Assembly: GCA_902785755.1 (NCBI GenBank)
Contig: CACZZO010000009.1
Location: 1-64,000 of the forward strand
Length of the DNA stretch: 64,000 bases
Source: an uncultured Bacteroidia bacterium
Lineage (GTDB): Bacteria > Bacteroidota > Bacteroidia > Bacteroidales > F082
Direction: 5' to 3'
Numbering within the stretch: position 1 is the stretch's first letter; each line of letters starts with the position of its first letter. Under the pieces are notes generated by a model. The model searched no databases. It worked only from the letters and a program-made list of their open reading frames with translations, and was not told where the DNA came from. The position numbers were made by a program, and so were the translations under genes. Positions 1-64,000 of the stretch are shown here, piece by piece.

Positions 1-104
1 AAAACGCCCAATTTTCGGGAAAAAGTGTCTTTTGTGCGGCAAAAATGCGCAAAATGTGTGTGAAATGTGTGTGTGATTTTTGCAAATGGCGTTGTTTTTT
101 GCTA

Positions 105-112
105 TAATTTTG
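105..112 (+). promoter_or_regulatory. -7 promoter box TAATTTTG
   Basis: The box matches the Bacteroidetes housekeeping consensus TAnnTTTG and lies 25 nt before the first start codon, at 138. It probably drives the two following surface-protein genes, which are only 23 bp apart. Confidence 0.6.
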
Positions 113-137
113 GACGCAAATACCAATTCTTATCACT

Positions 138-1994
138 ATGGAAAAAGCAAGACTAATAATTTACACCCTACTTGCGCTCCTGTTATTGGAATCGGCGTCT
201 GCGTTTGCACAAGTCACTACGGGGCGCGATTTTTGGGTGACACTGTTACCCAATAGCAGAGAAGGCGAAATCCCAGAGCCTGCCCTGTGGATTAGTGCCA
301 ACGAGTCCACTACAGGAAGCGTGACAAACCCCAACACGGGTTGGCAGGAAGACTTTTCGGTGGAGGCCGGATGCAGCATCTACATTCCCATTCCATTAGA
401 ACAGGCTTTTGAGATGCACCTTTCGGATACGGTGCTCAACATCGGCCTGCATGTGACGGCCAAACAGCCTGTTTCCGTAGTCGTGGCCAATTACGAAGGG
501 GCCTGTTTCGATACATCCAAAGCCTTGCCAACCAATACATTGGGCAGCGAATATCTGGTGCAGACCTACGAGAATTTTGGAACGTATGATTTTGTGCGCT
601 CTGTTTTGTCCGTCGTCGCCACAGAGGACAACACCACCGTGGATTTTCAGTTGAGTTGCGAAACGATGAACCACCATCAGGCCAACCAGCCACTTTCGGT
701 GACCTTAAATGCAGGGCAGGTCTATCAGTTGCAATCGGAGCATTTGTGCAATTTTTCAGGAACGCGCGTGACCTCCCGCGACGGAAAACCCATCGCCGTG
801 TTTGCAGGCAACCGAGGCTTGGGCGTACCTTATTTCAACACGCCCTACATCGACCATGCTGAAGAGGTGATGCTGCCTGCGTCCACTTTAGGCCGCCATT
901 TTGTGGTGACGCAATCCCTTCGCCGCCCTGCCGACTATGTGCGCGTTACAGCCATGAAAGACCATTGCGAGGTGCGCAGGGACGGCACTTTGGTGCGTAC
1001 CCTCAATGCAGGGCAGTCCTTCGTTTTTGAACTTACCGACGACTATCCCGCCATCTATCTCGAAACCTCTGAACCCGCCATCGTCGCCAAGTTCTTTTAT
1101 GGCCACGACGATATTCCAGGTGCTATAGGCGACCCCGCCATGGCCACCATACTCCCGATGGAGCAGCAAACAAACCGCGCCCTGTTTTGCGCCCACAACA
1201 CCCTCATTTCAAAATGGCATTATCTCAACATAGTGACCGAAACCGCTTCAGTATCAGGGATGCAACTTGACGGCGAGCCTATTGGCGACCTTTTTGAAGT
1301 GGTGGCAAGTAAGCCCGAATATGCCTACGCGAGATTCCAGATTGCCGACACGACACACCTCTTGGAGAATACGGAAGGCGGCTTTGTGGCCCATGTTTAT
1401 GGCATGGGTGGTGCCGAAGCCTATTCCTATTTCCTTGACGCGGCGATGCTCACAACCGCGCTGACGGTGAACGACACAAACGAATGGCTTCACCCCGATG
1501 GCTTCTATTTTGACCTGAATGAACCTTTGAACCTCGATTTACACTTGAATTATGAGATGACCGAGGCTCATTGGACATACGGCGACGGCATGACGGAAAT
1601 CCTCACCGACACGGAGGCTTGGCATACCTATTCCACACAAGGCAACTATCCCGTGACTTGCGAGGTGTTCAGAACCGACGCACAAGGGCGGCGCGTCATG
1701 GCTGGCTATGTGAGCACCATAATTCACGCTGGCTATGAAAGTGTGGAAAGCCACGACTATACCAAAGAATGTAACCTGTTTCCCAATCCAGCCAACTCGA
1801 AAGTGAGCATCGAGGGCCAAGGCATCACTTCTGTCCGGCTGACGAACTGCTACGGGCAAGTTGTCATGGAAAAGGCTTGTGAGTCCACTGACTCTATGAT
1901 GCTTGACTTAACGGAATTGCCGATAGGCATTTATATTATTGAAGTCGTTGCATCGAGCTATCGTACTATAAAACAATTAGTTATAAGTAGATAA
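138..1994 (+). CDS. T9SS-sorted surface protein with IgGFc-binding-like N-terminal region and PKD domain
   Basis: The 618-residue protein starts with a signal peptide of about 25 residues ending in SAFAQ. The N-terminal half begins with the GRDFW pattern seen in IgGFc-binding-like domains of large Bacteroidetes surface proteins. A PKD-like fold follows at about residues 460-535, with the typical YGDG turn. The last 80 residues form a type A T9SS sorting domain, containing FPNPANS and ending in a basic tail. It should therefore cross the inner membrane by Sec and be exported and anchored, or released, by the Por system. The ligand is unknown. It is followed after 23 bp by a second T9SS protein, probably in the same transcript. 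The secretion route is clear; the binding role is only suggested by family resemblance. Confidence 0.85.
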   Translation: MEKARLIIYTLLALLLLESASAFAQVTTGRDFWVTLLPNSREGEIPEPALWISANESTTGSVTNPNTGWQEDFSVEAGCSIYIPIPLEQAFEMHLSDTVLNIGLHVTAKQPVSVVVANYEGACFDTSKALPTNTLGSEYLVQTYENFGTYDFVRSVLSVVATEDNTTVDFQLSCETMNHHQANQPLSVTLNAGQVYQLQSEHLCNFSGTRVTSRDGKPIAVFAGNRGLGVPYFNTPYIDHAEEVMLPASTLGRHFVVTQSLRRPADYVRVTAMKDHCEVRRDGTLVRTLNAGQSFVFELTDDYPAIYLETSEPAIVAKFFYGHDDIPGAIGDPAMATILPMEQQTNRALFCAHNTLISKWHYLNIVTETASVSGMQLDGEPIGDLFEVVASKPEYAYARFQIADTTHLLENTEGGFVAHVYGMGGAEAYSYFLDAAMLTTALTVNDTNEWLHPDGFYFDLNEPLNLDLHLNYEMTEAHWTYGDGMTEILTDTEAWHTYSTQGNYPVTCEVFRTDAQGRRVMAGYVSTIIHAGYESVESHDYTKECNLFPNPANSKVSIEGQGITSVRLTNCYGQVVMEKACESTDSMMLDLTELPIGIYIIEVVASSYRTIKQLVISR

Positions 1995-2017
1995 TTGAGA
2001 ATAAAACCCAAAACACC

Positions 2018-3898
2018 ATGAAGAGACTAATCACCATCCTCATCGCCCTGTGCGCAACAACAGCGCAAGCGCAACTCATCGTCACCTCGGCTGACTCCAT
2101 CCAGCAATGCACCCCCGAATGGTTGGTGCGTAACGTGCTGCTCGAAAGCGGCGTGACGGTTTCCAACGTCCGCTTCAACGGCTCGCCGGACATCATCGAC
2201 TGCAACAGCATCGGCTATTTTGATACAGGCAACAGCCCGACCAACTTGGGCATCGATGCGGGACTTGTCCTTGCCACGGGTGGCGTTTCGGTGGCGGTCG
2301 GGCCGAATGATCGCGATGACAAAATCGTGCGAACCAGCTGCGGAGAATACATCGACGAAACCCTCGAAGCCATTTCTTATGCTCCAGATTCGGTCTTCGA
2401 CATGGCCGTGCTTGAGTTCGACTTCGTGCCTTGGGACAAAGAGGTTTCGTTCAACTATGTGTTTGCCTCGGAGGAATATTTGGAGTGGGTTGGCTCGTAT
2501 TACAACGATGTTTTTGGCTTTTTCGTCACGGGCATCAACCCTGAAGGCGGCTACTACGAAAACCAGAACATGGCCCTAATCCCAGGCACTGACGAAACAG
2601 TGAGCATCAACAGTGTCTATACCCAGCACAATTCGGAGTATTTCGTGAACAATGCAGGCGGACAAACCATTCAATTTGACGGTTTTACGACAGTGTTGAC
2701 CGTGAGTTTCAGGGTGGAACCCTTCACGGAATACCATATCAAAATGGGCATTTGCGACGTGGGCGACCCCGACTGGGACTCGGGCGTTTTCCTTGAGGCG
2801 CACAGTTTCATGTCGAATTTCACCTACGACATGACCATCGACAAGACACCTTATCAGGAAATCCCTGAAAGCCAATATTTTTGTACTAATCACAGCATCG
2901 ACTTCGGTACCGTTACCGAGTGGAATTACGACGACATAGTTTGGTATTTCGGTGACGGCACTTCGGCTCATGGTGCCAATGTCTTGCACGCCTACGCCGA
3001 AGATGGCGTTTACGAGGTCGTGAATGTGTTGCGCAATCCCCATCGCGCCCAAGATTCGCTCTTCCTGACCACCACCATCGAAACGAGGTCGTTTTCCTCA
3101 TCGGAGGAGGCTGCCACTTGCCAAAGCGAGCCTTACCTTTGGCATGGGCAACTTTTGGAGCAAACGGGTGTTTACACAGACACCCTGCCGTCCATTTCTG
3201 GCTGCGACAGCATTGTTACATTGCATCTTGTTGTCTATGAGGATTATACAACAGAAATCGATGAAACACACTGCGAAAAGTTTGATTGGAACGGCCAAAC
3301 CTACATGGAGTCAGGAGTTTACGAATACCTCGGACAAAGCATCCACGGTTGCGACAGCACTGCCATTTTGAACCTTACCATCAAACACAATTACGTTTCA
3401 GCCTTGCAAGGCCCTGAATGGGTGGTTGCGGAAGGCATCTATAGCTATGCCGTCCCCGATTCCCTGACCATCGCGCCCGGCACCTTGACTTGGACGTGCA
3501 GCCGCCCCGAATGGCAAATCACGCCTTCCAACGACGGCTATCACTGCGACCTTGGGGCAACTACCTTTGGGCAAGGCATCCTAACCGCCCGAACAGGCGT
3601 AGAATGTGACTCCCTTTTCAGCATTACGGTCAATGCGTCAGGGTTTGATGTGGAAGAAAACAAAACGACCGAAATACAGCTTTTCCCCAATCCTGCCTAT
3701 TCACAGGTGAGTATTGTAGGCACACAAATCAACCACATCCGAATGATAAACGGCCTTGGACAAGTGGTCTTGGAGCATGTTTGCGAATCGGAAAGCCTTG
3801 TTGTCTTAGAAATCGGTTCGTTGCCTAATGGCGTTTATTCGGTGGAAATCGCCACGACGAGCGGGAAGGTGGTCAAACAATTATTGTTGTTGCAATAG
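2018..3898 (+). CDS. T9SS-sorted choice-of-anchor L domain protein with PKD domain
   Basis: The 626-residue protein has a signal peptide of about 18 residues ending in TAQAQ. Residues of about 25-270 resemble the choice-of-anchor L region, with the pattern GIDAGLVLATG, a typical beta-rich surface module. A PKD domain with YFGDGTS follows near residue 310. Two tandem modules of about 40 residues follow near 366-405 and 412-452, each running W-G-Q ... SGVY ... GCDS ... L, a repeat common in Bacteroidales surface proteins. The C-terminal 80 residues are a type A T9SS sorting domain with FPNPAYS. It lies 23 bp after a similar T9SS gene and converges on gpmA. The function is probably adhesive or structural, but no ligand can be read from the sequence. 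Confidence 0.87.
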   Translation: MKRLITILIALCATTAQAQLIVTSADSIQQCTPEWLVRNVLLESGVTVSNVRFNGSPDIIDCNSIGYFDTGNSPTNLGIDAGLVLATGGVSVAVGPNDRDDKIVRTSCGEYIDETLEAISYAPDSVFDMAVLEFDFVPWDKEVSFNYVFASEEYLEWVGSYYNDVFGFFVTGINPEGGYYENQNMALIPGTDETVSINSVYTQHNSEYFVNNAGGQTIQFDGFTTVLTVSFRVEPFTEYHIKMGICDVGDPDWDSGVFLEAHSFMSNFTYDMTIDKTPYQEIPESQYFCTNHSIDFGTVTEWNYDDIVWYFGDGTSAHGANVLHAYAEDGVYEVVNVLRNPHRAQDSLFLTTTIETRSFSSSEEAATCQSEPYLWHGQLLEQTGVYTDTLPSISGCDSIVTLHLVVYEDYTTEIDETHCEKFDWNGQTYMESGVYEYLGQSIHGCDSTAILNLTIKHNYVSALQGPEWVVAEGIYSYAVPDSLTIAPGTLTWTCSRPEWQITPSNDGYHCDLGATTFGQGILTARTGVECDSLFSITVNASGFDVEENKTTEIQLFPNPAYSQVSIVGTQINHIRMINGLGQVVLEHVCESESLVVLEIGSLPNGVYSVEIATTSGKVVKQLLLLQ

Positions 3899-3924
3899 GA
3901 GTGTTGATATTTCTAACCCCTACC

Positions 3925-4671
3925 TCACTTCGCCTTCCCTTGGTTGGCGACGGCGGCCATCAGCGCGGCCACTTTTTCAGGGTCGCCGAGGAAGAAGTCC
4001 TTTTGCAATTTCATGTTGTCGTCGAACTCAAAGACATACGGGATGCCCGTCGGGATGTTGAAAGCGATGATTTCATCGTTGCCCATGCCTTTCAATACTT
4101 TCACCACGCCGCGCAGGCTGTTGCCGTGAGCCACCACAAGCACTTGGTCGTGGGTCTCGAAGGCCTTCATGATGTTGTTCTCGTAGTAAGGCATCACACG
4201 CTCGATGGTGTCGCAAAGGGCTTCGGTGAGCGGGATTTGCTCGTCGGTGAGTTCGGCATAGCGTGGGTCCATGCGGGGGCTTTTCGGGTCGTTCATCTCT
4301 AACGCAGGCGGACGCACATCAAAGGCGCGACGCCACAGGCGCACTTGCTCGTCGCCGTATTTCTCGGCGGTCATCTTCTTGTCCAAGCCTTGCAGTTGGC
4401 CATACGACTTCTCGTTCAGTCTCCACGACTTATAGACTGGTAGCCAGTCCATGTCCATAGCCTCAAGAGCCAAGTTCAGGGTCTTGATGGCGCGTTTGAG
4501 GTAAGAGGTGAAGCAGATTTCGGGCTTGTAGCCGTTCTCTTTCAGCGTTTTGCCTGCTTCGATGGCTTCTTGGACGCCTTTCTCCGAAAGGTCAACATTG
4601 GTCCACCCCGTAAAGAGGTTCAATTTGTTCCATTCACTTTCTCCGTGACGGATTAGGATTAGTTTTTTCAT
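3925..4671 (-). CDS. gpmA: 2,3-bisphosphoglycerate-dependent phosphoglycerate mutase
   Basis: This cytosolic enzyme interconverts 3- and 2-phosphoglycerate in glycolysis and gluconeogenesis. The 248 residues match the usual dPGM length. The phosphohistidine motif LIRHGESEWN is at the N-terminus and is followed by NLFTGWTNVDLSEKG, diagnostic for this branch. The second catalytic histidine lies in VAHGNSLRG near residue 182. The gene converges with the upstream surface-protein gene, 26 bp away. Its own promoter is uncertain: the nearest good minus-strand box (4791-4798) lies in the Abi locus, and a hairpin with a T-tract stands between them, so gpmA may depend on read-through past that hairpin or on a weaker box closer by. 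Confidence 0.97.
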   Translation of the reverse strand: MKKLILIRHGESEWNKLNLFTGWTNVDLSEKGVQEAIEAGKTLKENGYKPEICFTSYLKRAIKTLNLALEAMDMDWLPVYKSWRLNEKSYGQLQGLDKKMTAEKYGDEQVRLWRRAFDVRPPALEMNDPKSPRMDPRYAELTDEQIPLTEALCDTIERVMPYYENNIMKAFETHDQVLVVAHGNSLRGVVKVLKGMGNDEIIAFNIPTGIPYVFEFDDNMKLQKDFFLGDPEKVAALMAAVANQGKAK

Positions 4672-4715
4672 ATTCGCTTTGGTTTTACAAATTTGTTGTT
4701 CAAGAAAAGATTGTT

Positions 4716-4723
4716 TATTTTTG
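4716..4723 (+). promoter_or_regulatory. -7 box TATTTTTG for the Abi locus A mRNA
   Basis: A TTG at 4693-4695, 20 nt before the box, gives a full Bacteroidetes promoter on the plus strand. A transcript from here would cross the hairpin at 4746-4780 in the sense opposite to the small RNA before reaching the HEPN gene at 4840. Confidence 0.6.
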
Positions 4724-4734
4724 CAACGTTTTTA

Positions 4735-4787
4735 TAAAAACTAAACCTCGAAGTTTGACATTGCGACAGGGACTCCGAGGGATTACG
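4735..4787 (-). ncRNA. Abi-associated hairpin RNA, locus A
   Basis: On the minus strand a box TATCTTTG (4791-4798) is followed after 10 nt by a stem (4776-4780 with 4746-4750, CCTCG/CGAGG), a 25-nt loop, and then TTTAGTTTTT. This is the layout of a tiny transcription unit of about 50 nt with an intrinsic terminator. The same arrangement, with related loop sequence (TGTC, GTCAAACT), occurs beside two other Abi genes in the window. The AbiF RNA motif known from comparative genomics is the likely match, but I cannot run its covariance model. The orientation is inferred from the promoter box and T-tract. Confidence 0.55.
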
Positions 4788-4790
4788 GTG

Positions 4791-4798
4791 CAAAGATA
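4791..4798 (-). promoter_or_regulatory. -7 box TATCTTTG for the locus A hairpin RNA
   Basis: The minus-strand box lies 10 nt from the base of the hairpin, the same spacing (10-11 nt) as at the other two Abi loci. It could also serve gpmA if the hairpin is read through. Confidence 0.6.
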
Positions 4799-4839
4799 AG
4801 TAAATAATTCCAATTGTTCGACAATTATTCTAAAAAAAG

Positions 4840-5508
4840 ATGAAATATGCTGATTTTGAGAATGCTTTTTCTGCTGCGAGGCTCAACAAATACAGAAAAG
4901 CCTGTAACGGGAACGACATAAAAGCATTGACACTTTATCGTCATAATGTCAAATTGTGCCAGAAAATATATGGTGTTCTGAACGTGTTTGAAATCGTATT
5001 GCGCAATGCCATCAATAAACACTACACCTTTGTTTTCAATGATGCAGATTGGATATTTCATCAATTACAAAAAGGCGGAATGTTGGAATTTTCTACCCAC
5101 AGAAATGAAGTACTGCAAAGTATCAATGAAATGGTCAAGGAAAACAAATACACTCCAGACAAAGTTGTGTCATCGGTTAGTTTTGGCTTTTGGACCTATA
5201 TGTTTACGAGAGTACCTTTTCGTCTTGGAAATCAATCTATTTTGCAAATCTTCCCAAACAGACAAACAGGTCTTGGACAGAAGGCTATTTTCAAGGAATT
5301 ACAACAAATCAAGCAATTCCGAAACCGCATTGCACATCACGAGCCTATTTGTTTTGATGCCAATGGTCACAAAAGCTTGGTGTATGCACAGACAAACTAT
5401 ACTCTTATTTTGAAATACATTTCTTTTTTGGGATACGACAAAGATGAACTGCTTTTTGGCCTTGATGCAAAACCTGACAGAGTGATGAATCAGATATCAA
5501 TACTGTAA
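4840..5508 (+). CDS. Abi family (AbiF-type) HEPN protein, locus A
   Basis: The 222-residue cytosolic protein belongs to the Abi_2/AbiF type of abortive-infection proteins. The signature is an RxxxxH HEPN ribonuclease motif, R161 to H166 in RNRIAHHEP. An upstream helix contains FEIVLRNAINKHY, the usual first conserved block. HEPN proteins of this kind are expected to cleave RNA when released from control, stopping growth during phage infection. It is clearly a paralogue of the protein at 51060: both open with MKY.DFE and share FGFW.YMF-like and IAHHEPICF blocks. The hairpin RNA just upstream on the other strand is the candidate regulator. The RNase activity is family knowledge; toxicity here is inferred. 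Confidence 0.85.
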   Translation: MKYADFENAFSAARLNKYRKACNGNDIKALTLYRHNVKLCQKIYGVLNVFEIVLRNAINKHYTFVFNDADWIFHQLQKGGMLEFSTHRNEVLQSINEMVKENKYTPDKVVSSVSFGFWTYMFTRVPFRLGNQSILQIFPNRQTGLGQKAIFKELQQIKQFRNRIAHHEPICFDANGHKSLVYAQTNYTLILKYISFLGYDKDELLFGLDAKPDRVMNQISIL

Positions 5509-5518
5509 CCCATCAAAT

Positions 5519-7186
5519 CTAACCTGTTTTTCTTTCCCGATGTCGCTTAGGCTGTTGTTCCTCTTTGGCTTCAGGCTCCGCTACGGCAGAAGTTTCCGTC
5601 GTGGTTTCTTCCGGCGTGACTTCAGGAGCGGCCTGCGGCATTTCGGCTTCAATGCGGCGGAAAATGTCGTCCTTGTCGCGGGGACGAGCCTCGTCGTGCC
5701 ACTTGAAGCCTTGCAAATAGCGGCTGCTTTCGCTTAGGTCGCTTTCGGGATACATGGTTTCCGAAATGCCCTTGAACGACTTGATGATGGAGATGTTTTG
5801 GTTTTCCATTTCAATGACCATCGTCTCGGAGTTCGACACATCGATGCCGATGAGTCCGCCGTCGTCGTCGCGAATCCAATAGATGGTCTCGGCTTTGTCG
5901 CCGTCCACATTGACGCGGTGGATGCCGCCGTCCTTGAAGCGCGAGGTGATGTCCGTGCCCTTGATTTGGTTGAAGCCCTCAACGGTATCCTGCGAAATGA
6001 TGAAAGCGTTGCCCTTTTGCAGCACCCAATCTATGGCTTGGTCCTTGATTTTGATGTCGATGTCGATGCCGGTCATTTGGCTGTCTTCGGCCCAAAGGAT
6101 GGGATTGACGCGCATCCGAATGGTGGAATCGGCCATCAAATAGGTCAACGTGTCGCATTTGCCTTGCATGTCACTCTTGAAAAAGCGCACATTGCGGCGG
6201 GCGATGAGTTTTTTGGCCTCCTCTTTTTGTTTGTCGAAATACATGAAAAGCGTGTCGCCGTGGATATAAAGCGAGTCGCTGTTGTCGTTGTCGTAACTGA
6301 TGGCGTATGCGCTATCGGTGGCAAAGGAAAGCCCCTTGTTCTCCCACATTTCCACATAGTTGCCTCGCATGACCACCTTGTAGGAGGTATCAATCATATC
6401 TACATGGTCGTAGGCCTTGGCCAAGCCAATATTGCGGTTGTAGTACATCGAATCCGACTTCATCCGCTGAGTCTCATTGCGCATCACAGGTCTTTTGTCC
6501 AAGAAGGCAATATCCTCATCCACAAGGTAATAGCCATGCTCGCCGTCCAAAGTGTTCTCTTCGTTGATGATGATTGTCGGCCCCTCAAACCACATCTTCT
6601 CGATGTTCGTGTTATAATATAAGGTGTCGGTGAACATCTGGTATTTCGGGCTGGTCACCTCCACATTCTCAAAAAACGAGAACTCCTTGAGGTCGTCGCG
6701 GTAATAGCCGATGCAACTGATGAGGGTTTTGTCGCCGCGATAGGTGGTCGCGCTATCGGGATAACAGGCCAAATGCAAGTTGCGGTCGTAGGTCAGGTAT
6801 TCGGTGAGCAAAATCGTGGAATCGTCCATCAGTTTCACGTTGTCGAAAAACTCGGCAAAGCGCGTATTGCCGTCATAATCAAGCAAATCGCTGAAGATTT
6901 CAACGCTATCGTTGACGATGATATGCACATTCTGGAAAGCGTTGAAACTGTTGGTTTTCTCGAAGAAATAGGCCGAGTCGCAAAAGAAATAGGCCGAGTC
7001 GTGACGCATCTTGACATTGCCGATGAGCCGCTGCATGTCGCCCATGCTTTTGGAGAACGTGGCCACATCGTAATGCTCGATATGGATGCGGGTTTTCTTG
7101 CGTTGCACGGTGTCTTGCTCCTGAGCCACAACGGTTTGCGACAACAGGAGGAAAAACGACACTATGAGCAACAACTTGGCTTTCAT
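5519..7186 (-). CDS. OstA-like (LptA superfamily) outer-membrane biogenesis protein
   Basis: The 555-residue precursor has a signal peptide ending at VVAQ, about 23 residues in, and an OstA/LptA-like repeated beta-strand region over most of its length. The periodic pattern is D-S-A-Y-F ... F-x-N-V-x-I, seen in strands such as RLIGNVKMRHDSAYF. LptA-type proteins form a periplasmic bridge that carries lipopolysaccharide to the outer membrane; this larger Bacteroidetes form is presumed to do related work. The C-terminus is low-complexity and rich in E, T and basic residues. I start at the ATG at 7186 rather than the GTG one codon earlier, because a -7 box TAATTTTG sits at 7204-7211. Confidence 0.85.
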   Translation of the reverse strand: MKAKLLLIVSFFLLLSQTVVAQEQDTVQRKKTRIHIEHYDVATFSKSMGDMQRLIGNVKMRHDSAYFFCDSAYFFEKTNSFNAFQNVHIIVNDSVEIFSDLLDYDGNTRFAEFFDNVKLMDDSTILLTEYLTYDRNLHLACYPDSATTYRGDKTLISCIGYYRDDLKEFSFFENVEVTSPKYQMFTDTLYYNTNIEKMWFEGPTIIINEENTLDGEHGYYLVDEDIAFLDKRPVMRNETQRMKSDSMYYNRNIGLAKAYDHVDMIDTSYKVVMRGNYVEMWENKGLSFATDSAYAISYDNDNSDSLYIHGDTLFMYFDKQKEEAKKLIARRNVRFFKSDMQGKCDTLTYLMADSTIRMRVNPILWAEDSQMTGIDIDIKIKDQAIDWVLQKGNAFIISQDTVEGFNQIKGTDITSRFKDGGIHRVNVDGDKAETIYWIRDDDGGLIGIDVSNSETMVIEMENQNISIIKSFKGISETMYPESDLSESSRYLQGFKWHDEARPRDKDDIFRRIEAEMPQAAPEVTPEETTTETSAVAEPEAKEEQQPKRHRERKTG

Positions 7187-7203
7187 CACTTCAATTAATG
7201 CCG

Positions 7204-7211
7204 CAAAATTA
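7204..7211 (-). promoter_or_regulatory. -7 box TAATTTTG for the OstA-like gene
   Basis: This TAnnTTTG match on the minus strand is 18 nt before the ATG at 7186. It is divergent from the mazG promoter box at 7253-7260. Confidence 0.6.
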
Positions 7212-7252
7212 AGATTATTGTCTGAATTGAGCCAACGAAACGAAAAATCCTT

Positions 7253-7260
7253 TATTTTTG
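7253..7260 (+). promoter_or_regulatory. -7 box TATTTTTG for mazG
   Basis: This consensus box lies upstream of the damaged mazG reading frame. Its presence suggests the locus was expressed as an independent unit until recently. Confidence 0.55.
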
Positions 7261-7307
7261 ACGCAATGAAATACCATCACAAAACCTACAAAACTTGCAA
7301 AACCTCA

Positions 7308-7614
7308 ATGAAAATGACGATAAAAGAAGCCCAAGCCGCCGTCGATGAATGGATTAAGACCCAACATGGCCTTGCTCACCGAAGAAGTCGGCGAATTGGC
7401 CCGCATCATCGCCCGAACCTACGGCGAGCAATCCTTCAAGGAATCGGACAAGAACCGCGACCTCGGCGACGAAATGGCCGACATCCTTTGGGTGCTGATT
7501 TGCCTTGCCAACCAAACTGGCGTCGACCTCACTGAGGCTTTCGCCAAGAATATGGAGAAGAAGACACAGCGGGATAGGGAGCGGCATTTGAGGAATGAGA
7601 AGTTGATGGCATGA
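7308..7614 (+). pseudogene. MazG-like nucleotide pyrophosphohydrolase, frame-disrupted by an internal deletion
   Basis: MazG-like enzymes hydrolyse nucleoside triphosphates to monophosphates and are small helical proteins of about 100-110 residues. The N-terminus reads MTIKEAQAAVDEWIKT in one frame. The remainder, NMALLTEEVGELARI through DLGDEMADILWVL, reads in another frame and includes the metal-binding EEVGE and DEMAD motifs. At the junction near 7362 about ten residues usually present between these blocks are missing and the frame shifts. A 89-residue protein could still start at 7345 with an alternative N-terminus, so residual function is possible. The last codons (RDRERHLRNEKLMA) are duplicated 1.5 kb downstream. 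An assembly error cannot be excluded. Confidence 0.7.
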
Positions 7615-7642
7615 ATCAAGTTGAGTTTTCTCTGCCAATTAT

Positions 7643-7703
7643 TTTAAAATCTTCAATGAAATGAAGAAATTCGATTGAAAATCTTCAATTGAATGAAGAT
7701 TTT
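7643..7703. repeat. 61-bp direct repeat, left copy, flanking the ATPase gene
   Basis: This copy matches 8867-8927 at all but two positions by eye. Each copy contains two half-units beginning AAAATCTTCA. The second half is a perfect 10-bp inverted repeat, AAAATCTTCA with TGAAGATTTT, around a 6-nt spacer. The left copy ends three bases before the promoter box of the ATPase gene. Confidence 0.9.
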
Positions 7704-7705
7704 TG

Positions 7706-7713
7706 TATTTTTG
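7706..7713 (+). promoter_or_regulatory. -7 box TATTTTTG for the DUF4143 ATPase
   Basis: The box lies inside the longest reading frame (from 7693), so that upstream ATG would precede the transcript. This supports translation from the ATG at 7735, 21 nt after the box. Confidence 0.7.
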
Positions 7714-7734
7714 CGGAGTAAAAACGATCAAACC

Positions 7735-8871
7735 ATGATACAAAGAGCATTGAAAGAAGTGATTGGGACTTCCATGCAACCGAACAAGGTGATGTTGGTG
7801 TTTGGAGCAAGAAGAGTTGGCAAAACAGTGTTAATCAAGCAATTGATTGAACAATTCAAAGGCCAGGTTCTTTTTCTGAATGGAGAAGATGCCTCGACAG
7901 AAGAGATGTTTAGCACACGAACAGCCTCACATTATCGCCAACTTTTGAGTGGTACTGACCTGCTCGTCATTGATGAAGCGCAAAGTATCCCTGACATCGG
8001 CAAGATTCTGAAACTCATTGTGGACGAGGTGGAAGGTATCCGTGTGTTGGTTTCGGGTTCTTCTTCTTTCGATTTGCGCAACCAAACGGGTGAGCCTTTG
8101 GTGGGGCGTTCCACCACTTTCCGTCTTTCCTCTTTGTCGGTGGGCGAGTTGCTTTCGCAACAGCCAGCGGCGCAACTGCTGCTTGATTTGGACGAACACC
8201 TTGTTTACGGCGGTTATCCCGAACTGCTTTCCATTCCAGATTTCGAGCGTAAGCAGGTCTATCTTTCAGAACTGGCGCAGTCGTATCTGCTGAAAGACAT
8301 CCTCACTTTGGACGGCATCAAAAACTCTGGAAAGATGTTCAATTTGCTTCGGTTGGTGGCCTTCCAAATGGGCAGCGAAGTGTCGTATGAAGAACTGGGG
8401 CGGCAGTTAGCATTGAGCCGCAACACCGTTGAGAAATACTTGGATTTGCTGACAAAGACCTTTGTCATTTACCGGCTTCCGGCCTTTTCTAACAATCCGA
8501 GAAAGGAAGTCAGCAAGGCGGGCAAATGGTATTTCTACGACAACGGTATCCGCAATGCCATCATCGGCGACTTCCGCCCGCTTGCGCTCAGGCAGGATGT
8601 TGGCGCACTATGGGAGAATTTCCTGATTTCGGAACGTATAAAGATGAATGACAACCTGCATCATCGGGCGGAGTATTATTTCTGGCGCACCTATTCCGGG
8701 CAGGAGATTGACTTGATTGAAGAGCGCAACGGCGAAGTAAAAGCCTTTGAGTTCAAATGGGGCAGCAAGAATCCGAAAGTTCCAGCCTCATTTAAAGAAC
8801 AGTATCCCGATGTGTCCTATACGGTGGTTACCCGCTCCAATTTTGTGGATTTCTGTACAGAAAAACTTTAA
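7735..8871 (+). CDS. AAA ATPase with C-terminal DUF4143 (nuclease-like) domain
   Basis: The protein of about 378 residues starts MIQRALKEV. The Walker A motif is GARRVGKT, about 25 residues in, and Walker B is LLVIDEAQ near residue 80. A winged-helix-like segment (LGRQLALSRNTVEKYLDLL) sits near residue 230. The C-terminal DUF4143 region has an acidic and lysine pattern, EIDLIEE then FEFKW, reminiscent of PD-(D/E)XK nucleases. Such ATPases are abundant in Bacteroidetes and archaea, and their cellular role is unsettled. The gene is bounded exactly by 61-bp direct repeats; the right copy begins at the stop codon. This is suggestive of a mobile or recombination-inserted unit, but no transposase is present. 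Confidence 0.88.
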   Translation: MIQRALKEVIGTSMQPNKVMLVFGARRVGKTVLIKQLIEQFKGQVLFLNGEDASTEEMFSTRTASHYRQLLSGTDLLVIDEAQSIPDIGKILKLIVDEVEGIRVLVSGSSSFDLRNQTGEPLVGRSTTFRLSSLSVGELLSQQPAAQLLLDLDEHLVYGGYPELLSIPDFERKQVYLSELAQSYLLKDILTLDGIKNSGKMFNLLRLVAFQMGSEVSYEELGRQLALSRNTVEKYLDLLTKTFVIYRLPAFSNNPRKEVSKAGKWYFYDNGIRNAIIGDFRPLALRQDVGALWENFLISERIKMNDNLHHRAEYYFWRTYSGQEIDLIEERNGEVKAFEFKWGSKNPKVPASFKEQYPDVSYTVVTRSNFVDFCTEKL

Positions 8872-8927
8872 AATCTTCAATGAAATGAAGAAATTCGTTT
8901 GAAAATCTTCAATGGAATGAAGATTTT
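8867..8927. repeat. 61-bp direct repeat, right copy
   Basis: This is the right partner of 7643-7703, differing at two positions. It overlaps the ATPase stop codon (8869-8871). The pair brackets the gene and its promoter. Confidence 0.9.
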
Positions 8928-9029
8928 ACACCGTATTATCGGCAGGGGTTTACACCGCCTGCCTGATGTGCTGTCACACTTACGGGGTTCCCCAGTGTAC
9001 CGCCAAAGCCCTGAAAGGACGGCGACTTT

Positions 9030-9110
9030 GCGAGATGGGGAGAGGCATATACACAATGAGAAATTGCTCTCTTGAATCAAGTTGGGTTTTCTCTGCCAAT
9101 TTTTTAATTT
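9030..9110 (+). pseudogene. Remnant of a second mazG 3' end
   Basis: Read in one frame this stretch gives RDGERHIHNEKLLS and a stop, matching the mazG C-terminus RDRERHLRNEKLMA at 7570-7614. The similarity continues past both stop codons: a 29-bp block beginning TGAATCAAGTTG differs at one position between 7612-7640 and 9072-9100. Only the tail is present. The arrangement looks like a target duplicated by insertion or by unequal recombination around the ATPase module. Confidence 0.75.
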
Positions 9111-9175
9111 GAATTGAAAGTATCCATCCGTTTGAAAAAATTATCTCAAAAGGTAATTCATTCGGAAATGTTTTG

Positions 9176-9183
9176 TATTTTTG
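9176..9183 (+). promoter_or_regulatory. -7 box TATTTTTG for the toxin-antitoxin-like pair
   Basis: The box is 22 nt before the ATG at 9205. Its surroundings, TTTTGTATTTTTGCGG, closely match those before the ATPase gene at 7735. Confidence 0.65.
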
Positions 9184-9204
9184 CGGCATTAAAACTCATC
9201 AACT

Positions 9205-9684
9205 ATGACAAGAGCAACCATTCAATCAGTCAGACAGACGGAAAAGGCGGGACTATTTACCATCTGCTTTGAGGGCGAAAGTTATACTGAGTTCCAAAAA
9301 TTCATCATCAAAGGCAATGAAAACGCGACACTCCAACCCGACCTTCAGAAAATCCTGAATGCGATTCAACACATGATGGATGCCGTGGGATTTTTGGACA
9401 GGTATTTCCGTCCCGAGGGGAAGATGCGTGACCGCGTGGCCGCTTTGCCCATACAATCCAGCAAGTTAAGGTTGTATTGTTTGCGCTTGTCCGACAGCGT
9501 GCTGATTGTTGGCAATGGCGGGCAGAAAGACACAAAAACCTACGAGGAGAATCCCGAACTCAATGGATATGTCATCAACCTGCAAAAGTTAGACGACATC
9601 CTTAGAATTGCCGAGCGAAAGGGTACCATTCGCATCGAAGAAACCACCATAGAGGGCATTGACGAAAAAACTTTTGAACTATGA
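9205..9684 (+). CDS. Putative toxin of a type II-like toxin-antitoxin pair
   Basis: I do not recognise this 159-residue protein with certainty. It overlaps by four bases (ATGA) a downstream XRE-type helix-turn-helix gene, the usual layout of reverse-order (higBA-like) toxin-antitoxin pairs. A central stretch, KLRLYCLRLSDSVLIVGNGG, followed by a T-K-T-Y element, resembles the beta-sheet core of RelE/HigB-like or Gp49-like toxins. The protein is longer than a typical RelE (about 90-110 residues), with an extra N-terminal region. It contains no signal peptide or membrane segment. A toxin role is inferred mainly from the neighbour. Confidence 0.55.
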   Translation: MTRATIQSVRQTEKAGLFTICFEGESYTEFQKFIIKGNENATLQPDLQKILNAIQHMMDAVGFLDRYFRPEGKMRDRVAALPIQSSKLRLYCLRLSDSVLIVGNGGQKDTKTYEENPELNGYVINLQKLDDILRIAERKGTIRIEETTIEGIDEKTFEL

Positions 9685-9962
9685 AACATGCAGAAGACAC
9701 GGAACGGCTTTTTCAACAGGTGCTTGACGAAACGCCGACAGCCATCAAGCAGCAGGTGGAATGGTCTTACGCCATTGCCGACAGCATTGACGCATCGCTG
9801 CACCGCCACGGCATGACGCAAAAAGACTTCGCCAAACGGGTTGGCACTTCAGAAGCCGCAGTCTCCAGTTGGGTGGGCGGCGGCCACAATTTCACCCTTT
9901 CCACTTTGGCAAAGATTTCGGCGGTTCTTGGCGAGCCTATTATTTCTGTTGGGACACGATAA
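9681..9962 (+). CDS. XRE-family helix-turn-helix antitoxin-like protein
   Basis: The 93-residue protein has a classic XRE/HTH_3 fold from about residue 38: MTQKDFAKRVGTSEAAVSSWV is the helix-turn-helix, followed by the usual LSTLAKISAVLGEPI helix. It probably binds operator DNA at the promoter of the pair and neutralises the product of the overlapping upstream gene. The ATGA overlap implies translational coupling. A GC-rich hairpin (9978-10010) follows. Confidence 0.8.
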   Translation: MKHAEDTERLFQQVLDETPTAIKQQVEWSYAIADSIDASLHRHGMTQKDFAKRVGTSEAAVSSWVGGGHNFTLSTLAKISAVLGEPIISVGTR

Positions 9963-9977
9963 ATCATTGTTTTCATC

Positions 9978-10010
9978 GGCAGGGGTTCCGCAAGGTTCCA
10001 CCCCTGCCGA
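9978..10010 (+). terminator. Hairpin after the antitoxin-like gene
   Basis: A perfect 10-bp stem pairs CGGCAGGGGT (9978-9987) with ACCCCTGCCG (10001-10010). There is no T-tract on the plus strand, so it may be a Rho-independent-like barrier or a dispersed repeat. A related partial copy lies near 8941. Confidence 0.45.
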
Positions 10011-10089
10011 AAAATGACAAATTCCGAATTAAGCCCCGGCGGGGCGAAATAAAAAAATCCGATTGAAATTCCTCAATAAAAACAAAAAA

Positions 10090-10115
10090 AGGCGGCCCTC
10101 AAACGAAGGCCGCCT
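10090..10115 (-). terminator. Intrinsic terminator of the minus-strand lipoprotein gene
   Basis: The stem AGGCGGCC (10090-10097) with GGCCGCCT (10108-10115) is followed on the minus strand by TTTTTTTG. It lies 24 bp after the stop of the gene ending at 10139. Confidence 0.85.
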
Positions 10116-10138
10116 CTTGCATCTTTTTTACAATACCA

Positions 10139-11800
10139 TTAATTGGCTGCTTTTACGAAACGCACGCAGAAGCCAAAACTGGCATCCCAATTCGTGTTAT
10201 TAGTTTGCGGTCCGTTTTGATTATCGAAATACATTAAGTAGGCCCTATCATTACCAAATGGAGTAATTGTCCAATAGCCTCCTCTAACGTTACAAAATTC
10301 CACGGCTGAATGATAGTAATTTATAGTACTGTTAGTAGAAGCACCTTTCATCCTATAGCCTGCGGCAGGCAGAAATACCGCACCTTTACTCTCCATCGTA
10401 AACCATTTTGCTTCTGTATAAACGTTTGGCCAACCGGATATTGTGCCGTATTGGAAATCACGATCCGCAGAGCCGTCCCAATCGTCGGGCAGAATGATGA
10501 GTCCATTAACGGATTCTCCATCATTCTTTGTCACCTTTCCAAAGCCGTAGGGCTGCCGGCCGTTATTCACCGTGCGAGTATTGAGGAGATAGTCCCATTC
10601 CTCCTGCGTCATCACGCGCCAACCAGTTTCTTCCGCAATGGAGACAGAGACAGGGAAAGTACCGTCAAAGGTGTCCATATAGAAATCGCCATTAGTGTTA
10701 AGTTGATGAGCACCCCACATGCCGTATTGAATCATTCCCGTTACATTCGGATCGACGCTAGGATTATTATTACTCCAAGTGCCCCAAGCGAAGTGGCTAA
10801 CGTTTGAGTTGGAATTCCAGGTTTGTTCATAGTCATACTGCTCTCCGGCGAAACTCCATCCGGTTGATGGGTGGAAATGCGCATTGCCGGGCGAGAAATT
10901 GACCACCTTGCCATCTCCAACGGTGAATGGTTTATATTCAAACCCAGCTGGGGTTTCAGCAGTCAAATTGATAGTTTTTTGGATGAAACCATTGTCGTCG
11001 GCAGCAGGGATGCTGTAGGTGCCTTCGTAGCCTTCGATATCGACGTATCCTGACAGTTCCTGTTGGGAGGGCACTACGGCATAATGCACGGCGGGGTTGC
11101 TGGTGGATTCGAAAGTGGCAATATTGCCTTTTCCATTAGAAGTGATGGTCGAAACCGAGCCGTCGAAGCCGATGTTGAGTTGGTTGTAAGCATCCGTGAT
11201 AGTCACATCATCAGTACTGTTTAAGTCGGAGCCACCAACTTGGAACGTGAACTTCACCAAAGCGCACTTGTTGCGCATTTTGCCATTACCAGCGAGGGTG
11301 TAGCTCGTTGTAGCGGTACTGAAGTTTTCTTTTGAAAGGGCAGTTGACACCACGGCAATTCCAGCACTTTGGTCTGCCAAGCTGAAGGTGAAAGAGCCGG
11401 TTGTAATATTGTTGAACTCACTGTCACGGTTAACTCCTCTCGTATCACCGCCCAAATAGATGAATTGCAATGGGTGTGAAGTTGATGCGCTTGAAGAAAT
11501 AGTGCCAGTAAAGGTAGATCCATCAGGATCTGCTGAAGTGCAATAGAGATAGCCCACATAACTGCCGTTGCTACACACATAAATCACATCATTTTCGTCG
11601 TAATTGACTTTAACGATAGGATTGCCAGTAGTAGTACTAGTTTCTTCTTCGATATGCATTCTTCCTCCGCCATTGCCATTGTTGATATTCAGCGTAATTT
11701 TAACGCCTTCGGTATCATTGTTAGTCGGTTCATTTTTCTTGCATTGGGTCAGGCCGAGGGCAATCAAGCCGGCCATGACGATAAAACTAAGTCTTTTCAT
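10139..11800 (-). CDS. Fimbrillin-like and FISUMP-type lipoprotein
   Basis: The 553-residue protein has a lipoprotein signal peptide with the probable lipidated cysteine at residue 20 (GLTQC). Residues of about 30-300 resemble the fimbrillin-like beta-sandwich domains of Bacteroidetes surface lipoproteins. The C-terminal 240 residues form the module beginning VVNFSPGNAHF and including GWRVMTQEEWDYLLNTR, LPAAGYR and a final RFVKAAN. That module is common in Bacteroidales lipoproteins as the FISUMP-type domain. It is probably exposed on the outer membrane and may be structural or adhesive. It appears cotranscribed with the small membrane protein upstream (78-bp gap) and ends at a strong terminator. 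Confidence 0.8.
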   Translation of the reverse strand: MKRLSFIVMAGLIALGLTQCKKNEPTNNDTEGVKITLNINNGNGGGRMHIEEETSTTTGNPIVKVNYDENDVIYVCSNGSYVGYLYCTSADPDGSTFTGTISSSASTSHPLQFIYLGGDTRGVNRDSEFNNITTGSFTFSLADQSAGIAVVSTALSKENFSTATTSYTLAGNGKMRNKCALVKFTFQVGGSDLNSTDDVTITDAYNQLNIGFDGSVSTITSNGKGNIATFESTSNPAVHYAVVPSQQELSGYVDIEGYEGTYSIPAADDNGFIQKTINLTAETPAGFEYKPFTVGDGKVVNFSPGNAHFHPSTGWSFAGEQYDYEQTWNSNSNVSHFAWGTWSNNNPSVDPNVTGMIQYGMWGAHQLNTNGDFYMDTFDGTFPVSVSIAEETGWRVMTQEEWDYLLNTRTVNNGRQPYGFGKVTKNDGESVNGLIILPDDWDGSADRDFQYGTISGWPNVYTEAKWFTMESKGAVFLPAAGYRMKGASTNSTINYYHSAVEFCNVRGGYWTITPFGNDRAYLMYFDNQNGPQTNNTNWDASFGFCVRFVKAAN

Positions 11801-11878
11801 TGTACAAATTTTGTGTTTGTGATTGTTTGTTGATTGTTACACCATACTGCTATGGGTTTCCACGGATTAAACAGCGAA

Positions 11879-12184
11879 TTAGTCCTCCTTTTTGCGTTTG
11901 AGGGCTGCATAGCCGAGGCCAGCGCTCAGCAAAATGGCCAAGCCACCGCCAACAGGAGCATCCGAATTATCACCAAAAGCCTCATTAATGAAGGTGCTAC
12001 CACCATCTCTTGTTGTCGGCTCTTCGCCGCCTTTACGCAAGGCACCTTGGCCGCCTTGGGCTTTGTAAGGATTGTCCAACAAGCCGCGGTTAATTTGGGC
12101 ACTCAGGGATGTGGTCGACAAAAGCATGGTCGACAACCCAATCGAAAACACTACAGTTTTCAAAGTCTTCTTGTACTCTTTCAT
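11879..12184 (-). CDS. Small exported protein with C-terminal membrane anchor
   Basis: I cannot assign a family to this 101-residue protein. It has a signal peptide ending near SLSAQ (residue 30). A glycine-rich central part includes KAQGGQGALRKGG. A final hydrophobic segment, APVGGGLAILLSAGLGYAAL, is followed by the basic tail KRKKED. This is the shape of a short protein secreted and then held in the inner membrane, with a sorting-like C-terminus (hydrophobic helix plus KRK). It lies 78 bp before the fimbrillin-like lipoprotein gene and may be cotranscribed with it. Confidence 0.65.
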   Translation of the reverse strand: MKEYKKTLKTVVFSIGLSTMLLSTTSLSAQINRGLLDNPYKAQGGQGALRKGGEEPTTRDGGSTFINEAFGDNSDAPVGGGLAILLSAGLGYAALKRKKED

Positions 12185-12317
12185 TTCTTTTTTCTTTTTC
12201 CTATTAATTTATAGATTATTGTTGTCTTCTGATTTTAGGGTGTTTACAGCACCTTTCTGGATTGGTATTCAGCGATTTACAATCAAATTCTGTTGATAAT
12301 TCGCTGCATAGCGGCTG

Positions 12318-12325
12318 CAAAAATA
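12318..12325 (-). promoter_or_regulatory. -7 box TATTTTTG for the small exported protein
   Basis: This minus-strand consensus box lies 134 nt before the start at 12184, implying a long leader. No clear riboswitch fold was recognised in that leader. Confidence 0.5.
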
Positions 12326-12374
12326 CGATTTTTTTTGAATACAGCCATAGAAAATAGAGATTTTTTCAAAAAAA

Positions 12375-12402
12375 GTAGCGACGGCGTGCACGCCGTCGCT
12401 AC
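12375..12402. repeat. 28-bp perfect palindrome, likely bidirectional terminator or REP-like element
   Basis: The sequence is its own reverse complement over 28 bp (core GACGGCGTGCACGCCGTC). It is flanked by A-rich sequence on the plus strand and sits 29 bp after the glnS stop. It could terminate glnS transcripts, or be one of the dispersed palindromes of this genome. Confidence 0.7.
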
Positions 12403-12430
12403 AAAACAATGAATTCAAGATGATTACAAA

Positions 12431-14176
<1,746 letters not shown>

Positions 14177-14209
14177 AAAACGTTGAATCGTTGATTGTTT
14201 AACTGTTGT

Positions 14210-15940
14210 TTAATAAACTTTATACTTATCCCCCGTCTTCTCGATGAGGATTTGGTAATACTCGTCGCTGTACTTGGGGTGCTTGCTGTTGATGGGCACG
14301 TATTTCTGTCCCTTCACCGGCTCGCCGGGGGTGTTCAAGTTGCCGTCCACGTACTTCATGAACAGTTCATGGTAGAAACGCTTCCACATGGCGGTCATTT
14401 CGTTGGCCGAATTGCAAGAGAACTTGGTGAGTTCCTTCACTTGGGCTTCCTTGCCCTTCATGGCGAATACGCGCTTGTCCAACTCAGGAACGACCTTTTC
14501 CACCCATTTCGTTTCCATATCGCGCTGACGCTGACGGATTTCGGGGTGGATGTAGTCGTATTTCGTGTAGGCCCAGTTGCTCATTTGGTTGAAGATCCAG
14601 AAAGCAGAGGTTTCCGACCATTCCGTCATTGAGCCGTTGCCCACGCGGAAGCACTCGGGGATTTCGGTCATGCAGGTGTACATTGGGCAGTAGACGCAGT
14701 TGTCAGTGTCGTCGACACCGAACCAAATGATGCCATATTGCTGGTTGCCACGGCTTTGGGCCACAAACGAAAAACCTGTCTGTTGGGTGGCGGTGGTGCG
14801 CTCGTGAACGTATGTCTGGCCTTTCACTTCAAACTCCATCGGACGCCAACGGTAAGGGCAGTGGAACGGGCCTGCGCCCACATCTTGCGACATATCGAGT
14901 TCAGTGCCTTCGAGGTGGTCGCGCATGAAGTCCATCATGTCAAGCACGCTGACTTTCTTGTTGGGCAACACCCACAGAGGCATACGGTTAGTGGGGAAAT
15001 TGTCGGGCGTTTGGCACATGCCGGCTTTGTAGGGCTGCACGCGCTTGATGTCGCGACCCGTGGCATAGCCCCAATAGTCTTTCATGTTGTCGGTCACCTT
15101 GTTGAACATGGCCCACACGCGGAGGTCGCAGAAGCGGGCACCGCTGAAGTCGACAGGATTGTAAACATCTGAGAACGAGAACTTCTCGTCCGGTCCATCG
15201 TAGAGTTTCATCTCCTTGGCAAAGCTGATGACATCGTCGGCATAAACGCAGTCGATGTTCGTGTCCTTAAACAGCTTGTCGATTTGTTTGAAAGTGATGC
15301 TGGTCTTGTTTTTCTTCGCCAAGGGGAAAGTGGTGATGCGAGCTTGGTTGGCGTGTCCGCTCACATAACCGTCGGGGATGCGACGAGCCACCCACACGGC
15401 ACCTTTGTTTTGCTTGCCCTTGCCAATCATTTCGAGAATCCACACCTCTTCGGTGTCGCAAATCGAGAACGACTCGCCCTCGCTCACATAGCCATAATTG
15501 GCCACTAATTCGCCCATGCACTTGATGGCTTCGCGGGCGGTCTTGGCGCGTTGCAAAGTGATGTAAATCAGGCTACCGTAATCGATGATGCCTTGGCCTT
15601 CCCAGAGGCTTTCGAGGCCGCCGTAAGTCGTTTCACCGATGGCCAATTGCCATTCGTTCATATTGCCGACCACATTATAGGTGTGCGCAATCTGAGGGAT
15701 TTGGCCACGATACATGCCACCGTCCCAGTCATACACATCGAGCATGGCTCCAGCGGGCCAGTCGGCGGCGGGATAGTGGTAGAGTTCGCCATAAAGCACA
15801 TGGCTATCGGCAGCATAGGAAATCATGCAGGAGCCGTCAGTGGAGGCGCCTTTGGTGATGAGGAAATTGGTGCAGGCATTGGCCTTCCCGAAGCAGAAAA
15901 CGAGAGCCAACGCCACGGTTGCTGAGAATGTTTTTTTCAT
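14210..15940 (-). CDS. C69-family dipeptidase
   Basis: The mature protein begins at the nucleophile: the precursor has a signal peptide (MKKTFSATVALALVFCFGKA) followed by NACTNFLITKGASTDGS, in which the cysteine becomes catalytic after processing, as in N-terminal nucleophile C69 peptidases such as PepD. From the ATG at 15940 it is 576 residues. It is probably periplasmic or secreted and cleaves dipeptides. An in-frame upstream start at 16015 is rejected because the promoter box (15981-15988) lies between the two. glnS follows after 33 bp. Confidence 0.92.
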   Translation of the reverse strand: MKKTFSATVALALVFCFGKANACTNFLITKGASTDGSCMISYAADSHVLYGELYHYPAADWPAGAMLDVYDWDGGMYRGQIPQIAHTYNVVGNMNEWQLAIGETTYGGLESLWEGQGIIDYGSLIYITLQRAKTAREAIKCMGELVANYGYVSEGESFSICDTEEVWILEMIGKGKQNKGAVWVARRIPDGYVSGHANQARITTFPLAKKNKTSITFKQIDKLFKDTNIDCVYADDVISFAKEMKLYDGPDEKFSFSDVYNPVDFSGARFCDLRVWAMFNKVTDNMKDYWGYATGRDIKRVQPYKAGMCQTPDNFPTNRMPLWVLPNKKVSVLDMMDFMRDHLEGTELDMSQDVGAGPFHCPYRWRPMEFEVKGQTYVHERTTATQQTGFSFVAQSRGNQQYGIIWFGVDDTDNCVYCPMYTCMTEIPECFRVGNGSMTEWSETSAFWIFNQMSNWAYTKYDYIHPEIRQRQRDMETKWVEKVVPELDKRVFAMKGKEAQVKELTKFSCNSANEMTAMWKRFYHELFMKYVDGNLNTPGEPVKGQKYVPINSKHPKYSDEYYQILIEKTGDKYKVY

Positions 15941-15980
15941 ATTGTTGAGATTTTGTGATTGTCTATGTTGAAAAACGCCA

Positions 15981-15988
15981 CAAAAGTA
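15981..15988 (-). promoter_or_regulatory. -7 box TACTTTTG for the C69 peptidase
   Basis: The minus-strand box lies inside the longest frame of the peptidase and so fixes its start at 15940, 40 nt downstream. Confidence 0.7.
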
Positions 15989-16047
15989 GGAAATAAAATG
16001 CAATTCCAAAAACATTTTGATAAATCATTAAATTACAACAAAATATC

Positions 16048-16089
16048 CGACAACAAACGACAACAAACGACTGCTGTCGACTACAAACG
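16048..16089. repeat. Four 10-bp units starting CGAC
   Basis: Units CGACAACAAA (twice), CGACTGCTGT and CGACTACAAA run head to tail at exact 10-bp spacing, ahead of the BECR-type gene. Ten-base spacing places the units on one face of the helix, so a repeated protein-binding site is plausible. Confidence 0.6.
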
Positions 16090-16144
16090 TTTAATCAACG
16101 GCTTTGTTTTGGTGGGTTTTGCATCTTTGCAGCATAAATCTGAA

Positions 16145-16570
16145 ATGAGTATGAAACAATTCGAATATGTGCCAGAAATACGGTCAGAACTTGGCTCTAT
16201 GACAAAAATGGAACTCCGTAGATATGTGCTTGATTATTACAAAAACAATCTGAAAGGCAAAGAAATAATCAATATCGACACAGGCATCACCATCCATTTT
16301 TCCATGACCTCGGGAAGGAAAACGGCTATGGGTGAAGCCATGTATCAAAAAAAAGCCGAAATGGTCAGGGTTTTGCCTGAGTTGGTGAAATATGCCCTCT
16401 ACAACAACTTTGGAAAACGCAAACCGGATGAAAGTGAGGAAATTATTGGATATCTGAACTTTAAAGGGCGTTGCAAACTTGATGGCAAAACCGAGAATGT
16501 GAGAATTGCAGTGCAGTTTCAACGAAGTGCGAAATTCTATTACAACATCGAAGTAAACATGATTAAATGA
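16145..16570 (+). CDS. BECR-fold (LPD3-like, barnase/EndoU/RelE-related) protein
   Basis: From the ATG at 16145 the protein has 141 residues. The region from about residue 38, IDTGITIHFSMTSGRKTA, then a helical stretch, then LDGKTENVRIAVQFQR and a final YYNIEV, resembles the LPD3 / barnase-EndoU-ColicinE5-RelE-like nuclease domain. That domain is usually found in large phage or mobile-element polyproteins, and sometimes alone. If active it would be an RNase; I cannot confirm the catalytic residues. No antitoxin gene is adjacent. A frame extends upstream to 15959, but a probable promoter region (CATCTTTG, 16119-16137) and repeats lie there. A TA-like or phage-remnant origin is possible. Confidence 0.55.
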   Translation: MSMKQFEYVPEIRSELGSMTKMELRRYVLDYYKNNLKGKEIINIDTGITIHFSMTSGRKTAMGEAMYQKKAEMVRVLPELVKYALYNNFGKRKPDESEEIIGYLNFKGRCKLDGKTENVRIAVQFQRSAKFYYNIEVNMIK

Positions 16571-16573
16571 AAA

Positions 16574-16731
16574 CGGATGGAAATCTAAAGAGTCCTGTTT
16601 TCGGTGTTCTCTCATCCCGATTTCCACCCGTAGAGTTTGCCGCAGAATGCAGGAGGTAAGTCGTAGTGAAACGATAGGCCACCGCGCGGACTTTCGGCAA
16701 GTCATACCTGATTCCTGACTTAAATCTGCCT
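16574..16731 (-). ncRNA. Candidate structured RNA between the BECR gene and the helicase
   Basis: On the minus strand a full promoter (TTG at 16760-16762, 19 nt, TAATTTTG at 16733-16740) points into a 160-bp gene-free stretch. The stretch contains a 10-of-11 bp stem (16575-16585 with 16619-16629), a 6-7 bp helix (16637-16642 with 16695-16700) and alternative pairings among repeated AAGTC/GACTT motifs (16658, 16689, 16699, 16717). This could be a housekeeping small RNA. I could not match it to 6S, SRP, RNase P or tmRNA motifs by eye. Confidence 0.35.
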
Positions 16732-16767
16732 GCAAAATTACAAAAAATCCCAAACCCCACAACAAAA

Positions 16768-19329
16768 ATGAAAAATTATTCCTACTTTAGCCAAATGAAC
16801 GCAATCCAAAGCATGGCGCAACAAACCTTTGTGAACCAGAAACTTGAATTCGTCGAGGAACTGGTTCTTTTCACCGACTCGCACATCTTCCTGACGGGAA
16901 AGGCGGGAACGGGCAAAACCACTTTCCTGAAAAACCTGCCGCTGAAGACCTACAAGCGCATGGTGGTGGTGGCACCCACAGGCGTGGCGGCCATCAACGC
17001 GGGCGGACAGACGATTCACTCGTTTTTCCAACTGCCTTTCGGGCCGCAAATTCCCGAAAACGCCCAAAACACGATGGCTTGGAGCAAAATGTCGGCCAAA
17101 TCAAAGGCGGCGCAACTCCAGAAACTCAACAAAAAGAAAATCAACCTCATGCGCAGCCTCGACCTGCTCATCATCGACGAAATCAGCATGGTGCGTGCCG
17201 ATGTTTTGGATGCCATCGATGCCGTGTTGCGCCGTGTGCGCCGCTCGTCGAAACCCTTCGGCGGTGTGCAGCTTCTGATGATTGGCGATGTTCACCAACT
17301 TGCGCCCGTTGCGAAACAAGAGGAATGGGAAGTGCTTTCACCGTATTATGAAACGCCGTACTTTTTCGGCAGCCAAGTGCTGAAAAATGCGCCTTACATT
17401 TGCGTGGAATTGGAGCACATCTACCGACAGCACGACGAGGACTTCATCACTTTATTGAACAAGGTGCGCAACAACCGCATGGATGCGGAATGTGTGCGCC
17501 TGCTCAACACGCGCTTCAAGCCTAATTTTGTCCCCAAAGACGATGAAGGCTACATCACCCTGACCACCCACAACTACCAAGCCGACCAAATCAACGAGTC
17601 GAAACTGGCGGCCATCAAGGAGAAGCCTGTGGTTTTCAGGGCGGAAGTGAAAGGCACTTTCCCCGAAAACACCTACCCTACCAAGGAGGAATTGACGCTG
17701 AAAATCGGGGCGCAGGTGATGTTCGTCAAGAACGACCCGAACCCCGAAAAAGCCTTCTACAATGGCAAAATCGGACGAATTGTAGGCTTCAACGAAAAGG
17801 AAGGCACTGTCACCGTGGAAAGCGGCGGCGAGCAGCTCACCGTGCCGAAACTGACTTGGCAGAACATGGAATACGCCATCAATCCTGATAATCAAGAAAT
17901 TGAGGAGAAGGAAATCGGCAGTTTCACGCAAATTCCGTTGCGTTTGGCTTGGGCTGTCACCATCCACAAAAGCCAAGGCCTGACTTTCAACAAGGTTATC
18001 GTCGATGCGGGACAGGCTTTCGCGCACGGGCAGGTTTACGTCGCCCTCAGCCGCTGCACCTCGCTCGAAGGCATCGTCTTGAAAACCTTCATCACTTCCA
18101 ACGCTTTGGTCAACGATTATTCTGTTGACCAGTTCGTTGAAACTCTTCCCGAAAAGGAACCCACGCAGGAGAAAATCGACCTGTTGCGCCACGATTATGA
18201 ATTGGAAACCATGCTCGAACTGATTGATTTTGAAGGCATTTACAATGATTTCGTGAAACTCGTGAAGGTGATTTACGGCAACGACACATTGTTTGAAACT
18301 GCCTTGATTCAAGACCTCGCACAGCGGCGCAACAAGATTCATGAGGAGTTGTGCCAAGTCGGGAACAAGTTTGAAAGCCAAATCCAGAGGCTTCATGCCG
18401 AAGCGCCATCGTGCGAGCAAAATCCGGCCTTGCAAGAGCGATTAATAAAAGGTGTAGCCTATTTCGAAGAACACTTGAAAACCATTGCCAAAGGCTTGTT
18501 TGACTTGCCTTTCAAGACCGACAACCAAGCCGTCAACGAGCAACTTACGGATGCCTTGAAGCAACTGAAAGAGGACATTTACCTGAAAGCCTGCTGCCTT
18601 GATGCCTGCAAGAACGGTTTCAGCGTCAAGGAATACCAAAAGACCAAATCGGTGAAGGCGATTGAGGCGGAAAAGAGCGAGAAGAAGAAAGTGGAAATCA
18701 AATTTGAGCCGAGCAAGAATGGCAGTCTGTATTCAATTTTGTTGTCATGGCGAACTGCACGAGCCGAAACCGATGATGTGCCAGCCCCCAACATCGCACC
18801 GATCAGAACCCTCAAAGCCATCGCCGCTGAAAAGCCTGTTACGCTGTCAGAATTGAGAAATGTTGAAGGGATGGGAACCAAGCGCATACGAAATTATGGA
18901 GCCGAGATTCTTGACATCGTTCTGCGTTCTATTGGTGAAAACCCCGAAACAGCCGACATTGGCTCGATGCCCGAAGAACTCAAGAAAAAGGCCAAAAAGC
19001 CGATAGGCGAAACCTATCGCATCACCAAGGAAATGTTCGACAGCGGAATGTCGGTCAAAGCCATCGCCAAGGAAAGAAAACTCGCCGAAAGCACGATTTA
19101 CAGCCATTTGGTGCGCTTTGTTGAGCAAGGCGTTCTGGAAGCATCACAATTCGTTGAGAAAGAGAAATATAACGAGATTTTAGAATACTTTGAATCCACC
19201 TTCGACCCGCAAATTAGCACTGCGCGTGAAGTGCTTGGCGAAACCTATAATTATGGCGAAATCAAGGCCGTGCTCGCCGAATTGGAGCGGGAGCATTTCT
19301 TTGACAACCAACCAAATGAGGAGGATTGA
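16768..19329 (+). CDS. PIF1/RecD-like helicase with HRDC and winged-helix C-terminus
   Basis: The protein of up to 853 residues is a superfamily 1B DNA helicase. Walker A is LTGKAGTGKTTF near residue 50, and Walker B is LLIIDEISMV near 135. The UvrD_C_2-like motif VTIHKSQGLTF and the VYVALSRC motif lie near 395 and 430. After a helical linker the C-terminal third contains an HRDC-like segment (LSELRNVEGMGTKRI) and a helix-turn-helix (SVKAIAKERKLAESTIYSHL). It probably unwinds DNA during repair or replication restart. The start is uncertain: ATGs at 16795 and 16813 are also in frame and may be used. Confidence 0.9.
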   Translation: MKNYSYFSQMNAIQSMAQQTFVNQKLEFVEELVLFTDSHIFLTGKAGTGKTTFLKNLPLKTYKRMVVVAPTGVAAINAGGQTIHSFFQLPFGPQIPENAQNTMAWSKMSAKSKAAQLQKLNKKKINLMRSLDLLIIDEISMVRADVLDAIDAVLRRVRRSSKPFGGVQLLMIGDVHQLAPVAKQEEWEVLSPYYETPYFFGSQVLKNAPYICVELEHIYRQHDEDFITLLNKVRNNRMDAECVRLLNTRFKPNFVPKDDEGYITLTTHNYQADQINESKLAAIKEKPVVFRAEVKGTFPENTYPTKEELTLKIGAQVMFVKNDPNPEKAFYNGKIGRIVGFNEKEGTVTVESGGEQLTVPKLTWQNMEYAINPDNQEIEEKEIGSFTQIPLRLAWAVTIHKSQGLTFNKVIVDAGQAFAHGQVYVALSRCTSLEGIVLKTFITSNALVNDYSVDQFVETLPEKEPTQEKIDLLRHDYELETMLELIDFEGIYNDFVKLVKVIYGNDTLFETALIQDLAQRRNKIHEELCQVGNKFESQIQRLHAEAPSCEQNPALQERLIKGVAYFEEHLKTIAKGLFDLPFKTDNQAVNEQLTDALKQLKEDIYLKACCLDACKNGFSVKEYQKTKSVKAIEAEKSEKKKVEIKFEPSKNGSLYSILLSWRTARAETDDVPAPNIAPIRTLKAIAAEKPVTLSELRNVEGMGTKRIRNYGAEILDIVLRSIGENPETADIGSMPEELKKKAKKPIGETYRITKEMFDSGMSVKAIAKERKLAESTIYSHLVRFVEQGVLEASQFVEKEKYNEILEYFESTFDPQISTAREVLGETYNYGEIKAVLAELEREHFFDNQPNEED

Positions 19330-19530
19330 TTACGGATTCGGCAACTGCCCCTGCTGCGGCACAACGATGGCGCAGATGATGTAGGCCAAGAGGCCCGCTC
19401 CGCCCATGAAAGTGAAGACAATCCACAACAGACGAATCAATGTGGGGTCAACATCGAAGTATTCACCAAGTCCGCCGCACACGCCGCAGAGTTTCTTGTC
19501 GGCCATCGAACGATAGAGTTTCTTGTTCAT
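19330..19530 (-). CDS. PspC domain membrane protein
   Basis: The 66-residue protein (start at 19530) has the PspC signature: [25 protein letters not shown] followed by one long hydrophobic segment, [20 protein letters not shown]. PspC proteins act at the inner membrane in envelope stress responses, though small stand-alone forms in Bacteroidetes are poorly studied. The frame continues upstream to 19626, but a promoter box at 19559-19566 supports the shorter start. It converges with the helicase gene with no gap. Confidence 0.85.
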
Positions 19531-19558
19531 TTTGCTTTTGTTTTCTGAGTTAAGTGCG

Positions 19559-19566
19559 CAAAAATA
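19559..19566 (-). promoter_or_regulatory. -7 box TATTTTTG for pspC
   Basis: The box lies on the minus strand, 29 nt before the start at 19530, inside the longer open frame. Confidence 0.65.
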
Positions 19567-19735
19567 AGCATATTTCCCAAAACAGCGGTGATTTGGACAC
19601 CTTTTTGCAACAAATCGCATCCCCACATTTCACACTTTGGTCCCGGACCGATATTTCTGCGCCCGTTTTACAAGGCAGCACATCATGAAAACGAATTCAA
19701 GTTGTAAACGCAAAATTTTGAGTTAGACTTTGGCT

Positions 19736-19762
19736 CCATTGGATTTGCAAATCCATCGAAGC
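19736..19762. repeat. Dispersed palindromic repeat, copy 1
   Basis: CCATTGGATTTGCAAATCC is followed by ATCGAAGC. The central 14 bp are self-complementary. Copy 2 is at 24381-24406. Confidence 0.6.
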
Positions 19763-19801
19763 AAAAAATGATCAAACCACGGTCAATTGTCAGAGATTAA
19801 T

Positions 19802-19809
19802 TATCTTTG
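19802..19809 (+). promoter_or_regulatory. -7 box TATCTTTG for the DUF234-type ATPase
   Basis: This consensus box lies 67 nt before the ATG at 19877. The leader contains an imperfect inverted repeat that might be an operator. Confidence 0.6.
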
Positions 19810-19876
19810 CAACGGAATGTACATTACGGTAATGGCCATTTCGTTAATGTATTTATATGTTTTAAAACATTGAAAT

Positions 19877-21196
19877 ATGGAATTTTACAACAGAGAAAAA
19901 GAACTGAAATCTTTGGCTGAGATAAAAAAAATGTCAGAAAAAGGAGGGCAGATGACCGTGTTGACGGGTAGGCGGCGCATCGGAAAAACAGCATTGCTGA
20001 TGAAGAGTTGCTCGGGGCAACCCACCTTGTATTTTTTTGTGACGCGCAAAGCGGAAGCCATGCTCTGCAATGAGTTCGCCGACGAAATCAGGAAACAACT
20101 TGGCGAGGCTTGTGGCAGTTTCACTTCATTCGGCAAAATGTTTGAGTATTTGATGCTGCTCTCCAAACGGCTGACTTTCAATTTGGTTATTGATGAGTTT
20201 CAGGAGTTTGACCGTGTCAATGCGGCAGTTTTTGGCGAGATGCAGCATTATTGGGACCTTCACAAGGACGACAGCCGGATGAACTTGCTCATCAGCGGCT
20301 CGGTACATTCGCTCATGCACAAAATCTTCGAAGACCGCAAGGAGCCTCTGTTCAGCCGTGCGGGGCGCATCCTTCGCTTGAAACCTTTCGGAACGGCAAC
20401 GCTGAAACAAATCCTTGCCGACCATCAACCTGATTACACGAATGAAGACCTGCTTGCGCTCTATACCTTTACTGGTGGCGTGGCTTGGTATGTGGAGCTT
20501 TTTGTCAAATACAACGCTCTGACATTCACGAAAATGCTGAATTTGATTGCCCGCGACGACGCTCCTTTTCTCAATGAAGGAAAGAATCTCCTTGTGGAAG
20601 AATTCGGCAAAGACTACACCATTTATTTCTCCATCCTCGAATGTGTGGCACGAGGCCTGACCTCAAGGAGCGAGATTGAGGCCTATCTTGGCGGGAAAGA
20701 CGTTGGCGGCTACCTCTCCCGATTGGAAAACGACTTCTTTATCTTGGCACAGAAACGACCCATCTACGCCAAGCCTTCCTCGCGCCAGATACGATATTTC
20801 ATCACGGATAATTTTTTGGCGTTTTGGTTCCGCTTTGTCCATAAATATCAGAGTTTCATCGCATCGGGGAATGTCGAACAGTTGAAAGAAATCATCCGGC
20901 GCGATTATCCCACGTTCTCAGGGCTGATGCTCGAACGCTATTTCCGCAACCGGTTTATTGAGGAAGGCACATATACCCGCATCGGGGGCTATTGGAACCG
21001 CAAAGGCGAGGATGAAATTGACATTGTGGCAGTGAACGAAATGGAGCGTCGCATTGATTTCGTTGAAGTCAAGCGCACCGCCGACCGCATCAATTTGGGC
21101 GAATTGAAAGAAAAAGCGCAACATTTCCTTTCGGCTACCAACGAAATGTATGGATTCGAGGTCGCCTACAAAGGTCTTTCGATGGAGGATATGTAA
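19877..21196 (+). CDS. AAA ATPase with C-terminal DUF234-like nuclease domain
   Basis: The 439-residue protein opens with FYNREKELKSL, the usual start of archaeal-type AAA ATPases. Walker A is LTGRRRIGKTALL at about residues 29-41, and Walker B is NLVIDEFQEF near 110. A winged-helix middle region follows. The C-terminal region has GEDEIDIVAVNEMERRIDFVEVKRT, matching the D...ExK core of PD-(D/E)XK nucleases as found in DUF234. It stands alone with its own promoter. This family is widespread in gut Bacteroidetes with no settled function. It belongs to a different subfamily from the ATPases at 7735 and 55149. Confidence 0.88.
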   Translation: MEFYNREKELKSLAEIKKMSEKGGQMTVLTGRRRIGKTALLMKSCSGQPTLYFFVTRKAEAMLCNEFADEIRKQLGEACGSFTSFGKMFEYLMLLSKRLTFNLVIDEFQEFDRVNAAVFGEMQHYWDLHKDDSRMNLLISGSVHSLMHKIFEDRKEPLFSRAGRILRLKPFGTATLKQILADHQPDYTNEDLLALYTFTGGVAWYVELFVKYNALTFTKMLNLIARDDAPFLNEGKNLLVEEFGKDYTIYFSILECVARGLTSRSEIEAYLGGKDVGGYLSRLENDFFILAQKRPIYAKPSSRQIRYFITDNFLAFWFRFVHKYQSFIASGNVEQLKEIIRRDYPTFSGLMLERYFRNRFIEEGTYTRIGGYWNRKGEDEIDIVAVNEMERRIDFVEVKRTADRINLGELKEKAQHFLSATNEMYGFEVAYKGLSMEDM

Positions 21197-21314
21197 GGCA
21201 TAGAGGCAATAAAAAGTTGTAATCAAAAACCATAACTCATTGATTTTCAATATCGGATTTTTACAAAAGTTTGTAATGGCCGATTCGGTTGTATTTTTCA
21301 TCGAAATTTTGTAA

Positions 21315-21322
21315 TACATTTG
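21315..21322 (+). promoter_or_regulatory. -7 box TACATTTG for the TPR regulator operon
   Basis: The box overlaps the ATG at 21320, excluding that start and supporting the ATG at 21344. Confidence 0.7.
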
Positions 21323-21343
21323 CACCGAAAAACGGAACACGCA

Positions 21344-22927
21344 ATGAATTGTGAATCGGTGAAAATAAAAACAGGTTTTTTGCTCCTCCTCGCGGCGGTT
21401 TTGCTCCTTGCCGCTTGCAACACTCGGAGCAAGACGGAACGGATGCAAGCCGTGGTAGCGGAGGTGCGTGCCAAATACAAGGCCTACGAGGACATCAGCA
21501 ACGACGACCAAATCTTTGAGGCTTACGACTACTTCGTGCGCCAAAAGGATTACGGAAACGCCGCGCCCGCCGCGCTCTACAGCGGCTGCGTGCGCCAAGC
21601 CAAAAAGGAGTACGAGTCGGCGATGAACTGTTACAAGGAAGCCGACAAGTACGGTAGGCAGGTCGGTGACTCGGTGAGTGCGGCCTTCGCGCAATATTAT
21701 ATAGGTGACCTGCTCAACAACAGCGGCCACGAGGCCGAGGCCATCTCGAACTACAAAGCCGCCGCCGAACTGTGGGGCGACAGCCTTTCGCGCAAGGCCA
21801 AGTGCCTCAACGCCGTGGCTATGATGAACATCGTCATTGATGAATATGACAGTGCGTTTGTCTATCTCGAACAAGCCTTGAATTTGGCGCAAACCGCAAA
21901 GGATAAGGTCACCGAAGCCTCGGTTTGGAACAACTATTCCGTTACCTATCAACTGCTTGACGAGAACGATGCCGCCTTGGACTGCTTGCGGAAAACCTTG
22001 CCTTTGGTGGACGAAAAACGCCGCCCCATCGCCTTGCTCAACCTCGCCAAGGTGTATTTGGCCTTGGGCGAGCGCGACTCGTTGGAATACTACAAAACAC
22101 GGATGCTCAGCGCAATAGAGGAAGTGGAATGTAGGCCCGAAACGCAAGCCGCCGTTTATGGTTTCCTGATTAAGGATGCGCTTGCCGTGGGTGATTATGA
22201 AAAAGCCTATCAGTTTGAAAAACAGCACGAAAAAGTCGCCTTGGACCTGCTTTCCGACCAAACCCAAAGCTCCGTCCTCGAAATCCAAAAGAAATACGAC
22301 TTCGAGGCGCAGGCCAACCAGCACAACCGCCAAATGCTCTCGCGGCAAAGGCTCATCATCGTGCTCACCATTGTCTTGATTGCCGCCTTGGTTTTGGTCA
22401 CCATTTTGATTCTCAACGCATTGAAAAAGAAACGCATTGAGGCAGAAATCAATGCGAACCTGCTGGAACTGAAAAAACGTAACGCGCAACAACAGCAAGC
22501 GCATTACGAAATGCAAGCACAATACGACGAGCTACAGAAGCAAAACGCGCAACAAAGCGAATTACAGGCAGAATTTGGCGACAAGCTGAAAGATGAATAC
22601 TTGCAGAAATGCAACATCATCCGCTGTTTCGAAGTGCTTTCGCGCGACAGAAGCAATGCGATGGCTTTCAAGGATTTGGAACATTCGCTTTTTGAAGGCG
22701 AAGACCATTGGGCGGGTTTCGAGGCCGCTTTCGAGGGCGTACATCCGGGCTTCATCGCTTTTGTGCATAAGCAATATCCCGACTTGACCGATTTGGAGTT
22801 CCGCTACTGCCTGCTCTCGCACTTCAAACTTTCGCGGCAGGAATATGCCGATGTGCTCGGTTGCAGCGTCTATAATGTCGACAAAGTGAGGGCAAGCCTC
22901 AACAATAAAATGAAAGAAAATGTATAA
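21344..22927 (+). CDS. TPR-containing membrane regulator with C-terminal helix-turn-helix
   Basis: From the ATG at 21344 the protein has 527 residues. A lipoprotein-like signal (LLLLAAVLLLAACNTRS) is followed by several tetratricopeptide repeats over about residues 40-310. A membrane helix (IVLTIVLIAALVLVTILIL) lies near 340, then a coiled coil, then a C-terminal DNA-binding-like segment, LEFRYCLLSHFKLSRQEYADVLG. This architecture, sensor outside and helix-turn-helix inside, is common in Bacteroidetes and is thought to couple an envelope signal to transcription. The three small lipoprotein genes that follow without gaps are the obvious candidate partners. A smaller protein of the same design is at 58350. 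Confidence 0.82.
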   Translation: MNCESVKIKTGFLLLLAAVLLLAACNTRSKTERMQAVVAEVRAKYKAYEDISNDDQIFEAYDYFVRQKDYGNAAPAALYSGCVRQAKKEYESAMNCYKEADKYGRQVGDSVSAAFAQYYIGDLLNNSGHEAEAISNYKAAAELWGDSLSRKAKCLNAVAMMNIVIDEYDSAFVYLEQALNLAQTAKDKVTEASVWNNYSVTYQLLDENDAALDCLRKTLPLVDEKRRPIALLNLAKVYLALGERDSLEYYKTRMLSAIEEVECRPETQAAVYGFLIKDALAVGDYEKAYQFEKQHEKVALDLLSDQTQSSVLEIQKKYDFEAQANQHNRQMLSRQRLIIVLTIVLIAALVLVTILILNALKKKRIEAEINANLLELKKRNAQQQQAHYEMQAQYDELQKQNAQQSELQAEFGDKLKDEYLQKCNIIRCFEVLSRDRSNAMAFKDLEHSLFEGEDHWAGFEAAFEGVHPGFIAFVHKQYPDLTDLEFRYCLLSHFKLSRQEYADVLGCSVYNVDKVRASLNNKMKENV

Positions 22928-22931
22928 AACC

Positions 22932-23372
22932 ATGAAATACAAACCTTTATTATTATCCATTCTCACCGTCATCGTTTTGACATTCGCTTCGTGTGAGAAA
23001 CAAAAACCCATGATGAATTACGTTTCGGGCGACGACAAGGACAAAATCGACCTGAAAGGCTCGCTGATGAAACCCGACATGCGATACGTCAATATCTACG
23101 CAGAGTTGGTGGAAAAGACGGTTTATGTCTATTTCAACGAAATGGTAGAAAACTGTGCCATGACTCTCACCGCGAAAAATGGCGACGTGTTTTTTGCCCG
23201 AAGAGTGAGCAAACAACAACCTGCCACACTGCGCATTTTCATGGGCAATGAGCCTACCGGCGACTACAAGCTCTACATCACCAACGGCGTGGACGAAGCC
23301 TCGGGCTGGTTCCATTTTGAAAATCCATCGGAAATCAAACTTAGTATTAACAATAAAAACATTCTGCAATGA
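22932..23372 (+). CDS. DUF3244-like small lipoprotein
   Basis: The 146-residue lipoprotein (start MKYKPLLLS) has its lipidated cysteine in LTFASCEK. The domain runs from DKIDLKGSL through VYVYFNEMVENCAMTLTAKNG to GDYKLYITNG, a compact beta-sandwich like DUF3244. It is paralogous to the protein at 23934: DDKDKID.KGSL, KTVYVYF and ITNG/ISNG are shared. It overlaps the end of the TPR regulator gene region and is followed by an ATGA-overlapping lipoprotein gene, so the four genes form an operon. The ligand is unknown. Confidence 0.75.
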   Translation: MKYKPLLLSILTVIVLTFASCEKQKPMMNYVSGDDKDKIDLKGSLMKPDMRYVNIYAELVEKTVYVYFNEMVENCAMTLTAKNGDVFFARRVSKQQPATLRIFMGNEPTGDYKLYITNGVDEASGWFHFENPSEIKLSINNKNILQ

Positions 23373-23920
23373 AAAAAACTATCATGATTTGCATGGCACT
23401 CATAGCGTTGTGCTCGTGCTCAAAAAATGTCGAATTACTTCCCCTCCCGGAAGAAGACGCTGCGGCCATTCCCTACCAAATGGGACAAACGGTGAAATTC
23501 CTCAACCAAGACAACGACACGATTGTCTTTCAAGTGGTAATAGACTTTACCCATCCTTCAGACGGCTATGATTATTACCATAATTATGGAGCGGACTCGA
23601 TATATTTTGGTATGCCAAGAGACTATTGCTATGCCCGAACGGTGGACTTGGCTTGTGATACCTACCCGTTCTTTATCAGCTTCACCATCCTTCCGGAAAA
23701 AGAAATGTATTTCAACTGGCATCACGAGCTGGTCATCAGTTGCGATTTGCCTTCTTCGGACGAGACGTTTTCGATTAATGGTATCACCCACGAACGCGTG
23801 CATCACGAGCGGCTCTACAACCAATACACCGGCGAACTGCTCTACGATTGGTACTACAACGAAGAGTTTGGACTACTGTACTTCGAGAAAGGCGGTTTCT
23901 CACTGACGAGAATACCATAA
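23369..23920 (+). CDS. Small lipoprotein of unknown function
   Basis: I do not recognise a family in this 183-residue protein. The signal peptide ends in a lipobox, IALCSCSKN. The mature part is beta-rich, with many aromatic residues (DGYDYYHNYG, YDWYYNEEFG). The start overlaps the previous stop (ATGA), implying coupled translation. It lies between two paralogous DUF3244-like lipoproteins in the operon headed by a TPR/HTH membrane regulator, so a role on the cell surface linked to that regulator is likely but not shown. Confidence 0.7.
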   Translation: MKKTIMICMALIALCSCSKNVELLPLPEEDAAAIPYQMGQTVKFLNQDNDTIVFQVVIDFTHPSDGYDYYHNYGADSIYFGMPRDYCYARTVDLACDTYPFFISFTILPEKEMYFNWHHELVISCDLPSSDETFSINGITHERVHHERLYNQYTGELLYDWYYNEEFGLLYFEKGGFSLTRIP

Positions 23921-23933
23921 ACCACAAAAAAAC

Positions 23934-24359
23934 ATGAAAACCAAACACTTATCATTATTCGCAGTCTTGTTTGTCGCTTTGATAACGGCTTCGTGCAAGA
24001 AATTCGAACCGACTGATCTCATCGACGACAAAGACAAAATCGACATCAAAGGCTCGCTTTCCAACGGCGACATGCGCCATCCGAACATCGAAGCGGGCTA
24101 TTGGGGAAAGACCGTCTACGTGTACTTCCACGATTATCTGGGTGAGTGCGTCGTCAGCATCAGCAACAGACAAGACCACGTCATTTTTTGCGACACCGTA
24201 ACTTCGGGATACAACACAGGAACGCGATTCTATATGGGCGACCAACCCTTGAGCCGCTATCATCTCGTCATTAGCAACGGCATCGAAAAGGCCGAGGGAT
24301 GGTTCAACAACTTCCGCATTGTGTTTAGCCCTTCTTCCGATTCGACCAGTTCAAATTGA
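23934..24359 (+). CDS. DUF3244-like small lipoprotein, paralogue
   Basis: The 141-residue lipoprotein has the lipobox ITASCKKF. It repeats the DUF3244-like pattern of the protein at 22932: DDKDKIDIKGSL, RHPNIEAGYWGKTVYVYF, SISNRQDHV, YHLVISNGIEKAEGWF. It ends in a serine-rich tail. It is the last gene of the operon, 14 bp after the previous one. The two copies probably arose by duplication and later diverged. Their function is unknown. Confidence 0.75.
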   Translation: MKTKHLSLFAVLFVALITASCKKFEPTDLIDDKDKIDIKGSLSNGDMRHPNIEAGYWGKTVYVYFHDYLGECVVSISNRQDHVIFCDTVTSGYNTGTRFYMGDQPLSRYHLVISNGIEKAEGWFNNFRIVFSPSSDSTSSN

Positions 24360-24380
24360 GATTTTAAATCCCCTCATCAA

Positions 24381-24406
24381 TTCCGTTGGATTGCAAATCC
24401 ATCGGA
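24381..24406. repeat. Dispersed palindromic repeat, copy 2
   Basis: Inverted arms TTCCGTTGGATT and AATCCATCGGAA (11 of 12 paired) match the element at 19736-19762. It lies after the lipoprotein operon and may end transcription. Confidence 0.6.
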
Positions 24407-24475
24407 ACCCAGTCGGAACAAATAGATTTCCGACTTTTTTGTAGTCCATTCGGTTTTTTATGCCGAAAAAATTAT

Positions 24476-24483
24476 TACTTTTG
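24476..24483 (+). promoter_or_regulatory. -7 box TACTTTTG for ruvC
   Basis: This consensus box lies 31 nt before the ruvC start at 24514. Confidence 0.65.
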
Positions 24484-24513
24484 CATATTTATTTTTGCAT
24501 AAAAACATGATGA

Positions 24514-25098
24514 ATGACCCCCGAAAAAATCATATTAGGCATCGACCCGGGCACGATGGTGATGGGCTACGGCATCATCCGCGAGCAGGGCAAGCAGTTG
24601 GAACTCCTCACGATGGGCGTCATCAACCTGAAGAAATTGGAGAATCAGGCGCTGAAGTTGAAGAAGATTTTCGAGCGTGTCTTGGACATCATCAACGAAT
24701 ACCACCCCGACGAATTGGCCATCGAGGCACCATTTTTCGGGAAGAATGTGCAGTCGATGCTGAAGTTGGGGCGTGCCCAAGGGGTGGCTATGGCCGCCGC
24801 GCTCTACCGCGACATCCCCATCTTCGAGTACTCGCCCAAGACCATCAAGCAGACCATCACAGGCAACGGTAATGCTTCGAAAGAACAAGTGGCCAAGATG
24901 GTGCATCTCATCCTGAAGACCGAAGAGAACCCTGAGTTTTTCGATGCCACAGATGCCGTGGCCGCCGCCGTATGTCACTCGATTTCAAAAGGTAAGGACG
25001 TGAACTACACCAAACACACCACCGAGAAGGCCAAAGCCCACCGCCGCCCCGATTGGAGTCAGTTCATCGCCGAAAACCCTGACAGGGTGAAGTCATAA
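24514..25098 (+). CDS. ruvC: Crossover junction endodeoxyribonuclease RuvC
   Basis: RuvC resolves Holliday junctions after branch migration by RuvAB. The 194-residue protein keeps the catalytic acids of the RNase H-like fold: the first aspartate in ILGIDPGT, a glutamate in LAIEAPFF near residue 71, and the final acidic pair in FFDATDAVAAAVCH near 150. The C-terminal extension after the fold is slightly longer than in E. coli (173 residues). It is followed 65 bp later by a DUF1232-like gene. It is unrelated to the RuvC domains of CRISPR or TnpB nucleases. Confidence 0.96.
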   Translation: MTPEKIILGIDPGTMVMGYGIIREQGKQLELLTMGVINLKKLENQALKLKKIFERVLDIINEYHPDELAIEAPFFGKNVQSMLKLGRAQGVAMAAALYRDIPIFEYSPKTIKQTITGNGNASKEQVAKMVHLILKTEENPEFFDATDAVAAAVCHSISKGKDVNYTKHTTEKAKAHRRPDWSQFIAENPDRVKS

Positions 25099-25162
25099 GC
25101 GGATTTGGAATGAAATTTGTGGCGACATAAAAGATTGAAAAATAACAAAAAAACGCAACAAT

Positions 25163-25600
25163 ATGTTCATCACCATCATTTGCATCACCATTTTGGCATA
25201 CGCCATCGGAGGCAAGGACATCAACAAACACTTGGACAAGCTGAAAGATGTGGATTGGAAAGCCAAGTCGTCCGATATTTTCAGGAAAATCGGCAATTAT
25301 GCCAAAAAGTCAGGTCGCATGGCCACCAAGCCCTTGTTGCAACTCTATTATGTGCTGACCTTGGGCGAAACGACCACCTTGGAGAAGGCCCTCATCGTGG
25401 GCGCGATTCTCTACACCGTCATGCCATTCAGCCTGATATCAGCCAAGGCACACAAGATTTTGGGTATGCTCGACGAAGGTCTTGCCGTGCTTTATGTCAT
25501 CAAAAAGGTGCAAAGCAAGATTACGCCTGAAATCAATGCAAAGGTTGAAGAAACCTTGAATGCTTGGTTTGGCACTAAAGGAGCTACGCAAACCGCATAG
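25163..25600 (+). CDS. YkvA/DUF1232-like membrane-associated protein
   Basis: The 145-residue protein has an N-terminal hydrophobic stretch (MFITIICITILAYAIGG). A DUF1232-like core follows at about residues 55-115: LYYVLTLGETTTLEKALIVGAILYTVMPFSLI, then a helix KAHKILGMLDEGLAVLYVIKKV. DUF1232 proteins are small, probably membrane-inserted and of unknown function. It converges with the T9SS gene at 25605 with only four bases between stops. Confidence 0.7.
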   Translation: MFITIICITILAYAIGGKDINKHLDKLKDVDWKAKSSDIFRKIGNYAKKSGRMATKPLLQLYYVLTLGETTTLEKALIVGAILYTVMPFSLISAKAHKILGMLDEGLAVLYVIKKVQSKITPEINAKVEETLNAWFGTKGATQTA

Positions 25601-25604
25601 AAAG

Positions 25605-27116
25605 TCACTCCTTCACCAACTTGACAGTGGCGAGGCCGACTTCGCTCGATATTTTCGCTATATAAACACCTTTTGCACAGTTACTTAGGTCAATATTGGC
25701 ACGACCTTCGCAAAGCGTGACCGAAGCAACTTCCCTCCCAAACAAATCATAGACGACCACTTCGCCCTCAGCGGCATTGGCTTCAATCGATACCATTCCA
25801 GAAGTGGGATTAGGGCTGACCGTTGCGGCAAGAGTCGGCATTTCCTCTACACCGACACCCGGGTTGTTGCCCACCCAAACATCGTCGACATACACGCCGT
25901 CGGCATCATTCGATTTGCCCTTGAAAGCAATATAATATGTGGCTGATGCCTCGGGCAAGGCAAGAGTAATGGTTTCCCAATCCTCGCAAGCGTAGGTGTA
26001 CTCGCCAAGGGGATGCCAAAAATCGTCCATCGAAGTGGCATACCAAACCGACAGTTCGTCCACCCTATAATCCAATTGGCGCTGTCTGTGCTTGAAAGTG
26101 AGGATGGGATTGGAAACGGCTGTGATGTCTAATGGAGCAGAAACGAGCATGGCCTCACCGCCAAGCCAAATGAAGAAAGCCGTGTTGTTGAGGATGAGAT
26201 AGCCCGGGTCAATCACCCAATTATCCTCGCCGGAGAGAATCTCGCTCTGCCAACAAACAAATTCCTCCGAGGCCTCAAAATCATCGAAATAAGGCTCTTC
26301 GTCGGTCACGACAATCACATCGCAAAGGGTTTTGAACGAGGTCGGTTGCGACCATTCCGACTCCATCCCACCGCCGCAATTGGCTTTCACGCGGAAAGTG
26401 TAATCCCTGCCTGATGCCAGATTTTCCAGCAAATAAGGTTGGGTGTTGACAATCAGGTTCTCACCGTTCAATTCAATCGTCCAACTCTCTTCGTTGCCCG
26501 TTGTTGACCACCCAAGAAGCGCTGAAAATGCCGTGATTTCAGTGGCTTGCAGGTTCACCGGACGGGCGCAGCCACCTGCGGAGGCAATCTCAATATCATC
26601 GATGAAAATGTAGTATCCACCATTGCAGTGACCCAAAAACGAAACTTGGAACGTGGCCGACAAGTCGGACAGCGTGAACATCTCATCGTAAGTATTCGTC
26701 CAGTCGTTGAGGCTGTAACTGCCGAGTTCGTGCCAGTCGTCGGTCGGCGAGGTGCGATAACTCACGGTGAGTTCGTCATAAGGAGGATACAGCGCCAGCA
26801 TCGCATAGGTGAAACTAAGGGTGGCGCTATTGCTGCCCGAAAGGTCGAATGTGGGCGAAACCAAACGCGCTTCGTCATCAGCGGAAGCGTTTTGGAACGC
26901 TACCACATTTGAGCCGGCACCATTCATCACCGCCCATGTGGCGGCACCTATGGTTTCCACCGTCCAACATTCCATTTCCCCCGATTCAAAGTCCTCATTG
27001 TAGGATTGACCCGGTGCAATGGGAATCACGCATTGTGCGGTTGCAGTAGCTGCAATAGAAAAGATAGCTATTACTGTGACCAATAATGTTTTTGTAAAGT
27101 TGTGTTTGTTTTTCAT
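25605..27116 (-). CDS. T9SS-sorted protein with MAM/cleaved-adhesin-like and fibronectin III domains
   Basis: From the ATG at 27116 the precursor has 503 residues, with a signal peptide ending TATAQ. Two domains of the cleaved-adhesin / MAM-like jelly-roll type occur near residues 30-175 and 255-410, each starting with a FEDF-like pattern (YNEDFESGEMECWTVE, YFDDFEASEEFVCWQ). Between them is a fibronectin type III domain (ARPVNLQATEITAFSALLGW). The C-terminal 80 residues are a type A T9SS sorting domain (VSPNPTSG). It is probably a surface adhesin or a secreted carbohydrate-binding protein. The upstream in-frame region to 27245 lies within the preceding ferredoxin gene and is not used. Confidence 0.88.
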   Translation of the reverse strand: MKNKHNFTKTLLVTVIAIFSIAATATAQCVIPIAPGQSYNEDFESGEMECWTVETIGAATWAVMNGAGSNVVAFQNASADDEARLVSPTFDLSGSNSATLSFTYAMLALYPPYDELTVSYRTSPTDDWHELGSYSLNDWTNTYDEMFTLSDLSATFQVSFLGHCNGGYYIFIDDIEIASAGGCARPVNLQATEITAFSALLGWSTTGNEESWTIELNGENLIVNTQPYLLENLASGRDYTFRVKANCGGGMESEWSQPTSFKTLCDVIVVTDEEPYFDDFEASEEFVCWQSEILSGEDNWVIDPGYLILNNTAFFIWLGGEAMLVSAPLDITAVSNPILTFKHRQRQLDYRVDELSVWYATSMDDFWHPLGEYTYACEDWETITLALPEASATYYIAFKGKSNDADGVYVDDVWVGNNPGVGVEEMPTLAATVSPNPTSGMVSIEANAAEGEVVVYDLFGREVASVTLCEGRANIDLSNCAKGVYIAKISSEVGLATVKLVKE

Positions 27117-27171
27117 GGTGTTTTTATTTTTGATAATGAATGAATTATGATGCAATGATAAAAAGATTTCC

Positions 27172-27969
27172 TTATTTCCAACGAAGTTTTTTTCCAAAAT
27201 AATATTGCCCCTTCCCCACCGTGGCCTTGCCGTATTGAATAGCATTGGAGCGGCATTGGTGATAGCAAGCCATGCACATTATGCAGTGACCAAGCCATAC
27301 AGGTTCCCCTTGTGGCATTTTAATGTTTTGCACGGGACAGACATACATACATCGACCGCAGGAAGTGCATTTCTTCAAATCCACACGATACTTGCTGTCG
27401 TCGGTGGCATATTTGTTGAAGCCTGGATTCACCAAATAGGTTTTCAGCCAAGGCAGACTACCTTTGACAATTTCAGAAAAACATTCATTATCAATCAATC
27501 GAGGGATGTTACGCATCATGGTATCGTCAGCTCTGTCGATTTTCAGTTGGGCGTTCTTTTCTGTATCGAGTTTGAAACCCGGCATACCGATGTAAGTTTC
27601 AGGCATTTGCACGCTAAAACACGCCGACAAATGCCAGCCTTTTTCCTCAACGGCCTTGCGGAAAACCTTCTCTGTGAGGCCACAATTGTCGCCGCAGGTG
27701 CAGGCGAAATATGTATAAGGCAAGGTCCCTGAGCCTGTCGAAGGGCCGACCTTAACTATCATTTTCTTCACAAAGTCAAGCACTAACTTCGGAGGTGCCC
27801 AAGAATAAATGGGGAACACGAAGCCGAGCCTTTCGCCTTCGGCCAATTCGTACTCATAACGTCCTTCGCGAGCCGCTTCGGGGATGAACACTATTGTGTC
27901 ATTGAGACCTGCGGCGATGGTTTCCGCCACATGTTTGCTGTTGCCACAGCCGGAGAAGTAGAAAATCAT
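27172..27969 (-). CDS. EFR1-family ferredoxin with flavodoxin-like N-terminus
   Basis: The 265-residue protein combines a flavodoxin-like fold (MIFYFSGCGNSKHVAE, binding FMN) with two 4Fe-4S clusters near the C-terminus (CTSCGRCMYVCP and CIMCMACYHQC). This is the EFR1 type, thought to carry electrons in the cytosol of anaerobes. A copy of a dispersed 20-bp element (27727-27746) lies inside the gene and is translated as GPSTGSGT, probably an insertion in a loop. It sits 21 bp downstream of higA and 55 bp upstream of the T9SS gene. Confidence 0.9.
   Translation of the reverse strand: MIFYFSGCGNSKHVAETIAAGLNDTIVFIPEAAREGRYEYELAEGERLGFVFPIYSWAPPKLVLDFVKKMIVKVGPSTGSGTLPYTYFACTCGDNCGLTEKVFRKAVEEKGWHLSACFSVQMPETYIGMPGFKLDTEKNAQLKIDRADDTMMRNIPRLIDNECFSEIVKGSLPWLKTYLVNPGFNKYATDDSKYRVDLKKCTSCGRCMYVCPVQNIKMPQGEPVWLGHCIMCMACYHQCRSNAIQYGKATVGKGQYYFGKKLRWK
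27727..27746. repeat. Dispersed element CTGAGCCTGTCGAAG, copy 1 (intragenic)
   Basis: The core recurs at 49066-49080 and, inverted with one change, at 61665-61679. This copy lies within the ferredoxin gene and is read as PSTGSGT. Very similar sequences are common dispersed repeats in Bacteroidetes. Confidence 0.65.
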
Positions 27970-27990
27970 AACTTTCTTGTTTTTAGAAGA

Positions 27991-28353
27991 TTAGATGGCA
28001 CAAGCCCAGCCAAACTTTCTGGAGATTTCCTGAAGCAACCGTCTATCGCCGAATGGAATGGTAATCGATACCGTTTCCTTTTGTCGATTCCTTTCGGCAA
28101 TGTTAGCCGAGTCAATATCATACTGGGTTTGCAAATTCATCCAGATTTCAGCAGGAACATCCAAGGCTTTTTCCAAAGCCATCGCAACGGCAAGAGAAAC
28201 AGAGCGTTTGCCATTAATGGTTTCGCTGAGAACGGAAGGCTTAATGCCCGTCAACTCAGACAATTGCTTCTGCGTCATGTTTCGCTCTTTTAATTCATCC
28301 TTAATCAATTCGCCAGGATGAGTCGCGATAAATGGTGTTTGTTTCTTATTCAT
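27991..28353 (-). CDS. higA: HigA-type antitoxin
   Basis: The 120-residue protein has the HigA signature: THPGELIKDELKERNMTQKQLSELTGIKPSVLSETINGKRSVS, a helix-turn-helix with the family-specific start, then AVAMALEKALDVPAEIWMNLQ. HigA binds HigB, blocks its ribosome-dependent mRNA cleavage and represses the operon. The start overlaps the higB stop by eight bases, the usual toxin-first order. Two 19-bp direct repeats upstream of higB (28699-28737) are the likely operator. Confidence 0.93.
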   Translation of the reverse strand: MNKKQTPFIATHPGELIKDELKERNMTQKQLSELTGIKPSVLSETINGKRSVSLAVAMALEKALDVPAEIWMNLQTQYDIDSANIAERNRQKETVSITIPFGDRRLLQEISRKFGWACAI

Positions 28354-28663
28354 AATGTTTTGAAATTTCTTGTAACAATGCGTTGACTATGATTCCTTTA
28401 TCATCAGGCAAACTCTTAAAGAACAATCGGTATTGGGCATTGAGCCAAACCGTTTCGACACCTTTCAAATCACCTTTCTTTTTCTCATAATGCAGAGATT
28501 TGATGGTATAAAGGTCTTCGACACGCCTCGCCGCTTTGAGGTAGTTCACCGACTTAATGTATTGTTTCACGACGTCTTGAGACAACTTCTTGTATTTATG
28601 GTCTTTAGTCGAACCGCATACATAAAGTTCCTCCAATGCCTTATCGTCAAATTTGATGTTCAT
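28346..28663 (-). CDS. higB: HigB/RelE-family toxin
   Basis: The 105-residue protein matches the RelE/HigB toxin fold: an N-terminal helix pair (KALEELYVCGSTKDHKYKKL), then LYTIKSLHYEKKKGDLKGVETVWLNAQYRLFF, the core beta-sheet with the conserved R in AQYRLFF. HigB toxins cleave mRNA on the ribosome. The gene precedes and overlaps higA. It lies 78 bp after the DUF262-HNH gene and has its own promoter box at 28684-28691, so it can be expressed apart from the methyltransferase operon. Confidence 0.92.
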   Translation of the reverse strand: MNIKFDDKALEELYVCGSTKDHKYKKLSQDVVKQYIKSVNYLKAARRVEDLYTIKSLHYEKKKGDLKGVETVWLNAQYRLFFKSLPDDKGIIVNALLQEISKHYE

Positions 28664-28683
28664 ACTTTTTGTATTCTGCGCTG

Positions 28684-28691
28684 CAAAAATA
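28684..28691 (-). promoter_or_regulatory. -7 box TATTTTTG for higBA
   Basis: This consensus box on the minus strand is 20 nt before the higB start and next to the direct-repeat operator candidate. Confidence 0.65.
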
Positions 28692-28698
28692 AATGTTT

Positions 28699-28737
28699 TT
28701 TGCGAATAATTATCAAATTTGCGAATTATTAATCAAA
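28699..28737. promoter_or_regulatory. Direct-repeat operator candidate for HigA
   Basis: Two near-identical 19-20 bp units, TTTGCGAATAATTATCAAA and TTTGCGAATTATTAATCAAA, lie back to back over the -33 region of the higBA promoter. This is the expected place for autorepression. Confidence 0.55.
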
Positions 28738-28741
28738 CCCA

Positions 28742-29854
28742 TCACTTCCCGCTCTTCCGTCGGTTGCAGTCGCGGCAGAGCATTTGGCAATTCTCGGCCA
28801 CGGTGCGACCACCCTCCACCCACGGCGTGATGTGGTCGGCTTCCATCTGCTCGATCTCGAAATGCTTGCCACAAATGGCACAAATGCCTTTTTGCTTTTC
28901 ATAGACCTCGCGCCGCGTGTTGTCGTCGAAGGCGCGGATGCCGAGATGGCGGATGTCGTGGTCGAAAATGTAGTGGAAAATGCCCGCCTTCTTTTGCACG
29001 TCGCTGTCGGCCATCAGGCGCGAAACCTCTTGGGCGATGGCCGTGGCCGTGAGCGTCGTGTCGCGATATTGGTTGTAAAGCAAGCCCCAATCCACCGCTT
29101 TCATCTCCTTTTTGTATTTGCGCCCGAAGAGTTTCTCCGTCCAGTGAATCACGTCTTGGAAATACTGCCAAATCTCGTCGGCATCGGTGTCGTGCTGATG
29201 CTCAGCCATATATTGCTCAATCGTCTTTCCCTGCTTGTTGCCAATCCATTTCAGCGCCTTCTCGAAATAATCCTGACGGATGGGCGAACCCGACATATAA
29301 TCGGAAGCAATTTTGTAAGCCACGCAGCCCGTCTTGGAGAAACGGCGTTTGGCCTGCGTCACCCACGGCCCCGAATAGACGGCGTTGCGAATCTCCTGCT
29401 CGGTGAGTTTTTCGCCGGCGATGTTGATGATGTTGAACCATTTGAGTTGTTCCTCGTCAGTGCCTTCGCAGATATAGACTTGCAGCGGATAGTCGAGGAT
29501 GCGGTTTTGCTGCTCTTCGGTCATATTGCTGAAACCGAGCAGGTTGCCGTCGAAATTCATTAGGTATTCGCCAGCGATGAACGAGCAAATCGAGATGGTG
29601 CGTTGCTGTCCGTCGAGCAGTTCGTATTGGTCGTTGCCGACGCGCACCCAATACATCACATTGAGCGGAAATCCGTTCCATACGGTGTCCATCACGGCGT
29701 TGCGCTTCTTGTCGTCATAGACGAACTCGCGCTGGTATTTCGGGCGGATGTTGAGCCGACCGCCGTAGCCCGTGATGCCTTCCTCCTGAATGCTGAGGTC
29801 TTCGTATTGCTCAGCCAATTCGCGAATCTTGATTTGGTGAAGTTCGATTTTCAT
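28742..29854 (-). CDS. DUF262 and HNH endonuclease domain protein
   Basis: The 370-residue protein has an N-terminal DUF262 (GmrS-like ParB-fold NTPase) domain: RPKYQREFVY near residue 38, GNDQYELLDGQQRTISI near 75, with the DGQQR motif. The C-terminal HNH nuclease has CAICGKHFEIEQMEADHITPW near residue 325 and a final CRDCNRRK, giving the two cysteine pairs and the catalytic DH. DUF262 proteins act in restriction of modified DNA (GmrSD) and other defence. Here it overlaps an EcoRI-type adenine methyltransferase by four bases (ATGA), which suggests a restriction-modification pair with an unusual nuclease. The specificity is unknown. Confidence 0.87.
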   Translation of the reverse strand: MKIELHQIKIRELAEQYEDLSIQEEGITGYGGRLNIRPKYQREFVYDDKKRNAVMDTVWNGFPLNVMYWVRVGNDQYELLDGQQRTISICSFIAGEYLMNFDGNLLGFSNMTEEQQNRILDYPLQVYICEGTDEEQLKWFNIINIAGEKLTEQEIRNAVYSGPWVTQAKRRFSKTGCVAYKIASDYMSGSPIRQDYFEKALKWIGNKQGKTIEQYMAEHQHDTDADEIWQYFQDVIHWTEKLFGRKYKKEMKAVDWGLLYNQYRDTTLTATAIAQEVSRLMADSDVQKKAGIFHYIFDHDIRHLGIRAFDDNTRREVYEKQKGICAICGKHFEIEQMEADHITPWVEGGRTVAENCQMLCRDCNRRKSGK

Positions 29855-30918
29855 TGTTTTAGTTTTTTGCGGATTAATAGTCTATGATATGTTTTTTGAC
29901 AAAGAACTCCATTATGAATAATTTGTCGAGATTTGTATTCTTTAAAGTAGGAACACTTTTTATATGTTTCTATTTCAATTGCAGGTTCACAGCAACCAAT
30001 AATCTCAAATTGATTTGGATTGAATTTATCAATAAAAGTGATTGGAACCCCCATAATTCCTTCATAATCGTCAGGAATTTCAGTGTAAGTTTGGACATTG
30101 ATAGCCTCATAATTCGCGTAATTAGGATATTCGTTAGGACTATAATGCTTATACAAAATCAATTCTTCGTTATGCTTGGATACTGGCAAGTTAGTGAACC
30201 AACAAGAAGTGGAAACTCTTGCAATCTTTTTCCCATTCTCAATATGGTGATATTTTTCCCAATTATCAGGCACTTGAAAGAACATTCCAACATTGAAATT
30301 GGTATACCCAGTACGGATTTTGTCTTGCTGAAACATCCGAAAAGTTTCTTTGTAAGTCAAAGCATTAGTGTTGCCGATAATAATAAACTGCTTTTCGTAT
30401 TTTTCCAACATAGCAAGGTATTCTCTAAACAACGAGAAAGGAGGATTTGTAACTACAATATCGGATTTTTTGAGCAATTCTTTACATTCGTCACTGTCAA
30501 ACGAACCGTTTCCTTTCAACAACGACAACACATTTTTGTCGTTTTGAATCAAATACTGCACATCGGCAAGATCCACCGCACCATTGCCGTCGTAGTCTTT
30601 TACTTCCGTGATTTCCACCTTGTAAGCAATCTTCTTGGGTTCTTCATCGGTTGCATCAAACAACAAAGGCAATTCATCACCTGCAATCGGCGAACCGTTG
30701 TAGCAAGTGGCATTCAACTTTTTCAGTCCAAAAGCATTGAAATTCAGCGCAAAATACTTGAAAAAATTGCTTTCGTAAGGGTCGTCGCAATTGCAGAAAA
30801 CCACTTTGTCCTTGAAATAAGGTTTGTAGTATTTCAGTTCTTTAGCGATGTCGCCCAATTGGGTATAAAATTCATCATTTCTTGCAACTCTTGCTGCGTT
30901 AAGTGTGTTTCCTGCCAT
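29851..30918 (-). CDS. EcoRI-type adenine-specific DNA methyltransferase
   Basis: The 355-residue protein opens with AARVARNDEFYTQLGDIAKEL and contains CDDPYESNFFKYFALNF and the catalytic motif DIVVTNPPFSLFREYL (NPPF, adenine-N6 type) near residue 158. These are hallmarks of the EcoRI methylase family. It should methylate adenine using S-adenosylmethionine. Its stop overlaps the start of the DUF262-HNH gene, so the two are translationally coupled with the methylase first, as is safe for a self-modifying system. A long leader with a highly structured element (30987-31156) precedes it. It may protect host DNA from the partner nuclease. Confidence 0.9.
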   Translation of the reverse strand: MAGNTLNAARVARNDEFYTQLGDIAKELKYYKPYFKDKVVFCNCDDPYESNFFKYFALNFNAFGLKKLNATCYNGSPIAGDELPLLFDATDEEPKKIAYKVEITEVKDYDGNGAVDLADVQYLIQNDKNVLSLLKGNGSFDSDECKELLKKSDIVVTNPPFSLFREYLAMLEKYEKQFIIIGNTNALTYKETFRMFQQDKIRTGYTNFNVGMFFQVPDNWEKYHHIENGKKIARVSTSCWFTNLPVSKHNEELILYKHYSPNEYPNYANYEAINVQTYTEIPDDYEGIMGVPITFIDKFNPNQFEIIGCCEPAIEIETYKKCSYFKEYKSRQIIHNGVLCQKTYHRLLIRKKLKQ

Positions 30919-30986
30919 AGATTGATAGCATTTTGTGCATTGCTACCAATCCACTTGGGGCAGAAAAGAAAAGTGAGCATATCCAC

Positions 30987-31156
30987 TCGCGTTCACGGGA
31001 GGTCCGGAAAGAAAACCCGCCAATCACCATAGATACACCCACACTGACTTGCATCAGTGTTAATGGTGATTGTGGGAAGTTCCGTCACTTCCGTGAACAT
31101 TTGCTATTCTAATTCTGCAAAGAAATTAGTTTTCCGGACCTTTTTCTCGAACGCGA
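30987..31156 (-). ncRNA. Large multi-helix structured element in the methyltransferase leader
   Basis: Six perfect helices can be drawn, all nested: 30987-30994 with 31149-31156 (8 bp); 31000-31010 with 31131-31141 (11 bp); inside these 31021-31030 with 31063-31072 (10 bp) capped by 31041-31047 with 31054-31060 (7 bp); 31075-31080 with 31087-31092 (6 bp); and 31109-31114 with 31124-31129 (6 bp). This is a closed multi-branch fold. An alternative helix, 30991-30998 with 31091-31098, would exclude the outer stem, so a switch is possible. The strand is assigned from the box at 31257-31264, but the fold exists on both strands. It could be a leader RNA, a small RNA or a MITE-like palindrome. Confidence 0.6.
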
Positions 31157-31256
31157 ATAATAGCCAATGCGTTGGTTTATAAATGTTTTTTGTCGTTGCG
31201 CTCAATGCGCTTCGGTCATTTCTTGTTTTGTTTGGTTAGACTTTGTGTTGAGGGTG

Positions 31257-31264
31257 CAAAAATA
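31257..31264 (-). promoter_or_regulatory. -7 box TATTTTTG upstream of the structured element
   Basis: The only clear minus-strand TAnnTTTG box between the methylase start (30918) and the Abi cassette. It implies a leader of about 330 nt that includes the structured element. Confidence 0.5.
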
Positions 31265-31339
31265 AGACTATTGCGAGACAAAACAAAAAGGTTGAGGCAT
31301 TTTTTTCCTCTAAATGCTTGACAGAATGAAAAAAGTTCG

Positions 31340-31347
31340 TATTTTTG
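31340..31347 (+). promoter_or_regulatory. -7 box TATTTTTG for the locus C hairpin RNA
   Basis: The plus-strand box lies 10 nt from the hairpin base, the same spacing as in loci A and B but pointing toward the Abi gene. Confidence 0.6.
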
Positions 31348-31351
31348 CAGC

Positions 31352-31405
31352 GACCAATCTCACCACGCGAGTTGAAAAACAGCGTACCAGGGTGAGACTT
31401 TTTTT
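31352..31405 (+). ncRNA. Abi-associated hairpin RNA, locus C
   Basis: A 7-bp perfect stem, TCTCACC (31358-31364) with GGTGAGA (31391-31397), encloses 26 nt that can add an inner ACGC/GCGT helix (31365-31368 with 31382-31385). CTTTTTTTG follows directly. The box, CAGCG after it, AATC at the stem base, stem size and T-tract match the minus-strand cassettes at loci A and B. Here it precedes the Abi gene in the same direction, ending 13 nt before its start. Confidence 0.55.
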
Positions 31406-31417
31406 GTTTTTAGGCTT

Positions 31418-31846
31418 ATGGAGTATAACAAACAAACACTTGACACACCTGACTTGATCGCCTTGTTGAAGCAACGTGGACTTGTCATCACCAATGAGCA
31501 AGAAGCACTTAAGACGCTCTCTGTCATCAGTTATTTCCGATTGGCTTGCTATTTCCGCCCTATGGAGGCAGACAAGCAGACACACAAATTCCGCGAAGGT
31601 AGTACGCTTGAACAAGTAATGGCTCTCTATGAGTTTGACACAGCTTTGCGCGATATGGTGTTTTGTGCCATCCGACAGATTGAAGTGGCATTACGCACCC
31701 GAATCAACCATCACTTCTCGAGAAACCATACCCCTTTTTGGTTCTCTCAAGTCGATTTCAAGGCTTTGCTCACAAAATATCCAACCGTTGACACCGCCGC
31801 TATGGGCTTCCCCCGTGGCTGGCAGCAAGAACCTCTTTGGCATTAA
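31418..31846 (+). pseudogene. Abi_2-family protein with in-frame internal deletion, locus C
   Basis: The 142-residue product keeps the Abi_2 N-terminal half, including SVISYFRLACYFRPM, FDTALRDMVFCAIRQIEVALRTRINHHF and PFWFSQVDF. It also keeps the family's typical extreme C-terminus, LLTKYPTVDTAAMGFPRGWQ then EPLW. The middle, where the RxxxxH HEPN active site normally lies, is absent: the two parts join near residues 110-116 without breaking the frame. Full-length relatives are usually well over 250 residues. The protein should therefore lack RNase activity, while its hairpin RNA cassette upstream is intact. It belongs to a different subgroup from loci A and B. The expected length is from memory of the family. 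Confidence 0.75.
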
Positions 31847-31865
31847 CGCACAACAACTATAAGTC

Positions 31866-33179
31866 ATGCCCAAAACCTCCCTCAACCGCTCGATCCTGAA
31901 ACTCGCCGTCCCCAACATCATCAGCAACATCACAGTGCCGCTGTTGGGCTTCGTCGATATGATGCTGATGGGTCATCAAGACAGCATCGCCTACATCGGG
32001 GCCATCGGGCTGGGTGGCACCATCTTCAGCGTGATGTACTCCATCTTCAGTTTCATGCGGGCGGGAACGACGGGCTTCACGGCACAGGCCTACGGTGCCA
32101 ACGACCGCGCCGAAATCGCCTATTCGCTCTATCGCTCGCTCTGCATCGCACTGATTTCCACGGTTTTGGTGCTTTCATTACAAAATGCGGTGGAATGGCT
32201 CAGCATGAAGTTGCTCAACGGCAGCGAGGAGGTTTTGGCCTACACTGCCACCTATTTCCGTGTGCGCATTTGGGCCGCGCCGGCGGTGCTTTGCCTCTAT
32301 GCCTTCAACGGCTGGTTTATAGGGATGCAAAACACCACTATTCCGATGGTTATCGCCATCCTCACCAATGTGGTGAACATTGTTTTGAGCGTCGTTTTCG
32401 TGAATTATATGGGCATGGGCGTGAGTGGCGTGGCCTTGGGCACGGTCATCGCACAGTATTGCGGATTAATAACGGCGATTGTCTTCCTTTTCGCCAAATT
32501 CCGCCATCATCTTATTCCCATTCGCAGGGTGCTTTTGCTGCAAAGCGACAAACTGAAGCGTTTCTTCCAAGTGAACGCCGACTTCATGATTCGCAGCATC
32601 CTTTTGGTGTTGAGCATCGCCTATTTCAACAACCAGTCGGCCAAGCTCGGCGACGACATGCTTGCCGTGAACATGATTCTGATGCAGTTTTTCTACATCT
32701 TCTCCTATTTTACTGATGGTTTCGCCTACGCGGGCGAGGCACTTGTGGGGCGTTTCACGGGTGCGCACGACCCGAAACAACTCCGCCAAACCATTAAACT
32801 GCTGTTCCTGTGGGGTTTCCTCATCGCCTTGCCGTTCACTGTGCTTTATGCCCTTTTCCCTGATTGGTTCATCGTCCTCGTCAGCGACCAGCCCGAAATC
32901 ATCCCTATGGCCAAGCCTTACCACATCTATTTGGCCACCATTCCGCTCATCACTTTTGCGGCTTTCCTTTGGGACGGCGTTTACATCGGGGCCACGGCAG
33001 CCCGCGCCATCCGTAACACGATGATTATTTCAGCGTTATGCGTATTCTTGCCCACCTCATTAATATTAATGCCGCCTTTCGGCAACCACGGTTTGTGGAT
33101 TGCTTTTCTGCTTTTTATGGTTGCGCGAGGCTTGAGTATGACTTTGATGGCGAAAAAGGCAGTGTTTCAACGGCCTTGA
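31866..33179 (+). CDS. MATE-family efflux transporter
   Basis: The 437-residue inner-membrane protein has about 12 hydrophobic segments, with the MATE start ILKLAVPNIISNITVPLLGFVDMMLMG and the second-half repeat FFQVNADFMIRSILLVLSIAYF. It resembles the DinF branch. MATE proteins export drugs or other cations in exchange for Na+ or H+. The substrate is unknown. It starts 19 bp after the deleted Abi gene and could be cotranscribed with it. Confidence 0.93.
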   Translation: MPKTSLNRSILKLAVPNIISNITVPLLGFVDMMLMGHQDSIAYIGAIGLGGTIFSVMYSIFSFMRAGTTGFTAQAYGANDRAEIAYSLYRSLCIALISTVLVLSLQNAVEWLSMKLLNGSEEVLAYTATYFRVRIWAAPAVLCLYAFNGWFIGMQNTTIPMVIAILTNVVNIVLSVVFVNYMGMGVSGVALGTVIAQYCGLITAIVFLFAKFRHHLIPIRRVLLLQSDKLKRFFQVNADFMIRSILLVLSIAYFNNQSAKLGDDMLAVNMILMQFFYIFSYFTDGFAYAGEALVGRFTGAHDPKQLRQTIKLLFLWGFLIALPFTVLYALFPDWFIVLVSDQPEIIPMAKPYHIYLATIPLITFAAFLWDGVYIGATAARAIRNTMIISALCVFLPTSLILMPPFGNHGLWIAFLLFMVARGLSMTLMAKKAVFQRP

Positions 33180-33219
33180 ATGAAATGGATTTGGCTGATA
33201 GAGAAAGAATCACAATTGA

Positions 33220-34236
33220 TTAATCCTTTTCAAAAAGACCAAAATACTCTTCCCCTTCAGGCGAGATGGGCAAATCTTCTTCTGAAACAACTGCAAAGAC
33301 ATAAACAAGCTCCCTCTCGGTCTTGACCTCTCTGATATATTGCCGCTTCAGTTTCGGGTTCACTCCAGAGAGTCCTAATGTTTCCGCCATCTTGCGCTTG
33401 AGCGTTTTCTCCGGCGTGTCGCCAAACGCCACATGCCACCAGTAAAGCCTCGTGGTTTCTCCTTTGCCATTGATAACATGCAGATGCACAGTAGGATGCA
33501 GCATCTTGTTCCCTTTGTGCAACTCCACATACATGGCTCGCCCCACAATGTTGCCCCGCTCATTGACGATGGGCAAAAACTCAATGTCATTCACTTCAGG
33601 CTCAAATCGGCGAGGTTCATCAGTTTGGAGAGACAAGCCAGCATCTTTGACCTCTAAAAGCGGCTGTGTCTGCTCAACCGTTGCGGGTTTCTCTTCGATG
33701 ATTTTTCGGGGGCGACTTTCCGTTGTAGTCGAAGTTTTGAAGGGCGGGTCATTGACAATCTGAGTAAGTTCCATCGGCTCAAACGACACTTCCTCCACCT
33801 TTATCCTATCCGAGCCTTTCAATTCGATATTGTCGCCTGCCTTCTTTCCAATCAATGCCTTGGCAATGGGTGAGATAAAGGAGATGAGGCCTTTGTTCAC
33901 ATCGGCTTCATCCACGCCCACAATCCGCACCACACGCCCGTTGTAGCGCACCCACGCCCCGAAACTCACCGTGTCTTTTTTGGACTTGGACAGGTCCACC
34001 TCCACGGCACTATTGATGCGTTCAATGAGCAACTTCATCGACGCATCGATGAAATTGGCCATGATGTAGTTGTCGCCCGCCTTGACGCGCTCTGCCTCAA
34101 GTTTTTTCAGCTCCTCTTTGAGTGCTGCAAGCCCTTCTTTCGTGACATAGTTGGGCACGCCTTGCGGCAGATACGCCCTCATCGGCACCCTTGGAATTTC
34201 TTCTTGGTCGCCTTCTTTTATGAAACCTCTGCTCAT
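33220..34236 (-). CDS. Gre-family transcription factor fused to a degenerate Nudix domain
   Basis: The 338-residue protein (start MSRGFIKEGDQEE) has at residues of about 30-160 the GreA/GreB architecture: an N-terminal coiled coil (LAALKEELKKLEAERV) and an FKBP-like domain ending ISFISPIAKALIGKKAGDNIEL. A linker rich in charged residues follows. Residues of about 225-338 resemble Nudix proteins of the IPP-isomerase-like group (LPIVNERGNIVG, HPTVHLHVINGKGE). In the Nudix box the expected RE-hydrophobic-x-EE is KRKMAETLGL, so two catalytic glutamates are replaced and hydrolase activity is doubtful. Gre factors rescue stalled RNA polymerase. A 12-residue upstream extension to 34272 is encoded by a repeat and is unlikely to be used. 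Confidence 0.8.
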   Translation of the reverse strand: MSRGFIKEGDQEEIPRVPMRAYLPQGVPNYVTKEGLAALKEELKKLEAERVKAGDNYIMANFIDASMKLLIERINSAVEVDLSKSKKDTVSFGAWVRYNGRVVRIVGVDEADVNKGLISFISPIAKALIGKKAGDNIELKGSDRIKVEEVSFEPMELTQIVNDPPFKTSTTTESRPRKIIEEKPATVEQTQPLLEVKDAGLSLQTDEPRRFEPEVNDIEFLPIVNERGNIVGRAMYVELHKGNKMLHPTVHLHVINGKGETTRLYWWHVAFGDTPEKTLKRKMAETLGLSGVNPKLKRQYIREVKTERELVYVFAVVSEEDLPISPEGEEYFGLFEKD

Positions 34237-34239
34237 CAC

Positions 34240-34332
34240 TGTAAGCTGTAAGCTATAAGCCGTAAGCTGCAATTGGCATCGTTGCTACCATGCTTATTGC
34301 TTACAGCTTACGGCTTAAAGCCAAAAGCTAAA
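34240..34332. repeat. Inverted-repeat element built on GTAAGCT/AGCTTAC motifs
   Basis: The arms contain tandem variants of GTAAGCTNTAAGC. A perfect 13-bp pair is AAGCCGTAAGCTG (34258-34270) with CAGCTTACGGCTT (34305-34317). It lies between the Gre-fusion start and the peptidase stop and probably folds as one hairpin. Confidence 0.7.
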
Positions 34333-34339
34333 TTTCTGC

Positions 34340-36481
34340 TTATTTTATCACCAGCTCGTCAATGATATTCTGGCACTTTCCGACCTTCTCGATGCACCAG
34401 AGCAGGTAGCGGGCATCCATGCAGATGGTGCGCTGCACCTTGTTCTCGAAGCTGAGGTCACCGCTCATGGCTTCCCAGTTGCCGTCGAAGGCCAAGCCGA
34501 TGAGGTTGCCCTCGCCGTCGATGACGGGACTGCCCGAGTTGCCGCCCGTGATGTCGTTGGTGGTGATGAAGTTGACGACCAACTCACCCTTTTCATTGGC
34601 ATAACAGCCATAATCCCTGTTGTTTGCAAGGTCGCGCACATCCTGCGGGATGTCAAACTCCCAGTTGCCGGGCACGTACTTGGCCATCACGCCGTCCATG
34701 GTGGTGTAGTAGTTGTAATTGACGGCATCGGCGGCCTTGTAAGGCTCCACGGTGCCGTAGGTGAGGCGCATGGTGAAGTTGGCATCGGGATAGAAGTTGC
34801 GGTCGCTCTGCATTTCCATCAAGCCCTTCATGTAGAGGCGCTCGCCCTTGTTGCCAAGGTTTTGGGCTTCCTCATAGCGGGCATACAATGCCTGATAAGA
34901 GTCGATGATGTTCATAGCGAGGGCAAAAATCGGGTCTTTGTCAAGGGATTTGGGTTTGCTGATCCATTTTTCCACACGAGCCTTGTCGGTGAAGATGGAC
35001 TTCTCGAAGGCCTTAGCCACGTATGCGCTGAAGTCGCCGTTGTTTGCGTCGCCGATTCGGGTAATTTCGCTCGGGCGAAGGTCGGCGGGAATGTTCTTGT
35101 AGAACAAAGCCAGCAGCGCGGCGGTCACGTCTTGGTCAAGCGGCATGGAATAGTCCTTGAAGAAGGCCTCCACGGCGGGCTGCATCTTCTCGGCAGCAGC
35201 CTTGATGTCGGCTTTGTCGGCCTTGTCCTCAAACATCTTGTTGATACGCATGAACCTGCGGCTGAACGAGATGGCCTCGCCGCCGTTCCAACCCGCCTCG
35301 CGGTGATAGACGAAGGACTTTTGGATTTCGTCCAAAATCTGCCATTTCTGCTTTATGCCCTTGAAGATGTCGCCATATTCGGCCTTGCGCTTCGGGTCGG
35401 CACCGACCCATCTTGCGAAGTCTTCCTCTTGGGCTTGGCGACGCTCATACACATGGTTGCGCTTGAGTTGCTTCACCTGACCGATATAGTATTTCCAGTA
35501 GTTCGACACGCTGGCTTGCTTGGAGGCGTACATGATGAACACCTCTTGGTCGGCATCCATGTGCTTGCGGTAGTTGTCGAGCTTGGTCGTGCGGCAGTCG
35601 ATGATGGCAGGACCTTCCTCCTCAATGACGTTCTTCACGGTGTAGGAAGTCGAATAGCGGTCGGTCGAGCCGGGATAGCCGAGAATCATGGCGTAATCGC
35701 CAGGCTTCACGCCACCTAAGTTGATGGGCAGGAACCATTTAGACTTCATCGGGATGTTGTCTTCCGAATAATCGGCGGGACTGCCGTCGGGGGCGGTATA
35801 GACGCGGAAGATGTTGAAGTCGCCTTTGTGGCGCGGCCAGGTCCAGTTGTCGGTGTCGGCGCCATACTTGCCGATGCCCCAAGGCGGGCAGCACACGAGG
35901 CGCACGTCCTTGTACTCATCGTACTCGAATAAGATGTACTGGTTGCCGCTGTAGAAAGGCACAATCTCGATGCTCACCTTGCGGTCGCCTTTGCGGTCTT
36001 TCTCAAGTTGGCGGGCGTTCTTGGCGATGAGTTCTTCACGCTCGGCCTCGGATGTTTCGGCAGTAACGCCTTTCAGCACAGCTTCCGTCACGTCTTCCAC
36101 CTTATTCAAAAATAAGACGGACAGGCCTGCGTTGGGCAACTCCTCGCTTTTGCTCTTGGCCCAGAAGCCGTCGGTGAGGTAGTCGTGCTCGATGGACGAG
36201 AGCTTTTGCACATAGCTCAGGCCGCAGTGGTGGTTGGTGAGCAACAAGCCTTCGGGGGAGATGATTTCGCCCGTGCAACCGCCACCGAATTGCACGATGG
36301 CATCCTTGATGCTCGGCTGGTTGAAGCTGAAGATTTGTTCCGCCGTGAGCTTGCAGCCCATAGCTTGCATTTCGGCCAAGTTCTGGCCATTCAGCGAATA
36401 AGGCAGCCACATGCCTTCATCGGCGCGGGCCACTGTCATTGTCAGCACTACGGCTGCGATTAATGAGAATAGTTTTTTCAT
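34340..36481 (-). CDS. S46-family dipeptidyl-peptidase, DPP7-like
   Basis: The 713-residue exported serine peptidase (signal peptide ending VARA) releases dipeptides from the N-terminus of oligopeptides in the periplasm. It has the chymotrypsin-like triad: histidine in LLLTNHHCG, an aspartate, and serine 649 in TGGNSGSPV. Eighteen residues after the serine is glycine 667 (AFDGNWE). In Porphyromonas S46 enzymes this position is Gly in DPP7 (hydrophobic P1) and Arg in DPP11 (acidic P1), so DPP7-like specificity is expected. It follows a small membrane protein gene by 16 bp. Confidence 0.95.
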   Translation of the reverse strand: MKKLFSLIAAVVLTMTVARADEGMWLPYSLNGQNLAEMQAMGCKLTAEQIFSFNQPSIKDAIVQFGGGCTGEIISPEGLLLTNHHCGLSYVQKLSSIEHDYLTDGFWAKSKSEELPNAGLSVLFLNKVEDVTEAVLKGVTAETSEAEREELIAKNARQLEKDRKGDRKVSIEIVPFYSGNQYILFEYDEYKDVRLVCCPPWGIGKYGADTDNWTWPRHKGDFNIFRVYTAPDGSPADYSEDNIPMKSKWFLPINLGGVKPGDYAMILGYPGSTDRYSTSYTVKNVIEEEGPAIIDCRTTKLDNYRKHMDADQEVFIMYASKQASVSNYWKYYIGQVKQLKRNHVYERRQAQEEDFARWVGADPKRKAEYGDIFKGIKQKWQILDEIQKSFVYHREAGWNGGEAISFSRRFMRINKMFEDKADKADIKAAAEKMQPAVEAFFKDYSMPLDQDVTAALLALFYKNIPADLRPSEITRIGDANNGDFSAYVAKAFEKSIFTDKARVEKWISKPKSLDKDPIFALAMNIIDSYQALYARYEEAQNLGNKGERLYMKGLMEMQSDRNFYPDANFTMRLTYGTVEPYKAADAVNYNYYTTMDGVMAKYVPGNWEFDIPQDVRDLANNRDYGCYANEKGELVVNFITTNDITGGNSGSPVIDGEGNLIGLAFDGNWEAMSGDLSFENKVQRTICMDARYLLWCIEKVGKCQNIIDELVIK

Positions 36482-36497
36482 TTTTGATTTATTTTAA

Positions 36498-36713
36498 TTA
36501 TTGATTTTCAACATTTTCCACAGGCACTCTCGAACCGAGCAAAAACAGCCCAACCAGAACCGCCCAAACACCTATACCTATTAAAGCACCCCATAATGTA
36601 TCCATCCAGCTTTGCCGTCCGATTAAAGCATTGAACACAGGAGCACCCAACATACCGATTAGTCCCGGTATCGAGGCTTTTAGTATGATTTTTTGTTGCT
36701 TTGAGAGTTGCAT
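36498..36713 (-). CDS. Small two-helix membrane protein
   Basis: The 71-residue protein has two hydrophobic helices (ILKASIPGLIGMLGAPVFNALIG and LWGALIGIGVWAVLVGLFLLG) with short polar ends. I do not recognise a family. It has its own promoter box (36731-36738) and probably shares a transcript with the S46 peptidase downstream. Confidence 0.6.
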   Translation of the reverse strand: MQLSKQQKIILKASIPGLIGMLGAPVFNALIGRQSWMDTLWGALIGIGVWAVLVGLFLLGSRVPVENVENQ

Positions 36714-36730
36714 GCCTTTGAAATTTTCTG

Positions 36731-36738
36731 CAAAGGTA
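36731..36738 (-). promoter_or_regulatory. -7 box TACCTTTG for the small membrane protein and S46 peptidase
   Basis: The minus-strand box is 17 nt before the start at 36713, divergent from the malQ box. Confidence 0.65.
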
Positions 36739-36779
36739 TCAAAAAACCCTTCCTAATGGAAAAAAACTCATAAAAAAGC

Positions 36780-36787
36780 TATCTTTG
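36780..36787 (+). promoter_or_regulatory. -7 box TATCTTTG directly before malQ
   Basis: Only four bases separate the box from the ATG at 36792, so the transcript should begin at or very near the start codon: a leaderless mRNA. Confidence 0.65.
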
Positions 36788-36791
36788 CAGC

Positions 36792-38687
36792 ATGAAAACT
36801 CTATTTCGATTAAGGTACGACAGCCGCTGGGGTGAAGAACTGTACCTCACGGGAAACACAGCAGAATTAGGAAATTGGAATCCTAACAAGGCCTTGGCCA
36901 TGCAATATGCAGGCACAAGAATTTGGTCCGTGGAAACCGACATAACCGGAACCATTGAATACAAATATTTCATCCGCGAAAACGGCCAAATCCGTTGGGA
37001 AGACGGCCCCAATCGCGTTTTGCCCAAAGGCAAAAAACGCATTTGGGACTGGTTTGGCCTGACCGAAAGGCAGACCATGAAAGGCGTGGCCGTGCCATTG
37101 TTCAGTCTGCGCACAGACGATGATTTCGGCATCGGTGAGTTTGTCGACCTGCCGAAATTGGGCGAATGGTGCGTTTTCAATGACCTGAAAATCATACAAA
37201 TCCTACCCATCAACGACACCACTTCGCATTTCGACTGGCGCGATTCTTATCCTTATAACGCCATTTCGGCCTTTGCGCTAAACCCGATTTACCTCAACCT
37301 CAATCAATTGGACATCAAGGAGGATGCGGCTTTCAAGCGGACAAGGACAATGCTCAACGGAAAAGATTCCGTCGATTATCCAAAAGTGCTGAAAGCCAAA
37401 TGGAAATTCTTCCAAATCGCTTTTGAACAACAATGGGAAACGTTGAAAAACACCAATGATTTCCAGCAGTTTATCAAGGAAAACGAAGATTGGTTGCCTG
37501 ACTACGCCCGTTTTTGCGATAAGCGCGACGGCAACGGCACTGAAATCCATCTTTTCCTACAATACCACTGCGATAAGCAGTTGCGCGAGGCCGTCAAAGT
37601 CTTGCACGACAAGGGTTTGCTGCTGAAAGGCGACATCCCTATCGGCGTGAATCCTGAAGGCGTAGATGTGAAATCGCATCCCGATTTGTTCAACCTCGAT
37701 GTGCAAGTCGGTGCCCCACCAGACGACTTCGCCGCCGAAGGGCAAAATTGGGGCTTTCCATCATACAATTGGGCAGAGATGGCCAAAGACGGCTACGCTT
37801 GGTGGCAACGCCGCCTGCAAGTAATGGCCCGCTATTTCGACGCCTACCGCATCGACCACATTTTGGGCTTCTTCCGCATTTGGGAAATCCCAAAAACAGC
37901 CAAGTCGGGGTTGCTGGGGCATTTCAGTCCCGCCCTGCCTTTGAGCGTAGAAGAAATTGAAAACCAAGGTTTTAATTTCATCGAAAGCAAACACTCGAAA
38001 AAAGGAATCGATACCCTTTTCATCCCCGACCCCAACGAGAAAGACAAATTCATCCCGCGCATCGAATTGCAAAAAACCAAGACCTACCAAAACCTCAGCG
38101 AGGAGCAGAAACAAGCCATCGACCGCATTTACGAGAATTTCTATTACCATCGCCACAACGATTTCTGGAAGCAGAAAGCCTTGGAAAAGCTGCCCGCCAT
38201 CATCAATGCAACGGAAATGATTGCCTGTGGCGAGGACCTCGGCATGATTCCCGCTTGTGTGCCTGAAGTGATGCAGCAGTTGGGCATTATGAGCCTCGAA
38301 GTGCAGCGTATGCCCAAGGTGTTTGGCCATCCGTTTGTGCAGACAGAAGACCTTCCTGAAAATTGCGTCTACACCACTGGCACCCACGACATGCCTACAC
38401 TGCGCGGCTGGTTGGCCGAAGACCGCCTCAGAACCCGTCAATTCCTTGATAGTCTTGACCTTGACGACCGAAAAGTCACCGACAAGACACTCAAAAAAAT
38501 CATGGAGAAGCATCAGGACAGCCCCTCAAAGTGGAATATTTATCCGCTTCAAGACCTTTTGGACTTGGACGAAAAAAACTGGTCGACCAACCCGATGGAC
38601 GACCAAATCAATGTTCCCGCCAACGCCAAAAACCAATGGAAATGGCGGATGAAAACACCCATTGAGGCACTATATTTATTAAATTAA
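36792..38687 (+). CDS. malQ: 4-alpha-glucanotransferase (GH77) with one CBM20
   Basis: The 631-residue protein begins with a starch-binding CBM20 (FRLRYDSRWGEELYLTGN ... LGNWN) and continues as a GH77 amylomaltase. Its catalytic features are AYRIDHILGFFRIW (nucleophile Asp), ACGEDLGMIP (acid/base Glu) and TGTHDMPTLRGW (stabilising Asp). It transfers alpha-1,4-glucan segments in glycogen and maltodextrin metabolism. DPE2-like Bacteroidetes relatives I recall carry two CBM20 domains and about 880 residues; this one seems to have only one. It has a leaderless-type promoter. Confidence 0.92.
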   Translation: MKTLFRLRYDSRWGEELYLTGNTAELGNWNPNKALAMQYAGTRIWSVETDITGTIEYKYFIRENGQIRWEDGPNRVLPKGKKRIWDWFGLTERQTMKGVAVPLFSLRTDDDFGIGEFVDLPKLGEWCVFNDLKIIQILPINDTTSHFDWRDSYPYNAISAFALNPIYLNLNQLDIKEDAAFKRTRTMLNGKDSVDYPKVLKAKWKFFQIAFEQQWETLKNTNDFQQFIKENEDWLPDYARFCDKRDGNGTEIHLFLQYHCDKQLREAVKVLHDKGLLLKGDIPIGVNPEGVDVKSHPDLFNLDVQVGAPPDDFAAEGQNWGFPSYNWAEMAKDGYAWWQRRLQVMARYFDAYRIDHILGFFRIWEIPKTAKSGLLGHFSPALPLSVEEIENQGFNFIESKHSKKGIDTLFIPDPNEKDKFIPRIELQKTKTYQNLSEEQKQAIDRIYENFYYHRHNDFWKQKALEKLPAIINATEMIACGEDLGMIPACVPEVMQQLGIMSLEVQRMPKVFGHPFVQTEDLPENCVYTTGTHDMPTLRGWLAEDRLRTRQFLDSLDLDDRKVTDKTLKKIMEKHQDSPSKWNIYPLQDLLDLDEKNWSTNPMDDQINVPANAKNQWKWRMKTPIEALYLLN

Positions 38688-38712
38688 TGTAAGTTTGAAA
38701 CGATAAAATCCG

Positions 38713-38720
38713 TATTTTTG
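38713..38720 (+). promoter_or_regulatory. -7 box TATTTTTG for the acyltransferase gene
   Basis: The box lies 13 nt before the ATG at 38734, in the 46-bp gap after malQ. Confidence 0.65.
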
Positions 38721-38733
38721 CCCATCCAAACCT

Positions 38734-40521
38734 ATGCGAAAAGTAGTAACCAACTCGGATTTGAAGAAAGCCCTCGGCTTGAAAGGCATCTTCGGCACTT
38801 GCGTGGCGGGGATGGCCTACGGATTTCTTCGTTTGGGCAAAATCAACCGTTTGTTCGATGGAGCCGCTGATTATCAGGGGCGTGAGTTTGCCGACCATTT
38901 GTTGGAAAACATGAACATCAGCATCGATGTAAGTCCAGAGCAGTTGGAAAACATTCCCAAGGAAGGTGGTTTTGTGTTGGTCAGCAACCATCCCTTCGGC
39001 GGCATCGAGGGCGTGATGCTCCTGAGTGCCATTGCCAAGGTGCGCCCCGATTTCAAGGTGATGGCCAACTTTATCCTTTCGCACATCCCCAACCTCAAGG
39101 AGTGTTTTTTCGCCGTCAATCCTTTCGAGAAAAATCCCGAATGGAAGAGCAGCGTGGGCGGCATCAAGGGAGCCATCCAGCATATAGCGGCGGGCAATGG
39201 TTTGGGCGTTTTTCCGGCGGGCGAAGTGTCGCGTTATCACGGGCACGACTACCCTGAAGACTTGCCTTGGAGCACTTCCATCGCTCGCATCATCAAGAAC
39301 GCGGGTGTGCCGGTCATTCCCGTGTTTTGGGAAGGACGCAACTCGAAATTGTTCTATAAGGTCGACAAGATTCATAACATGTTGGGCACCGCCCGACTGA
39401 CCAAGGAATTGATCAACAAGCACGACACCTGCTTCAACCTGCAAATCGGCAAGCCGATTCTGCCTTCTGAGGTGGCACAATACGAGAATCCCAAGGAATT
39501 GGCTGCCTATCTTCGCAGCCGTTCCTACGCGCTTGAAGCCAATATTCCGGCCAAAGCGGTGGAGAAAAAGGAAGTGAAACAGGACGAAATCGATGCGCCG
39601 ACTGACTTATCGCTCATGTTGGCCGAATTGGAGTCCATTCGTGAGAAGTCTTTCCTCTATTCAACCGTGAATTTCGACTGCTATTTGGCCGATTATGAGG
39701 ACATTCCGAACATCATGCACGAGATTGCCCGATTGCGCGAGGAAGCCTTCCGCGCCATCGGCGAAGGCACAGGCAAGAGCCTCGACCAAGACGAATTTGA
39801 CAAGTATTTCAAGCAGATGTTCCTTTGGGACAATGTCAAGCAGAAGATTGCGGGATGCTATCGCCTTGGCATCGGCAGTGAGATTGTTCCCAAAATGGGA
39901 ATTAAAGGCTTCTATGTCAGTACTTTGGTGAATATTGATGAATCGTTTTCGGATAAGTTGAGCCATACGATTGAGTTGGGGCGTTCTTTTGTCACCCTCG
40001 ACTACCAAAAAGAAGTGCTACCGATGATGCTATTGCTACGCGGCCTCTCGGATGTGGTGGTGCGCTACCCTCAAATCAACCATTTCATTGGTCCTGTGAG
40101 CATTAGCGCATGGTATCCGAAGTTCTACCTGAGCCTGATTGCCCAGTTTGTGGCCGAAAACCATGCCATTGAGGACGAATTGAAGGACAAAGTGACGCCA
40201 AAAACACCCTTCGTCCCCGATTTCCTCAAGGTGGATTCCGACACCTTGCTGAAACACAACATGGGTAGTGTGGAAAAGTTCGACAAGTTCCTGCTCCGTC
40301 TGAGCAATGGCGAATACCGCCTGCCGACCTTATACAAGAAATACCTGAAATTGAACGCCAAGTTCCTCTGTTTCAATGTCGACCCCGATTTCAACGACAC
40401 GCTCGACAGTTTGCTTTTCCTCACCTTCACCGACTTCCCCGAAGACGAGGTGATGCCGCTCTTCCGCGACAGCAGCGACGAAGAGAAGGAAATCGTCAGG
40501 AAACGCTTCGGGTATATTTGA
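38734..40521 (+). CDS. Bifunctional OlsF-like acyltransferase (aminolipid synthesis)
   Basis: The 595-residue protein fuses a PlsC-type O-acyltransferase (residues of about 60-270, with the motif SNHPFGGIEG and the FPAGEVSRY block) to a C-terminal GNAT-like N-acyltransferase of the OlsB/GlsB type (from about 300: FDCYLADYEDIPNIMHEIARLREEAFRAIGEG). Such fusions make ornithine or glycine lipids: the second domain acylates the amino acid, the first adds the ester-linked fatty acid. Where relatives often have a D in the HPLGGLDG motif, this protein has E. It acts at the inner membrane. The substrate amino acid cannot be told from the sequence. Confidence 0.85.
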   Translation: MRKVVTNSDLKKALGLKGIFGTCVAGMAYGFLRLGKINRLFDGAADYQGREFADHLLENMNISIDVSPEQLENIPKEGGFVLVSNHPFGGIEGVMLLSAIAKVRPDFKVMANFILSHIPNLKECFFAVNPFEKNPEWKSSVGGIKGAIQHIAAGNGLGVFPAGEVSRYHGHDYPEDLPWSTSIARIIKNAGVPVIPVFWEGRNSKLFYKVDKIHNMLGTARLTKELINKHDTCFNLQIGKPILPSEVAQYENPKELAAYLRSRSYALEANIPAKAVEKKEVKQDEIDAPTDLSLMLAELESIREKSFLYSTVNFDCYLADYEDIPNIMHEIARLREEAFRAIGEGTGKSLDQDEFDKYFKQMFLWDNVKQKIAGCYRLGIGSEIVPKMGIKGFYVSTLVNIDESFSDKLSHTIELGRSFVTLDYQKEVLPMMLLLRGLSDVVVRYPQINHFIGPVSISAWYPKFYLSLIAQFVAENHAIEDELKDKVTPKTPFVPDFLKVDSDTLLKHNMGSVEKFDKFLLRLSNGEYRLPTLYKKYLKLNAKFLCFNVDPDFNDTLDSLLFLTFTDFPEDEVMPLFRDSSDEEKEIVRKRFGYI

Positions 40522-40544
40522 TTTTCATGCAGTTTTTCACGCAG

Positions 40545-40628
40545 AATACGCTGAATCCGCAGAACCTGCCGGACGCAAATTTAGCGTCGCATTGCGCTTC
40601 CCAAAGTTCTGCGATTTCTGCGTGCGAT
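40545..40628. repeat. Inverted-repeat element built on ACGCAGAA/TTCTGCG motifs
   Basis: The left arm (CACGCAGAATACGCTGAATC...) and right arm (TTCTGCGATTTCTGCGTG) are complementary and internally periodic. It fills the gap between the convergent acyltransferase and rsmD genes and may terminate both. Confidence 0.6.
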
Positions 40629-40633
40629 AATCG

Positions 40634-41194
40634 TTATTCTTCCGATTCCTCTTCTTCGATGGTTTGGGCAAAGAAACTGAAATTCACCTTTCCGTAATGC
40701 CTTTGCTCCATGAAGTGCGGGTGTTCCTCAAAGTGCTGATACTTATCGTGTTCGAGCACGAACATGCCGCCTTCGCGCAACAGGTTCCGCTCAAAAATGA
40801 GGTTGACCAATTCGTTGTAATGTTCGCAGTCGTAAGGCGGGTCGGCGAAGATGAGGTCGTACTGCATCGTGTGCTTGTCCAAAAAACGGAAAACATCGGA
40901 GCGGACGACAAGCAACTCCTTCATATTGAGCTTGTTGGCTGTCTCGCGAATAAACTTCACGCAACCAAAGTCTTGGTCGACGGCCACTACCTTGGGGCAA
41001 CCTCTTGAGACCAATTCGTAGGAAATGTTGCCCGTTCCGGCAAACAAATCCACAGCTTCGGTTTCCTCAAAGTCGAAATGGTTTTCAATGATGTTGAACA
41101 GGCTTTCCTTGGCCATGTCGGTTGTGGGACGCACGGGCAGGTTGGTCGGAGCCATGATTTGCCGCCGTTGGTATCTTCCTCTGATAATCCTCAT
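40634..41194 (-). CDS. rsmD: 16S rRNA (guanine(966)-N(2))-methyltransferase
   Basis: From the ATG at 41194 the protein has 186 residues, the usual RsmD length. It opens with MRIIRGRYQRRQI, then RPTTDMAKESLFNI, the SAM-binding motif AVDLFAGTGNIS and the catalytic motif IFADPPYDC. It methylates guanine 966 of 16S rRNA. The start overlaps the DUF3822 stop (ATGA), a typical Bacteroidetes pair. An open frame upstream to 41590 lies over DUF3822 and is not coding. Confidence 0.95.
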   Translation of the reverse strand: MRIIRGRYQRRQIMAPTNLPVRPTTDMAKESLFNIIENHFDFEETEAVDLFAGTGNISYELVSRGCPKVVAVDQDFGCVKFIRETANKLNMKELLVVRSDVFRFLDKHTMQYDLIFADPPYDCEHYNELVNLIFERNLLREGGMFVLEHDKYQHFEEHPHFMEQRHYGKVNFSFFAQTIEEEESEE

Positions 41195-42039
41195 CTTAAC
41201 ACTTGATAATGAATGTAATAATACTGAAACGGGACTCCATTCAAACCCTTGCCGTCCTTGAATTCCGGTTGTTCCACGAACCGTACGACCTTGAGATAGC
41301 GTCTGCAAAGGTCGATGATTTTTGATGAAGGAAGAATGTGTCCCGTAAAACTGACAGGCATGTCTTGTCCCGAAAGGCCGTTTTGCTCCATCGCAAACAG
41401 CAAGAAATAAACAAAATCTTCTTTCGTCTTGAACTTGAAGTTGTTGAAAAAACGCAACTTGCCGTTTTCCAAAATGACCATGTCGAAATCGTAGTTCCTG
41501 ACATTGACGAACACCCCTTGGTTTATCCGTTTTTGCATCAGGCTTTCGATGAATACGCTGCTCGAATGGGTGATTTTGGCCTCTTTCCACTTGGCCAACA
41601 CCTTGTCATGCAAGACTTTCGGGAAAGCGAAGGCATTGCGGCATTGCGCCGAAACCAACAATTCCGAAAGAATGACATAATCCTCTGGAACATTGAAAGC
41701 GAAATCGAGATATTGCTTTTTTTCGGCTTCGTTGAACAAAGGCACGGGAACAAGGGTGCAAAAACGGTTGTCGACCACACAACTCACAGATTGGAAAGCA
41801 TTGTTGTTCAAGCCTTTGGCTTCCAATGCCTGTTCCAAGGTGCGGAACAAGTCGTCGCCATCCATCTGAGAGTCCGACAAGTAGCACTCAAAGCCGACAA
41901 GAGCCTGAGATTGGGTGTCGAGAAGGGCAAAAGAAAGACCATCCAACGCAAATTGGATGGCCATTCTGTATTGCGATGACTTCCCGGCATCAAACTTCTC
42001 GCCAAATTGGGAGATATGGGGATTCAATGACGCCGTCAT
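41191..42039 (-). CDS. DUF3822 family protein
   Basis: The 282-residue protein matches the DUF3822 family, found almost only in Bacteroidetes and usually next to rsmD. It looks like an actin-like or PilM-like fold with two related halves, e.g. MAIQFALDGLSFALLD at residue 26 and NYDFDMVILENGKLRFFNNF near 180. Its function is unknown. Translational coupling with rsmD suggests a linked role in ribosome or envelope biology, but this is only context. Confidence 0.85.
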   Translation of the reverse strand: MTASLNPHISQFGEKFDAGKSSQYRMAIQFALDGLSFALLDTQSQALVGFECYLSDSQMDGDDLFRTLEQALEAKGLNNNAFQSVSCVVDNRFCTLVPVPLFNEAEKKQYLDFAFNVPEDYVILSELLVSAQCRNAFAFPKVLHDKVLAKWKEAKITHSSSVFIESLMQKRINQGVFVNVRNYDFDMVILENGKLRFFNNFKFKTKEDFVYFLLFAMEQNGLSGQDMPVSFTGHILPSSKIIDLCRRYLKVVRFVEQPEFKDGKGLNGVPFQYYYIHYQVLR

Positions 42040-42050
42040 TCATCATGCGT

Positions 42051-42692
42051 TTAGAGTTTCTCCCAGTTGCCGTCGGTGGTGGCTTCTTCCATTGAGCCGA
42101 CCTTCATACCGGCATAGCGGTTGATGCTTTCCTTTTCGGCCTTGGCATTGTCGCGGCGCTGGTTCCATTCCTTTTCGCTGAAAGTAGCACCCGGAGTGGC
42201 CAGATAGACCTCGTAAGGCGTGCGAGCCTCGAAAACGGGGATGTTGATACCGTTACGCAGGATGGTACCGGCCTCAAGCTCGAAATGCTGTTGCGGTTGG
42301 CTGAACGGCACCCATTTGATGTCGTTGATGTTGAAATTGTCGCGGCCGGCTCTGAGGGAGTCCATCACTTTCACGAAACCGATGGTGTCGTTGATGGTGC
42401 GGGTGAAGGTGGTGTCGGTCGGGTCGGGAACGATTTTCACGATCGGGATTTCAGCCGTTTGGCAGAATCTAATCAAGGTGTCAAAGCTGTTCGTGTACTG
42501 GCTGGTGGCGTTTTTGTAAAGCACCTCGGCATTGCGGATGTCGATGAGGCGTTCAACGACTTGGGTTTCACGAGTTTTTTGCTCATGGTTGAACTTGATG
42601 GGAGCCTGGATGCTCTTGACGACTTGCACTGCCAAAAGCACGATGATGGCAAACAGTGCGATGTTGATGACAATGGATAATCCTTTTTTCAT
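42051..42692 (-). CDS. Conserved membrane-anchored protein of unknown function
   Basis: The 213-residue protein has one N-terminal membrane helix (IVINIALFAIIVLLAVQVVKSI), then a helical segment (RETQVVERLIDIRNAEVLYKNATSQ). The rest is probably periplasmic, ending in a charged tail (YAGMKVGSMEEA). The layout recalls pseudopilin-like or regulatory membrane proteins, but I do not recognise a family. It lies 11 bp before DUF3822 on the same strand, so the three genes with rsmD likely form one operon. Confidence 0.7.
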   Translation of the reverse strand: MKKGLSIVINIALFAIIVLLAVQVVKSIQAPIKFNHEQKTRETQVVERLIDIRNAEVLYKNATSQYTNSFDTLIRFCQTAEIPIVKIVPDPTDTTFTRTINDTIGFVKVMDSLRAGRDNFNINDIKWVPFSQPQQHFELEAGTILRNGINIPVFEARTPYEVYLATPGATFSEKEWNQRRDNAKAEKESINRYAGMKVGSMEEATTDGNWEKL

Positions 42693-42782
42693 TTTAGTAT
42701 GATTTTCTAATTTTTACTCTTTCTGATTGGCGGCAAAGTTAGGATTTTTTCTCTTATGTCGGACAAAAAAAATCGTTTCTAT

Positions 42783-43184
42783 TTAAAAATGGATTTTATG
42801 GTAATCTAAATATTTGTCTTCCAAATATTTATGAATTTTATCCGCAATGACTACAAAAACCTGAAGTTGGTTTTTCTCCAGCCAATCCGTGGCTTCATCG
42901 TCACGATTGACGGCTTTTGCGAAGGCCAAATTGACCTCAAAATGGTTTTTCAGGAGCCATTGCTCGGCTTTTTCTTCCTTGTCGATGGCACTATCGATGG
43001 CGGCAAGTTGTGGGAAATTGTGCTCCATGAGCCAGTCCTTGGCCTTGGTGTCGCCCTGAATGGTGCGGCTCAGTGCGCCCAATTCGGGATAGCCGTTGCG
43101 CATCAGCCACTCGAAGAATTCGTCGCCCTCCGGCTCGAAGGTGCAGCCGAATGCCATCAGGATTTTTATGGGATAGTGAATCAT
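42783..43184 (-). CDS. Small protein of helical 30-residue repeats
   Basis: The protein (133 residues from the ATG at 43184) contains three or four repeats of about 31 residues: WLMRNGYPELGALSRTI, WLMEHNFPQLAAIDSAI, WLLKNHFEVNLAFAKAV, WLEKNQLQVFVVIADKI, each spaced by an acidic D/E-A linker. This suggests a small solenoid of helix pairs. No family is recognised. A promoter box at 43191-43198 overlaps a slightly longer start, supporting MIHYP at 43184 with almost no leader. Confidence 0.6.
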   Translation of the reverse strand: MIHYPIKILMAFGCTFEPEGDEFFEWLMRNGYPELGALSRTIQGDTKAKDWLMEHNFPQLAAIDSAIDKEEKAEQWLLKNHFEVNLAFAKAVNRDDEATDWLEKNQLQVFVVIADKIHKYLEDKYLDYHKIHF

Positions 43185-43190
43185 AAGCTG

Positions 43191-43198
43191 CAAAATTA
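43191..43198 (-). promoter_or_regulatory. -7 box TAATTTTG for the repeat protein
   Basis: The box is seven bases before the ATG at 43184, so the mRNA is probably leaderless. Confidence 0.6.
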
Positions 43199-43206
43199 CG
43201 AAATAA

Positions 43207-45567
<2,361 letters not shown>

Positions 45568-45596
45568 AAGGGAAATCACTTTGAGAATAATTGAAT

Positions 45597-46220
45597 ATGA
45601 AAACAACCATGATGATATTGTATGTTTTGGCGGCCATGCTTTTCATGCCGTCATGCGGTTCTACACCTGAAAAACAAACCGTTGAGCCAGCAGCCCCGGC
45701 CCAGCCAGTCAGTCTTATCGATTCCACGAAATACATCTTGCCCGACTCAGCCACTTATTATTCCGAAGTCGTCAACAAGAAGAATTGCTTCATCGTCATC
45801 GCCAAAGATCCCGAGTATCGGCTGTATGTTTGCGAAGTGGTTGGCAGCGACACGGTCAAGCGTGTGCATTATCCTGTGTGCGTGGGACTTAACAAAGGCC
45901 AAAAGCAAAAGAAAGGCGACATGAAAACCCCCGAATGTACGGTTGAAAATCCGTTCACTATCACCGAGATTGTGGATGCCTCCAAATGGACGCACGACTT
46001 CGGCGACGGGCGCGGCAGCATCCTTTCCTATGGCAACTGGTTCATGCGCCTGAAAACTCCAGGCTTCTCAGGCATTGGCATCCACGGCAGCACCAACAAC
46101 GAGAATTCGGTGCCGGGTCGTGGCAGCGAAGGTTGCATCAGATTGAGAAACAACGATTTGGATGAATTGAAAGCCAAGTATGCCTTTGTTGGGATGCGGG
46201 TGGTGATTCAAGGCGACTGA
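45597..46220 (+). CDS. L,D-transpeptidase family lipoprotein
   Basis: From the ATG at 45597 the protein has 207 residues. The lipoprotein signal ends in LFMPSCGS. A YkuD-type catalytic domain follows: GIGIHGSTNNENS and GRGSEGCIRLRN, with the catalytic cysteine in SEGC rather than the more common SHGC. Such enzymes make 3-3 peptidoglycan crosslinks or attach proteins to the wall. It overlaps the convergent downstream gene by 13 bases. Confidence 0.88.
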   Translation: MKTTMMILYVLAAMLFMPSCGSTPEKQTVEPAAPAQPVSLIDSTKYILPDSATYYSEVVNKKNCFIVIAKDPEYRLYVCEVVGSDTVKRVHYPVCVGLNKGQKQKKGDMKTPECTVENPFTITEIVDASKWTHDFGDGRGSILSYGNWFMRLKTPGFSGIGIHGSTNNENSVPGRGSEGCIRLRNNDLDELKAKYAFVGMRVVIQGD

Positions 46221-48037
46221 ATCAGGTTCCAAGGTTCGTCCAAGTCAATGTCCCAGCCAGCCTTCAGGTCGAGTGGGTCTTTGTAGTCGATGACAGTCTC
46301 AGGCAAGGTGCGGCGATGGTAATTACCTGTGCTCCATTTGCCGTTGCCATCTGCATCAAGGATAGCACGGAGCTTGTATTTGGCTGGCATGAGGAAATCG
46401 AACATCACTTCCTCTTTCTTCGTAATTATTTGTTGTTTAAGCACTTTCCCATTTTCATCGGTTAGTTGCACGACGACCTGTTTCATGCCTTCGGGCGGAA
46501 TGACGGTGATGTAGATGTTGCCAAATTCATCGTCGCCAAGAACATGGAAATCAACCTTGATGCGGTCGTTGGTGCGGCCACGAATGCCCCAAAACACCGA
46601 GTCGGGCACCTCGAAACTATAAGTTGAATCGGCGGAAAAAGGTGTGGTTAGTCGGTATTTCAAGCCTTGCTCATCGGCTGGCTCAAAAGCAAGTCGCTCG
46701 TAATAAGCAATGGTGTCACACTTGAAAATGGACGAGTCGCGCATCTGGTAACGGACAATCGGTTCGGAAAACTTCAGGATAAGGTCATGGCCAGGAATCA
46801 GGCCTCCGCGACCTACGAGGTTGTTGCTGACTTTCAGTTTTTCAGGTTCGCGATTGCGCCTTCTGTTGCCTCCCGATTCCTTAAATTTCAGACTATAGCG
46901 CGACGAATCATTAATTAAGGTGTCGTATTTCACCTGCACCCAAAGGCTGTCTTTGACATTGGGCGTGAAGTACCACCAAACCGTGTCGTAATCGGCAGAG
47001 TGCATGGTTACAAGGTTGAAGGTGTCGGGCAGCATTTCATGGGTCATCACGACCGCATCCTTAGCCGGATGGCGAAACACGAAACGCAACAGCCCCTCTT
47101 CGACAAGTTTCTTTTCGAGAAGCACCTGCGTGGAATCCACCTCCGTGAACATATAAAGCGTGAGGTTCAAGGCTTTTTGGTCGAAAACACGCTGTGGCAC
47201 AGTGTCTTTCGGCATGACGATGGCTGAATCAGGACTCATTTGGAGCGTGTCATTAATCAATAAGGTGTCATTAATTAATAAGGTGCTGTCCATTGGCATC
47301 GTATCAACGACTTGCGGCTTAGGTGTTTGCAGATAGGAAGCCGGCACCAAGGTATCCAAAAACGCCACTTCCTCGTTGGGCAGGTCGAAATAGAGGTTGG
47401 AGTTCACATCCTTGAGGGCGAAAACCAAATATTTCTTGTCGGCCAAACCGTCGAGGCGAAAATGGCCTTCCTTGTCGGTCTTGGTGATGTAGTTGGGTTT
47501 GATGCTCATGGGCAACGAATCCAAGTTGTCGCGGTCGGCGGCATAGAGCGAAACATAAACGTTTTCAACGGGTTTCTTGTCCTCGGCATTGAGCACCTTT
47601 CCCGCCATGCAGAGCGTGTCGATGTGATTGCCCGTCGAGAAACTGTAGACATAATCCTTGAGCGGGTTGCCTTCGTGCAAGTCCTTGATGGCCGAGCCGA
47701 AATTGATGGTGTAGGTCGTGTTGGCCGCCAAGGTTTCCTTGAACTTGACAATCACGGTCTTGTTTTTCAGCTTGAAATCCGGTTTTTCGTTCAAAGGTGG
47801 CGAAATCAGCACGTTTTGGTTGGCGTTTTCGAGGGAGATGTATTCGTCGAAAGTGATTTCTATCTTCTTGACATTGAAGTTTGTGCTATGGTTTTCGGGC
47901 ACGGCTGCCACCACCTTGGGCGGCGTTTCGTCCTTCGGCCCACCCGTGGGAGCCACCGCATTGGCGCAACGCTGTGTGAGGAAGGCCGTCAGCAGCATCG
48001 AGAGGCAAAAAAGCAGATATTTCAGTTTCCGAATCAC
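46208..48037 (-). CDS. Exported Ig-like (Big_5/SbsA) domain protein
   Basis: The protein of about 609 residues is a probable lipoprotein (FLTQRCANA). Its N-terminal Big_5/SbsA Ig-like domain reads TPPKVVAAVPENHSTNFNVKKIEITFDEYI ... TYTINFGSAIKDLHEGN. A carboxypeptidase-regulatory-like domain (MAGKVLNAEDKKPVENVYVSLY) and more beta-sandwich segments follow. It likely sits on the outer membrane. The start is uncertain: a promoter box at 48042-48049 suggests the GTG at 48037, nearly leaderless, or the ATG at 47998; an ATG at 48073 lies upstream of the box. Confidence 0.78.
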   Translation of the reverse strand: MIRKLKYLLFCLSMLLTAFLTQRCANAVAPTGGPKDETPPKVVAAVPENHSTNFNVKKIEITFDEYISLENANQNVLISPPLNEKPDFKLKNKTVIVKFKETLAANTTYTINFGSAIKDLHEGNPLKDYVYSFSTGNHIDTLCMAGKVLNAEDKKPVENVYVSLYAADRDNLDSLPMSIKPNYITKTDKEGHFRLDGLADKKYLVFALKDVNSNLYFDLPNEEVAFLDTLVPASYLQTPKPQVVDTMPMDSTLLINDTLLINDTLQMSPDSAIVMPKDTVPQRVFDQKALNLTLYMFTEVDSTQVLLEKKLVEEGLLRFVFRHPAKDAVVMTHEMLPDTFNLVTMHSADYDTVWWYFTPNVKDSLWVQVKYDTLINDSSRYSLKFKESGGNRRRNREPEKLKVSNNLVGRGGLIPGHDLILKFSEPIVRYQMRDSSIFKCDTIAYYERLAFEPADEQGLKYRLTTPFSADSTYSFEVPDSVFWGIRGRTNDRIKVDFHVLGDDEFGNIYITVIPPEGMKQVVVQLTDENGKVLKQQIITKKEEVMFDFLMPAKYKLRAILDADGNGKWSTGNYHRRTLPETVIDYKDPLDLKAGWDIDLDEPWNLIQSP

Positions 48038-48041
48038 GGGG

Positions 48042-48049
48042 CAAAGGTA
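48042..48049 (-). promoter_or_regulatory. -7 box TACCTTTG for the Ig-like protein
   Basis: The box is four bases before the GTG at 48037. It could be a chance match, because a longer frame passes through it. Confidence 0.45.
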
Positions 48050-48122
48050 GTAAATTGTTTCCAAGATTTTCATTTTTACCGAAATGTTCGTTTTTCAATA
48101 AAGCACAATGAAATAAATCCCG

Positions 48123-48130
48123 TATCTTTG
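48123..48130 (+). promoter_or_regulatory. -7 box TATCTTTG for the ftsX operon
   Basis: The box lies 43 nt before the ftsX ATG at 48174. The leader has a short inverted repeat, TTTCATTTTTAATGAAA (48134-48150). Confidence 0.65.
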
Positions 48131-48173
48131 CAGTTTCATTTTTAATGAAATCATAAGATTCAACGAAGTCAAA

Positions 48174-49052
48174 ATGTCCGAAAAGAGTTCAAGCAAAGGC
48201 CGCGTGGCAGGGTCCTATTTCATGTCGCTGATGAGTATCACGCTGGTACTCTTTCTGTTAGGCGTGTTTGCCCTGCTGATGATGCACGCGCAGATACTCT
48301 CCAACCACCTCAAGGAAAACATCGGCTTCGAAATCGTGATGAACAGCAACGTAAAGGAAGCCAAGATTCTGCAACTGCAACAGGAACTCGATGCCATGCC
48401 TGCCGTGAAATCCACCGAATACATCACGAAAGAGGAGGCCATCCACCGCCTGAGCGAAGACCTCGGCGAAGACTTCCTGCAATGGCTCGGCAACGAGGAA
48501 AACCCACTCCTCCCCTCCCTCGATGTGCGCTTCAACGCGGCCTACGCCAACAGCGACAGCCTCAGCGTCATCCAAGCCCAACTGCTGAAAAACAAGGACA
48601 TCAAGGAGGTTTACTACCAAAAATCGCTCGTCAACCTGATTAATCAGAATGTCAGTCGCATAGGACTCGCCCTTGTGGTGGCCAGCCTCATCATGCTCAT
48701 CATCGCCATCACATTAATACGCAACACGATACGGCTCTCGATTTACTCGAAGCGTTTCCTTGTGCGCAGTATGCAGTTGGTGGGTGCCACGCCAGCGTTC
48801 ATCCGCCGGCCTTTCATCAAGAGCGGCATTTCGCAGGGCTTCTTTGGGGCTTTGTTGGCCGACGTTTTCTTGGCCTTGCTGCTTTACGGACTTATGAAAC
48901 GCCTTCCCGAACTGACACTAATTCAAGACTATACCATCATCATCGGCATTTTTGCCGGCATCATCGTTTTGGGCATCCTGCTCGGCGGACTCTCCACCCG
49001 ACTCGCCCTCCGGAAATACCTCAACGCCGATGTCGACCGACTATACGCATAA
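48174..49052 (+). CDS. ftsX: Cell division protein FtsX
   Basis: The 292-residue inner-membrane protein has the FtsX layout: one N-terminal membrane helix (ITLVLFLLGVFALLMMHAQIL), a periplasmic domain (EIVMNSNVKEAKI ... YYQKSLVNLI), then three more helices. With FtsE it controls peptidoglycan hydrolases at the division site. ftsE is not adjacent here. It heads a Bacteroidetes-typical operon followed by DUF3098, uppP and truB. Confidence 0.93.
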   Translation: MSEKSSSKGRVAGSYFMSLMSITLVLFLLGVFALLMMHAQILSNHLKENIGFEIVMNSNVKEAKILQLQQELDAMPAVKSTEYITKEEAIHRLSEDLGEDFLQWLGNEENPLLPSLDVRFNAAYANSDSLSVIQAQLLKNKDIKEVYYQKSLVNLINQNVSRIGLALVVASLIMLIIAITLIRNTIRLSIYSKRFLVRSMQLVGATPAFIRRPFIKSGISQGFFGALLADVFLALLLYGLMKRLPELTLIQDYTIIIGIFAGIIVLGILLGGLSTRLALRKYLNADVDRLYA

Positions 49053-49065
49053 AAGTTAAGGGGGT

Positions 49066-49080
49066 CTGAGCCTGTCGAAG
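49066..49080. repeat. Dispersed element CTGAGCCTGTCGAAG, copy 2 (intergenic)
   Basis: This copy lies between ftsX and the DUF3098 gene. It is the same core as 27727-27746 and, inverted, 61665-61679. Confidence 0.65.
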
Positions 49081-49120
49081 AGCCCGAACAATCAAACGAT
49101 AAACCATTAAACAACATAAC

Positions 49121-49393
49121 ATGGCAAAAGAAACAACAAAGAAAGAAGCGGTCGAAAACCTTGACGACCAGAAAGTCATGCCCTTTGGCAGACAAAACTA
49201 CATCATCGTGCTCATCGGCCTCGCCTTCATCGCATTGGGGTTCATCCTGATGATTGGCGGAGGCTCCACCGACCCTGATGTGTTCAACGAGAAAATGTTT
49301 AACTTCCAACGACTTACCCTTGCCCCGATTTTGGTTTTGGCTGGCTTTGTCGTTGAAATCGTCGCAATATTCTGGAAAGGGAAAAACAAATGA
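49121..49393 (+). CDS. DUF3098 family membrane protein
   Basis: The 90-residue protein has two membrane helices ([21 protein letters not shown] and [18 protein letters not shown]) separated by a short polar loop, matching DUF3098. This family sits between ftsX and uppP in most Bacteroidetes. Its function is unknown, but the constant context points to cell-envelope growth. It overlaps uppP by four bases (ATGA). Confidence 0.88.
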
Positions 49394-50211
49394 ACTGGTT
49401 ACAAGCATTATTACTCGGTATTATTCAAGGCTTGACGGAATACCTTCCCGTCAGCAGCAGCGGCCATTTGGCCATCGGTCAAGCACTCTTTGGTCTCGAA
49501 GACGGCGAATCCAACCTCACTTTCACCGTTTTGCTCCATGTGGCCACCGTGCTCAGCACTTTGGTCATCCTTTGGAAGGAAATCGTGTGGATTTTCAAGG
49601 ATTTGTTCACCAAACAATCTTGGAATGGTTACCAAAACCTGAACGGCGGCACGAAATACGCCATCAACATCCTCATTTCCATGATTCCCGTGGCATTGGT
49701 GGGTTTCTTGCTCAAAGATAAGGTGGAGGAAGTTTTCGGCTCGGGACTGCTCATCGTGGGCATCATGCTCTTGGTAACGGCCTCATTATTAGCATTTTCC
49801 TACTTTGCCAAGCCGCGCCAAAAGGAAAACATCAGCCCCGTACACGCTTTCATTATCGGTATCGCCCAAGCCTGCGCCGTCATGCCGGGTTTGTCGCGCT
49901 CAGGCTCAACGATTGCCACAGGTTTGCTCCTCGGCAACAAAAAGGAAAAACTGGCCCAATTCTCCTTCCTGATGGTCATTCCGCCCATCTTGGGTGAGGC
50001 GCTTCTGGACATCAAGGACATTTTTGAGGTCGGTTTCAGCGAGGCCATGAGCGGCATTTCGCCCGTGGCGGCCATCGTCGGGTTCTTGGCTGCGTTCATC
50101 TTCGGCTGCATCGCCTGCAAGTGGATGATCAACATCGTGAAGAAGGGCAAACTGATTTGGTTTGCAGTGTATTGTGCCATCGTCGGCATCGTCGCCATAA
50201 TCTTCGCCTGA
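49390..50211 (+). CDS. uppP: Undecaprenyl-diphosphatase
   Basis: The 273-residue integral membrane enzyme dephosphorylates undecaprenyl diphosphate, recycling the lipid carrier for peptidoglycan and surface polysaccharides. The two signature regions are present: [17 protein letters not shown] near residue 16 and [18 protein letters not shown] near 165. It has about eight membrane segments. It overlaps DUF3098 (ATGA) and shares one base with truB (TGATG), so the genes are tightly coupled. Confidence 0.96.
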
Positions 50212-50939
50212 TGTTCGACTTTGAAAGCGGCGAGGTCATCCTCATCGACAAGCCCTTGGACTGGACGTCGTTCGACACGGTCAACTTCATCCGGTCGTTG
50301 GTCAACCGTTGCTATGGCATCCGCAAACTGAAAGTCGGCCATGCGGGTACTTTGGATCCTTTGGCGACAGGCTTGCTCATCCTTTGTACGGGCAAGATGA
50401 CCAAACAAATCGACACCTACCAAGCGCAGGTGAAGATTTACACTGGAACAATTCTTTTAGGACAAACCACTCCGACTTTCGACTTGGAGAGCGAGCCTAA
50501 TGCCTTCTTCCCTACTGACGGCATCACGCCAGAACAAATCGAAGCCGCACGAGTGCAGTTCATCGGTGACATCAAACAGTATCCGCCGAAGTATTCCGCC
50601 ATCAAAATCAAGGGAAAACGCGCCTTCGACTACGCCCGCTCCGACGAGGAAATCGAACTGAAAGCCCGCGACATCCACATCGACGACTTCAAAATCAGCC
50701 TCGACCGCTTCCCCGAACTCGACTTCGAGGTCACTTGCAGCAAAGGCACCTACATCCGCAGCCTCGCCAACGACTTCGGCAAGGCCTTGGGCAACGGTGC
50801 CTGCCTCACCTCGCTGCGCCGCACCCGCATCGGCGACTTCCGCGTAGAGGATGCTTGGCCTTTGGAGAAATTCAGGCAGCATATTGTTGAAACGGGAGAG
50901 GCGTTTAAGGAGTGGAAGAGGGAACAGGAAAAAGAGTAG
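50211..50939 (+). CDS. truB: tRNA pseudouridine(55) synthase
   Basis: TruB converts U55 of tRNAs to pseudouridine. The 242-residue protein has the catalytic aspartate in VGHAGTLDPLATGLL and the conserved blocks QYPPKYSAIKIKGKRAFDYAR and CSKGTYIRSLANDFG. Its start shares one base with the uppP stop. In most Bacteroidetes queA follows directly; here Abi locus B intervenes. Confidence 0.95.
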   Translation: MFDFESGEVILIDKPLDWTSFDTVNFIRSLVNRCYGIRKLKVGHAGTLDPLATGLLILCTGKMTKQIDTYQAQVKIYTGTILLGQTTPTFDLESEPNAFFPTDGITPEQIEAARVQFIGDIKQYPPKYSAIKIKGKRAFDYARSDEEIELKARDIHIDDFKISLDRFPELDFEVTCSKGTYIRSLANDFGKALGNGACLTSLRRTRIGDFRVEDAWPLEKFRQHIVETGEAFKEWKREQEKE

Positions 50940-50942
50940 TCT

Positions 50943-50994
50943 GATAAAAAACTAAACCCACCAGTTTGACTTTCGTCAGGGACAGGTGGGATTC
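50943..50994 (-). ncRNA. Abi-associated hairpin RNA, locus B
   Basis: On the minus strand, a box TATTTTTG (51002-51009) is followed after 11 nt by a 6-bp stem (50985-50990 with 50957-50962, CCCACC/GGTGGG). The 22-nt loop holds an inner TGAC/GTCA hairpin (50967-50970 with 50975-50978). TTTAGTTTTTT follows. The loop shares GTCCCTG and GTCAAACT with locus A. It points toward truB and away from the Abi gene; whether it is made as a small RNA or read as antisense to the truB-abi transcript is open. Confidence 0.55.
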
Positions 50995-51001
50995 AACGCT
51001 G

Positions 51002-51009
51002 CAAAAATA
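51002..51009 (-). promoter_or_regulatory. -7 box TATTTTTG for the locus B hairpin RNA
   Basis: The minus-strand box is 11 nt from the hairpin base, the same spacing as at loci A and C. Confidence 0.6.
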
Positions 51010-51059
51010 CAACTTTTTTGTAATAATGCCAATAAAAATGATTTAATTATTGAAAAAAG

Positions 51060-51752
51060 ATGAAATACTCCGATTTTGAGCGTATATTATCACAAGAAAG
51101 AATGAGACGGTATTTGCTTGCTTGTGGCAATGATAGTCGTAAAGCCATGACACTTTACCGTTATAATTTGCAACTCTCACAAGAAATGTTTACGGTCATA
51201 AGCTGCTTTGAGGTTGCCTTACGAAATGCTATCGATAGTAATCTAAAACCAAGATTAGGAACAGATTGGTTACGTGATTCTATCCTCACTGGAGGAATTT
51301 TTACAAACCCGATATTGAGCAAAACGGCTAATGTTATTTCGCATTCGTATAACAAATTATTGTCTCAAGGGCAATATTCGCCTTCAAAACTACTCTCAGA
51401 TATGGAATTTGGAATGTGGAAATACATGTTTTCTCCATTACAATACCGTTTGACAGGACAAACTCTTTTGCAAATATTCCCCAACAAGCAACGTTCTTCA
51501 AGCACCATGCAAATCAATCATGCCTATATCTTTAATGAATTGGACAAAGTTAATACCATTCGTAATCGTATCGCACACCACGAACCTATATGCTTTGGCT
51601 TGTCAGGAAGCCAAATTGATACGACCTATATAATGAATAAATATCTTCAAATACAAACTTTGTTTGCTTGGATGGGCATTGATAGTCGTGCTTTACTATA
51701 CGGTCTTGACCATGTTCAGCAGGTCTGCAATAAGATTAATGAACTCAAATAA
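51060..51752 (+). CDS. Abi family (AbiF-type) HEPN protein, locus B
   Basis: The 230-residue protein is a paralogue of locus A: both share the opening MKY.DFE, CFEVALRNAID, MEFGMWKYMF and IRNRIAHHEPICF. The HEPN RxxxxH motif is R168 to H173. The first conserved block has N where locus A has an H seven residues after the R. It is expected to be an RNA-cleaving abortive-infection toxin. It interrupts the truB-queA operon. The nucleotides just before both genes (AAAAAAGATGAAATA) are also shared, so the whole locus including its leader was duplicated or acquired twice. Confidence 0.85.
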   Translation: MKYSDFERILSQERMRRYLLACGNDSRKAMTLYRYNLQLSQEMFTVISCFEVALRNAIDSNLKPRLGTDWLRDSILTGGIFTNPILSKTANVISHSYNKLLSQGQYSPSKLLSDMEFGMWKYMFSPLQYRLTGQTLLQIFPNKQRSSSTMQINHAYIFNELDKVNTIRNRIAHHEPICFGLSGSQIDTTYIMNKYLQIQTLFAWMGIDSRALLYGLDHVQQVCNKINELK

Positions 51753-51821
51753 AACCTAAAACAATTAACTTGAAAATCAATATTTTATAAAAAATCACTT
51801 GACAAAATATCGATTTTGTCG

Positions 51822-51829
51822 TATCTTTG
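51822..51829 (+). promoter_or_regulatory. Promoter of queA (TTG, 20 nt, TATCTTTG)
   Basis: TTG at 51799-51801 is 20 nt before the box. The promoter sits downstream of the Abi insertion, so queA can be transcribed without truB. Confidence 0.65.
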
Positions 51830-51868
51830 TAGTTTGTTTCGGACAAAAAGCAATAAAATCAGCATAAA

Positions 51869-52914
51869 ATGAAACTCTCTCAGTTTAAATTCAATTTGCC
51901 TAGCGAATTGATTGCACTGCAGCCTACGCAAAACCGCGACGAGGCCCGAATGATGGTCGTCGACCGCAAGACCGGAAAGATTGAGCACCGTATCTTCAAG
52001 GACTTGGTGGACTATGTGAAAGATGGCGATGTGTTCGTCATTAATAATAGGTGTTCCCCGCCAAACTCTACGGCGAGAAGGAAAAGACTGGTGCCAAGAT
52101 TGAAGTGCTGCTGCTTCGCGAACTGGACCATGAGAGCCGCCTTTGGGATGTGCTCGTCGACCCAGCGCGCAAAATCCGCATCGGCAACAAATTGTATTTC
52201 GGCGAAGGCGACGAGTTGGTGGCCGAGGTCATCGACAACACCACCTCGCGTGGGCGCACACTGCGTTTCCTTTACGACGGCACCTACGACGAGTTCAAGA
52301 AAACCCTTTCGGGGCTTGGCCACACGCCCATCCCGAAGGAACTCAACCGCGAGGAACGCCCCGAGGATGCCGAGGACTTCCAAACCATCTACGCCAAGGT
52401 GGAAGGCGCGGTTTCGGCCCCAACCGCTGGAATGCACTTCAGCAAAATCCTGATGAAACGCCTCGAAATCATTGGTGCCTCTTTCGCCGAACTGACTCTG
52501 CACCCCGGCATGGGCAACTTCCGCGACATCGAAGTGGAAGACCTCACCAAGCACAAACCTGACTCAGAGGAAATGTACATTGACGAGGAATGTTGCACTT
52601 TGGTCAACGAGGCCAACGAGCGCCACAACAACGTGTTTGCCGTGGGCACAACCTCTTTGAAAGCCCTCGAAACAGCCATGACCATCGGCGGAAAAATCAA
52701 GCCCTACAAAGGCTGGACGAACAAATTCATCTTCCCGCCCTACAACTTCACGGTGGCCAACTGCATGATTACCAACTTCCACCTGCCCAAGTCGCCGATG
52801 ATGATGGAGGTGGCCGCCTTTGCCGGCTACGATGTGCTGATGAAGGCCTACAAGGAAGCCGTCGCCGAGAAGTACCGTTTCTTCACATACGGGGATGCGA
52901 TGCTGATTATTTAA
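51869..52914 (+). pseudogene. queA: S-adenosylmethionine:tRNA ribosyltransferase-isomerase, frameshifted
   Basis: QueA transfers the ribosyl of SAM onto preQ1-modified tRNA in queuosine synthesis. The first 60 residues (LSQFKFNLPSELIALQPTQNRDEARMM ... DGDVFVINN) are in one frame and the remainder, [21 protein letters not shown] to YGDAMLII, in another. In intact QueA the junction reads NN-T-K-VFPA; here only two bases (AG) stand where six would encode TK. A deletion of four bases near 52049 therefore explains the shift. All later motifs ([27 protein letters not shown]) look intact. The lesion is either recent or a sequencing error. Confidence 0.88.
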
Positions 52915-52922
52915 TATGAAAA

Positions 52923-53069
52923 GGAACTACGAATTATGCGAATTAAACGAATAGCGATGTTTGAATTTGGCAGCTGAAGCTGCGGATTGATACGAATTCG
53001 TACTCATTCGCAACGAAGTTGCAAAATTCAATTTGTGTATAATTCGCATTATTCGTGAAATTCGTAGTT
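52923..53069. repeat. Inverted-repeat element built on ACGAATT motifs
   Basis: The left arm has AACTACGAATTATGCGAATT and the right arm AATTCGCATTATTCGTG then AAATTCGTAGTT, complementary over most of their length with periodic CGAAT units. It lies between queA and glyS and is one of several such elements in the window. Confidence 0.7.
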
Positions 53070-53105
53070 AAATCTTGAATGTTTGAATCTTAAATACATA
53101 AATAA

Positions 53106-54629
53106 ATGAATCAAGAGGATTTTTTTAAAAAAATAACCGCTCATGCGAAGGAATACGGTTTTATTTTCCCTTCGAGCGAGATTTATGACGGACTATCAGC
53201 CGTTTACGACTACGGTCAAAACGGTGTGGAACTGAAGAAAAACATCCGCGAATACTGGTGGAAGGCGATGGTGCAGATGCACGAGAACATCGTCGGAATC
53301 GACGCGGCCATCTTCATGCACCCCACCACTTGGAAGGCTTCGGGACACGTCGATGCCTTCAACGACCCCCTCATCGACAACCGCGACTCAAAGAAACGCT
53401 ACCGCGCCGATGTCTTGGTCGAGGACTATATGGCCAAGATTGAGGAAAAGATTAATAAAGAGGTGGAGAAAGCCCGCAAACGCTTCGGCGATGCCTTCAA
53501 CGAAGAGCAATTCGTGACCACCAACCCGCGCGTGCTCGAACACAAGGCCAAAATCGAGGAAATTAGCCACCGCCTGTATGGTGCGATGGAGAAAAACGAC
53601 CTTGACGCCATCAAGCAACTGATTCTTGACCTCGAAATCGTCTGCCCCATCAGCGGCACCCGCAACTGGACCGACGTGCGCCAGTTCAACCTGATGTTTG
53701 CGACCAAGATGGGCAGCGTGGCCGACGGCTCCGACACCATCTACCTGCGCCCCGAAACGGCACAAGGCATCTTCGTCAACTACCTCAACGTACAGAAGAC
53801 CGGTCGCATGAAGATTCCGTTTGGCATCGCCCAAACCGGAAAAGCCTTCCGCAATGAGATTGTTGCCCGTCAGTTCATCTTCCGTATGCGCGAGTTCGAG
53901 CAGATGGAAATGCAGTTCTTCGTCCGCCCCGGCACGGAACTCGAATGGTTCCAGCACTGGAAGCAAGAACGCCTCAACTGGCACCTTTCGTTAGGCTTGC
54001 CCGCAGAGAAATACCGCTTCCACGACCACGAGAAATTGGCTCACTACGCCAATGCCGCCACCGACATCGAGTTCGAATTCCCCTTCGGTTTCAAGGAACT
54101 CGAAGGCATCCACAGTCGCACCGACTTCGACCTCTCGGCCCATGCCAAATACTCGGGCAAGAAACTCCAATATTTCGACCCCGACACCAACGAAAGCTAC
54201 ACGCCTTATGTCATCGAGACCTCCATCGGCCTCGACCGCATGTTCCTCGCCATGTTCAGCAACGCCTTCACCGAGGAGAAGTTGGAAGACGGCTCGGAGC
54301 GCGTGGTGCTGAAGCTGCCGGCCATCCTCGCCCCTTACAAGGTCGCGGTGCTGCCGTTGGTCAAGAAAGACGGCCTGCCGGAAAAGGCCCGCGAAATCAT
54401 CGACTCGCTGAAGGCCGACTTCATGTGCCAATACGAGGAGAAAGACTCCATCGGCAAACGTTATCGTCGTCAGGATGCCATCGGCACGCCGATGTGCGTG
54501 ACGGTCGACAATGACACCTTGTCCGACAACACCGTCACCGTGCGCGACCGCGACACGATGCAGCAGGTGCGCGTCCCGATAGATAACCTTCGCACGATGA
54601 TTTTCGACGAATTGAAGCCGAAGAGATAA
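53106..54629 (+). CDS. glyS: Glycine--tRNA ligase, dimeric type
   Basis: The 507-residue class II synthetase is the alpha2 type (as in Thermus and eukaryotes), not the alpha2beta2 type of E. coli. It opens with an N-terminal EEFFKKITAHAKEYGFIFPSSEIYDGLSAVYDYGQNG-like motif 1 region (residues of about 5-40). Motif 2 (FRNEIVARQFIFRMREFEQMEMQ) is near residue 255, motif 3 (GLDRMFLAMF) near 375, and the anticodon-binding domain is C-terminal. It charges tRNA-Gly. A terminator follows at 54697. Confidence 0.96.
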   Translation: MNQEDFFKKITAHAKEYGFIFPSSEIYDGLSAVYDYGQNGVELKKNIREYWWKAMVQMHENIVGIDAAIFMHPTTWKASGHVDAFNDPLIDNRDSKKRYRADVLVEDYMAKIEEKINKEVEKARKRFGDAFNEEQFVTTNPRVLEHKAKIEEISHRLYGAMEKNDLDAIKQLILDLEIVCPISGTRNWTDVRQFNLMFATKMGSVADGSDTIYLRPETAQGIFVNYLNVQKTGRMKIPFGIAQTGKAFRNEIVARQFIFRMREFEQMEMQFFVRPGTELEWFQHWKQERLNWHLSLGLPAEKYRFHDHEKLAHYANAATDIEFEFPFGFKELEGIHSRTDFDLSAHAKYSGKKLQYFDPDTNESYTPYVIETSIGLDRMFLAMFSNAFTEEKLEDGSERVVLKLPAILAPYKVAVLPLVKKDGLPEKAREIIDSLKADFMCQYEEKDSIGKRYRRQDAIGTPMCVTVDNDTLSDNTVTVRDRDTMQQVRVPIDNLRTMIFDELKPKR

Positions 54630-54696
54630 TGGGATTGCCTAACGGCAAGAAATGCAAAGCATTCGGCGTAGCCAAATCTTTCAAAAATCAATCTTA

Positions 54697-54734
54697 AAAT
54701 CTCTCAAAAATTACTTTTGGGAGATTTTTTATTG
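54697..54734 (+). terminator. Intrinsic terminator after glyS
   Basis: The 13-bp stem AAATCTCTCAAAA (54697-54709) with TTTTGGGAGATTT (54715-54727), all paired with one G-U, is followed by TTTATT. It is partly symmetric, so it may also act on the other strand. Confidence 0.8.
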
Positions 54735-54765
54735 TTATTTCATTGAATTATTGTATTTTACATCT

Positions 54766-54850
54766 GATAATCTAAAACTGTACTTTAGAATATTCAGGAT
54801 AATCTAAAATATAACTTTGGAATATCACGGATAAATCAAAGTACAAATAC
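54766..54850. repeat. Three 32-bp-spaced direct repeats, possible operator array
   Basis: Units start with GATAATCTAAAA at 54766 and 54798, and GATAAATCAAAG at 54830, spaced exactly 32 bp. The first unit contains the palindrome TCTAAA/TTTAGA (54771-54776 with 54784-54789). Three turns of DNA separate the units, so a protein binding each on one face is plausible. Confidence 0.6.
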
Positions 54851-55123
54851 CTAAAAACGGATTGAGATGTATTCAAGGATAATGAAATTGGTCGATACAG
54901 AAGAAAGCGGCGTGTATTTTAAGTACGACTCATCATTGTTTCGTTGGATGCCCGTCCAAGACTGTTCAACGGGGTGGAAGTGTGGCCAGCCCAAAGGTTT
55001 TTGCAGCAATTATGGGCTGGAAAAATCGCGAAGTAACCCTGAAACACATAGACAACGATGGTATCATTTTATTTTTATGATGAAATTTTTATCATTTTTT
55101 TAGCATGATAACAATAAAATGAT

Positions 55124-55131
55124 TATCTTTG
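55124..55131 (+). promoter_or_regulatory. -7 box TATCTTTG for the ATPase gene
   Basis: The box overlaps a longer frame starting at 55119, so the start is taken at 55149, 17 nt after the box. Confidence 0.7.
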
Positions 55132-55148
55132 CCGAAAATTTGAACGCC

Positions 55149-56267
55149 ATGATTTACAATCCTTTCATCACATCGGGTTATGTTTCGCCCGAATACTTTT
55201 GCGACCGCGAAAACGAAACACGACAGTTGGTTCAAAACATACAGGGACACAGCCACACGGTGCTTATCTCGCCGCGACGTATGGGCAAGACAGGCCTCAT
55301 CGAGCATTGCTTCAACCAAGAAGTCATCAAAAACGATTACCACACGTTTTTCCTCGACATCTACTCCACCATGAACCTCAATGATTTCGTGTTTCTGTTG
55401 GGCAACCGAATTTGCAGAAGTTTGAAAACCAAAGACAAGCAATTGATGGAAATGTTTGTCAAAGTGGTGAAATCCATCCAATTCACTATCGGTTTTGACG
55501 AGGCTGGGATGATGAACGGTTCTTTCGGCCTCGGCGACATCAAGGATTCACAAAAGTCGTTGGAAGAGATTTTCCAATATTTGGAGGAAGCCAAACGGCC
55601 TTGCGTGGTGGCCATCGACGAGTTCCAGCAGATTGAAAAATACCCAGAAAAGAACGTGGAGGCCCTGCTGCGCACTTATATCCAGCATTGCAACAATGCC
55701 ACTTTCATCTTTGCGGGCAGTCAGCGGCATATCATCCAAAACATGTTTGCTTCGGCATCCAAGCCTTTCTACAACAGTTCGAACATGATGAGCCTCGCCC
55801 CTATCGCAAAGGAAAAATATGTCGAGTTTGCCGTGCGAATGTTCGCCATTTTTGGAAAAGTGTGTGCTCCAGAATATATTGACAATCTGTATGATACCTT
55901 GGAAGGCCACACTTGGTATATGCAGGCGGTGCTATATTTGGCATTTTACATGACAGACAAAAAATGTTCACCAACCATAATTAATGAGGCGTTGATAAAG
56001 CGAGTCACCGATAATGAGGATGTCTTTGAATCCATGTATTACGGGTTGAGCGAAAGGCAACGCTCGACACTGAAAGCCATTGCCGCCGAAGGCAAGGCCA
56101 AACAAACGCAGTCGGTGGCGTTCATCAAGAAATACGGCCTGACCTCGGCAAGTTCGGTGCAATCGGCCATTCGCCAACTGATGGACAAGGATTTGGTGAC
56201 GACAGAGAAAGGTTACTATCGTGTTGACGACCGTTTCTTCGGGTTTTGGCTGAAAAACCAGTTGTGA
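55149..56267 (+). CDS. AAA ATPase with winged-helix C-terminus
   Basis: The 372-residue protein starts MIYNPFITSGYVSPEYFCDRENE, typical of archaeal/bacteroidetes AAA proteins of the ATPase_2-like group. Walker A is ISPRRMGKTGLI near residue 35 and Walker B is VVAIDEFQQI near 155. A C-terminal winged helix (FIKKYGLTSASSVQSAIRQLMDKDLV) is followed by YYRVDDRFFGFWL. Unlike the ATPases at 7735 and 19877 it lacks a nuclease-like tail. Its function is unknown. An array of 32-bp repeats lies upstream and a strong hairpin downstream. Confidence 0.87.
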   Translation: MIYNPFITSGYVSPEYFCDRENETRQLVQNIQGHSHTVLISPRRMGKTGLIEHCFNQEVIKNDYHTFFLDIYSTMNLNDFVFLLGNRICRSLKTKDKQLMEMFVKVVKSIQFTIGFDEAGMMNGSFGLGDIKDSQKSLEEIFQYLEEAKRPCVVAIDEFQQIEKYPEKNVEALLRTYIQHCNNATFIFAGSQRHIIQNMFASASKPFYNSSNMMSLAPIAKEKYVEFAVRMFAIFGKVCAPEYIDNLYDTLEGHTWYMQAVLYLAFYMTDKKCSPTIINEALIKRVTDNEDVFESMYYGLSERQRSTLKAIAAEGKAKQTQSVAFIKKYGLTSASSVQSAIRQLMDKDLVTTEKGYYRVDDRFFGFWLKNQL

Positions 56268-56325
56268 AAACCTAATATTTTTCGTGTTTACAAACGAAAT
56301 GGCATAGACAACCCCATAGACAACG

Positions 56326-56361
56326 GTTGGATTTCAATTTGTTATGAAATTGAAATCCAAC
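56326..56361 (+). terminator. Terminator-like 15-bp hairpin after the ATPase gene
   Basis: A perfect 15-bp stem pairs GTTGGATTTCAATTT (56326-56340) with AAATTGAAATCCAAC (56347-56361) around GTTATG. It is followed by a weak T-rich stretch (GTTTAGTTTTTC). Confidence 0.75.
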
Positions 56362-56445
56362 TGTTTAGTTTTTCAAACTTTTGCGAATTGATAGACAAGG
56401 CCTCTTGAGGGCTTGACAAGTTGTTTTTCGTTTGGAGAAATGCTC

Positions 56446-56453
56446 TACTTTTG
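56446..56453 (+). promoter_or_regulatory. -7 box TACTTTTG for the T9SS/regulator cluster
   Basis: The box lies 82 nt before the start at 56536, inside a longer open frame from 56413, supporting the downstream start. Confidence 0.6.
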
Positions 56454-56535
56454 CATTGCGAACATCAAAACGATGTATGCGAAAGTTCATGAACAGTTAA
56501 ACAAAGGAATTATCAACAATCAAAATTCAACTACT

Positions 56536-58353
56536 ATGAAAAAGTTATTTGCAATCTCAATGCTAATGATGCTGTCCATGTTTATCCAGGCACAAGACAT
56601 CTATTTCGTTGGCTATTACAATGTCGCTAACGGGACAAACGCTGCACTCTACAAAAACGGCGAGAGGCTCTACACAGTGCACAAGCCAAATCAGTGGACA
56701 AAAGCTTACAGGATGGTTGTCGATTCGCAAGGTAACATTTATTGGTGGGTGCTTTTGTATAGTATTCCTGATGAATCGCTACACCACATAGAAATCTGGA
56801 AAAACAATCAAATGTATGCCTCGACCGAAAACCATAGCGAAATCACCATCTATGACATGTATTGCCTCGATGACACCTTGTATTATGCCGGGTATCAAAA
56901 CAATGAGAGGGGAGTTTCTGTTGCCACCGTTTGGAAAGGGTCGGATTTTACACCTCATTATGTAATAGGCGACGGCATACATGCCAGTGTCATCTATGAT
57001 GCTGAAGTGGACAAAGACACTAAGGTTCCCTATTTCTGTGGTTACGTTTCCGACAGCCTTCAAAAAGCATGTGTTTGGGAAGAATCGCGTTTGCTTTTTA
57101 AACAAGTGCCTGTAGGTTCACAAAGAGGATCTGTGGCAAAAGAGATTTCCATCGACAATGGCGAAATTTACACTAATGGCCATGTGAATTACTATACTGG
57201 AATAGAAACAATTTCATGGGCCACCATTTGGAAAGACAATTCACAAGTATATTACGCCTCAAGTGCATATCTCACTAGTCTCTATGCCTATCAGGGTGAT
57301 TATTATTACGAGTATCTTGCTCTTCATGGTTGGCAACACTGGATAAACAAAAACAATGGAGGCTTAATGCAATTGCCAGGTCAAGCTAAAGTTCAACGCA
57401 TTTGTGGCGGTCTGGAAGACATTTATATTTTAGGTAAATTGGGCAACAAAGGGTGCATTTGGAAAAACTTTCAAATCTACCAAGAGTTTGACAATTGCAA
57501 TTATATTTCCGATATAATTGTCTTTCCTTCAATTATCATCTTGCAAGGCTCCGAATGGTATTACGAAATCCTCAACGACGAAGGCAGTTTCACCTATCAA
57601 CACCTGGAATGCACGGGCGACACCGTGATGCAAGGCAAACGCCCGAAAATCATTGTGCGCAGCAACACGCACTACAACCGCGACACGATTACCGAGGTGA
57701 CACACGAATACGTTTACGAGGAAAATGGCAAGGTCTATTGGTGGAACAAGGATTTACAAGAATTCACCACGCTTTACGACCTTACTGCCAACACGGGCGA
57801 CGAGTGGGAAATCAAGGTCGGCACAGAGAGCCTCACCATGCATGTGGATGCCGTGGAAACTACTGAATACGAAGGCGTTCCTTATCGGGTAATACATGTA
57901 AGCGACCCCGAAGACCTTTTTAGCGGCGAAATTGTCGTTGGATTCGGCCACATGACCAGTTTCTTCCCTGAAAAACTGATGAATAGAAATGCCAATTTCA
58001 CCGTGGACGGGCTACGATGCTATTGGATTGGCGACGAACTCATCTACCACAACGGTGAAGAGGACTGCGACGCGATTTATACTGAATTGCACGGCGTGGA
58101 AGAAAACGACGGGGACAGTTTCGTTGTCTATCCCAATCCAACCAATGGCGTTTTGACCGTTTCTATGCGGTTGCCACAATGTGACAGCCCTACAACGGGA
58201 CAAACCAAATACCGTATCATCAACCTGATGGGACAAACCATCCTACAAGGTTCAATTAGCACTGAAAACCAACAAATTGACATTGCATGTTTGCCTGCGG
58301 GAATGTATTTCTTTAGCGTAGATGGTGAAACGGTGAAATTTGTGGTGAAATGA
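56536..58353 (+). CDS. T9SS-sorted protein with shared C-terminal module
   Basis: The 605-residue precursor (start MKKLFAISM) has a signal peptide ending IQAQ. The N-terminal 330 residues look like a WD/beta-propeller-like repeat region with VWK/IWK-rich strands (TVWKGSDFTPHY, CVWEESRLLFK, TIWKDNSQVYY). A module of about 220 residues from SEWYYEILNDEGSFTYQHLEC onward is closely similar to the C-terminal part of the LRR protein at 59750. The end is a T9SS type A sorting domain (YPNPTNGVLTV). The stop overlaps the start of a TPR/HTH regulator (ATGA), linking the two. Confidence 0.85.
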   Translation: MKKLFAISMLMMLSMFIQAQDIYFVGYYNVANGTNAALYKNGERLYTVHKPNQWTKAYRMVVDSQGNIYWWVLLYSIPDESLHHIEIWKNNQMYASTENHSEITIYDMYCLDDTLYYAGYQNNERGVSVATVWKGSDFTPHYVIGDGIHASVIYDAEVDKDTKVPYFCGYVSDSLQKACVWEESRLLFKQVPVGSQRGSVAKEISIDNGEIYTNGHVNYYTGIETISWATIWKDNSQVYYASSAYLTSLYAYQGDYYYEYLALHGWQHWINKNNGGLMQLPGQAKVQRICGGLEDIYILGKLGNKGCIWKNFQIYQEFDNCNYISDIIVFPSIIILQGSEWYYEILNDEGSFTYQHLECTGDTVMQGKRPKIIVRSNTHYNRDTITEVTHEYVYEENGKVYWWNKDLQEFTTLYDLTANTGDEWEIKVGTESLTMHVDAVETTEYEGVPYRVIHVSDPEDLFSGEIVVGFGHMTSFFPEKLMNRNANFTVDGLRCYWIGDELIYHNGEEDCDAIYTELHGVEENDGDSFVVYPNPTNGVLTVSMRLPQCDSPTTGQTKYRIINLMGQTILQGSISTENQQIDIACLPAGMYFFSVDGETVKFVVK

Positions 58354-59693
58354 AAACCCAATGTATAATAATTGCGTTCTTTGTGATGGCAGGTCTATCA
58401 GCCTGCCACCACGAGGCGCGCTATTTCAAAGAGGCTGAAACGCACTATCAGCAAGGCCTCGAACAACGCGCCGCCAAACAGAGCGAAGCCGCCGCCGAGT
58501 CGTTCAGCCAAGCCTTGCTTGCCCTTGAGCAATGCAAGCCCGACAAACCCGAAACGAAACAGCTGAAAGGCCAAATCGAGGACAACCTCGGCTTCTGCTA
58601 CTGGAAGCACGAATTGTTTTCGGAGGCATTGCTGTTGCACGAAGATGCCGCAAAGATAGCCCGCGAACTCGGCGACTCCACCCTGTTGATGAACGCCCTG
58701 CGCAACTGCGGTAGGGCGGCGGCCTCATTGGGCGACATCAACGCGGCAGAACAGCATTACGACGAAGCCCTCATCCTCTCCAAAGCCTTGAACGACAAAA
58801 CAATGCAAAACGAAATCCTTTTGGAATCGAGCCGCGATGTGTTGTTGGTGACGGAAGACTATGAGCAAGTGATTGAGCGCGTCAATCAAGCCTTGGCCGA
58901 CGGTGCTTCTGGCGATGGTCCACTGACTTTGGGCTTGGCCTACTATTATTTGGAGCAAGACAGCCTCGCCATCGTCCACCTCACCGAAGCCACCCGAAAC
59001 GAGATGGCTGGCGTGCGCATGTCGGCCTACCAAGCCCTTTGTTACTTGCATCAAATGCAAGGCGATTATGCGCAAGCCCTTGAATGTCACGAACTTTTCA
59101 ACGAAAACATGATGCAGGCCGACCGCGAGCATCGCAGCGAACAGGTGCAGCGCATCAAGGCGGAATACGACCTGCAAATGCAGAAAAACAGCCTTGAAGC
59201 CGACCAAAAACTGCGAAGCCTTTACCTCTACCTCATCCTTAGCGGCTTGGTCGTGGCCTTGGCCGTTGTGCTATTGCTTTTGCGACAGAAAACGCTGAAC
59301 GCCAAACTGAAAGCCGAGGAAATGAAGAACCAATTGGAAACGACATTGAAGAAAAACAAGGTGTATGTGACCGCCCTTGCCCTCACCGAACAAATCACCG
59401 CCTCGACCCTCGACTTCGACCTGAAAGAAACAGAATGGGACGACTTCGTGACGCTCATCGACAAGGTTTACAGCGACTTCACCAAAAGGCTGATGGACAA
59501 GTACCCCACCCTCACCAAAAGCGACTTGCAAATCTGCTGCCTCACCAAGCAAGGCTTCAGCAACCAAGTCATCTCCATCCTAATGAACCTGCAAACCAAC
59601 TCCTACGCCCGCCGCAAGTCGCGCATCAAGCAAGAAAAGATGAACGGCTTGGAGGACGAGCGGAGTTTCGAGGAAATCATCAATGAAATCTAA
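58350..59693 (+). CDS. TPR-containing membrane regulator with C-terminal helix-turn-helix
   Basis: The 447-residue protein has a lipoprotein-like signal (MAGLSACHHE), tetratricopeptide repeats over about residues 25-270, a membrane helix (LYLYLILSGLVVALAVVLLLL) near 290, a coiled coil and a C-terminal helix-turn-helix segment (LTKSDLQICCLTKQGFSNQVISILMNLQ) resembling response-regulator-type DNA binding. It is the same design as the protein at 21344. Its ATGA overlap with the T9SS gene upstream suggests the two are regulator and regulated surface protein. A further T9SS gene follows 56 bp later. Confidence 0.82.
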   Translation: MKTQCIIIAFFVMAGLSACHHEARYFKEAETHYQQGLEQRAAKQSEAAAESFSQALLALEQCKPDKPETKQLKGQIEDNLGFCYWKHELFSEALLLHEDAAKIARELGDSTLLMNALRNCGRAAASLGDINAAEQHYDEALILSKALNDKTMQNEILLESSRDVLLVTEDYEQVIERVNQALADGASGDGPLTLGLAYYYLEQDSLAIVHLTEATRNEMAGVRMSAYQALCYLHQMQGDYAQALECHELFNENMMQADREHRSEQVQRIKAEYDLQMQKNSLEADQKLRSLYLYLILSGLVVALAVVLLLLRQKTLNAKLKAEEMKNQLETTLKKNKVYVTALALTEQITASTLDFDLKETEWDDFVTLIDKVYSDFTKRLMDKYPTLTKSDLQICCLTKQGFSNQVISILMNLQTNSYARRKSRIKQEKMNGLEDERSFEEIINEI

Positions 59694-59749
59694 TCACAAA
59701 ACTTGCAAAAACAACGAATCAAATTATTAATAATCAAATATTTGTAACA

Positions 59750-61909
59750 ATGAAAAAGTCACTTATCATCGCAGTTTTAATGGCTTTGGCCATGAGCGGA
59801 ATGGCTCAGGAAGTCCATTATGATTTTGCTGAAACCATCGAATCCGGACAAACCTTGTACTTCCTGAAAGGGTACTATGGACCTCAAGATGTTATGGTAA
59901 CCTATCCGTGTTATCATGATACCATTATTTACAATTCCAGTGGAGCATCTACACAAATCACAACCTATTATTATGGACACAATGAACCTTCTGGAGATTT
60001 GGTTATCCCTTCAACCATAATACATAACGACACAACTTACACGATTACCACAATAGGATACAATGCCTTTTGGAAATGCACAAACATCACCTCACTCACT
60101 TTGCCTAATACGTTAAACTCCATAATTCAAGGGGCTTTCGCTGGTTGCACTGGCATTACAGGCGAAATAGTGATTCCCAACTCTGTAACTCATCTTGGAG
60201 CCGATGCTTTTAGGAGTTGTACAAGCCTAAACTCGGTGGTTTTTAGCGATGCTCTAACAAAAATCGGATGGGCTGCTTTCAAAGGATGCTCCTCGCTGGA
60301 ACACATTTCCCCTCTACCAGAATCGTTAACCAGAATATACGATAAGGCATTTGAAGGTTGTAGCAATCTCTCGGGAACCATCGTCATCCCTTCTCAAATT
60401 ACCCAAATCGATGAAAATGTTTTTGCATATTGTAACATCTCATCGGTCGTCATTCCCGAAAGTGTTGAACGTATCAAAAGAATGGCCTTTGCATCTTGTC
60501 CTTTGGACTCGATATTTATTCCCTCGTCGGTAACATCAATAAGTGTCACTGACGGTAATGGAAGTGGTGCCTTTTTAGGTTGCACCCACCTTCAATCCAT
60601 CATTGTAGATGAAGCCAATTCCGTTTATGACAGCCGTGACAATTGCAATGCCTTGATTGAAACAGCCACAAACACCATAATCTTAGGATGCAAAAACACC
60701 ATTATCCCCAACACTGTCAACAGCATCGGAAATAGTGCTTTTGCAGGCTGTACAGAGTTGGATGCCATAACGATTCCCAATTCTGTATCACATTTGGGAA
60801 TTGGAGCTTTTGAAAGGTGTGATTCTTTATCCACAATCACTTTGCCTACTTCAGTTTCTTATATTAGTAACTATGCATTAGCTTGTAGTGGATTGACATC
60901 CATCATTTGCAAATCATCCACACCTCCAACAGCATTCTTCGAATATGGTTATTATTATTCTAATAGTTTTGGTAACGAGGTTTCTTGGGTCAACAGAGAA
61001 ATCCCCATCCATATTCCTTATGGCACAACCGAAGCCTACCGAAACGCCCAAGGCTGGAACTATTTCTCCAATTTCATTGAAACCGAGATGAACCTTGAAG
61101 GCGAATGGTACTACGAAATCCAAAATCCCGACGGCAGCATCACCTACCAACACCTTGAATGCGTGGGCGATACCCTGTTTGAAGGCGGCAAACGCCCGAA
61201 AATCATCGTGCGCAGCAACACGCACTACGACCGCGATACTGTCACAGAAGTGACGCACGAATACATCTATGAGGAAAACGGGAAGGTGTATTGGTGGAAC
61301 AAACAACTGCAACAGTTCACCACATTGTATAATTATGCAGCTGAGATAGGCGACGAATGGGAAGTCTTGGTGGGTACGGAAAGACTGTCCATGCATGTTG
61401 ACACCGTGGAAAATATCGAACACGAAGGAAACCCGTACACCTTGCTGCGGGTAAGCGACGCAGACGGCCTCTTCAGCGGCGACATCGTGTGTGGCATCGG
61501 CCACATGACGAGTTTCTTCCCTGAGCGACTAATGAACCGAGACAAAAACTACCGCGTGGAAGGCATGAGGTGTTATTGGGTGGATGGAGAATTGGTCTTC
61601 AAACTCGGCGACAAGGACTGCGACGAGGTGTATGAACAACTGCACAACGGCGTAGAGGACAGCCCTTCGGCAGGCTCAGATACCTTCACGGTCTATCCCA
61701 ATCCAGCAAACAATGTTTTGTTTGTAGAGACGCGGCGCGCCACGGCTCTACCAGCGGAACAGAAATATCGCATCGCCAACCTCATGGGTCAAACCTTGCT
61801 GCAAGGCTGCATCGATGCCGAAATCCAGCAGATTGACATTTCGGCTTTGTCTGCGGGAATGTATTTCATTACTTTTGCGGGCAAAACACAAAAGTTTGTG
61901 GTGAAATAA
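59750..61909 (+). CDS. T9SS-sorted BspA-like leucine-rich repeat protein
   Basis: The 719-residue precursor has a signal peptide ending GMAQ. BspA-type leucine-rich repeats (LRR_5) run over about residues 85-410, with the pattern I.NSVTHLGADAFRSCTSLNSVVFSDALTKIG... repeated every 23 or so residues. The C-terminal part (GEWYYEIQNPDGSITYQHLEC ...) is a paralogue of the module in the protein at 56536. A T9SS type A sorting domain closes it (YPNPANNVLFV). A dispersed 20-bp element lies at 61661-61680 inside the gene, read as SPSAGSDT. It probably binds host or microbial surface partners. Confidence 0.88.
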   Translation: MKKSLIIAVLMALAMSGMAQEVHYDFAETIESGQTLYFLKGYYGPQDVMVTYPCYHDTIIYNSSGASTQITTYYYGHNEPSGDLVIPSTIIHNDTTYTITTIGYNAFWKCTNITSLTLPNTLNSIIQGAFAGCTGITGEIVIPNSVTHLGADAFRSCTSLNSVVFSDALTKIGWAAFKGCSSLEHISPLPESLTRIYDKAFEGCSNLSGTIVIPSQITQIDENVFAYCNISSVVIPESVERIKRMAFASCPLDSIFIPSSVTSISVTDGNGSGAFLGCTHLQSIIVDEANSVYDSRDNCNALIETATNTIILGCKNTIIPNTVNSIGNSAFAGCTELDAITIPNSVSHLGIGAFERCDSLSTITLPTSVSYISNYALACSGLTSIICKSSTPPTAFFEYGYYYSNSFGNEVSWVNREIPIHIPYGTTEAYRNAQGWNYFSNFIETEMNLEGEWYYEIQNPDGSITYQHLECVGDTLFEGGKRPKIIVRSNTHYDRDTVTEVTHEYIYEENGKVYWWNKQLQQFTTLYNYAAEIGDEWEVLVGTERLSMHVDTVENIEHEGNPYTLLRVSDADGLFSGDIVCGIGHMTSFFPERLMNRDKNYRVEGMRCYWVDGELVFKLGDKDCDEVYEQLHNGVEDSPSAGSDTFTVYPNPANNVLFVETRRATALPAEQKYRIANLMGQTLLQGCIDAEIQQIDISALSAGMYFITFAGKTQKFVVK
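61661..61680. repeat. Dispersed element, copy 3 (intragenic, inverted)
   Basis: The reverse complement, CTGAGCCTGCCGAAG, differs at one position from copies 1 and 2. It is read in the same frame as copy 1, giving SPSAGSD next to the T9SS domain, where an insert in a linker would be tolerated. Confidence 0.65.
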
Positions 61910-61912
61910 ACG

Positions 61913-61945
61913 AAAATGGAACGGCTCTCCGCTCCATTTTTTATA
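61913..61945 (+). terminator. Intrinsic terminator after the LRR gene
   Basis: The stem AAAATGGA (61913-61920) with TCCATTTT (61933-61940), plus CGG/CCG inside after one mismatch, is followed by TTT. It separates the LRR gene from the CotH-type gene. Confidence 0.75.
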
Positions 61946-61951
61946 ACTTTG
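61944..61951 (+). promoter_or_regulatory. -7 box TAACTTTG for the CotH-like gene
   Basis: The box overlaps the longer frame from 61916, so the start is taken at 61973, 21 nt after it. It directly follows the terminator. Confidence 0.65.
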
Positions 61952-61972
61952 CATGTTGAATCATATACCAAA

Positions 61973-63844
61973 ATGAAAAACATTATCCAAACATTGGTTT
62001 TCCTCGTTTTGACAGGTCTTTCCCTAATGTCATTCGGCCAGCGGGAAGAGGTGTTTTTCTCAGCGCAAGGAGGGCATTATGACACCTGCTTCCTTTTGTC
62101 GATGGGTTGTCGTTCCAAAGAATACCATGTGCGCTACACCCTCAATGGTGCCACACCCGACTCCACCTCATGCCAATACGAACAACCTATCTATCTCAGC
62201 GACAGCCTATATTCGTGTTCCAATATCTTCACCATTCCCATCTGCACCAACGACTTGTTCTATCTCCCTGATTCGGTGCAACACTGCATCGTCATCCGTG
62301 CTGCCGTGTTCGATGGAAACGACAGTTGCGTAAGCCGTACTTACACCAACAGCTATTTCATCAAGGCGTTGGGATGCGACACACACGGGCTCCCCGTAGT
62401 CTCAATCTGCGCCGATTCCCTCGACTTGTTTGGCTTTGAGCAGGGAATCTTGGTGCCCGGCATCCATTTCGACTCCCTCAACCCTGAAATTTCAGGCAAC
62501 TATTTCCAAAAAGGCAGGGAATGGGAGCGCGTGTCGAATGTGGAGTTTTACGATTATTCCGACAACGGTGGTATCAACCAGATTTGCGGACTAAGGACAC
62601 ATGGCAACCGCGCCCGACGACAACCTCAGAAAGGCCTGAAAATCTATGCGAGGCAGGAATACGGCAATAAGCATTTCCATCACCAGTTCTTTGAATCCGA
62701 CTCTCTTAACTTATTCAAACGCTTGGTTATCAAACCTTTCTCTTCGCTTTATCCCTTTTCGGGCATCCAAGACTACATTTGCAGCCAAACGGCCATCGAC
62801 ATCGGCTTGGAGGCAGGCCAGTCAAGGCCAGTCGTGCTGTATCTCAATGGCGAATATTGGGGCATCTATTTCCTTCAGGAAAAGTTGGACGAGCGGTATC
62901 TTGAAAACCATTTCGGCATTAATCCAACCCAATGCGACATCGTTGGCGACTGGTTCGGTACGACCGAATACGGCGGGCCGGTCAACGATTATGGCATCCA
63001 CATCGAGTTTGAAGACATGATGAATTGGCTTGAGGCTGCTGACTTGGCAAAAGAAGAAAATTATCAATATCTTAACGAACTTGTAGACCTCAACAACTTC
63101 ATGGACTATATCATCTTTGAGACCTTTATTGCCAACACCGACTGGCCTGCAAACAACATGCGTTGCTGGAAAACGGACGGTGGCCGATGGCGCTGGATTT
63201 TCTTTGACGGCGACGCCACTTTGAACGAATACACCCTTGACTCATTAGGCAACGCCGTCCTTTTCGATGCCTTTGGCAACGCCACCTACATTGGCAACAA
63301 CATTTGGCCTTCCAGCAAAGAAGCCACGCTTTTGTTCAGAAAATGCCTTGAAAACCAAGAATTTGAAGAACAATTTGGAAACAAGTTGCTCCAATTGTGT
63401 CAAGATGTCCTCGCCTACGACAACACGGTGCAGCATTATTTCCGAATTAAGTCGATGCTGCAACCTGAAATCGGAGGACAAGCCTTCAGGTTCGGCTATC
63501 CAATCGGTGTGGACTTTTGGAATTGGGCTTGCACAATAAGCCACGACTTCCTCTTGAATCGAGCCTCAATCTTTGCTACTGAATTTATTGATTATGTGGG
63601 AATTACCGAACAGCAAGAAACGGCTTGCATTTCCGTGTACCCCAACCCAGCAAACGATGTTTTGTTTGTTCGGAAGCAGGCGATACCTCCCTATGAAAGA
63701 TACCGCATCACTAACCTGACGGGACAAAACCTGCTACGAGGCACAATCACCGCTGAAAACCAGCAGATTAATATTGAAAAACTGCCTGCGGGGATGTATT
63801 TTATTAGCGTGGGCGGGCAAACTTTGAAGTTTGTGGTGAAATAA
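61973..63844 (+). CDS. T9SS-sorted CotH-kinase-like protein
   Basis: The 623-residue precursor has a signal peptide ending MSFGQ. A short beta-rich region like the chitobiase C-terminal domain (YHVRYTLNGATPDSTS) precedes a CotH kinase-like domain from about residue 130. Hallmarks are RRQPQKGLKIYARQEYG, LYLNGEYWGIYFLQEKLDERYLE and WRWIFFDGDATLNE. CotH domains can be atypical protein kinases or structural spore-coat proteins; here secreted on the surface. The T9SS type A domain ends the protein (YPNPANDVLFVR). It is the last gene of the cluster. Confidence 0.88.
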   Translation: MKNIIQTLVFLVLTGLSLMSFGQREEVFFSAQGGHYDTCFLLSMGCRSKEYHVRYTLNGATPDSTSCQYEQPIYLSDSLYSCSNIFTIPICTNDLFYLPDSVQHCIVIRAAVFDGNDSCVSRTYTNSYFIKALGCDTHGLPVVSICADSLDLFGFEQGILVPGIHFDSLNPEISGNYFQKGREWERVSNVEFYDYSDNGGINQICGLRTHGNRARRQPQKGLKIYARQEYGNKHFHHQFFESDSLNLFKRLVIKPFSSLYPFSGIQDYICSQTAIDIGLEAGQSRPVVLYLNGEYWGIYFLQEKLDERYLENHFGINPTQCDIVGDWFGTTEYGGPVNDYGIHIEFEDMMNWLEAADLAKEENYQYLNELVDLNNFMDYIIFETFIANTDWPANNMRCWKTDGGRWRWIFFDGDATLNEYTLDSLGNAVLFDAFGNATYIGNNIWPSSKEATLLFRKCLENQEFEEQFGNKLLQLCQDVLAYDNTVQHYFRIKSMLQPEIGGQAFRFGYPIGVDFWNWACTISHDFLLNRASIFATEFIDYVGITEQQETACISVYPNPANDVLFVRKQAIPPYERYRITNLTGQNLLRGTITAENQQINIEKLPAGMYFISVGGQTLKFVVK

Positions 63845-63851
63845 CACGGAA

Positions 63852-63920
63852 CTTGTAGGGCTGTCGTACCACGGCAGCCGTCTGAAAAAAACGGCTGCCA
63901 CGATGTGGCAGTCCTACAAG
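63852..63920. repeat. Palindromic element between convergent genes
   Basis: The arms CTTGTAGGGCTG ... GCAGCCGT and ACGGCTGCC ... CAGTCCTACAAG are mostly complementary around CTGAAAAAA. It could terminate both the CotH-like gene and the gene on the opposite strand. Confidence 0.65.
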
Positions 63921-63922
63921 CA

Positions 63923-64000
63923 TCAATAATTCAGCCCGAAAGCCCAAATGGGAATCACATTGCCGTAGCCATATTCGATGTCGTCCTTCACTACATAGCC
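63923..64000 (-). CDS. Partial gene running off the right edge
   Basis: Only the last 25 codons are inside the window: GYVVKDDIEYGYGNVIPIWAFGLNY and a stop at 63923-63925. A final aromatic residue after an aromatic-rich strand would suit an outer-membrane beta-barrel, but the fragment is too short to assign a family. Confidence 0.4.
   Translation of the reverse strand, partial: GYVVKDDIEYGYGNVIPIWAFGLNY

Follow-up and report, generated by a model that had tools for sequence, protein, structure and literature searches.

A conserved, structured RNA of the Bacteroidales probably constitutes a new class of bistable cis-regulatory leader, which would gate the gene downstream of it and would serve a regulon of defence and surface-modification genes. 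The reasons are that conserved helices of the RNA compete with each other and that genes unrelated to one another have a hairpin of the RNA at their start codon; the proposed role as a gene switch has good support from this comparative evidence. The regulation of restriction-modification and other defence genes in bacteria is poorly understood and, to our knowledge, RNA-level control common to many unrelated defence genes has not been described. The leader would provide a defined switch with competing helices, together with a list of target genes across many Bacteroidales genomes.

The window is a 64,000-nucleotide stretch of a contig from an uncultured Bacteroidia bacterium, and all parts of the RNA described below lie on its minus strand. 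The RNA precedes an EcoRI-family adenine methyltransferase gene (29851-30918, minus strand; PF13651, E 2.8e-128; PADLOC MTase_II), which is followed by a gene for a DUF262 (GmrSD_N)-HNH nuclease (28742-29854, minus strand; PF03235 and PF01844; PADLOC REase_II, E 1.4e-137). According to PADLOC and Pfam, these are a methyltransferase gene and its cognate nuclease gene, which make up a type II restriction-modification operon. The genes overlap by 4 nt and have one leader for both, and for this reason the leader should act on methylase and nuclease together. The earlier note had suggested that the element times the methylase before the nuclease; this is not supported, given the overlap and the single leader, and the occurrence of the RNA before single genes and before non-restriction genes. 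Its broader proposal, a regulatory leader of the methylase/DUF262-HNH operon, is supported, the RNA ending next to the methylase ATG. Homologues precede the same gene pair in many Bacteroidales.

The element was originally delimited as 170 bases (30987-31156) containing more exact pairing than chance would produce. The perfect arms of 8, 11 and 10 bp and an alternative 8-bp helix are present as described, and the smaller hairpins appear in predicted folds. The folding energy of the minus strand is -67.8 kcal/mol compared to a mean of -42.4 kcal/mol for 200 shuffled sequences (z -6.85) and that of the plus strand is -65.7 kcal/mol (z -7.02, 200 shuffles); none of the 200 shuffles was as stable, on either strand. 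The element is therefore real, but it is not the whole unit. It is the core, from P2 to P2, of an RNA of about 250 nt, and helix P1, pseudoknot PK2 and the start-codon hairpin lie outside the 170 bases or reach past them. The whole leader (30919-31170) has a conserved 5' end, GCATTGGCTATTATT, and its last base immediately precedes the methylase ATG; covariance model R2 matches 30916-31170 at 183 bits. A scan of species genomes for the methylase gene yielded 28 loci, and at 21 of them, all Bacteroidales, the conservation has a sharp upstream start at GCATTRGCTATTATT and extends to the start codon. The length of about 250 nt (31170-30919) follows from these two boundaries.

The only minus-strand promoter that the earlier note rated as good, at 31257-31264, reads TATTTTTG and is indeed a Bacteroidetes -7 box (TAnnTTTG). 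Of 106 leaders, 75% have this motif somewhere in the preceding 250 nt, compared to 16% (sd 3) in dinucleotide shuffles, and its distance to the leader is mostly 60-100 nt. The enrichment supports the view that the RNA is transcribed as a leader, presumably from a housekeeping-type promoter 60-100 nt upstream of it. A short GCGC...GCGC hairpin is found at about 31196-31213, some 30 nt upstream of the window leader, and likewise at many other leaders.

RNAalifold, when applied to an alignment made from sequence only, gave few helices, P5 being hypervariable, and for this reason the analysis turned to two covariance models, R1 and R2. Covariation was measured on 69 model-aligned homologues, with the per-helix figure for P2 taken from 67 distinct sequences. 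Helix P2 (31149-31156 with 30987-30994) is paired in 98.9% of cells and has compensatory changes in 6 of 9 pairs; helix P3 (31131-31141 with 31000-31010), a perfect helix of 11 bp, is paired in 97.8% and has compensatory changes in 7 of 9 pairs. Taken together in the 69 sequences, P2 and P3 have 98.4% of their cells paired and show 187 double changes, where shuffles lead one to expect 53; both helices belonged to the model, which somewhat favours the pairing percentage and does not favour the compensatory changes. Hairpin P3c (31109-31129) is predicted by folding, and hairpin P4 (GGAAGT...ACTTCC, 31075-31092) is evident in the sequence; P3c is found at the same place in relatives, as is a variable hairpin corresponding to P4. 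Hairpin P5b (31042-31059; TCAGTG/CACTGA in plus-strand order), also part of the model, is paired in 95.5% of cells of the family, with 26 double changes compared to 7 in shuffles.

Two further helices are pseudoknots, and their figures are unbiased because neither was in the model. PK1 is formed by GTTCACGG (31091-31098) and CCGTGAAC (30991-30998), with 91% of cells paired and 33 double changes compared to 15 in shuffles. It is the alternative helix of the earlier note, which was right to give it weight: it is conserved and shares four bases with the 3' strand of P2. PK2 is formed by GTGGGTGTATC (31032-31042) and GATATGCTCAC (30973-30983, in the P7 region), with 11 of 11 standard pairs, 98.6% of cells paired and 39 double changes compared to 6 in shuffles; RNAalifold recovered it unaided on an earlier alignment. 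When the partners were slid by 1-3 columns, pairing fell to 20-66% for every helix tested (P2 with P3, PK1, PK2 and P5b). A loss of pairing in homologues would have spoken against a structured RNA; the homologues keep the pairing through compensatory changes. The leader is thus predicted to fold into a multi-branched core (P2, P3, P3c, P4 and P5) with two pseudoknots.

One strand of this fold has two partners. Alignment columns 163-168 pair with columns 144-149 in P5b and with columns 244-249 in PK2, and both pairings covary. As judged from the alignment, P5b and PK2 are a conserved choice between competing helices, although a single static fold might contain both the pseudoknots and the hairpins. 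The 5' arm of P5b and the loop of P7 form a conserved direct repeat, the complement of which lies between them. The P7 region with its T-rich tract occupies 30960-30986. The 14 nt after PK2 contain on average 7.9 T, and a T run of at least 4 is present in 80% of copies compared to 10% of control windows. This order of P5b, PK2 and the P7-U tract suggests that control may be exerted on transcription as well as on translation. A transcription attenuator alone, with P5b, PK2 and P7 plus the U-tract as the 1:2, 2:3 and 3:4 helices and the start-codon hairpin as a secondary feature, is possible but not probable. The direct repeat with its intervening complement and the T-rich tract are what such a device would contain, and members that have only the core retain P7 and the T run without the start hairpin. 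However, most members have a short P7 stem rich in A/T, the P7 of the window copy is weak, and the position of the start-codon hairpin is strongly conserved.

The start-codon hairpin of the window, GATTGGTAGC...GCTATCAATC (30920-30951; 30951-30942 with 30929-30920), ends 1 nt before the ATG. At 85 loci with unrelated genes its stem usually has 9-12 bp and mostly ends 0-5 nt before the ATG (median 2 nt); where the distance is longer, the script often chose the P7 hairpin instead. The 5' end of the RNA is complementary to the 5' arm and loop of this hairpin, with which it competes by forming helix P1. In the window P1 consists of GCATTGGCTAT (31160-31170) and GTAGCAATGC (30937-30946), the latter being common to P1 and to the 5' arm and loop of the hairpin, and the duplex has an energy of -11.8 kcal/mol. 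The mean over the homologues is -10.1 kcal/mol compared to -5.3 kcal/mol with shuffled 5' ends. With the 5' end of another variant it is -9.9 kcal/mol, so the own 5' end has no gain over that of other variants. P1 is backed by complementarity and sequence conservation, not by covariation.

These pairings suggest that the leader takes two mutually exclusive forms. In the proposed ON form, P1 would arise between the 5' end and the 5' arm of the start hairpin and both PK1 and PK2 would form, by which the start codon would be exposed and the hairpin of P7 and the U-tract weakened. In the proposed OFF form, P5b, the full P2 and P7 would form, and the hairpin of 9-12 bp beside the ATG would block initiation. 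The conserved core is presumably the receiver of a signal, which could be a metabolite, a protein or a physical condition. One uniform output mechanism may fail, since the group with small HTH-like genes has no start hairpin and keeps P1, and a core-only group has neither P1 nor the hairpin. The variant without the start hairpin (L152-L160, L165, L167 and L168) is found before a near-identical HTH-like protein of 105 residues in many genomes of the genus. The core-only RNA (L203, L211 and L217), in which the T-rich tract is kept, lies 74-82 nt before a gene for a small P-loop ATPase.

The genes behind the RNA are diverse. According to BLAST, 58 of 106 first genes encode the EcoRI-family methylase, and at least 5 more were read by eye at loci without a listed ORF; the locus set was seeded with methylases, which biases this share upward, but the RNA by itself led to the unrelated genes. 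Some contigs are present in two collections and so appear as more than one locus. The conserved small HTH-like protein, for which there is no Pfam match, accounts for 14-15 of the 106. Other restriction genes behind the RNA are Tsp45I, MmeI, Eco57I, D12, an N6_N4 methylase and ResIII-HNH, as well as type III methylases and a type I/IIG-like protein. Defence-like genes include an FRG-domain protein, which matches PADLOC PDC-S15, and a PLD-helicase. Surface enzymes are represented by glycosyltransferase family 2 (GT2), GtrA, acyltransferase 3 (Acyl_transf_3), a phosphoethanolamine-transferase-like sulfatase, a GDSL hydrolase and DUF2334. Because the same RNA precedes several types of restriction-modification systems, genes that modify surface glycans or lipids, and small HTH regulators, it may coordinate a regulon of phage defence and the cell surface. 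It could also be used to find new defence genes, the candidates being whatever follows the RNA. Methylase-specific autoregulation, or a SAM-type sensor, is weakened as an explanation by the presence of the same leader on glycosyltransferases, acyltransferases, sulfatases and GDSL hydrolases.

The leader resembles riboswitches with translational or attenuator platforms in several respects. It has a conserved, structured 5'-leader domain with covariation and, at the level of sequence, mutually exclusive helices beside the start codon and the putative terminator. Like them it is large and pseudoknotted, has a closing helix P1 set against a start-codon hairpin, and is common to several unrelated genes. 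It differs in its gene set, which serves restriction-modification and changes to the cell surface instead of a metabolic pathway, and in that it matches no riboswitch of Rfam. A more specific form of the switch reading, which we put forward tentatively and with some doubt, is an undescribed riboswitch-like class that would sense a signal common to all copies, such as a metabolite linked to infection or growth, and co-regulate the anti-phage and cell-surface regulon, with P5 as an identity tag of each copy. If a ligand exists, it would name a signal by which these gut bacteria adjust the level of their phage defence and alter their surface.

JUMPstart/ops and EAR are antitermination leader elements common to surface-polysaccharide operons, and the present leader is likewise spread over surface genes. 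By this analogy it might be a binding site for an RNA- or DNA-binding regulator, such as a specialised NusG/UpxY-type antiterminator or the small HTH protein, the fold being a recognition element and not a ligand sensor. The distribution over surface and defence genes and the copies before small HTH proteins would suit such a site, but we consider it unlikely: the operons are short, and the fold, which has two pseudoknots and ends at the start codon, is much larger than known ops-type elements. Homologues of the small HTH protein are present in 88 of 99 genomes of the genus, with or without the RNA; its presence is thus non-discriminating, and the protein was rejected as a dedicated trans factor.

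Of 393 genomes of the order, 24 contain the RNA according to covariance model R1. Model R2, which was built from a more general form of the RNA, detected it in 54 of 173 genomes of the family and, in two other Bacteroidales families, in 8 of 71 genomes of the one and 15 of 18 of the other. Outside these, it was found in 1 of 394 other genomes drawn from the phylum, as a weak match. Four copies are present in the genome of the window; they have diverged from one another, and each runs directly into the start codon of a gene. Two of these genes are further EcoRI-family methylases, so that all three methylase genes of this type carry a homologous leader, and the fourth copy precedes an Eco57I-type methylase. 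Phage or plasmid cargo was rejected as an origin: searches of 50,697 phage records and 72,556 plasmid records gave no copy, and viral contigs contained no match to the exact patterns of the RNA.

The P5 stem is hypervariable. Its arms (31063-31072 with 31021-31030) form a perfect helix of 10 bp in the window, and the stem (31021-31072), here and in all homologues, is replaced en bloc between otherwise near-identical leaders, the pairing being kept by compensating changes. Own arms pair at a mean of -20.4 kcal/mol compared to -10.2 kcal/mol for swapped arms. In many pairs of elements that are 97-100% identical elsewhere, only 37-68% of P5 letters are in common. In some close pairs P5 has changed more than the four-fold degenerate sites of the gene, by 33% compared to 6% between the window and one relative (L033); in other close pairs P5 is unchanged. 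Outside P5, leaders can be as much as 100% identical before genes that have reached saturation at their four-fold sites (window and L023), which indicates either strong constraint or an exchange of leaders by recombination.

A hypervariable paired stem, an elaborate fold that includes two pseudoknots, and a sharply defined 5' end would also suit RNAs that work with a protein, such as guide-RNA scaffolds and toxin-inhibiting RNAs. The leader could accordingly be processed off the mRNA and act in trans as part of a ribonucleoprotein, with the downstream gene as its partner, and the core-only form located away from the start codon fits this view. It is nevertheless quite unlikely that the RNA works in this way. 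The downstream genes are mutually unrelated and therefore offer no common protein partner, the 3' end is set at the start codon, which a trans RNA does not need, and the two arms of the variable stem remain complementary to each other, as those of a free guide would not. A MITE-like element, which the earlier note had offered as an alternative, or a recombination-site DNA element, the folding of which would be a property of the DNA, is refuted: the inverted ends (P2 and P1) and the near-identical leaders before diverged genes could be so explained, but the genome holds four diverged copies instead of many near-identical ones, their position is fixed to start codons, the G-U pairs and compensatory changes occur in the transcribed direction together with pseudoknots, and the phage and plasmid records searched contain no copy.

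The cis-regulatory leader is a new RNA family by the standard of Rfam 15 and a limited search of the open literature. The window copy has no match in Rfam 15 at the gathering threshold and only chance snoRNA hits at E<=10, in agreement with the first impression that no RNA of this layout had been described; seven relatives gave nothing relevant at E<=1. No such leader is described in the open literature searched. HEARO and OMEGA RNAs are structured RNAs that immediately precede an ORF, and an HNH protein belongs to their module. The present RNA likewise lies before an ORF in a module with an HNH protein; it differs by having no match to HEARO of Rfam, by the lack of the HNH gene in most other contexts and by the lack of an adjoining IscB/TnpB-family ORF among the first genes listed. 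In the EcoRI and Eco29kI systems, antisense RNAs from reverse promoters inside the genes control restriction-modification (PMC3874152), which is likewise control of an EcoRI-type system at the RNA level. The present RNA differs from these in being a structured sense leader that is also found before non-restriction genes.

Some minor observations concern the genes around the leader. The methylase (29851-30918, minus strand) contains an EF-hand/dockerin-like stretch, DYDGNGAVDLADVQYL, within the methyltransferase domain. Directly behind the nuclease gene there is a HigB-like toxin and HTH antitoxin pair (27991-28663, minus strand), which is kept in the relative L033. On the plus strand, an Abi_2 gene (31418-31846) spans only positions 2-78 of the 184-position profile; its place is occupied by a different small gene in the relatives L023 and L033. 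A hairpin with a T run (about 31353-31405) lies just before the Abi_2 gene.
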